A DNA stretch of 32,048 nt from Balnearium lithotrophicum. GTDB taxonomy: Bacteria > Aquificota > Aquificia > Desulfurobacteriales > Desulfurobacteriaceae. Positions within the stretch are counted from its first letter, which is position 1, and each line of letters opens with the position of its first letter. The notes under the pieces were generated by a model. It did not search any database and was not told where the DNA came from. It was given only the letters and a program-made list of their open reading frames with translations. Shown piece by piece: positions 1-32,048 of the stretch. The stretch lies in contig NZ_FXTM01000005.1 of the NCBI RefSeq assembly GCF_900182585.1, forward strand, positions 1 to 32,048, in the 5' to 3' direction. Position numbers and translations under genes: made by a program.

Positions 1-302
1 ATCTGAGGTTGTCTTACTCTGTGGGGTCTTTTGTTTCTGTCTTTGAGGCCTTCTAAACCGTACTTTTTGTATCTATTTTTCCATTTGTAGAAGGTAGTTG
101 GACTTATTCCGAAGTATCTGCAGGTTAGTCTTGCATTTTGGTGTTTTTCGTAATGTTGAATCCATTTAAGTCTTTTTCTCACGTTTGGGTCTTTTGTTAG
201 GTCGAGTTTTGTTTTTATTTTCGTTCCTCTTTTGATTGTTTTTTTGAAGGGTGTATTTGATATGTGCAGGGATGTTCCTTTGAATTTCTTTAATTGTTTC
301 AT
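1..302 (-). CDS. Transposase, N-terminal HTH part (runs off the left edge)
   Basis: A minus-strand frame open from ATG at 302-300 to the window edge gives 100 codons without a stop. It is preceded by a strong ribosome binding site (AAGGAGG, plus-strand 313-319 read in reverse). The visible protein starts MKQLKKFKGTSLH. It contains a helix-turn-helix around residues 56-80 (RLTCRYFGISPTTFYKW), followed by GLEGLKDRNKRPHRVRQP. That arrangement is typical of the N-terminus of IS481-like and related integrase-core transposases, in which the catalytic DDE domain follows. The catalytic domain is outside the window, so intactness and activity cannot be judged. Family assignment is by recollected motif similarity. 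Confidence 0.75.
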   Translation of the reverse strand, partial: MKQLKKFKGTSLHISNTPFKKTIKRGTKIKTKLDLTKDPNVRKRLKWIQHYEKHQNARLTCRYFGISPTTFYKWKNRYKKYGLEGLKDRNKRPHRVRQPQ

Positions 303-354
303 TGGTGGACACCTCCTTTTGTTGGAGTTCAAATCTTATTTTAGGGTGTCCACC
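1..354 (-). mobile_element. Left part of an insertion sequence (IS481-like, DDE integrase type)
   Basis: This stretch holds the 5' end of a transposase gene plus about 50 nt of upstream DNA. The outer boundary is placed at the end of a perfect 10-nt inverted repeat arm (GGTGTCCACC, 345-354), whose partner lies at 304-313 just before the transposase start. The other end of the element is outside the window, so the terminal inverted repeat and target-site duplication cannot be confirmed. The family is inferred only from the helix-turn-helix region. The element lies about 30 nt upstream of the -10 box of the formate dehydrogenase gene, so it has probably replaced or displaced that gene's original upstream region. 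Confidence 0.6.
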
Positions 355-372
355 TTCTTTCTGAACTTCAAC
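304..372. repeat. Interleaved inverted repeats at the IS end
   Basis: Two inverted-repeat pairs are interleaved rather than nested. GGTGGACACC (304-313) pairs perfectly with GGTGTCCACC (345-354), and GTTGGAGTTC (321-330) pairs at 9 of 10 positions with GAACTTCAAC (363-372). The first pair brackets the transposase leader, and one arm covers its ribosome binding site region. The outer arm may be the terminal inverted repeat of the element. As RNA the four arms would have an H-type pseudoknot topology. The second pair may be chance. Confidence 0.45.
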
Positions 373-389
373 AGTATTCCAGCTATAAT
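361..389 (+). promoter_or_regulatory. Candidate promoter of the formate dehydrogenase gene
   Basis: A perfect TATAAT (384-389) lies 35 nt before the TTG start at 425. A weak -35 match, CTGAAC (361-366), is 17 nt upstream of it. The -35 begins only 7 nt beyond the inverted repeat arm of the neighbouring insertion sequence, so IS insertion may have set the present promoter context. Assigned by eye only. Confidence 0.5.
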
Positions 390-424
390 TTTCTAACTTT
401 TTAAAATTCCTTTTGGAGGAGCTC

Positions 425-2461
425 TTGAAAAAAACGGTCTGTACGTACTGTGGTGTTGGTTGTGAAATAGGTTTTGATAGGTCTTCTGTAGTTCCTATTC
501 GTTCAGGAGTTGTCAGTAAGGGAAAGCTCTGTGTAAAGGGAAGGTTTGGCCATGAATTTGTTAACCATCCAGATAGGATAAAGGGAGCTCTCGTAAAAAA
601 AAGGCTCTTAGATGAGTTTAAAATAGATACTTCCTACTTTGATAGGAGAGGAGAGTTTTTCTCAGTTCCCTACGAAACTGCCTATAAAATTGTAGCTGAA
701 AAGCTTAAAGAAATAGTTTCTACCCATGGTTCCCGTTCCTTTGCAGCAGTCGGAGGAGCCAGAACCAACTGCGAAAGTGCATATCTACTTCAAAAATTTA
801 CAAGGGAAGTTGTAGGGTCTCCGCACGTTGATAACTGCGCAAGAATATGCCACGCTCCCTCTTTAAAGGGATTGAAGGAGACGGTTGGGGAAGGAGCAGC
901 TTCGGTTCCCTTTGACGAGATTTACAACTCAGAGTTCATCTTTGTTTTGGGCTCAAACACAACTGAAGCCCATCCAATTGTCGCTCACAGGATTGTGGAA
1001 CAGGCAAGAAAGGGTATCCCTTTAGCAGTTCTTGACGTTAGGGAAATAGGTCTTTTTAAGTTTGCCAAGTATAAGCTTGTCATACCATTTGAGTCCAATC
1101 TTCTATTTTTAAATGCAGTTGCAAGGGTAATAGTCGAAAACGGACTCTACGATAGAGATTTTGTTGAGAAAAGAGTTTCAAACTTTGAGGAGTTTAAGGA
1201 GAAAATACTCTCAGATGAACTCTCTAAACCTGAAGTGTTCAGGAAAATTCCTGGATACGAGTACTTAACCGAGGAGATTTACAGATTAGCTGAGGAAATT
1301 TCCAAGAAGAAGACACTCTTTATGTGGGGACTTGGAATAACTGAGCATGAGGATGGAAGTGAAACAGTTATGGCAATTGCAAACTTAGCTCTTTTAACGG
1401 GCAACGTGGGAAGAAAAGGTACAGGGCTTCTTCCCCTCAGGGGACAGAACAATGTCCAGGGTGCCTGTGATGTGGGAATGCTTCCATACTACCTACCGGA
1501 CTATAAGAAACCAGAGGAAATCGGATACATGACTCCAGATATCATTGATGCCGCTTTAAGGGGGGAAATAAGAGCTCTCTGGGTAATGGGGGAGGATTTG
1601 GCCCACGTACATCCAAATTCAAACAAAGTGAAGAGAGCCCTTGAAAGTTTGGAGTTTTTAGTTGTAAATGAGCTCTTCCCCTGTGAGGTAACAAAGTTTG
1701 CCGACGTTGTATTTGGAGTCAAGAGCTGCTATGAGAAGACCGGTGTTTACATAAATGCAGAGAGGAGGATTCACCTTTCACAACCCGTTTTTGATTCTGA
1801 ACTTCCGGACGATTGGGAGGTTATTTCAGCCGTTTCTCGGGAAATGGGAGTTGACTTTGGGTTTAAAACAAGCGAGGATGTTTGGAATGAGCTGAGGAAG
1901 GATGCTCCAGAGAGGTTCGGAGAAGCTTCCTACGAACTCTTGAGGAAAAACTTTGAGGAAGCTCCCCAGTGGCCCGTTAAGGATGGAAGGGGAACTCCTG
2001 TTCTCTACGAGGAAAAATTTTCAACTCCAGATGGAAAGGGGAGGTTGATTTATAACAGATACAGAGTAAGGGGAATGGTTGAGGAGCTCTTAGAAAAAAG
2101 GGAAATCGAAGGGTTCTACTTAACAACGGGTAGGGTTTTACCCCACTACAACAATGCGAATCAAACCTCCCGTTGCAAAACGTTAGAAAAGTTTAAGCTC
2201 TTTAAGGAGGACGTTGTCTATGCAAGTGAGAAGGACAGGGAAAGGTTAAAAAATGGGAAGAGAATAAAGCTCAAAACAGAAAACGGTGAAACTCCTTTTC
2301 TACCCCTTGAGTTCAACAAGCACGTAAGGAAAGGAACTCTCTTTGTTACATTTCACAGGGCTAAGAGTTCAATAAACTCCCTCTTTGGGGACGAATCCGA
2401 CAGGTTTGTAAAAACTGCAAAGTTTAAGTCAATTAAGGTTGATGTTACTGTGGAAGAGTAA
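425..2461 (+). CDS. fdhA: Formate dehydrogenase, molybdopterin catalytic subunit (Cys form)
   Basis: This is a molybdo/tungsto-bis-MGD oxidoreductase of the FdhF/FdhA family that should oxidise formate to CO2 or run in reverse. Counted from TTG 425, the N-terminal [4Fe-4S] ligands are Cys6, Cys9, Cys13 and Cys36 (CTYCGVGC then KLCVKGRFG). The metal-ligand site reads NCARICHAPS, with Cys142-His143 where E. coli FdhH has Sec140-His141. The conserved Arg of RGQNNVQGACD is Arg339 (FdhH Arg333). At 678 residues it is close to FdhH (715), with no extra ferredoxin domains at the N-terminus. TTG 425 is preferred over TTG 413 because GGAGGA (415-420) sits 4 nt before it, whereas 413 has no ribosome binding site and would include that site. 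No beta subunit, FdhD or hydrogenase gene is adjacent. The stop overlaps the next start by 1 nt (TAATG). A related molybdopterin enzyme cannot be fully excluded. Confidence 0.9.
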   Translation: MKKTVCTYCGVGCEIGFDRSSVVPIRSGVVSKGKLCVKGRFGHEFVNHPDRIKGALVKKRLLDEFKIDTSYFDRRGEFFSVPYETAYKIVAEKLKEIVSTHGSRSFAAVGGARTNCESAYLLQKFTREVVGSPHVDNCARICHAPSLKGLKETVGEGAASVPFDEIYNSEFIFVLGSNTTEAHPIVAHRIVEQARKGIPLAVLDVREIGLFKFAKYKLVIPFESNLLFLNAVARVIVENGLYDRDFVEKRVSNFEEFKEKILSDELSKPEVFRKIPGYEYLTEEIYRLAEEISKKKTLFMWGLGITEHEDGSETVMAIANLALLTGNVGRKGTGLLPLRGQNNVQGACDVGMLPYYLPDYKKPEEIGYMTPDIIDAALRGEIRALWVMGEDLAHVHPNSNKVKRALESLEFLVVNELFPCEVTKFADVVFGVKSCYEKTGVYINAERRIHLSQPVFDSELPDDWEVISAVSREMGVDFGFKTSEDVWNELRKDAPERFGEASYELLRKNFEEAPQWPVKDGRGTPVLYEEKFSTPDGKGRLIYNRYRVRGMVEELLEKREIEGFYLTTGRVLPHYNNANQTSRCKTLEKFKLFKEDVVYASEKDRERLKNGKRIKLKTENGETPFLPLEFNKHVRKGTLFVTFHRAKSSINSLFGDESDRFVKTAKFKSIKVDVTVEE

Positions 2462-3201
2462 TGAAACTAAAGAAGAGGTTCGGACAGCACTTTTTAAGGG
2501 ACAGGAACGTAATAAGAAAAATTGTTGACTCTGGAAGTGTTTCAGAAAAGGATAGGATAGTTGAAATCGGCCCTGGAGGGGGAGCTCTCACCGAGGAAAT
2601 ACTGAGCAGAAATCCGAAGGAACTCCTCCTAATTGAAGTAGACCCCGATTGGGTAAACTACCTGAAGGAGAAATTTGGCAGTAAGGTCAAAATTGTTAAA
2701 GGGGATGCAACGAAGTTTCCATTTTCAGAGCTCCCCGGAAAGTGGAAGTTCTTTGGAAACCTCCCCTACAACGTATCGACTGCAATAATAAGAAATCTTC
2801 TGAGACACAGGAAGGTTTTTGACTCCGGTGTCTTTATGGTTCAGAAGGAGGTTGCCGATAGGCTGACTTCAAGGAGCGGAAAGAACTACGGCTACCTTCC
2901 AGCCCTACTCTCTCCCTTCTTCAAAGTAGAAAAGCTATTTGACGTTCATCCAAAATCGTTCATACCCCCTCCAAAGGTATTTTCAACAGTTATTAGAATA
3001 ACTCCAACGGGATTTAGTATGGAGGACAGTGAATTAACGGAGTTTGAGGAGTTTTTAAAAAGGGCTTTTTCTCAGAGGAGAAAGAAACTAAAGAAGAACG
3101 TTGAACTGCCGGACGAGTTTAAAAGTTACGGAGAGAAAAGGGCTGAGGAGGTCTCTCCGGATGAGTTCTTAAGGATTTTCAGAGCTCTCAAGGAGGAATA
3201 A
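2461..3201 (+). CDS. rsmA: 16S rRNA (adenine1518/1519-N6)-dimethyltransferase RsmA/KsgA
   Basis: The 246-residue protein is a class I SAM methyltransferase that dimethylates two adjacent adenosines in helix 45 of 16S rRNA, late in 30S assembly. It opens with the family signature KKRFGQHFL. The SAM-binding loop is VEIGPGGGALT (about residues 34-44), the acidic ribose-binding residue falls in IEVDP, and the catalytic NLPYNVST motif is near residue 100. The C-terminal helical domain (SQRRKKLKKN) is present, so the protein looks complete though slightly short for the family. Its ATG overlaps the stop of the formate dehydrogenase gene by 1 nt, which implies translational coupling despite no shared pathway. 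Confidence 0.95.
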   Translation: MKLKKRFGQHFLRDRNVIRKIVDSGSVSEKDRIVEIGPGGGALTEEILSRNPKELLLIEVDPDWVNYLKEKFGSKVKIVKGDATKFPFSELPGKWKFFGNLPYNVSTAIIRNLLRHRKVFDSGVFMVQKEVADRLTSRSGKNYGYLPALLSPFFKVEKLFDVHPKSFIPPPKVFSTVIRITPTGFSMEDSELTEFEEFLKRAFSQRRKKLKKNVELPDEFKSYGEKRAEEVSPDEFLRIFRALKEE

Positions 3202-3231
3202 ATTTTCCCCAAAAACTTAAAGGAGGTAGCC

Positions 3232-3468
3232 ATGGAGCTCTGGGTTAGAGACGGAGGAAAGACCGTTAAGATTCAGGGTTCTTTAAAGGCTATCTCTGAG
3301 AAAATCTTAGAGCAGTTCAAGGAATCTCCGGAAATCCTCGCCTTTAACGGAACAAAGAAGGAGAGAAGGAGATTTAAGAGGGAGCTCCGCTGTTCTAAAA
3401 GGGACCTGATAAAGGCTGCTCAGAACTACCTCAACTGGTACAGGAACTGTAAGAGACTCTTCAGCTAA
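3232..3468 (+). CDS. Small basic protein of unknown function (78 aa)
   Basis: I do not recognise this gene. It has a strong ribosome binding site (AAAGGAGGTAGCC before ATG) and follows rsmA by 30 nt, with a terminator directly after its stop, so it is very likely a real last gene of the unit. The N-terminal third looks like short beta strands (ELWVRDGGKTVKIQG). The rest is predicted helical and strongly basic (TKKERRRFKRELRCSKRD), with two Cys residues (54 and 73) and an aromatic stretch YLNWYRN. There is no signal peptide or membrane segment. The charge and the position after an rRNA methyltransferase suggest nucleic-acid or ribosome association, but that is inference only. Confidence 0.75.
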   Translation: MELWVRDGGKTVKIQGSLKAISEKILEQFKESPEILAFNGTKKERRRFKRELRCSKRDLIKAAQNYLNWYRNCKRLFS

Positions 3469-3469
3469 A

Positions 3470-3492
3470 GGCCGGGAACTTCCCGGTCTTTT
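3470..3492 (+). terminator. Rho-independent terminator after the fdhA-rsmA unit
   Basis: An 8-bp stem (GGCCGGGA pairing with TCCCGGTC, one G-U pair) with a 3-nt loop is followed by TTTT. It starts one base after the stop codon of the 78-residue gene and separates that unit from pheS. Confidence 0.85.
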
Positions 3493-3521
3493 AAGTTCTC
3501 CCTCCAATTCCCCTTTTTGTT

Positions 3522-3527
3522 TATAAT
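3522..3527 (+). promoter_or_regulatory. Candidate -10 box of the pheS operon
   Basis: A perfect TATAAT lies 30 nt before the pheS ATG and directly after the upstream terminator. There is no convincing -35 hexamer at 16-18 nt. I see no leader peptide rich in Phe and no T-box in the 65 nt between terminator and start, so there is no sign of attenuation control. Confidence 0.55.
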
Positions 3528-3557
3528 TCCCTCCTACAAACAGAAGGAGTTTAACAA

Positions 3558-4589
3558 ATGGCCGGAATTGAAAACCTTCAAAGATTAAAGGAAGAGTTTT
3601 TCAAAAGACTTGACGAATCCTCAAACCTTCAGGATGTTGAAAACTTAAGGGTTGAGTACTTGGGAAGAAAGGGAAAGGTTACAGAGCTCCTAAAAAAAAT
3701 TCCTACACTTCCACCTGAGGAAAGGAGGGATTTTGGAAGAGCCTGTAATCAGCTGAAGGGAGAACTTGAAAGAGCTCTAAAGGAAAAAATTAAAGAGTTC
3801 AAGGAAAAGGAGAAACTTGAAAGACTGAGAAAGGAAAAAATAGATGTAACCCTTCCCGGAAGGAGAAAACCTTTAGGAGCTCTCCACCCTGTTACAAAAA
3901 CACTCAAGGAGATAGTAAAAATTTTCACCTCAATGGGATTTTCAATTGCCGAAGGTCCCGAGATTGAAACTGACTTTTACAACTTTGAGGCACTAAACAT
4001 TCCTAAAGGCCACCCTGCAAGGGAGATGCAGGATACGTTCTACATATCAGATGAGATTGTTCTAAGAACCCATACATCTCCCGTTCAGGTCAGGGTAATG
4101 GAAAAGCACCAGCCTCCCATTCAGATAATTGCTCCCGGAAAGGTTTACAGAAAGGATGCAGACGTTACACACACTCCAATGTTTCATCAGGTTGAAGGCT
4201 TAATGGTTGACCGGAGTGTTACGTTCTCAGATTTAAAGGGAGTTTTGGAACTCTTCCTTAAGGAAATTTTCGGCTCAGATACAAAGGTCAGATTCCGTCC
4301 ATCGTACTTCCCGTTTACGGAGCCAAGTGCAGAGGTTGACATAGGTTGCGTTATATGTGGAGGAAAGGGCTGTAAGGTATGTAAGGGAACCGGTTGGCTT
4401 GAAATCTTAGGGTGTGGAATGGTAGACCCTGCAGTATTTAAATCGGTAAACATAAATCCAGAGGTTTATCAGGGATTTGCCTTTGGAATGGGGGTTGAGA
4501 GGATAGCAATGCTGAAGTACGGAATAGACGACCTGAGGCTCTTCTTTGAGAACGACCTGAGATTCTTAAGACAGTTTAAAGGAGTATAG
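3558..4589 (+). CDS. pheS: Phenylalanine--tRNA ligase alpha subunit
   Basis: This is the catalytic subunit of the class II (alpha-beta)2 phenylalanyl-tRNA synthetase, which charges tRNA-Phe with Phe in the cytoplasm. The 343 residues comprise an N-terminal coiled-coil arm (about 1-90, charged Lys/Glu repeats) that binds tRNA and a catalytic core from about residue 110. Motif 2 is near [20 protein letters not shown] and the Phe pocket near [16 protein letters not shown]. Motif 3 is [14 protein letters not shown]. Between the pocket and motif 3 lies a four-Cys insertion (Cys264, 267, 272, 275; [12 protein letters not shown]) where E. coli has a short Cys-free loop; it could bind a metal. The ribosome binding site is AGAAGGAG. 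pheT follows after 2 nt. Confidence 0.97.
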
Positions 4590-4591
4590 GA

Positions 4592-6970
4592 ATGAAGGTT
4601 ACTTACAACTGGATAAAGGAGTTTATTGATATAGATGACCTTTCTGCAAATGAGGTTGCAGAGATACTTACAGACGTTGGAATTGAGGTTGACAGCGTAA
4701 GGTACGCCGGGGAGAACATCGAGAAGGTAGTAACGGGAAAAATCATAGAGATTTCTAAACACCCAAATGCCGATAAATTAAGGATTTGTCAGGTAGACAT
4801 CGGTGAAACGGTCCTTCAGATAGTTACAGGTGCAGATAACGTCTTTGAAGGAGCCGTTGTTCCTGTAGCCCTCCACGGCTCAAAGCTCCCAACGGGAGTT
4901 AGAATAAAGAGGAGCAAGCTCAGGGGAGTTGTCTCAAACGGAATGCTCTGCTCTGAGGAGGAGTTGGGTCTAACGGAGAGCTCTTCAGGAATAATGATTC
5001 TCCCGGATGACACTCCTATAGGAAAGGACGTTAAGGAAGTCCTCAACTTGGACGACTGGATAATTGAGTACGAGATAACGACAAACAGACCCGACGCCCT
5101 CTCCGTCTTAGGAATAGCGAGGGAACTGAAGGCAGTTTTAGGGAGGCAATTAAAACTTCCAGATACATCATTTGATTTAGGGGACTTTAAGGCCGAAGAT
5201 GAGGCCTCACTCTCCGTTTTAGACCCGGCAGGATGTCCGAGGTACGAGGGGTTCGTTGTTAAGGGAATTGAGAACAGGGAATCACCACTCTGGATGAAGG
5301 TAAGGCTCTATCTGGTAGGTTTAAGACCTATAAACGCTGTTGTTGATGTTACAAACTACGTAATGTACGAACTTGGACAGCCCCTTCACGCCTTTGACCT
5401 TGAAAAGATTTCAGAAAGAGAGGTTGTTGTAAGGAGAGCAAGGGAAGGAGAGAAAATAAAAACACTTGATGGAGTGGAAAGAGAACTAACAAAGGACGAC
5501 CTCGTCATTGCCGATTCCGAAAAGCCCATTGCAGTAGCCGGCGTTATGGGCGGAGAGGAGAGTGGAACGGACTTTACAACAAGGGAGCTCTTTTTAGAGT
5601 CTGCCCACTTTGACCCTATGTCAATAAGGAGAACATCAAAGAGGTTGGGCCTATCAACGGATGCATCCTACAGGTTTGAGAGGGGAGCTGACATAGAGGC
5701 TTGTAAGTTTGCGGCTGAGAGAGCTCTCCACCTAATTCAAAGGTTAACAGGTGGAAAAGTTGCTCAGGGGAACCTCTCCTTCTACCCCAAACCCTACACC
5801 CCAAAGGTTATTGCATTTAATCCCGAGAGGGCGACTAAGCTCTTAGGCGTTCAAGTCCCTGCAAGGAAGTCATTTGAAATTCTTTCAGGTCTTGGCTTTC
5901 AGGTTAGAAAGGAGCAGGACTACATAGTTGTGAAGGTTCCTTCCTGGAGAAGGTACGACGTTTCGAGGGAGATAGACCTAATTGAGGAAGTTGTAAGAAT
6001 TTACGGAATGAAGAACGTTGTAAGTACATATCCCCTCATGCACAGTGAAATAGAGAGGAACTTCGACTACTTTAAGGTCTCTGAGTTAAAGGATTTCCTA
6101 TCATCGTTAGGACTAAACGAGGCCATAAACTACAGCTTTATAGGTGAAAGTCTGTACTCAAAGTTTGGACTACCCGTTGAAAACTTAGTGAAAATTTCGA
6201 ACCCGCTCTCTGAGGAGTGGGTCTACATGAGGAACTTTATCTTTCCAAGTCTTGTAAAAAATGCCGTAACGAACATAAACAGGAACGAAAGGGACGTTTT
6301 CCTCTTTGAGGTTTCAAAGGTTTTCAACCCTACGGGAAAGGAGCTCCCCGAAGAGGTCTTAAAGTTGGGGGTTTTAATTTCTGGAGAGGTTCCGGAGCTC
6401 TGGAAGAGAAGAAGGGTAGATTTTTATGACATTAAGGGAATAGTTGAGTCGTTAGGGGAATACCTGAAGTTAAGACTTGAATTTAAAAGAACAGAGAAGT
6501 TTCACTTCCTCCATCCGGGACAGTCTGCAGAAGTTCTTGTTGATGGAAAGCATGTAGGTTTTCTCGGAAAGCTCCATCCGGACGTTAATGAGGCCTTTGA
6601 TGTCAATGAGGAAATCTTTGTTGCCGAGGTTAACCTTGAAGAGTTCCTCAAACTTTCAAAAGAGACAAGAACAACCTTTAAGCCAATTCCAAAGTTTCCT
6701 CCCGTTAAGAGGGACCTATCACTGATAGTTGACAGGGATGTACCTGTTTCAGAAATTGAACAGGTGATAGAGGAAAGCGGAAAGTACCTTGAAAGGTTGG
6801 AACTCTTTGACGTCTACGAAGGGAAGGGAATTCCTGAGGGTAAAAAGAGTGTGGCATTTTCACTTACATTCAGAGCTCTAGACAGAACTCTTTCAGATGA
6901 GGAAGTTAACAGAATTGTGGATGGTATAATTAAGGAGCTTTCTAAAATAGGAGCTACGTTAAGGGGCTAA
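4592..6970 (+). CDS. pheT: Phenylalanine--tRNA ligase beta subunit
   Basis: The 792-residue beta subunit has full bacterial length. In order it shows an EMAP-like OB-fold tRNA-binding domain (about 40-150, around KHPNADKLRICQVDIG and GMLCSEEELGL), the B1/B3/B4 editing region (about 200-390, with NYVMYELGQPLHAFD and GVMGGEESG), a B5 DNA-binding-like domain (about 400-475), a catalytic-like core without activity (about 480-690), and a C-terminal ferredoxin-fold anticodon-binding domain (about 700-792, PKFPPVKRDLSLIVDR). It pairs with PheS and hydrolyses mischarged Tyr-tRNA-Phe, as known for the family. It lies 2 nt after pheS and 12 nt before zapA. Confidence 0.97.
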   Translation: MKVTYNWIKEFIDIDDLSANEVAEILTDVGIEVDSVRYAGENIEKVVTGKIIEISKHPNADKLRICQVDIGETVLQIVTGADNVFEGAVVPVALHGSKLPTGVRIKRSKLRGVVSNGMLCSEEELGLTESSSGIMILPDDTPIGKDVKEVLNLDDWIIEYEITTNRPDALSVLGIARELKAVLGRQLKLPDTSFDLGDFKAEDEASLSVLDPAGCPRYEGFVVKGIENRESPLWMKVRLYLVGLRPINAVVDVTNYVMYELGQPLHAFDLEKISEREVVVRRAREGEKIKTLDGVERELTKDDLVIADSEKPIAVAGVMGGEESGTDFTTRELFLESAHFDPMSIRRTSKRLGLSTDASYRFERGADIEACKFAAERALHLIQRLTGGKVAQGNLSFYPKPYTPKVIAFNPERATKLLGVQVPARKSFEILSGLGFQVRKEQDYIVVKVPSWRRYDVSREIDLIEEVVRIYGMKNVVSTYPLMHSEIERNFDYFKVSELKDFLSSLGLNEAINYSFIGESLYSKFGLPVENLVKISNPLSEEWVYMRNFIFPSLVKNAVTNINRNERDVFLFEVSKVFNPTGKELPEEVLKLGVLISGEVPELWKRRRVDFYDIKGIVESLGEYLKLRLEFKRTEKFHFLHPGQSAEVLVDGKHVGFLGKLHPDVNEAFDVNEEIFVAEVNLEEFLKLSKETRTTFKPIPKFPPVKRDLSLIVDRDVPVSEIEQVIEESGKYLERLELFDVYEGKGIPEGKKSVAFSLTFRALDRTLSDEEVNRIVDGIIKELSKIGATLRG

Positions 6971-6982
6971 GAGGAAGGAAGA

Positions 6983-7279
6983 TTGAGCTTACCGCAGACA
7001 GTTGAAGTTATAATAAATGGAAGGAAGTTTAATATAAAGACCGATAAGGACCCCGAATACGTTAAGGGGCTGGCAAGAAAGATTGAGTCCATGGTTGAGA
7101 GAATAAAATCTGGCAACAGCAGGGTTACGTTTGACAAGGCCCTGGTTGTTGCCTGTTTTTACCTATTGGACGAAAATGAGTCACTCAAGAAACAAATCAG
7201 GGAACTTGGCGATGAGATAAAGCGCCTTGAAGAGGGTGCAAAACTCCTCGTTAACAATCAGAAGAAGATAGCTCCCTAA
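6983..7279 (+). CDS. zapA: Cell division protein ZapA
   Basis: The 98-residue protein matches ZapA, which binds FtsZ and crosslinks protofilaments at the Z-ring. The N-terminal globular part has the family pattern (VEVIINGRKFNIKTDKDPEYVKGLARKIE). The C-terminal half is a coiled coil (DENESLKKQIRELGDEIKRLEEG) that mediates dimer and tetramer formation. The start is TTG at 6983 behind GAGGAAGGA. It sits between pheT and ygfA; zapA-ygfA adjacency is common in bacteria. In many of them the 6S RNA gene ssrS lies between the two, but here the gap is only 32 nt and cannot hold it. Confidence 0.88.
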   Translation: MSLPQTVEVIINGRKFNIKTDKDPEYVKGLARKIESMVERIKSGNSRVTFDKALVVACFYLLDENESLKKQIRELGDEIKRLEEGAKLLVNNQKKIAP

Positions 7280-7291
7280 CACTTCCTCTTG

Positions 7292-7305
7292 CCCCTTTAA
7301 AGGGG
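7292..7305 (+). promoter_or_regulatory. 14-nt perfect palindrome over the ygfA ribosome binding site
   Basis: CCCCTTTAAAGGGG lies in the 32-nt zapA-ygfA gap. Its right half (AGGGG) is the only Shine-Dalgarno-like sequence for the ygfA TTG start at 7312. As RNA it could form a 5-bp stem with a TTAA loop and mask the site, or it could be a protein-binding site. No poly-T tract follows, so it is not a terminator. Confidence 0.35.
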
Positions 7306-7311
7306 TAAACG

Positions 7312-7881
7312 TTGAAGTTTCAAATCAGACATAGAATCCGCCAGAGAAGACTCCTCCTTACTGAAGATGAAAGGGAAAAGCTCAGTAGAAGGCTAATTGA
7401 GAGGCTCTCGAATCTCCTATCCCTAATTCCACACGCTGAGAGCTTCCTCTTCTTCTATCCAATAAAGGGAGAGCCAAACCTACTTCCTCTTGCAGAGAAA
7501 CTTCTAAGGTTGGAAAAAACTGTTTCATTCCCAAAGGTTGAAGGGAAAGAGTTAATTCCCATTTCGATTTCTTCCCTAAGGGAACTAACTCCGGGTAAGT
7601 TCAACATTCCTGAACCACCTATGGACGTAAAGAGGGTCGTTAAATCGATAGATGTTGTTTTTGTTCCAGGCCTTGCCTTTGACCTTTTCGGATACCGAAT
7701 AGGTTACGGAGGAGGCTTCTACGACAGATTTCTTTCAAAGAACCGCTCGTCAAAAAAGATAGGGGTTTGCTTCAGCTTCCAGCTATTTTCAGAGCTCCCT
7801 CACGACCCATTTGACGTTCCAGTGGACTACATTGTAACAGACAAAAATTGGACAAGGAGGAAAGAATGGAGACAATCTTAG
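7312..7881 (+). CDS. ygfA: 5-formyltetrahydrofolate cyclo-ligase
   Basis: The enzyme converts 5-formyl-THF to 5,10-methenyl-THF at the expense of ATP, salvaging a folate by-product. The 189-residue protein has the N-terminal Arg-rich helix ([20 protein letters not shown]), the phosphate and folate contact region [10 protein letters not shown], and the C-terminal signature [18 protein letters not shown] (residues about 124-141), diagnostic for the family. The start is TTG 7312 with a modest AGGGG ribosome binding site inside a palindrome. Its 3' end overlaps the rny start by 16 nt. It sits after zapA, a widespread pairing. Confidence 0.93.
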
Positions 7882-9518
7882 TTGCCATATTTGCAGTTGT
7901 AGCAGGTCTTGCAGGGGGATACGTCTTTGGCTCCAAGAAGGGGCAGGTCGTAAGGGAGGAGTTGGAGAGGAAAATCCTTGAGGAGGCCAAGAAGGAGGCT
8001 CAGGGAATTATTAGCAGGGCAAAGGAAGAGGCAGAAGAGCTAAAGAGAAGGGCGGAGAAGTTAGAAAAGGAAGCCGAAACAAAGTACGAGGAGATGAAGA
8101 AAAAGGCCATTATTGAGGCTAAGGAGGAGCTCCTTAAGGAGAAGGAAAAGTTAGAGGCCGAACTAAAGGAGAAGAAGAGGGAACTCTCTGAGCTTGAAAA
8201 GAGGTTGCTCAGAAGGGAAGAGTACATAGAGAAGAGGGAGGAGAACTTAGATAGAAGAGCAACCTTTTTGGACAAAGTTGAGGCAGAATTGGAGGAGAAG
8301 AGGGCAGAGGTTGAAAAGTTGGAGGCAGAACTCCTTGAGAAGGAGGTTAAACTCAGCCAGCTTCTTGATGAGGAGATGAAGAAGTTAGAGGAAATTGCCG
8401 GAATGACCAAGGAGGAAGCTCAGGAAGAGCTCATGAAAAGAATGGAAGACGAAATAAGGAGGGACTTGGCAGTCAGGTACAAGCAGATTGAGGAAGAGTT
8501 TGAGCAGACTGTAGATAGAAGGGCGAAGAAGATTCTTGCAACAACGATTCAGAGGTTGGCTACAGACGTTGTTGCCGAAACGACAGTTTCTGTCGTTGAC
8601 CTTCCAAACAACGAGATGAAGGGAAGAATTATAGGAAGGGAAGGAAGGAACATTAGAGCTTTTGAGCTTTCAACCGGTGTTGACCTCATCATCGATGACA
8701 CTCCTGAAGCAGTAACAATTTCATCGTTTGACCCTGTTAGGAGGGAGATAGCAAGGATTGCCCTTGAGAGGCTCGTTGCTGACGGGAGAATTCACCCTGC
8801 AAGAATTGAGGAGGTTGTTGAGAAGGTCAAGCAGGAGATAGAACAGGAGATGATGAGTGCTGCTGAGGAGGTCCTCTTTGAGTTGGGAATAGAGAGGGTT
8901 CACCCTGAACTTAAAAAGCTCTTGGGAAGGTTAAAGTTTAGAACAAGCTACGGCCAGAACGTCCTTCAGCACGTTAAGGAGGTTGCTTACTTGGCCGGAA
9001 TGATTGCTGCAGAGATAGGTGCGGATGAAAAACTTGCAAGGAGAGCGGGACTCTTCCACGACATAGGAAAGGCGGTGACCCATGAGGTTGAGGGTTCCCA
9101 TGCAATAATTGGAGCAGAGCTCCTCAAGAAGTACGGAGAGCCTGAAGCAGTTGTCAATGCCGCTGCCGCCCACCACGGAGAGGTTGAGTTTACAACTGTT
9201 GAATCTGTGTGTGCTGCAACTGCCGATGCCCTTTCAGCAGCAAGGCCTGGAGCGAGAAGGGAGAGCTTAGAGGCCTACATAAAGAGAATTGAGAAGTTGG
9301 AGAGCATTGCAGAGTCGTTCCCCGGAGTTATGAAGGCCTTTGCAATTCAGGCAGGTAGAGAGGTCAGGATAATGGTTGAACCCGACAAGATAACCGACGA
9401 GGAGGCTGAATTCCTAGCTCACCAGATTTCAAAGAAGATTGAGGAGGAGGTTCAGTACCCCGGTCAGATTAAGATAACAGTTATAAGGGAAACAAGGGCA
9501 GTTGACTATGCAAAGTAA
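7866..9518 (+). CDS. rny: Ribonuclease Y
   Basis: This is a membrane-anchored endoribonuclease that starts mRNA decay. Counted from ATG 7866 (550 aa), residues 1-22 form one membrane helix, 25-200 a long charged coiled coil, about 245-305 a KH domain with GRIIGREG at 253-260, and about 360-470 an HD domain with His398-Asp399 in FHDIGK. ATG 7866 is chosen over an in-frame TTG at 7848 because AAGGAGG (7854-7860) is ideally placed for it and it puts the anchor at the N-terminus. The gene starts inside the end of ygfA and its end overlaps selB by 11 nt. RNase Y as the main mRNA decay enzyme would fit a bacterium without RNase E, but that cannot be seen here. Confidence 0.96.
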
Positions 9519-11418
9519 GAAGTTTTTGGTTGTTGGAACCGCAGGACACATCGACCACGGAAAAACGAGTCTAATCAGAGTTCTCACTGGGGTTGATACC
9601 GATCGTTGGGAGGAGGAAAAGAGGAGGGGGATGACTATCGATTTGGGATTTGCCCACTTAGAGCTCCCCAACGGCGTTTTGGCCGGAATAGTTGACGTTC
9701 CGGGACATGAAAAGTTCATAAAGAACATGCTTGCAGGGGCTCACGGCTTGGACTTAGTTCTATTTGTTGTTGCGGCAGACGAGGGGGTAATGCCCCAGAC
9801 TGAGGAGCACCTGACTGTCTGCCAGACACTTGGAACAAAGAGGGGAATTGTAGTTCTTACTAAAAAGGACCTTGTAGATGAGGAGTGGTTAGAACTTGTA
9901 AAGGAAGAGGTAAAGGATTTTGTAAAGGGGACGTTTTTGGAGGGAGCTCCCATAGTTCCCGTCTCCTCAAAAACGGGAGAGGGAATAGATGAGCTCTTAG
10001 AGGAACTCTCAAAGGTTTCCTCACAGGTAAAACCAAAGAGTTCTGAGGGTTTTCTGAGACTTCCTGTTGATAGGTCGTTTACAGTTAAGGGATTCGGAAC
10101 AGTTGTTACGGGAACTCTACTTTCGGGGAAGTTGGAGGTAGGGAAAGAGGTCGAAATACTTCCGAAGGGAATCAAATCAAAGGTCAGGGGAATTCAAGTT
10201 CACGGTAAGCCTGTTGATAGGGCATTTGCCGGCCAGAGAACGGCTGTCAATTTGGCCGGTGTCTCAAAGGAGGAGGTTAAGAGGGGAGACCTAATTTCAG
10301 CTCCCGGATACCTTAAGCCCACGAAATTGGTCGATGTTGTCTTAGAAGTGTCAAGGAGCGCAGATGTAGTTGTCGAATCCGGTTTTAAAGTTCACTTCCA
10401 CCACTTAACGAGTGAAACGGAAGGAGAAGTTTACCTTATTGATAAGGAGGAGCTCCTTCCGGGAGAGAAAGCCCTTGCCCAGATAAGGTTGAGGGATGAG
10501 GTCGTTCCCGTTTACGGCGATAGGTTTATAGTCAGGAACTATTCACCTGCAAGGGTTATCGGAGGAGGGTGGATAGTAAACCCTCTACCTGAGAAAAAGT
10601 TTAGGAGGAGGTTCAGGGATAGGTGGATATCCTTTCTTACTCCCTTAACGGAAAGGGAAAAGGTTGAAGGGAAGTTAATTTATTTGGTTGGTAAGTTTCC
10701 GGGGAAGTTCTCCTACGGCGATTTTGTCCAGAGGTTGGCCTTATCTCCAAGGGAAGCTAAAGAATTGACAGAAAAACTCATTTCAGAGACTAAGATTAAT
10801 GAATTCAACAGAAAACTCTATCCTCCAACGTTTAAGGAGGAACTAAAGAGGAAAATTTTGGAGGAAGTAGAAAGGTACCATGAGACTTATCCTGTTTCTG
10901 AGGGAATAAACAGGGAGTCCTTGAGGACAAATTTAAACATTCCTCAGGAACTCTTAGAAACGGTAATTTCAGAACTTTCAAGTGAAGAAAGGATTGAAGA
11001 GGTTGGCTCTCAGTTAAAACTAAAAGGATTTAAGCCAGAACCAAAGGGGGAGTTTTCAGAAATTGCAGACATACTGAGAAAATACTCTAAAAAAAGTTTG
11101 TTCTCTCCACCATCATTAAAGGAGATTTCTAAGGAAACGGGAATTTCTGAAACAAAGGTATACATGACTGCCGACTACTTAGTTAGAAATGAGGGATTTC
11201 ACAAAATAGGCAACTTCCTTTTCTCTCCAGATGCCTTTAAGAAAATTGTCAAAATCCTGAAGGAGCACTTCTCAAGGGAAGAGACTCTATCGGTTTCCGA
11301 ATTTAAGGACTACTTAGGGGTGAGCAGAAAGTTTGCAATTCCGATACTGGAATACCTTGACTCTATCCAACTGACCGAAAGAAAAGGTAACGAGAGAATA
11401 AGGGGAAGAGCTCTCTGA
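9508..11418 (+). CDS. selB: Selenocysteine-specific elongation factor SelB
   Basis: SelB is a GTPase that delivers Sec-tRNA(Sec) to UGA codons marked by a SECIS hairpin. The 636-residue protein shows G1 GHIDHGKTS, switch II with DVPGHEK, and G4 in the TKKD form common in SelB. Domains II-III follow (about 175-350), and a long C-terminal region (about 350-636) has winged-helix repeats ([31 protein letters not shown]) that bind the SECIS. EF-Tu and IF2 lack this extension. ATG 9508 lies inside the end of rny; an in-frame TTG two codons earlier is also possible. No selA, selC or selD is visible. Its presence implies the organism makes selenoproteins, although the formate dehydrogenase in this window uses Cys. 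Confidence 0.93.
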
Positions 11419-12299
11419 TGGAGGAGCTCCTACTGAACGTCATTTTCCCCATTTACATTCTGATTTTTTTAGGATACGCTTTTGGAAAAATCTGGAAATC
11501 CTTGGAAACAAGGACAATCTCAACGTTAGTCCTCTACATTTTCGCCCCAGCTCTCATCTTTGACTCATTCAGGGAATTAAAAAGTTTTGAAAACTTAACA
11601 TCTATTTCACTCTCTGGGCTAATTGTTTTTTTAGGTGTTTACTCTCTTTCGCTCCTCGTTGAAGGCCTCCTTTTAAAGGAAAAAAACCCGGCTTTTGAGC
11701 TCTCCTCAACGGTGATGAATGCCGGTTATTTAGGAATTCCCCTTATCTACTTAATGTTTGGAGAAGAGTCATTACCTATAGCTTTAACTTACATGGTTGT
11801 AATGGCTATATACCACTTTACTTTAGGAATTGTCATTCTAAATAGAGACCTATCATCGGGCTTTAAGGAGGCATTAAAAATCCCCCTTATATATGCGGTT
11901 CTTTTGGCCTTTCTCCTAAGGGAAGTTTCACTTCCCTCCGGAGTTGAGAAGATGATTAAGCTTACGGGAAATGCAACAATGCCATTAATGCTTGTATCCA
12001 TAGGTATATCTCTTTCAAAAGTTGATTTAAAGGGATTGGAAGTAGGAGTGCTATCGACTTTGGTTAGATTTTTGGGAGGAACCGTTTTCTCGATATTTTC
12101 CGTTGAAATTTTAGGATTGAAGGGATTGATATCAAAAGTTTTAATTGTCCAATCGTCACTCCCTTCGGCAGTCCTCAACTACGTTCTCTGTGAAAGGTTT
12201 AACAAATCCCCCGAAATCGCCGCTTCCTCAATCTTCATTTCAACCATTCTTTTCCCCATCTATCTAATTCTTCTGAAGTTTCTATTGATATACTTATAG
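11418..12299 (+). CDS. AEC (auxin efflux carrier) family transporter
   Basis: This is a 293-residue hydrophobic protein with about ten membrane helices in two groups and a polar centre (KNPAFELSSTVMNAGYLGIPL), which fits the AEC/BART-type permeases. Family members export or import small carboxylates such as malate or malonate, or amino acids; the substrate here is unknown. The N-region motif PIYILIFLGYAFGKIWK and the repeat-unit motif FAPALIFDSF are typical. The start overlaps the selB stop (TGATG), so it is translationally coupled to selB, but no functional link is known. bioA lies two genes downstream. Confidence 0.85.
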   Translation: MEELLLNVIFPIYILIFLGYAFGKIWKSLETRTISTLVLYIFAPALIFDSFRELKSFENLTSISLSGLIVFLGVYSLSLLVEGLLLKEKNPAFELSSTVMNAGYLGIPLIYLMFGEESLPIALTYMVVMAIYHFTLGIVILNRDLSSGFKEALKIPLIYAVLLAFLLREVSLPSGVEKMIKLTGNATMPLMLVSIGISLSKVDLKGLEVGVLSTLVRFLGGTVFSIFSVEILGLKGLISKVLIVQSSLPSAVLNYVLCERFNKSPEIAASSIFISTILFPIYLILLKFLLIYL

Positions 12300-12323
12300 T
12301 TAACTGAATTTTAGAGGTTAAAT

Positions 12324-13004
12324 ATGAAATGGATTTTCATTTTTCTTTTTAGTTTTCCATTAAGTGTTTTTTCCGCTGAAACTCCGAATAAAACAACTGT
12401 AATCAAGGATACCGTAGAAGTAAGCAAAAGTGTTCAGCCGGACGTGTATTCCCTTACATTTAAGGTCTCCTCAAGGGGAAAAAGTGAAGAGAACGTCCTT
12501 AAGTCCCTCTCAACAGCAGATGAATACATTAGAGGGTTAAACCTCCCCTATTCTGGAGGGAACTTTATAATCTACCCACTAAAGGAGTGGGATTCCGTTA
12601 GGAAAGTTTACAGAATAGACGGCTTCTCAGGCGAGGTGCTTTACAGATTTAAACTAAAGAATGTTCTCCAGCAGGAGGATATTTTTAGAGCTCTAAACAT
12701 GGCAAAGGAGAAGTCTCCCATTTCCTACTCTATTTTATACTCAAAATGGGTCGTTTCTGAGAAAAAAAAGAGTGGAGCATTAAAGAGTTTAAAAGTTGGA
12801 ATTTTGAATACAGCAAGGCAGGAAAAGAAAATCTTTGAAAGGGAATTAAATAAAAGGTGTTTTATAAAGTCTATAAGCTTTAGTTCTGTTAATCCTTTCC
12901 CAATATTAGAAAATGTAAGAGCTTTTAAAATTACAGCTCCAAAACCTAAAAGAGAGAGGGAAGAAATTAAACTTAGGGCAAGGGTAGTTTACATCTGTTA
13001 CTAA
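12324..13004 (+). CDS. Secreted SIMPL (DUF541) domain protein
   Basis: The 226-residue protein has a signal peptide (MKWIFIFLFSFPLSVFSA, cleavage likely after residue 18) and then a SIMPL/DUF541-like region. The evidence is the start pattern (VEVSKSVQPDVYSLTFKVSSRGKS), which matches the usual GSVSVKPDVA...V.SRGKSAEEA theme. Known members are periplasmic or outer-membrane oligomers of uncertain role, some linked to oxidative stress. This copy is fairly divergent. The mature part is basic. It lies 24 nt after the AEC permease, and its stop codon overlaps the bioA ribosome binding site. Confidence 0.75.
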   Translation: MKWIFIFLFSFPLSVFSAETPNKTTVIKDTVEVSKSVQPDVYSLTFKVSSRGKSEENVLKSLSTADEYIRGLNLPYSGGNFIIYPLKEWDSVRKVYRIDGFSGEVLYRFKLKNVLQQEDIFRALNMAKEKSPISYSILYSKWVVSEKKKSGALKSLKVGILNTARQEKKIFERELNKRCFIKSISFSSVNPFPILENVRAFKITAPKPKREREEIKLRARVVYICY

Positions 13005-13014
13005 GGAGGAACCT

Positions 13015-14367
13015 TTGATAAGTAAGGAAACACTTAAGGAATGGGATAAGAGGTACGTCTGGCACCCCTTTACTCAGATGGCAGAGTACGTTAAGTACGA
13101 GCCGATAGTTATTGAGAGGGGAGAAGGATGCTGGCTCATAGATATTGATGGAAAGAAATATTTAGACGCTGTAGGTTCCATATGGTGCAACGTTCACGGC
13201 CACAATGTTAAGGAACTAAACGATGCTCTGTGTGAACAGGTTAACAGGATTGCCCACTCAACGCTCTTGGGACTTGCAAACGTACCTTCCATCTTACTTG
13301 CCAAAAGATTAGTTGAAATAACCCCTAAAGGGTTGAATCACGTTTTCTACTCTGACGATGGCTCTACTGCAATGGAAGTTGCCCTGAAAATGGCCTATCA
13401 GTACTGGCAGTTAAAGGGAGAAAAAAGAAGAACAAAGTTCATAAAGCTTGAGGAGGCATACCACGGAGATACAATAGGCTCTGTAAGTATTGGAGGAATT
13501 GACCTCTTCCACTCAATGTTTAGAGAACTCATGTTTGAAACCTTTAAGGTTCCAGCTCCCCATCCATACAGGTTTAACGGAACAGTCGAGGAGTGTAAAG
13601 AGTACTCGTTAAACAGATTGAAGGAAATTTTGGAAGAACACGGTGAGGAAGTTGCTGCAGTTGTTATGGAGCCCTTAGTCCAGGCAGCTGCAGGGATGAT
13701 TGTCCACCCGGAGGGCTTTTTAAAGGGAGTCAGGGAGCTCTGCGACGAGTTTGGAGTTTTACTAATTTTAGACGAGGTTGCAACGGGATTCGGAAAGACA
13801 GGAAAGATGTTCGCATGTGAGTGGGAAGGTGTAGTTCCAGACATCATGGCAATATCTAAGGGATTAACTGCCGGATACATGCCGTTGGCAGCTACACTTT
13901 CAACTGATGAAGTTTACAGTGCCTTTTGGGGAGGAGACTACGGCAGCGGAAAAACGTTCTTTCACGGACACACCTTTACAGGAAATCAGCTTGGCTGCTC
14001 CGTTGCCTTGAAAAACTTAGAGCTCTTTGAAGAAAAGGATTGGCCAGAAAGTTTACGAAATAAGATTGATTATCTCCACAAGAAACTCTACGAAGAACTC
14101 TCGGAATTGAAACACGTTGGAGATATAAGGGGAAGGGGATTTATGGTAGGAATTGAGCTTGTAAAGAACAAGGAAACGAAAGAGAGCTTTAGCTGGAAGG
14201 ACGACGTTGGAAGACGGGTTTCAAGGAGAATAGTTGAAAAGGGAGTATTTACAAGACCTTTAGGTCCTGTCCTTGTAGTAATGCCTCCCCTTGCAATAAG
14301 CAAAGAGGAGATAGACTTTATGATTAGAACCTACAGGGATGCCATTTTTGAGGAGTTGGAACGCTAA
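13015..14367 (+). CDS. bioA: Adenosylmethionine-8-amino-7-oxononanoate aminotransferase
   Basis: This PLP enzyme of biotin synthesis makes 7,8-diaminopelargonate from 8-amino-7-oxononanoate, with SAM (or Lys in some bacteria) as amino donor. The 450-residue class III aminotransferase starts with the BioA signature KRYVWHPFTQM. It has the PLP-binding GSTAMEVALKMAYQYW, the catalytic-domain LILDEVATGFGKTGKMF and the Schiff-base Lys in AISKGLTAGYMP. The start is TTG 13015 with an excellent AAGGAGGA site 4 nt upstream that overlaps the previous stop. Other bio genes are not in the window. It ends the long plus-strand operon and overlaps the convergent UspA gene by 4 nt at the 3' end. Confidence 0.93.
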   Translation: MISKETLKEWDKRYVWHPFTQMAEYVKYEPIVIERGEGCWLIDIDGKKYLDAVGSIWCNVHGHNVKELNDALCEQVNRIAHSTLLGLANVPSILLAKRLVEITPKGLNHVFYSDDGSTAMEVALKMAYQYWQLKGEKRRTKFIKLEEAYHGDTIGSVSIGGIDLFHSMFRELMFETFKVPAPHPYRFNGTVEECKEYSLNRLKEILEEHGEEVAAVVMEPLVQAAAGMIVHPEGFLKGVRELCDEFGVLLILDEVATGFGKTGKMFACEWEGVVPDIMAISKGLTAGYMPLAATLSTDEVYSAFWGGDYGSGKTFFHGHTFTGNQLGCSVALKNLELFEEKDWPESLRNKIDYLHKKLYEELSELKHVGDIRGRGFMVGIELVKNKETKESFSWKDDVGRRVSRRIVEKGVFTRPLGPVLVVMPPLAISKEEIDFMIRTYRDAIFEELER

Positions 14368-14852
14368 ATCTCCTCGTTTCCTTCCTCCTCCTTTGTTTTT
14401 ACTATCAGAATAGGAGATTCAATCTCCTTTATTATGTCAAGGACCTTTCCGACCTTGAAAAATGAGAGGGATTCATCCGTTATTCCAAGAGCTACGAGCT
14501 TGATGTTGTACTCCTTTGTATACCAACTGAGACTCTCTGCCAACTCACCTGAAATTAAGGAAACTCTTGTTTTTATTCCCCTTTCCTCAAACTCCTTAGC
14601 TAAATCCTTCAATTTCCTGTAGGTTCTTAAGAGGGCATCTACATAACCATCATCAATAGTTCCTCGTAGGGCCTCAATCTTATCTTCAGAATCGTACTCC
14701 TCTTTCTCCAAGATTCCCCAGTCTGATGGAATTAAAACGTAAACAATGTGAACCTCAATACAGCCGGCCTCTTTCAATTTTAGAATGTAAGGTTTAACGT
14801 TAATACTTGCTCTTCTAAGGTCTACCGGGTAGAGAATTCTCTCAAAAAGCAT
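14364..14852 (-). CDS. UspA-like protein lacking the ATP-binding glycines
   Basis: The 162-residue protein has the universal stress protein fold pattern: FERILYPVDLRRAS at the N-terminus, VHIVYVL after the first helix, and SPILIVKTKEE at the C-terminus. The G-x2-G-x9-G-(S/T) nucleotide loop is not recognisable; the equivalent stretch is ALGITDESLSFFKVGKVLD. It is therefore probably a non-ATP-binding class member or a heterodimer partner of the upstream UspA paralogue. ATG 14852 is preferred over GTG 14855 because GGAGG lies 4 nt before it, and it overlaps the stop of that paralogue (TGATG). The 3' end overlaps the bioA stop by 4 nt, with no terminator between the convergent genes. Confidence 0.8.
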   Translation of the reverse strand: MLFERILYPVDLRRASINVKPYILKLKEAGCIEVHIVYVLIPSDWGILEKEEYDSEDKIEALRGTIDDGYVDALLRTYRKLKDLAKEFEERGIKTRVSLISGELAESLSWYTKEYNIKLVALGITDESLSFFKVGKVLDIIKEIESPILIVKTKEEEGNEEI

Positions 14853-15322
14853 CACTCCTCCCTATTTTTAACTATTAGAACTGGACACTTGGCATTCCTT
14901 ATAACGTCAGTTGAAACACTTCCTAAGAGAATTTCAGTTAAAAGGCCCTTTCCGTGAGCTCCCATCACTATTATCTTAACTTTCTCTTTTTCTGCTACAT
15001 CAACTATCTGCTTCGGGATATTCCCGTATTTTAAGTAAATTTTTACAGATAACCCTTCCTCCTCTAATATCCTTTTCACAGCTTCCAACCTTTCTATCAG
15101 TGAAGTAACGTACTCCTGGTCAACCTCAGGAAGAATCTTGTAGAGCTCCTTGTCGTTTAAAAGGTCTGCCCCGTCGGGGAGCTCTATTGAAAGGTCATCA
15201 ACTACGTGAACAACAACAACCTCCTTTTCTCCAGCCTCCTTTAGTTTTTTAACGTAGTCTAAGGCAAGCTCGGCAAGTGGTGAAAAATCCGTCGAGTAAA
15301 GAACCTTTTCAAACAGCGGCAT
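14852..15322 (-). CDS. Universal stress protein UspA family, ATP-binding type
   Basis: The 156-residue protein fits the single-domain Usp fold. It opens with LFEKVLYSTDFSPLAELALDY, whose Asp contacts adenine in family members, has the strand VVVVHVVDD, and carries the complete G-x2-G-x9-G-S loop in MGAHGKGLLTEILLGSVS near the C-terminus, followed by CPVLIVK. It should bind ATP or AMP. The start is ATG 15322 with AAGGAGGG upstream. It is the middle gene of a three-gene minus-strand unit that begins with the PP-loop protein, 10 nt away, and it is translationally coupled to the divergent UspA-like gene after it. Stress role is by family only. Confidence 0.92.
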   Translation of the reverse strand: MPLFEKVLYSTDFSPLAELALDYVKKLKEAGEKEVVVVHVVDDLSIELPDGADLLNDKELYKILPEVDQEYVTSLIERLEAVKRILEEEGLSVKIYLKYGNIPKQIVDVAEKEKVKIIVMGAHGKGLLTEILLGSVSTDVIRNAKCPVLIVKNREE

Positions 15323-15332
15323 CTCTCCCTCC

Positions 15333-16322
15333 TTATCCTGTTACAGAAAATTCCTTTGTATCAAATAGAGGTTCAACAGTTAATTCTTTAAATAGTTTAC
15401 CATTTTTATACAGGGCTACTTTAACCTCCTTTTCACTCTTTGCATCGGAATATCTTGCAACTATCCCTGCAGCTTTTTTTAGAAGTTCTACAGATGGCTC
15501 CTCCTTACACCTCAAAATTGCCGTTGGGGATGGAACGTTTGGAACTTTTATAACAATATCCCCCCCCCTTGAGAATTCCTCTAACCTTTTATTCTCTTCT
15601 CTATTTCTTCCTACAATCAGTTTACAGTTTCCGAGTCTAAAGTGCCTTCCTATTTTCAGCAGCCTTACGTTTTCCCAGGAGAGCTCTCCGTGTTCCAACA
15701 GGTCCTTAACCTTCTTTGAGAAGGAGGGTTCGGTTAAAAGGCACCCCCCAGCTGGTGTAGGAAGCTCCTCAATGTTTACTCCTAACTTTTTTAAAATCTC
15801 AGGATACTTCTTCCTTGAACGTCCCCTTATATCAAGGAGTTTTTCCCTGTTGATTACTCCTTCCTTCTCATAATCTGTCTCCGGCAAAAGTTTCCCAGAT
15901 AGTGGCCTTAAAACTCTACCTTTCAGACCTGAAAGCTTTTCGATTGAGTTAAAGGCTTGAAGGTGTTGAGACATAGGTCTCTGTCCTAAAACCTCTCCAG
16001 TTGCGATGATTCCATTCTCTCCTGCAACTTCCTTAACCTTCTTCAGCATGTAGGCCTTACAGTCAATACAAGGGTTGAGGTTCTTTCCATATCCGTAAAC
16101 GGGACTCTTTAGCATTTCAAGATAGTCATCCCCCGCTTCAACAACTTTAAGCTCTATTCCCAGTTTGTTGGCTAAATCCTGCAGCTTTTCTAAGTCCTTT
16201 TCAAAGAACGGGGAAGTAATGTGGACACCCACTACGTCAAATCCAAGGTTCTTCAGCAGTTTTGCCGCAATTATACTGTCAAGCCCTCCTGAGAAGAGGA
16301 GGTAGACCTTCTTTCTCTCCAT
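15333..16322 (-). CDS. PP-loop ATPase fused to an NFACT-R/DUF814-like domain (putative RNA thiolation)
   Basis: The protein has 329 residues from ATG 16322, with GGGAG 7 nt upstream; an in-frame GTG at 16328 would lie too close to that site. The N-terminal PP-loop (SGGLDS, residues 11-16) is that of ATP-pyrophosphatases such as ThiI and MnmA, which adenylate uridine before thiolation. NPCIDCKAY supplies Cys85 and Cys88; GEVLGQRPMSQ resembles the ThiI GESLGQ loop, and TPAGGCLL supplies another Cys near 194. From about residue 224, the stretch with LIVGRNREENKRLEEF, GDIVIKVPNVPSP and AAGIVARYSDAK resembles the NFACT-R (DUF814) RNA-binding domain. Such PP-loop plus NFACT-R fusions have been predicted to thiolate RNA. 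The exact target is unknown. First gene of the unit with two UspA genes. Confidence 0.8.
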   Translation of the reverse strand: MERKKVYLLFSGGLDSIIAAKLLKNLGFDVVGVHITSPFFEKDLEKLQDLANKLGIELKVVEAGDDYLEMLKSPVYGYGKNLNPCIDCKAYMLKKVKEVAGENGIIATGEVLGQRPMSQHLQAFNSIEKLSGLKGRVLRPLSGKLLPETDYEKEGVINREKLLDIRGRSRKKYPEILKKLGVNIEELPTPAGGCLLTEPSFSKKVKDLLEHGELSWENVRLLKIGRHFRLGNCKLIVGRNREENKRLEEFSRGGDIVIKVPNVPSPTAILRCKEEPSVELLKKAAGIVARYSDAKSEKEVKVALYKNGKLFKELTVEPLFDTKEFSVTG

Positions 16323-16382
16323 AGACACTCTCCCGATTTGGCCTTAATTTAAAGTTAGGAGATAAAAGAAAAGGAGGAAGGG

Positions 16383-16943
16383 ATGGCCCAACTAAAGCTC
16401 AATCTCATAGGTCACGGAATCGACCTAACGGGGGCAATAAAAAACACCTTGGAGGAAAAATTTAAGAGGCTTGAGAAGTACCTGGGAAACGACGATAGGA
16501 GAGAGGTCTTTGCAGACGTTATTGTAAACAAGGAGAAGTACCGCTCCTCTGTGGAAATCGTTATCTACAACGTATTTGACCACACGTTAAGGATAAAGAA
16601 GGAAACTGACGACCTTTACACTGCCGTTGACTACGTTGTTGACTCTGCGGAAAAGCAGCTACGCCGTTTAAAGGATAAGGTTAAGACAGCATCAAAGAAG
16701 GAAGCCCAAAAAACAAAGCAGTTAACTTTGGTTGAGGAAGAGGCCGTTGAGAAGCCCATAGAAATCATTGAGGTTGAGCCCGAGCTCTACAAACCCATCT
16801 CTGTGGAGGATGCAGTTGTCCAGCTCCTTGGCTCAAAGAGGGAGTTTGTAGTATTCTGCAATGCCGAAACTGGAAATGCAGCCGTTGTCTACAAGAGAAA
16901 GGATGGAAACGTTGGTCTGATAGAGATGCCTTCGTGTAAGTAG
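16383..16943 (+). CDS. hpf: Ribosome hibernation promoting factor, long form
   Basis: The 186-residue protein has the long HPF architecture. Residues 1-105 form the S30AE/RaiA domain (LNLIGHGIDLTGAIKNTLEEK, basic C-terminal helix KQLRRLKDKVK) that binds the decoding centre. A Glu/Lys-rich linker follows. Residues about 135-186 form the C-terminal dimerisation domain (YKPISVEDAVVQLLGSKREF, GNVGLIEMP), which pairs 70S ribosomes into 100S dimers. The start is ATG 16383 behind AAAGGAGGAAGGG. It is divergent from the PP-loop gene across a 60-nt gap and convergent with lepA, with a hairpin in the short gap. Apparently single-gene. Confidence 0.94.
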   Translation: MAQLKLNLIGHGIDLTGAIKNTLEEKFKRLEKYLGNDDRREVFADVIVNKEKYRSSVEIVIYNVFDHTLRIKKETDDLYTAVDYVVDSAEKQLRRLKDKVKTASKKEAQKTKQLTLVEEEAVEKPIEIIEVEPELYKPISVEDAVVQLLGSKREFVVFCNAETGNAAVVYKRKDGNVGLIEMPSCK

Positions 16944-16963
16944 GAGGGGGAAGTTTCCCTCCC
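16944..16963. terminator. Hairpin between convergent hpf and lepA, possible bidirectional terminator
   Basis: The 20 nt between the two stop codons contain a G-run and a C-run (GAGGGGGAA and TTCCCTCCC) able to pair through about six base pairs plus a mismatch, with a tight loop. Neither side has a long T-tract, so termination efficiency is uncertain. Confidence 0.5.
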
Positions 16964-18760
16964 TTACTCCACTTTTAAAACTGCTAAAAATGCCTCCTGG
17001 GGAACCTCAACTTTTCCTAACATTTTCATCTTCTTCTTACCCTCTTTCTGCTTTTCGAGGAGCTTCTTCTTCCTCGTAACGTCTCCACCGTAACACTTTG
17101 CTAAAACGTCCTTTCTCAGTGCCTTTACGTTTGAGCGGGCAATTATCTTGTTTCCTATTGCCGCCTGAATGGCAACCTCAAAGAGCTGCCTTGGAATTAT
17201 CTCCTTCAGCTTATCAACCAACTGCCTTCCCCTCTGGTACGCTTTATCCCTGTGAACTATTACAGAGAGGGCATCAACAGGCTTTCCGTTTATCAGGATG
17301 TCAAGTTTAACGAGGTCTCCAGGCCTGTAACCTGCGAACTCGTAGTCGAACGATGCGTACCCTCTTGAAACGGACTTTAACTTGTCAAAGAAGTCAAAGA
17401 GAATCTCTGAAAGTGGTATATCGTAGCGGAGCTCCACCCTTTGCTGGTCTAAGTACGAAAATCCCGTTTGGATGCCTCTCCTATCCTGACAGAGCTGCAT
17501 AACTGGTCCTACGTACTCTGAAGGAGTAATTATGGAAGCGGAAATGTAAGGTTCCTCAATCCTTTCAATCTTTTCAGGGGGAGGCATCTGGGCAGGGTTC
17601 TGGACATCAACAGAACTTCCGTCCTTAAGGTAAACCTTGTATATAACACTCGGGGCTGTTGCTATGAGGTTAAGACAAAACTCCCTCTCAAGTCTCTCCT
17701 TTATTACCTCCATGTGTAGGAGTCCCAAAAATCCACACCTGAAACCGAAACCTAAAGCTGCCGAAGTTTCAGGCTCAAAGAAGAGGGCAGCATCGTTCAG
17801 CTTTAACTTTTCTAAAGCTTCCTTAAGGTTTTCATAGTCGTCCGAATCCACAGGATACAGTCCGGCAAAAACCATCGGCTTTGCAGGTCTGAAACCGGGG
17901 CAGGGCTCATCTGTGGGATTTTCGGCATCGGTTATCGTATCTCCTACCTGGGTATCCTCAATGTTTTTAATGTTTGCAGCTATCCAGCCAACCTCACCTG
18001 CAGAGAGCTTTTCCGTCTTGACCATATTCGGAGACTGAGTTCCAACCTCTACAACTTCAAACTCCTTGTCGTTGGACATGAGCTTTATTCTCATTCCTGG
18101 CTTTATCTCTCCGTCAAAAACCCTTATGTAAGGGATAACACCCCTGTAGTTATCGTAAAAGGAGTCAAAAATCAGAGCCTTTAACGGCCTATTAGGGTCT
18201 CCCGATGGGGGTGGTACTTTCTTAACAATAGCTTCAAGAATCTCCTTTATCCCTATTCCCTCCTTTGCTGAGGCAAGTATGGCATCGTCTGGATCCAATC
18301 CCAAAACGTCTGCAATCTGCTCCTTTACCCAGTCGGGATTTGCACTTGGAAGGTCTATTTTGTTAATGACGGGAATTATCTCAAGACCGGCATCCAAGGC
18401 TAAGAAAAAGTTTGCAATTGTCTGGGCCTCAACTCCTTGAGTTGCATCTATGACTAAAAGAGCTCCCTCACAGGCAGACAGGCTCCTCGAAACCTCGTAC
18501 GTAAAATCAACGTGGCCTGGAGTATCTATTAGGTGCATCGTGTAGGTCTTCCCGTCATCTGCAGTGTACTTCATTCTAACGGCGTTGAGCTTTATCGTGA
18601 TTCCCCTCTCCCTCTCAAGCTCCAAAGTATCCAACATCTGCTCCTTCAGCTCTCTTTTAGAAACAGTACCAGTAAACTCAAGAAGCCTATCTGCCAACGT
18701 TGACTTTCCGTGGTCTATGTGGGCAATTATGCAAAAGTTCCTAATAAGCTCCTGGTTCAT
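16964..18760 (-). CDS. lepA: Elongation factor 4 (back-translocating GTPase LepA)
   Basis: The 598-residue translational GTPase matches LepA/EF4 in full length. It has the G1 motif [15 protein letters not shown] in switch I, DTPGHVDF, and NKIDLPSA as G4. The EF-G-like domains II, III and V follow, and the LepA-specific C-terminal domain includes the signature [20 protein letters not shown] and [20 protein letters not shown]. It acts on the 70S ribosome during initiation or elongation, particularly under ionic stress, according to family knowledge. The ATG at 18760 has GGAGAGG upstream. It lies 39 nt downstream of thiD, and the gap contains TATATT on the minus strand, so it may have its own promoter. 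Confidence 0.97.
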
Positions 18761-18783
18761 TCAACCTCTCCAAATGATTTTGT

Positions 18784-18803
18784 CTAAAAATATACGTTTT
18801 TAG
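18784..18803 (-). promoter_or_regulatory. AT-rich palindrome with a -10-like box between thiD and lepA
   Basis: CTAAAAA (18784-18790) and TTTTTAG (18797-18803) form a 7-bp inverted repeat with a 6-nt loop that overlaps the thiD stop codon. On the minus strand it contains TATATT (plus-strand 18789-18794) upstream of lepA. It could be a weak terminator for thiD or part of a lepA promoter; the sequence does not decide between them. Confidence 0.3.
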
Positions 18804-19513
18804 AGTAATGAGTACAGCTGTTTAGCTCCACTCAAGAGTATTGATTTTCTCCTGTACTCCTCTAAGAACTTTGAACTTTCAAGAAATGCCTCACTTAGGG
18901 GTTTTCCCTTTGCAAGTAGTGCCGTTAGTGAAGATGAGAATGCACACCCCGTTCCCCTCACAACCCTACCGTCCCTCCTGTGACAGACCTCAGAAACAAG
19001 TTCACCCTCAATAAACAACCTATCACAAACAAGGTCACCCTTCGGAATTCCCTTTACAACTAAATTCTTCCCTCTAACAAAATCTCCTATCAATTTGTAT
19101 TCATCAACGTTCGGCGTTAAGACGGTTGCAACATCTATCAAGGGAGAAATTACAGAAATCCTGTCTATAAATGACTTTCCAAAGGTAGGTGATAAAACGG
19201 GGTCAAAAACAACAGGTACATCCAAACTTTTCAACCTTTCTGCTATTTCTTCATTAACATCTCTATCCCTGTGAGGAATTCCGACTTTTACCCCCCTTAC
19301 ATCAATCTCGTCAAAAATCAGGTCAATCTGCTGTAAAAGGAGCTCCCCATCTGTGAATGAAACCGACAGAACTCCCTTAGTATTCTGTGAGGTGTTTACC
19401 GTAATAACGGCAGTTCCCAAAAAGCCAAAGATGTTAAAGGTTCTAACGTCCCTTAGTATCCCTGCTCCACCTGTAGGATCAAATCCTGCAACTGTTAGAA
19501 GGAAGTCCTTCAT
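18800..19513 (-). CDS. thiD: Hydroxymethylpyrimidine/phosphomethylpyrimidine kinase
   Basis: ThiD phosphorylates HMP to HMP-P and HMP-PP for thiamine synthesis. From ATG 19513 the protein has 238 residues and begins [19 protein letters not shown], with the substrate-binding motif at the N-terminus as in other ribokinase-fold ThiD proteins. [20 protein letters not shown] and the anion-hole and catalytic motif [11 protein letters not shown] are present, giving a complete but short ThiD. ATG 19513 is chosen over a TTG 13 codons upstream because GGAG lies 5 nt before it and the extra residues do not fit the fold. No TPP riboswitch can fit in the 57-nt gap to the divergent argS, and no other thiamine gene is nearby. 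Confidence 0.9.
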
Positions 19514-19527
19514 AACATCTCCAATAG

Positions 19528-19533
19528 TATAAT
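19528..19533. promoter_or_regulatory. Overlapping -10-like boxes in the thiD/argS divergent gap
   Basis: TATAAT on the plus strand (19528-19533) lies 37 nt before argS. The reverse strand across the same bases contains TATACT, which could serve thiD. Neither has a clear -35 at normal spacing, so only one, or a shared mutually exclusive site, may be used. Confidence 0.35.
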
Positions 19534-19570
19534 CTGGGTTCAAAGCTAACAAATTAACTCTGGAGAGGCA

Positions 19571-21232
19571 ATGAGGGAAATAGTAAAGGAGAGAGTCTTA
19601 AGTGCAGTAAGGAAAATTTACGGAGAGGATGCTGTAGGAGTTCTTGAAAGGGCAACTTTTGAGAAACCTAAAAGGAAGGAGTTTGGAGACCTTGCTACAA
19701 ATGCAGCGTTTTTGCTTTCAAAGTTGACTAAGCAGTCTCCCACGGCTATAGCAGAAGAGATAAAGAAAGTTTTAGTGGGAAGTGGTGACTTTGAGAGCGT
19801 TGAAGTTGCCGGAGGGGGATTCATAAACTTCAGGCTCTCTCAAAAATTCTATATGGAGCTCCTTGAAAAAATAGTTGAGGAGGATTTTTATTTATCAAAT
19901 ATTGGAAAGGGGGAGAGGGTTCTCTTAGAGTACGTTTCTGCAAATCCAACAGGCCCTCTACACGTAGGACACGGAAGGGGAGCCGTTGTTGGAGATGTCC
20001 TTTACAGGATAATGAAGGTTACAGGCTACAGTCCTGAAAGGGAGTTCTACATAAACGATGCAGGAAGGCAGATAAGACTTTTAGGAGTTTCAATTTACCT
20101 TAGGATAAAGGAGTTAAAAGGAGAAAAGGTAGAGCTCCCCGAGGATGCCTACTCCGGCGAAATTGAAATCTGGGGAAGGAACTACATCAGGGAGCTTGCA
20201 GAGAAGCTCCTCAAGTTAAAACCTGAAATTCTGGAACTCCCTGAGGAGGAGGCTGTTAAATTAGCTGCCGAATTTGGGAAGGAGGAGATACTTAAGTGGA
20301 TTCAGGAAGACTTGAAGGAGCTCCGCGTTGAGTTTGACAACTGGTTCAGTGAGAGGGCGCTCTACGAAAAGGGAGAAGTAGAAGAGGTCTTAGAACTCTT
20401 AAAGGAAAAGGGATACGTGTACGAAAAGGATGGAGCCCTCTGGCTTAAGACAACCCTGTTTGGAGACGATAAGGATAGGGTCGTAAAGCGCTCAAACGGT
20501 GAGTATACCTACTTTGCCTCAGATATTGCCTACCACTACAACAAAATTAGGAGAGGTTACGACAGAGGAATAGACGTATGGGGAGCTGACCACCACGGCT
20601 ACATTCCCCGTGTTAAGGCCGCAATAGAAGCACTTGGAAAGAATCCTGATTGGCTTGAGGTTATACTCATACAGTTAGTTAAACTCTTTAAAAACGGTGA
20701 AGAGATAAAAATGTCAAAGAGAAAGGGAAACTTTATTCCCCTGAGATGGCTTATGGATGAAGTTGGTGTTGATGCTGTCAGGTTTTTCTTCCTCCTCAAG
20801 CGCCACGATACTCCCCTTGACTTTGACATTGACCTTGCCCTCTCCCAAAAGAGTGAGAACCCCGTTTACTACGTCCAGTATGCCCATGCAAGGCTCTGCA
20901 GTGTAATGGATAAAGCAAGGGAGAAGGGGTTCTTACCTAAAAAGGAAAACTTAAACCTTCTTAAATCAGAAGAGGAGAGGGAACTGATTCTCAAGGCTTA
21001 CGGATTCAGGTACGAACTTCAGCAGTCCGCCTTGAAGAGGGAGCCCCACAGGATTACCTACTACTTAATAGATTTAGCCTCATCTCTTCACAGGTTTTAC
21101 AACAAGCACAGGGTTATTGATGAGGAGAATAGGGAGCTCTCTGAAGCCCGCCTCTATTTAATAGAAGGGATTAAAAGGGTGATTAAATTAGGGCTTGGAA
21201 TCTTAAATATAAATGCACCGAGGAGGATGTAA
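19571..21232 (+). CDS. argS: Arginine--tRNA ligase
   Basis: Class I arginyl-tRNA synthetase, 553 residues, full length. The N-terminal additional domain (about 1-110) recognises the tRNA D-loop. The HIGH motif appears as NPTGPLHVGHGRG, and VWGADHHGYIPR is the conserved catalytic-core segment. A KMSKS-like loop is MSKRKGN, and the C-terminal helical anticodon-binding domain has the DALR-type pattern VQYAHARLCSVMDKA. It acts on Arg, ATP and tRNA-Arg in the cytoplasm and needs tRNA for activation, as in all ArgRS. ATG 19571 has GGAGAGG upstream. It heads a tightly packed unit with the SPOR, TatD-radical SAM and nikR genes. Confidence 0.97.
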   Translation: MREIVKERVLSAVRKIYGEDAVGVLERATFEKPKRKEFGDLATNAAFLLSKLTKQSPTAIAEEIKKVLVGSGDFESVEVAGGGFINFRLSQKFYMELLEKIVEEDFYLSNIGKGERVLLEYVSANPTGPLHVGHGRGAVVGDVLYRIMKVTGYSPEREFYINDAGRQIRLLGVSIYLRIKELKGEKVELPEDAYSGEIEIWGRNYIRELAEKLLKLKPEILELPEEEAVKLAAEFGKEEILKWIQEDLKELRVEFDNWFSERALYEKGEVEEVLELLKEKGYVYEKDGALWLKTTLFGDDKDRVVKRSNGEYTYFASDIAYHYNKIRRGYDRGIDVWGADHHGYIPRVKAAIEALGKNPDWLEVILIQLVKLFKNGEEIKMSKRKGNFIPLRWLMDEVGVDAVRFFFLLKRHDTPLDFDIDLALSQKSENPVYYVQYAHARLCSVMDKAREKGFLPKKENLNLLKSEEERELILKAYGFRYELQQSALKREPHRITYYLIDLASSLHRFYNKHRVIDEENRELSEARLYLIEGIKRVIKLGLGILNINAPRRM

Positions 21233-21912
21233 TGGACGGGGATAGGAGATTTCAGGTGATTTTTGTCGTTATTTCAGCACTGCTTTTTGGATTTGCCTAC
21301 GGGATAGGTTACTACGTTGGAAAGGGAAAAGGTATAGAAGAGGAAAAAAAGATATGTGAAATTGAGAAAAAACAGATTGTTAAAACACTATCAAGAATTG
21401 CCCCTGTATCAAGGCCAGAACCTATTGAGGAGAAAGTTGTTAGTGAAAAAACAGAGGTAGAAGCAGAAAGTGAGAATAAGTCGGAAGTTGCTTCAAATGG
21501 AACAGGTTCAAACGGGACAGGAGAGGAGATTACTCAGGTTGCACAGGTTACAAGTAATCAAACAGAAGTTGAAAAGACAAAAGAGATAGCAGAAGAAGAG
21601 GTTAAAAACAGGGAATCAGAAGAAAAAACTGAAGAGGTTAAAAGTAAAGAGGAGAAAATCGAGAAAGAAGGAGAGGTCAAACAAAACCAGTCTGGTAAGT
21701 ACTATCTTCAAGTTGGCGTATTCAGAAATAAAGAAAATGCCTTAAAGCTTGCTGAGCGTTTACAAAAATTAGGTTTTAAGCCCAAAACCATATATACCAG
21801 CCGTTACGTAAAGGTAGTAGTTGGTTACTTCCAGACTAAGAGAGAAGCTTTAAAGGCCAAAAAGGAACTTTCCTCACATGGAATAAGTGCCATTTTGAAG
21901 AGGAGGAAATAG
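21232..21912 (+). CDS. Membrane-anchored SPOR domain protein
   Basis: The 226-residue protein has a short cytoplasmic tail, one membrane helix (about 9-29, VIFVVISALLFGFAYGIGYY), and a long low-complexity Glu/Lys/Ser/Asn linker (about 60-150). A C-terminal SPOR domain follows (about 152-226), with the typical YYLQVGVFRNKENALKLAERL and YVKVVVGYFQTKREALKA. SPOR domains bind denuded peptidoglycan at the division septum, so it is probably a periplasmic septal factor of the DedD/FtsN type, though not clearly either. The start overlaps the argS stop and its stop overlaps the next start by 1 nt. The linker composition is much more acidic and repetitive than the neighbouring proteins. Confidence 0.88.
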   Translation: MDGDRRFQVIFVVISALLFGFAYGIGYYVGKGKGIEEEKKICEIEKKQIVKTLSRIAPVSRPEPIEEKVVSEKTEVEAESENKSEVASNGTGSNGTGEEITQVAQVTSNQTEVEKTKEIAEEEVKNRESEEKTEEVKSKEEKIEKEGEVKQNQSGKYYLQVGVFRNKENALKLAERLQKLGFKPKTIYTSRYVKVVVGYFQTKREALKAKKELSSHGISAILKRRK

Positions 21913-23300
21913 TGATAGACACCCATGCCCATATTCACTTTCCACAGTTCGATGAGGACAGGGAAGAGGTAATAAAGGAGTGTGAGGAAAAGTTAGATGC
22001 CGTTATAACGGTAGGTTGCGATTTAGAGGACAGTAAAAGGGCAATCGAGGTTGCAAACTCAAGCAAAAAAGTCTACGCATCTGTAGGAATTCATCCTCAC
22101 GAGGCAAGGAACTATTCTGAGAGGGACTACGAAAGAATCGTTGAACTTGCCCAGAGTCCAAAGGTGGTTGCTCTTGGAGAAATGGGGTTAGACTTTTACA
22201 GAAACCTATCCCCGAAGGAAAGACAGTACGAAGTATTCCACATGCAGGTTGAAATAGCAAAGGAGCTTGACCTTCCTGTAATAATCCACACGAGGAATGC
22301 TGCCAAGGAGATGGCAGATTTCATAAAGAAGCACTTTGACGGGGTTAGAGGAGTTATCCACTGCTTTAGCGGTGAAAGAGAGCTCCTTGAATCCGCATTG
22401 GATGCGGGACTGTTTATCTCCTACGCTGGCATAGTAACGTATCCAAAGAACAGGGAGTTGAGGGAGACGTTAAAGTACGTTCCATCTTCAAGACTCTTGA
22501 TTGAAACAGACTCCCCATATTTAGCACCTCAACCTGTAAGGGGAAGGAGAAATAAACCCACCTACGTCGCATATACGGCAATGACAGTAGCAAGAGAGTT
22601 GGGACTTTCGTTTAAAGATGTGGACAGAATAACAACCGTTAATGCAAAGAGGCTCTTTAACCTACCTCTAACAGGTGAAGAGGAAAAGAAGAGGTTGGTT
22701 TACCAGGTTGGAGATAAACTCTACATCAATTTAACCTCTAAATGTCCCTGCTCCTGTAAGTTCTGTTTTAGGGGGACAGAGGACTACGTCTTGGGATACA
22801 ACCTACACCTCAAAAGGGAACCTATTCCGGAAGAGTACATGTACAGAATAAAAAACCCGGGAGTTTATAGTGAAATAGTCTTCTGCGGGTATGGAGAAGC
22901 ATTTGAAAGGTACGAAGCCTTAAAGAAGGTTGCCGAGTGGGTCAAAAAGTTTTCAAAGGATACGCCAATCAGGGTTGATACCTGCGGGTTGGGATATCTG
23001 ATAACAGAAAACGAGAAAATTTTGGAGGAATTGAAGGGACTAATTGACTCCTTCAGTATCAGCGTTAATGCTTCCAATAAAGAAGAATACCTGAGAGTTG
23101 TAAGGCCTAAATTCGGAGAAAGAAGTTGGGACTCGCTGGTAAAATTTATAAAGGATGCAAAGGAGCTTGGATTTAATGTGAGGGTAACTGCTGTTGACTA
23201 CCCTGGATTTAATAGGAATGAGTTTGAAAAATTTGCAAGGGAGTTGGGTGTGGAGTACAGAATACGGCCATTCAAGAGGTTTAAGAAATGGGAAGAATAG
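21912..23300 (+). CDS. TatD-family hydrolase fused to a radical SAM domain
   Basis: Residues 1-255 form a complete TatD metal-dependent nuclease: DTHAHIHF (His5, His7), GEMGLDF (Glu90), IIHTRN (His126), HCFSG (His150) and ETDSPY (Asp200) are the expected metal ligands. After a short linker, residues about 265-462 form a radical SAM domain with the CxxxCxxC cluster motif at Cys278, Cys282 and Cys285 (SKCPCSCKFC), a glycine segment CGYGEA, and a strand DSFSISVNA. This matches the TatD-associated radical SAM family, which is sometimes a separate gene; here the two are one polypeptide. The radical SAM substrate is unknown. The start is GTG 21912 behind AGGAGGAAATA. nikR begins 13 nt before its stop. 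Confidence 0.92.
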   Translation: MIDTHAHIHFPQFDEDREEVIKECEEKLDAVITVGCDLEDSKRAIEVANSSKKVYASVGIHPHEARNYSERDYERIVELAQSPKVVALGEMGLDFYRNLSPKERQYEVFHMQVEIAKELDLPVIIHTRNAAKEMADFIKKHFDGVRGVIHCFSGERELLESALDAGLFISYAGIVTYPKNRELRETLKYVPSSRLLIETDSPYLAPQPVRGRRNKPTYVAYTAMTVARELGLSFKDVDRITTVNAKRLFNLPLTGEEEKKRLVYQVGDKLYINLTSKCPCSCKFCFRGTEDYVLGYNLHLKREPIPEEYMYRIKNPGVYSEIVFCGYGEAFERYEALKKVAEWVKKFSKDTPIRVDTCGLGYLITENEKILEELKGLIDSFSISVNASNKEEYLRVVRPKFGERSWDSLVKFIKDAKELGFNVRVTAVDYPGFNRNEFEKFARELGVEYRIRPFKRFKKWEE

Positions 23301-23695
23301 TTAGGTTAACGGTCTCCCTTGAGGAAAAGTTATTTGAGAAGTTTGAGAAGTTTATCGAGGAAAAGGGATACCTCAGCCGTTCAGAGGCGATAAGGGATTT
23401 AATTAGGGCTGCCCTAATAGAGAAGGACTTAAAGCCTGAAAGCTTTGCCTTTGGAACGATAACCGTTGTCTACGACCACCACCAGAAGGACTTGGTTGAT
23501 AGACTAACAGAAATTGAGCACAACTACTTGGAAAACATTATCTCTACAATGCACATTCACATAGACCACCACCACTGTTTAGAGGTAATAGCAGTTAAGG
23601 GGAGAGTAAAGGAGATAAAGGAGCTTGCTGACAAGATAACTTCCCTGAAGGGAGTTAAGCACTCAAAGTTAGTATTTACAGGAATTGAACCTTAA
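23288..23695 (+). CDS. nikR: Nickel-responsive transcriptional regulator NikR
   Basis: The 135-residue protein has an N-terminal ribbon-helix-helix (residues 3-45, RLTVSLEEKLFEKFEKFI, SRSEAIRDLIR) and a C-terminal ACT-like nickel domain. The high-affinity ligands map exactly onto those of E. coli NikR (His76, His87, His89, Cys95) with an offset of +2, as His78, His89, His91 and Cys97 (IEHNY; MHIHIDHHHCLEV). It should bind nickel as a tetramer and repress or activate nickel uptake or hydrogenase genes. It is translationally coupled to the TatD-radical SAM gene (13-nt overlap). No nickel transporter or hydrogenase is in the window, and I see no convincing palindromic NikR operator. Confidence 0.94.
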   Translation: MGRIVRLTVSLEEKLFEKFEKFIEEKGYLSRSEAIRDLIRAALIEKDLKPESFAFGTITVVYDHHQKDLVDRLTEIEHNYLENIISTMHIHIDHHHCLEVIAVKGRVKEIKELADKITSLKGVKHSKLVFTGIEP

Positions 23696-23712
23696 CTTCA
23701 CAGGTTTATATT
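23685..23712 (+). promoter_or_regulatory. Candidate promoter of yebC
   Basis: TTGAAC (23685-23690, inside the end of nikR) and TATATT (23707-23712) are separated by 16 nt, and the latter lies 28 nt before the yebC ATG. This is the best-balanced -35/-10 pair I found in the window. It suggests that yebC starts a new transcript after nikR. Confidence 0.5.
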
Positions 23713-23740
23713 CTCTGTAGCAATCAATTGGGAGGTTAGG

Positions 23741-24484
23741 ATGGCTGGACACTCCAAATGGGCAAACATTAGACATAAAAAGGCAGCACAGGATGCCAAG
23801 AGGGGTAAAATCTTTACAAAACTTGCAAGGGAAATTACAGTGGCTGCAAAGGAGGGTGGAGGAGACCCTGAAAAGAATCCACGTCTAAGGGCAGCAATAG
23901 AGAAGGCCCGTAAGTTTAACATGCCAAAGGAAAACATAGAGAGGGCTATAAAGAGGGGAACAGGAGAGCTTGCAGGGGAGTCCTACGAAGAGGTAACCTA
24001 CGAGGGTTACGGACCCGGAGGAGTTGCAATAATCGTTAAGTGTCTAACAGACAACAGAAATAGAACCGCAGCCGAGGTGAGACACGCCTTCTCAAAACAC
24101 GGAGGAAACTTAGGAACTTCAGGTTGCGTTTCGTGGATGTTTGAGAGAAAGGGAGTAATCCTCATTCCGGCTGAAAACTACGACGAAGAGACCGTTATGA
24201 TGGCCGCAATTGAGGCCGGAGCAGAGGACGTTGTGAGGGAGGACGATAAGTTTGTAGTTTATACAGAGCCCTCCGAGCTTGAAACGGTCAAGGAGGGGAT
24301 TTCAAACAGTGGAATAGAGATAGAGGAGGCCAAGTTAGACCTCATCCCAACAACTACAACTAAAGTAGAGGGTGAAACCGCCTTAAAAGTCTTGAAGCTT
24401 TTAGAGGTTCTTGAGGACTTGGACGACGTACAGGAGGTTTACTCTAACTTTGATATGCCTGAAGAGGTTATGAATAATGCGTAA
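23741..24484 (+). CDS. yebC: YebC/PmpR family protein (TACO1-like)
   Basis: The 247-residue protein has the diagnostic N-terminus [22 protein letters not shown]. The central motifs are [27 protein letters not shown] and [19 protein letters not shown], followed by [12 protein letters not shown]. Family members were annotated as transcription regulators and are now also linked to relief of ribosome stalling on proline stretches; which applies here cannot be seen. The length is normal. GGGAGG lies 6 nt before ATG. Its last 8 nt overlap the start of the lytic transglycosylase gene. Confidence 0.95.
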
Positions 24485-25538
24485 ACTTTTCCTTACCGCT
24501 CTTTCTCTTTCCCTCCTTCCTCTCCCCTCCCTTTCCCATAGCTTGAAGGACTCTGTTTATACCGAGTCTAAAATTCTCCTTGAGTGTTCACTTAATAAAA
24601 ATTCCTGTGAAACGTTGTTGGACATTCCCTGGGACAAACCGGCCTTTCAGTTTTGGCTCTCCTACTACAAAAATAGGTGGAATAAACTAAAACTGCTTTC
24701 ACAAATTGACTCATTTAAGCTTTTCTATCCAAAAATTGTTGAAATTTTTAGGAAGGAGGGAATTCCTGAGGACTTGGCTCTCCTATCCATTGTAGAAAGC
24801 CAAGGGAACCCATCGGCCGTTTCAAAGGCCGGGGCTGCTGGGCTTTGGCAGCTTATGCCTTCAACTGCAAGAAGGCTCGGACTTAAGGTCAACTGGCTAA
24901 TCGATGAGAGATTTGACCCTATAAAGTCAACAAAAGCTGCAGCTAAATACCTAAAGGAGCTCTACTCCATCTTCCACAGGTGGGACTTGGCAATAGCTGC
25001 CTACAATGCAGGTCCCGGAAGGATTAAGACCAGGTTAAAGAAATTAGGGAATGCAGACTTTTGGGACTTAACGAAACTTCCCGATGAAACTCTCAACTAC
25101 GTTCCAAAATTTTACGCCGTTCTTTCTGTTGTAAAGGGAAGTAACATACTGAGAAATGGAAGTAAGGAAACACTAGTTACGATAAAAGTAAAAAGCAGAA
25201 CAACCCTTAGGAGAATAGCAAAAGCCCTAAACGTTCGCTATTCAACGGTAAAAAAGTACAACAGGTTTTTTAGGAGAAACATCGTTCCTCCAAACTACTA
25301 CATATACCTTCCGTCTAAATCAATAAGAAACTATCACTTATTGAAGTATGCAAAGTCAAAAAAAATCTTTATCTATGTTCCAAAAAGAAGGGAAACTATT
25401 ACTCTGATAGCGAGAAAGTTTGGAGTGAATCCAAAGCTAATTAGGGAGATTAACAGGCTTAGGAATAACAGAATCTACTTTGGAAAGCCAATAATAATAG
25501 TTAAATTAGGTGAAAAAGGAAGAGATGGAAAGAGTTAA
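24477..25538 (+). CDS. Membrane-bound lytic murein transglycosylase with LysM repeats (MltD-like)
   Basis: The 353-residue protein has a signal peptide (1-20, [20 protein letters not shown]). An SLT domain follows (about 95-215), with catalytic Glu107 in SIVESQGNP and the motifs [19 protein letters not shown] and [11 protein letters not shown]. Two LysM-like repeats come last (about 238-285, [20 protein letters not shown]; about 297-345, [19 protein letters not shown]). This resembles MltD: cleavage of the MurNAc-GlcNAc bond to anhydroMurNAc in the periplasm. No lipobox Cys follows the signal, so it is probably soluble or loosely bound rather than a lipoprotein. It is embedded in an operon of unrelated cytoplasmic genes. 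Confidence 0.9.
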
Positions 25539-26331
25539 GGAAAACGACACAGTTATTCTTTTTGACCCAGAGAAGAAAAAGAAGTACTTCTTAAACCTAT
25601 CACTGGCAAAGGGAAAGTTCAACACGGACAGAGGAGAGGTCAAACTGAGTGAAATTGTAGGAAAACCCTACGGTTCGAAGATAGAAACCCACAAGGGATT
25701 TTCCTACGTAATTCTCCCCGTTTCCATCTATGAGTTTATAATGAACAAACTGAACAGACTGACACAGATTGTTTACCCCAAGGATGCAGGGTACATCCTC
25801 TTGAGGCTCAACGTTAAACCTGGGGATACAGTAGTTGAGAGCGGCATAGGTAGTGGAGCTCTTACCTCAGTATTCGCTCAGGCAGTGGGAGAAAATGGTA
25901 AGGTTATTAGCTATGAGAGAAGGGAGGAGTTTATAAAGAACGCCCTGTCAAATCTGAGAAAGTTGAACCTTGAAAGTAGAGTTGAGGTAAAATACAGGGA
26001 TATATCCGAAGGGTTTGATGAGGTTGAATCTGCCGATGCCCTCTTCTTAGACGTTAGAGAACCATGGCTATACGTAGATAAGGCCTATAGAGCCCTTAAA
26101 ACGGGCCATTTTTTGGGAATTTTAGTTCCTACCGTGAACCAGGTAATTGAAACGCTTAAGGAACTGAAAAAACATCCATTTATGGACGTTGAGGTCAGTG
26201 AAATTCTACTTAGAAAGTACAAGAGGGTGCCTGAGAGGTTGAGGCCTGAGGACAGAATGCCTGCCCATACTGCATACCTAATTTTTGCGAGGAAACTTCC
26301 AGAGGATGTGAGGATTGAATGGGAGGAGTAG
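25525..26331 (+). CDS. trmI: tRNA (adenine58-N1)-methyltransferase TrmI
   Basis: The 268-residue protein (ATG 25525, AAGGAAG just upstream; a GTG 15 nt earlier is also in frame) matches TrmI, which makes m1A58 in the tRNA T-loop. The N-terminal beta domain (about 1-80) carries LFDPEKKKKYFLN. The Rossmann-fold SAM motif is VVESGIGSGALTSVFAQAVG, with ISYERREEF for ribose binding. DVREPWLYVDKAYRAL is the family's D-x-x-x-P-W active-site motif. In thermophiles this modification stabilises tRNA. It overlaps the transglycosylase gene by 14 nt and exbB by 13 nt. Confidence 0.93.
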   Translation: MERVKENDTVILFDPEKKKKYFLNLSLAKGKFNTDRGEVKLSEIVGKPYGSKIETHKGFSYVILPVSIYEFIMNKLNRLTQIVYPKDAGYILLRLNVKPGDTVVESGIGSGALTSVFAQAVGENGKVISYERREEFIKNALSNLRKLNLESRVEVKYRDISEGFDEVESADALFLDVREPWLYVDKAYRALKTGHFLGILVPTVNQVIETLKELKKHPFMDVEVSEILLRKYKRVPERLRPEDRMPAHTAYLIFARKLPEDVRIEWEE

Positions 26332-26936
26332 AGCTCTTAAACAAGGCGGGAATATCGGGCTATCTCATACTTCTTCTTTCCATTGTCTCATTGGCCATTG
26401 TATTTGAAAAGCTGTACGTATTGAGATTGGGAAAGTTGGTTCCAAAGGACGATTTGAGACTCTTGGTTGAGTTTTTAGGACAGGGAAATATAGGGGATGC
26501 TGTAGAGCTTTGTAAGAGAAGGAGGAGCCTCCTTTCGGCGGTCGTTTTCGATGCAATAAAGAACATGGGAAAACAGACGAGGGAAAACTTCCTCCACGCT
26601 TTTGAAGTTAGTGCAAGGAGGCACTTCATTGAGCTTGAAAGGGGAATGGCACTACTTGCGATAACTGCAGCAACCTCTCCCCTTTTGGGACTGTTGGGAA
26701 CCGTTTTGGGGATGGTTAAGATATTTGGAGCTCTGACAGGCGGAACTGGGATGGGAAACCCTCAGGAGCTCTCTGCGGGAATAGCTGAAGCTCTCCTTAC
26801 AACCATTATGGGACTGATAGTTGCTATTCCAGCAATTGCCATGTACAACATATTTAACAAAAAGCTTGACAAAATAGCTGCAGAAATTGAGGCTGCAGGA
26901 GTTCTCCTTGCAAACAACTTCAAAGGCCTGTCATGA
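26319..26936 (+). CDS. MotA/TolQ/ExbB proton channel family protein
   Basis: The 205-residue inner-membrane protein has three expected membrane helices: about 12-32 (SGYLILLLSIVSLAIVFEKL), about 108-135 (TAATSPLLGLLGTVLGMVKIF) and about 155-180 (ALLTTIMGLIVAIPAIAMYN). The conserved LLGLLGTVLGM and GLIVAIPA motifs are those of ExbB/TolQ, which couple the proton gradient to TonB or Tol-Pal through an ExbD/TolR partner. No ExbD/TolR gene follows; the next gene, xth, starts 4 nt before the stop (ATGA). ExbB versus TolQ cannot be decided from sequence alone. The start inside trmI is the only reasonable one in frame. Confidence 0.88.
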   Translation: MGGVELLNKAGISGYLILLLSIVSLAIVFEKLYVLRLGKLVPKDDLRLLVEFLGQGNIGDAVELCKRRRSLLSAVVFDAIKNMGKQTRENFLHAFEVSARRHFIELERGMALLAITAATSPLLGLLGTVLGMVKIFGALTGGTGMGNPQELSAGIAEALLTTIMGLIVAIPAIAMYNIFNKKLDKIAAEIEAAGVLLANNFKGLS

Positions 26937-27709
26937 AAATAGCTACGTGGAACGTCAACTCAATAAGGGTAAGGCTCCCTTTAGTTATTAACTGGCTTAA
27001 GAGTACAAAAACTGACGTTTTAGGAATGCAGGAGGTGAAGGTAGAGGAGGAGCTCTATCCTTTTTCCTACTTTGAGAAAATCGGATACAGGTGCTCCGTT
27101 CACTCACAGAAGGCCTACAATGGAGTTTCAACCTGTTCAAAAATTTCACCAAAGGAAGTTTTTAAGGGATGGCCGGACGGAGAGGATGATGAAAGGAGAG
27201 TTCTAATAACAAAATTTAACGGATTCTCTGTAATTAACGTTTACGTTCCAAGGGGTGGAAAGAGGGGAACGGAGAGACATGCTTATAAAATCTACTTCCT
27301 CACAAAGTTAAAGGTTCTCCTTGAAAATATGTTTTCTCCCGATTACCCCCTAATTCTTTTGGGCGATTTTAACGTTGCCCGCTCAGAAATGGACATTTAC
27401 GACCCGACAATCTGGAAGAACAGACCGGGATTTATGGACGATGAGAGAGAAGCTTTGGAAGAGCTCCTCTCCTTCGGACTTTACGACCTTTTCAGGGAGA
27501 AACACCCAGATGAGAGAAAGTACTCATGGTTTGATATAGAGACGGGAGGTTTTAACAGAAATCAAGGATTGAGAATCGACTACATCTTTGTAACAAAGCC
27601 ATTACTTGAAAAGTGTTTAGAGTGTGATATTGATTACGAGGCCAGGAAAAAGAGGGAAAATCTCCTCCCATCAGACCACGCACCAGTCTACGCAGTCTTT
27701 AATATATAA
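26933..27709 (+). CDS. xth: Exodeoxyribonuclease III / AP endonuclease
   Basis: The 258-residue protein is a member of the endonuclease/exonuclease/phosphatase family. Active-site motifs in order are MKIATWNVNSIR (Asn7), GMQEVKVE (Glu), the YVPRGG loop, LLGDFNVA (Asp, Asn), RIDYIFVT and LPSDHAPV (Asp-His pair). This is the Xth/ExoA class that cuts 5' of abasic sites and trims 3' ends during base excision repair. The length is normal. It is translationally coupled to the ExbB/TolQ gene by an ATGA overlap. A -10 box for dapD overlaps its stop codon. Confidence 0.93.
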   Translation: MKIATWNVNSIRVRLPLVINWLKSTKTDVLGMQEVKVEEELYPFSYFEKIGYRCSVHSQKAYNGVSTCSKISPKEVFKGWPDGEDDERRVLITKFNGFSVINVYVPRGGKRGTERHAYKIYFLTKLKVLLENMFSPDYPLILLGDFNVARSEMDIYDPTIWKNRPGFMDDEREALEELLSFGLYDLFREKHPDERKYSWFDIETGGFNRNQGLRIDYIFVTKPLLEKCLECDIDYEARKKRENLLPSDHAPVYAVFNI

Positions 27710-27710
27710 T
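27705..27710 (+). promoter_or_regulatory. Candidate -10 box of dapD
   Basis: A perfect TATAAT overlaps the xth stop codon (27707-27709) and lies 29 nt before the dapD ATG. No good -35 is visible at 16-18 nt. The spacing matches the other start-proximal -10 boxes in the window. Confidence 0.45.
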
Positions 27711-27739
27711 TCAATCTCCACAAAACCTTGGAGGTAAAA

Positions 27740-28558
27740 ATGGAAGAACTGAAGGGACTCATTGAGGAAGCCTGGGGAAATAGGGAACTTTTAAAGGAAA
27801 AAAAGTACCAGGATGCGGTAAGGGAGGTAATTGAACTTTTAGATAAAGGAAAGGTTAGAGTTGCTGAGAGAGTAAGTGTTGGAAACTGGAAGGTTAACGA
27901 GTGGGTTAAAAAGGCAATACTCCTCTTTTTCCCAATTTCAGAGATGAAGGTTATGGAAGTAGGACCCTTTGAATACTACGACAAGATTCCCCTCAAAAAG
28001 GGCTGGGATAAATTGGGAGTTAGAGTAGTTCCCCCGGCAACTGCGAGGTACGGCTCCTACATAGAGCCTGGTGCTATTCTGATGCCGTCCTACGTAAACA
28101 TCGGAGCTTATGTAGGTTCTGGTACAATGGTTGATACCTGGGCAACCGTTGGTTCATGTGCCCAAATAGGAAAGAACGTTCACCTATCCGGTGGTGTAGG
28201 AATAGGAGGGGTTTTAGAGCCACCAAACGCAACTCCAGTAATAGTTGAGGACAACTGCTTTATCGGTTCAAGGTGCATAATTGTTGAGGGAGCTGTTATT
28301 GAGGAGGAGGCAGTCTTAGGCGCTGGAGTTGTAATAACTGCCTCAACGAAAATTATCGACGTTACGGGAGATGAGCCTGTTGAGTACAGGGGAAGGATTC
28401 CTGCAAGGAGCGTTGTTATACCGGGAACGAGGGTTAAGAAGTTCCCTTCAGGAGAGTACCACATTCCATGCGCCCTCATAATTGGAAAGAGGAAGGAATC
28501 AACGGACAAGAAGACCTCTCTCAACGAGGTTCTAAGGGAATTTAACGTTCCCGTCTAA
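27740..28558 (+). CDS. dapD: 2,3,4,5-tetrahydropyridine-2,6-dicarboxylate N-succinyltransferase
   Basis: DapD adds succinyl from succinyl-CoA to tetrahydrodipicolinate in the succinylase branch of lysine and meso-diaminopimelate synthesis. The 272 residues include an N-terminal helical domain (1-95) and a left-handed beta-helix of hexapeptide repeats (about 100-240, GSYIEPGAILMPSYVNIGAY, GSGTMVDTWATVGSCAQIG, GVLEPPNATPVIVEDNCFIG). The closing segment HIPCALIIGKR is typical. The length matches E. coli DapD (274). ATG 27740 with GGAGG 5 nt upstream is chosen over a TTG 12 nt earlier that overlaps the ribosome binding site. It is followed after 10 nt by metG. Confidence 0.95.
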   Translation: MEELKGLIEEAWGNRELLKEKKYQDAVREVIELLDKGKVRVAERVSVGNWKVNEWVKKAILLFFPISEMKVMEVGPFEYYDKIPLKKGWDKLGVRVVPPATARYGSYIEPGAILMPSYVNIGAYVGSGTMVDTWATVGSCAQIGKNVHLSGGVGIGGVLEPPNATPVIVEDNCFIGSRCIIVEGAVIEEEAVLGAGVVITASTKIIDVTGDEPVEYRGRIPARSVVIPGTRVKKFPSGEYHIPCALIIGKRKESTDKKTSLNEVLREFNVPV

Positions 28559-28568
28559 GGAGGGAGAA

Positions 28569-30146
28569 TTGGAAAAGTTCTACGTGACAACACCTATATA
28601 CTACGTTAACGATAAGCCCCACTTGGGGCATGCCTATACAACAACAGCTGCAGACGTTATTGCGAGGTTTAACAGGTTTTTGGGAAGAGACGTATTCTTC
28701 CTAACAGGTACAGATGAACACGGCCAAAAGATACAACAGGCTGCAGAAAAAAGGGGAATGTCCCCAAAGGAGTTTGTTGATTCACTCGTTCCAACGTTCA
28801 AGGAGCTCTGGAAGAGGCTAAACATCTCCTACGACCATTTCATTAGGACGACGGATTCTTATCACGTAAAGGCCGTTCAGCACATCTTTATGAAGTGTTA
28901 CGAAAACGGGGACATATACTTAGGAGAGTACGAAGGTTGGTACTGTATACCTTGTGAAACCTACTACACGGAAAAGGACTTAATCGATGGAAGGTTGTGT
29001 CCAGCATGTAAGAGGGAAGTGGTTAGAGTAAAGGAGGAGAGTTATTTCTTTAGGTTGAGTAAGTATCAGGATAGGCTTTTAAAGTTCTACGAGGAAAATC
29101 CTGAATTTATAGCCCCTGAGTTTAGAAGAAACGAGGTTATAAACTTCGTAAAACAGGGATTGAAGGACCTCTCAATCTCAAGGACGAGCTTTACCTGGGG
29201 AATTCCCGTACCGATTAACGAAAAACACGTAATATACGTTTGGTTTGATGCCCTAACAAACTACCTTTCCGCTGTTGGCTATCCCGATGATACCGAAAGG
29301 TTCAACAAGTACTGGCCTGCGGATTTACACTTGGTTGGAAAGGACATTTTGAGGTTTCACGCAGTTTACTGGCCTGCTTTTTTAATGTCTGCAGGGCTTC
29401 CTCTGCCAAAAAGGGTTTTTGCCCATGGATGGTGGACTGTAGAAGGGGAAAAGATGAGTAAATCTAAGGGGAACGTTGTTGACCCCTTTGAGATTGTAGA
29501 TAAGTTTGGTGTTGACCAAATAAGGTTTTTCCTCTTTAGGGAAGTTCCCTTTGGGCTCGATGGAGACTTTTCATACGAAAAACTTGTCAACAGAATAAAC
29601 GGTGAACTTGCAAACGACTTAGGGAACCTGTTTAATAGAACCCTATCGATGGTAAAGAAGTACAGGGGCAGTATCGTTCCCGAATCCAAGGGAGAAGAGA
29701 GGGAGATTGACGTTGAGCTTAGAGAAAGGGCTCTTTCAACACTTGGTAGAGTAAAAGAACTCATTCCAAAAGGTGAAGTTTCGAAGGCTTTGGACGAAAT
29801 CTGGAAGTTTGTAGGTTTTGTTAACTACTACATCGATAGGAGAGCTCCCTGGCAGCTCAACAAGGAGGGGAACGAGGAGCTTGACAGAGCTCTCTACAAC
29901 ATGGTTGAGTCCCTTAGGTTTATAACGGCATTTGTCTATCCCTATATGCCGGACTCAGCAGAGAAAATGGCTGAACTCCTGAACCTCGGAAAAAAAGCTG
30001 AGGAACTCCGAATTAGTGATTTCAATTCATGGGGAGGCTTTAAACCGGGAACCGAAGTCAAAAGGGGTGGAATCCTCTTTCCGAGAATTGAATACAACCC
30101 TGAAACGGGAGAGGTAAGGTTAGCCAAGACAAAGAAAGGAAATTAA
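28569..30146 (+). CDS. metG: Methionine--tRNA ligase (short form)
   Basis: Class I methionyl-tRNA synthetase with 525 residues. The HIGH motif is HLGHAY (18-23). The zinc knuckle has two CxxC pairs, Cys126/Cys129 and Cys144/Cys147 (YCIPCETYY, CPACKRE). The KMSKS loop is KMSKSKGNVVDP. The anticodon-binding helical domain follows (about 350-490). The protein ends shortly after, without the C-terminal Trbp111-like tRNA-binding domain found in many bacterial MetRS. In Aquifex the two parts are separate genes, so a beta subunit may exist elsewhere. The start is TTG 28569 with AGGAGGGAG just upstream. A perfect palindromic terminator follows directly. Confidence 0.96.
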   Translation: MEKFYVTTPIYYVNDKPHLGHAYTTTAADVIARFNRFLGRDVFFLTGTDEHGQKIQQAAEKRGMSPKEFVDSLVPTFKELWKRLNISYDHFIRTTDSYHVKAVQHIFMKCYENGDIYLGEYEGWYCIPCETYYTEKDLIDGRLCPACKREVVRVKEESYFFRLSKYQDRLLKFYEENPEFIAPEFRRNEVINFVKQGLKDLSISRTSFTWGIPVPINEKHVIYVWFDALTNYLSAVGYPDDTERFNKYWPADLHLVGKDILRFHAVYWPAFLMSAGLPLPKRVFAHGWWTVEGEKMSKSKGNVVDPFEIVDKFGVDQIRFFLFREVPFGLDGDFSYEKLVNRINGELANDLGNLFNRTLSMVKKYRGSIVPESKGEEREIDVELRERALSTLGRVKELIPKGEVSKALDEIWKFVGFVNYYIDRRAPWQLNKEGNEELDRALYNMVESLRFITAFVYPYMPDSAEKMAELLNLGKKAEELRISDFNSWGGFKPGTEVKRGGILFPRIEYNPETGEVRLAKTKKGN

Positions 30147-30168
30147 AAGGGAGGGTACCCTCCCTTTT
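30145..30168. terminator. Bidirectional terminator between metG and ahcY
   Basis: This is a 24-nt perfect palindrome: an A4 run, GGGAGGG, TACC-like centre, CCCTCCC and a T4 run, giving a strong stem with a T-tract on both strands. It starts within the metG stop and ends 5 nt before the convergent ahcY stop at 30174, so it should terminate both transcripts. Confidence 0.9.
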
Positions 30169-30173
30169 ATACA

Positions 30174-32048
<1,875 letters not shown>

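Follow-up and report, generated by a model that had tools for sequence, protein, structure and literature searches.

A THUMP-free, ThiI-like protein with an NFACT-R domain: a putative tRNA 4-thiouridine synthase in Balnearium lithotrophicum and other bacteria and archaea

Balnearium lithotrophicum, a member of the Aquificota, encodes a protein in which a PP-loop adenylating domain of ThiI type is joined to a C-terminal NFACT-R domain. Its gene (a putative NFACT-R-type ThiI-like tRNA sulfurtransferase, hereafter the thiolase gene) occupies positions 15333–16328 on the reverse strand of the 32,048-nucleotide stretch that was analysed (‘the window’, contig NZ_FXTM01000005.1) and specifies 331 amino acids when read from a GTG codon. 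Judged from sequence, the protein very probably puts sulfur into the tRNA of many bacteria and archaea that are without the textbook enzyme, and it is likely to be a tRNA U8 4-thiouridine (s4U) synthase that replaces the canonical THUMP-containing ThiI. The simplest account is that it would work like ThiI and yet is without the THUMP domain by which ThiI is defined. We hold with somewhat less assurance, though still as the likely reading, that the family forms a second, THUMP-free class of s4U synthase, in which a [4Fe-4S] PP-loop domain is combined with NFACT-R, and that this class serves a sizeable fraction of bacteria and archaea and is the s4U writer still missing from organisms that carry RudS. 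Such a class, if it exists, extends to the Aquificota that were examined and to the greater part of a Desulfobacterota-type phylum; s4U would then be more widespread than counts of ThiI suggest, two unrelated RNA-binding domains would serve U8 thiolation, and public records would misname the family.

The open reading frame of the thiolase gene is intact in a mechanical ORF listing, and an ATG at 16322 lies two codons inside the frame that opens with GTG. This ATG is the likelier start because a GGGAG sits 7 bases before it (the same motif is 1 base before the GTG), and the initial annotation, which began the gene at 16322, was probably right; residue numbers are counted from the GTG throughout. 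The same annotation had read the protein as a ThiI/MnmA-like adenylating domain followed by an NFACT-R segment, and both halves of this reading are borne out. In Pfam, the N-terminal part matches ThiI (PF02568, E 5.4e-10) and the HUP domain of MnmA (PF03054, E 2.6e-9), each above its cut-off, and the HMM search that had been proposed for the C-terminus finds NFACT-R_2 (PF18297) at residues 227–323 (15360–15650, reverse strand) with an E-value of 1.6e-20 and a score of 73.6 bits (cut-off 26.9). Pfam and fold comparison together place the PP-loop (HUP) domain at about residues 5–200 (15729–16316, reverse strand). The claim that THUMP is lacking also held, in that neither THUMP nor rhodanese is among the Pfam matches up to E 1. 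There was likewise no match to NFACT_N (PF05833), to the LIM domain (PF22082), or to the PRC-barrel or C-terminal barrel of MnmA, of whose domains PF03054 alone is found. None of the NCBIfam cut-offs is passed, the best model being a hypothetical subfamily of 198 residues (41 bits against 251), and the curated ThiI model TIGR00342 gives 38.9 bits against a cut-off of 264.5, with only model positions 173–314 covered. Across an alignment of 67 rows that includes the window (A2), NFACT-R_2 is found in 67/67 and the ThiI match in 66/67.

Structure prediction agrees with this architecture. An AlphaFold model made from the 67-row alignment has a mean pLDDT of 95.2 and a pTM of 0.90, and its fold matches were obtained as Foldseek candidates that were realigned, domain by domain, with VIA-align 2. 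Residues 3–198 superpose on the Thermotoga maritima ThiI–RNA complex 4kr6 (Z 14.4, 2.8 Å, 162 residues, 30% identity), the top solved fold by Z for the PP-loop domain, with LarE and others tied within 1; LarE (8cnz/8cp4) and TtuA (5b4f) are both among the fold matches. Residues 228–330 superpose on the NFACT-R domain of RqcH (8s1u) with a Z of 14.3 and 1.5 Å over 102 residues. Whole-model TM-scores from Foldseek are low (0.27–0.42 of the query length among the 50 matches listed), as is expected if the two domains are not shared with any one chain.

Within the PP-loop domain, four conserved elements lie on the reverse strand: the PP-loop motif SGGLDS (residues 13–18, 16275–16292), C87-x-x-C90 (16059–16070), the motif GEVLGQRPMSQ (residues 111–121, 15966–15998), which aligns with the GE-LGQ--SQ of ThiI, and a third invariant cysteine, C196, in PAGGCLLT (15741–15743). 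The CxxC and the further cysteine that had been remarked on in the initial annotation proved to be strictly conserved, with C87, C90 and C196 invariant in 121/121 rows representing 118 different proteins, the window included. Besides the cysteines, the invariant positions of these rows are S13, G15–S18, P76, G79, G81, N85, P86, G111, V113, R117, P118, Q121, P142, L143, G169, R172, G195, L198 and G227. When the protein was aligned directly with ThiI proteins, C87 and C90 fell in the same columns as C298 and C301 (frame numbering) of a Freyarchaeal ThiI, whose third cysteine, C381, shares no column with C196 but precedes it by 5 columns in a region with gaps; the CxxC is missing from three other ThiI proteins in that alignment. 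In NcsA and TtuA, three cysteines hold a [4Fe-4S] cluster and leave an iron site free, as described in an excerpt of PMC10067955. By analogy, C87 and C90, and with them C196, are probably [4Fe-4S] ligands. A 2022 paper, going by its title, reportedly deals with archaeal U8 sulfurases of a subclass that depends on a cluster. Seven rows of one alignment (A1), from two other Aquificota families (L027, L028, L029, L031, L036, L040 and L042), have GGCC, that is, two adjacent cysteines where the window has one, and in the same rows 15 inserted residues follow the second strand.

Set beside known systems, the protein is closest in its catalytic half to ThiI/TtuI, the U8 4-thiouridine synthetase, with which it shares the PP-loop SGGxDS, the GE-LGQ--SQ motif and its top fold, but it carries NFACT-R at the C-terminus, has neither a THUMP nor a rhodanese match and falls below the curated ThiI cut-off. 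With the NFACT family (RqcH/NEMF/FbpA) it has the C-terminal NFACT-R domain in common, but an enzyme domain stands in the place of NFACT_N. The PP-loop fold and three conserved cysteines (CxxC plus one) recall TtuA, NcsA and LarE of the [4Fe-4S] type, from all of which it differs in its RNA-binding domain, and from TtuA also in giving no LIM match. The likeness to MnmA, which forms s2U34, is confined to the HUP domain match and an NPC motif, whereas the MnmA of the same genome has all three MnmA domains.

The thiolase gene was found in 41/41 genomes of a set of relatives (Aquificota, with the genome of the window included), and because all of these carry it the domain fusion is not a matter of chance. 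Among the matches listed, Desulfurobacteriaceae/Desulfurobacterium MAGs of the Aquificota are the closest records that carry a name. When one genome per species was scanned, at least 567 encoding places were found, the best 80 of which were used. The rows of the tree described below bear 24 distinct phylum labels from both Bacteria and Archaea, with many MAG labels among these; three Fusobacteriota records of a plasmid collection also encode the gene. In a quickly built tree of 119 rows, drawn with a midpoint root, the order of the window is separated from two other Aquificota families by a branch with an SH-aLRT of 95, which is read solely as meaning that those groups are not nearest kin in it. 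In public annotation, members of the family appear as 7-cyano-7-deazaguanine synthase or as MnmA/TRMU (for instance at 4001–4894 of locus L142 and 201221–202156 of NZ_CP077186.1), and both names are probably misnomers.

The presence of the thiolase gene is set against that of ThiI. ThiI reached its cut-off in 0/41 of the Aquificota relatives, all carriers of the thiolase gene, the strongest match having an E-value of 2e-15, and a ThiI-family search of the whole B. lithotrophicum genome returned the thiolase gene alone (the MnmA of that genome, when scanned as a protein, barely passes the ThiI-family cut-off, with 21.3 against 20.5 bits). Among 50 carrier genomes picked for spread from the best 80 of at least 567 encoding places, ThiI was above cut-off in two (L060 and L069) and split over two frames in one (L087). 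The comparison was extended to two phylum panels, for which a completeness of at least 90% was requested. The first comprised 247 genomes from the phylum of a Syntrophaceae genome, which the locus title suggests to be of Desulfobacterota type; 222 of them carry the thiolase gene, and ThiI was found at E 1e-25 or better in 19, with 16 of these above cut-off. Both genes occurred together in 6 genomes, the thiolase gene only in 216, ThiI only in 13 and neither in 12 (Fisher's exact test, p 7.1e-11, shared ancestry ignored), so that ThiI accompanies 6/222 carriers versus 13/25 non-carriers. In three of the six double genomes ThiI is below cut-off; counting ThiI by cut-off leaves 3 double genomes, with p 1.7e-12. 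The second panel was made up of 196 genomes from the phylum of an archaeal carrier, with the thiolase gene in 14 and ThiI in 166 at E 1e-25 (121 above cut-off). Here no genome had both genes, 14 had the thiolase gene only, 166 ThiI only and 16 neither (p 1.7e-13, shared ancestry again ignored), which is ThiI in 0/14 carriers versus 166/182 non-carriers. The base rates in the two phyla are thus opposite, and exclusion is seen in each. It is strong and not absolute, since 12/247 and 16/196 genomes have neither gene and 6/247 have both.

Neighbouring genes and co-occurring genes connect the family with 4-thiouridine and with sulfur supply. TudS is a desulfidase that prefers 4-thio-UMP and has been proposed to recycle tRNA-derived 4-thiouridine monophosphate (excerpt of PMC10611767); a TudS-family gene lies upstream of the thiolase gene, on the same strand and overlapping or within 42 bases, in 8/8 Bacillota-labelled loci. 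RudS, in which TudS is fused to DUF1722, strips s4U from tRNA (excerpt of PMC11417400), and at one ANME-1 locus a TudS–DUF1722 gene lies 51 bases from the thiolase gene in convergent orientation. For the larger of the two panels DUF1722 alone was counted as a proxy for RudS, and the one panel locus that was examined proved to be a TudS–DUF1722 fusion. DUF1722 occurs in 117/247 genomes: 110/216 with the thiolase gene only, 5/13 with ThiI only, 1/6 with both and 1/12 with neither. The share among ThiI-less carriers (110/216) thus compares with a single genome (G188) among the 12 with neither synthase (p 0.005). The thiolase gene is present in 111/117 genomes with DUF1722 versus 111/130 without it (p 0.02), a modest excess given a background of 222/247 carriers in the panel. 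Loci were obtained from 16 of the 17 genomes of two other Aquificota families, and an IscU-type gene is found upstream on the same strand in 16/16 of these loci, overlapping or within 2 bases in 15 and 242 bases away in one, and an IscS-like class V aminotransferase follows further upstream in 4/16; neither was found in the two short loci of a third family. The TudS and IscU links each come from one lineage. Less frequent neighbours are cysteine synthase-like, MnmA, Thi4-like and ThiL-like genes and genes of homocysteine biosynthesis (sulfur incorporation).

From the ThiI exclusion profile, together with the links to TudS, RudS and IscU, we infer that the target is s4U, most likely at U8. The initial annotation was fair in stating that the RNA target was not established, and this evidence now points to s4U. 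The organisms that have RudS and no ThiI have been described as two groups, one of them mostly thermophilic sulfate reducers, and the authors of that study suspected either ThiI homologues with another domain make-up or an absence of s4U (PMC11417400, 2024, in excerpt). The thiolase family is a concrete candidate for the s4U writer in these organisms: among the 117 panel genomes with DUF1722, the thiolase gene is present in 111 (110 lacking ThiI), ThiI alone in 5 and neither gene in 1.

In the mechanism that we propose, the PP-loop domain would bind ATP and adenylate O4 of the target uridine, as its family membership suggests. C87, C90 and C196 would hold a [4Fe-4S] cluster, and sulfide on its free iron would displace AMP; this step is suggested because the CxxC matches that of the archaeal ThiI and because NcsA and TtuA use three cysteines. 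NFACT-R would dock the tRNA, which in ThiI is the job of NFLD/THUMP, and gene order in the related Aquificota suggests that an IscS/IscU route may supply both the sulfur and the cluster.

An alternative that we regard as unlikely is that another tRNA site is thiolated, either s2C32, in the place of TtcA, or an additional s2U or s4U, with NFACT-R choosing elsewhere. The PP-loop domain does match MnmA, TtuA and LarE as well, and a CxxC with a third cysteine is also found in s2-forming enzymes such as NcsA (excerpt of PMC10067955). A search of the B. lithotrophicum genome with a TtuA of the same genus as query returned TtuA, the thiolase gene, MnmA and a frame of 449 residues, taken by inference to be TilS; TtcA was not seen in this search, and s2C32 is compatible with the inventory there. 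Against this, the larger panel has a TtcA-like gene in 169/247 genomes, and these genes are not depleted in carriers but positively associated with the thiolase gene (160/222 carriers versus 9/25 non-carriers, p 0.0005). TtcA was counted here at E 1e-30, and because only 27/247 genomes pass the curated TtcA cut-off the comparison is a control on homologues; as carriers show no TtcA exclusion, replacement of TtcA was rejected as the source of the profile. Replacement of MnmA or TtuA was rejected too, since the genome of the window has both: a genuine MnmA that has the full set of three domains, and a TtuA that shares 83% identity with one of the same genus that has an N-terminal LIM/zinc ribbon (PF22082). 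Moreover, the partner in exclusion is ThiI, and TudS and RudS have been described as active on 4-thio compounds, as far as excerpts of PMC10611767 and PMC11417400 go. It is very unlikely that the protein chiefly transfers sulfur for the thiazole of thiamine, like the second job of ThiI, with RNA binding secondary. Thi4-like genes do lie near the thiolase gene in 6/96 loci outside the window's family and 4/22 within it (L020, L021, L023, L024, L055, L073, L078, L086, L091 and L098), a ThiL-like gene (assigned to the AIRS family by Pfam and to ThiL by eye) is present in 4/96 outside loci, and a phosphomethylpyrimidine kinase-family gene is found in the window at 18800–19552. Against this, Martinez-Gomez and colleagues reportedly found in 2011, going by their title, that for this role Salmonella ThiI requires the rhodanese domain only, and the thiolase protein has no rhodanese match; NFACT-R is kept in 67/67 rows.

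The initial annotation had further seen, in two stress proteins of one operon and a divergent hpf, a hint of a link to stress or ribosome quality control, and the arrangement itself was confirmed at the locus. Usp gene 1 (14852–15322, reverse strand) begins 10 bases downstream of the thiolase gene, with which it is likely to be co-transcribed, and Usp gene 2 (14364–14855, reverse strand) overlaps it by 4 bases; the gene for the long form of the ribosome hibernation factor HPF (16383–16943, forward strand) is divergent from the thiolase gene. Throughout the window's family (22/22 genomes), a Usp gene lies within 17 bases downstream and HPF on the other side on the opposite strand, the mechanical ORFs overlapping in three loci. 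The check on neighbourhood conservation thus came out in favour within the family, but the window's own proteins, used as queries at E 1e-5, found neither Usp nor HPF neighbours in any of 96 loci elsewhere (74 with at least 1 kb on both sides, 22 with under 1 kb on one side or both). A function in the stress response or in the quality control of ribosomes, such as the thiolation of rRNA or of tRNA on stalled ribosomes, is in our judgement highly improbable: it would accord with the 22/22 conservation and with an NFACT-R fold common to RqcH, but the linkage is confined to one family, the protein has no NFACT_N match, and the genome of the window encodes an RqcH-like protein elsewhere, in which both NFACT_N and NFACT-R are present. 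As a general link, the stress or quality-control operon was therefore rejected. The arrangement may reflect co-regulation within the family of the window and is uninformative on the chemistry of the thiolase family at large, for which s4U synthesis is the preferred reading.

Burroughs and Aravind reportedly noted a fusion of NFACT-R with ThiI in 2014. In the literature searched, no paper was found that treats NFACT-R together with thiouridine, and DUF814/NFACT-R was not found among the literature matches listed; absence from print is not claimed for either. A paper on the tRNA-Cys of A. aeolicus was considered as direct proof of s4U8 and rejected as such. That one review cites it among its s4U8 references (PMC6313347) is counted in favour of s4U8; of two other reviews, one gives m5s2U54 for tRNA-Cys and one m2,2G. 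Just past HPF in the window lie a LepA/EF4-like gene, named by eye (16964–18760, reverse strand), and the phosphomethylpyrimidine kinase-family gene mentioned above (reverse strand), whose family belongs to the thiamine pathway. A gene at 9502–11418 on the forward strand encodes the selenocysteine-specific elongation factor SelB, with the Pfam SelB winged-helix and barrel domains, and the organism therefore probably makes selenoproteins.
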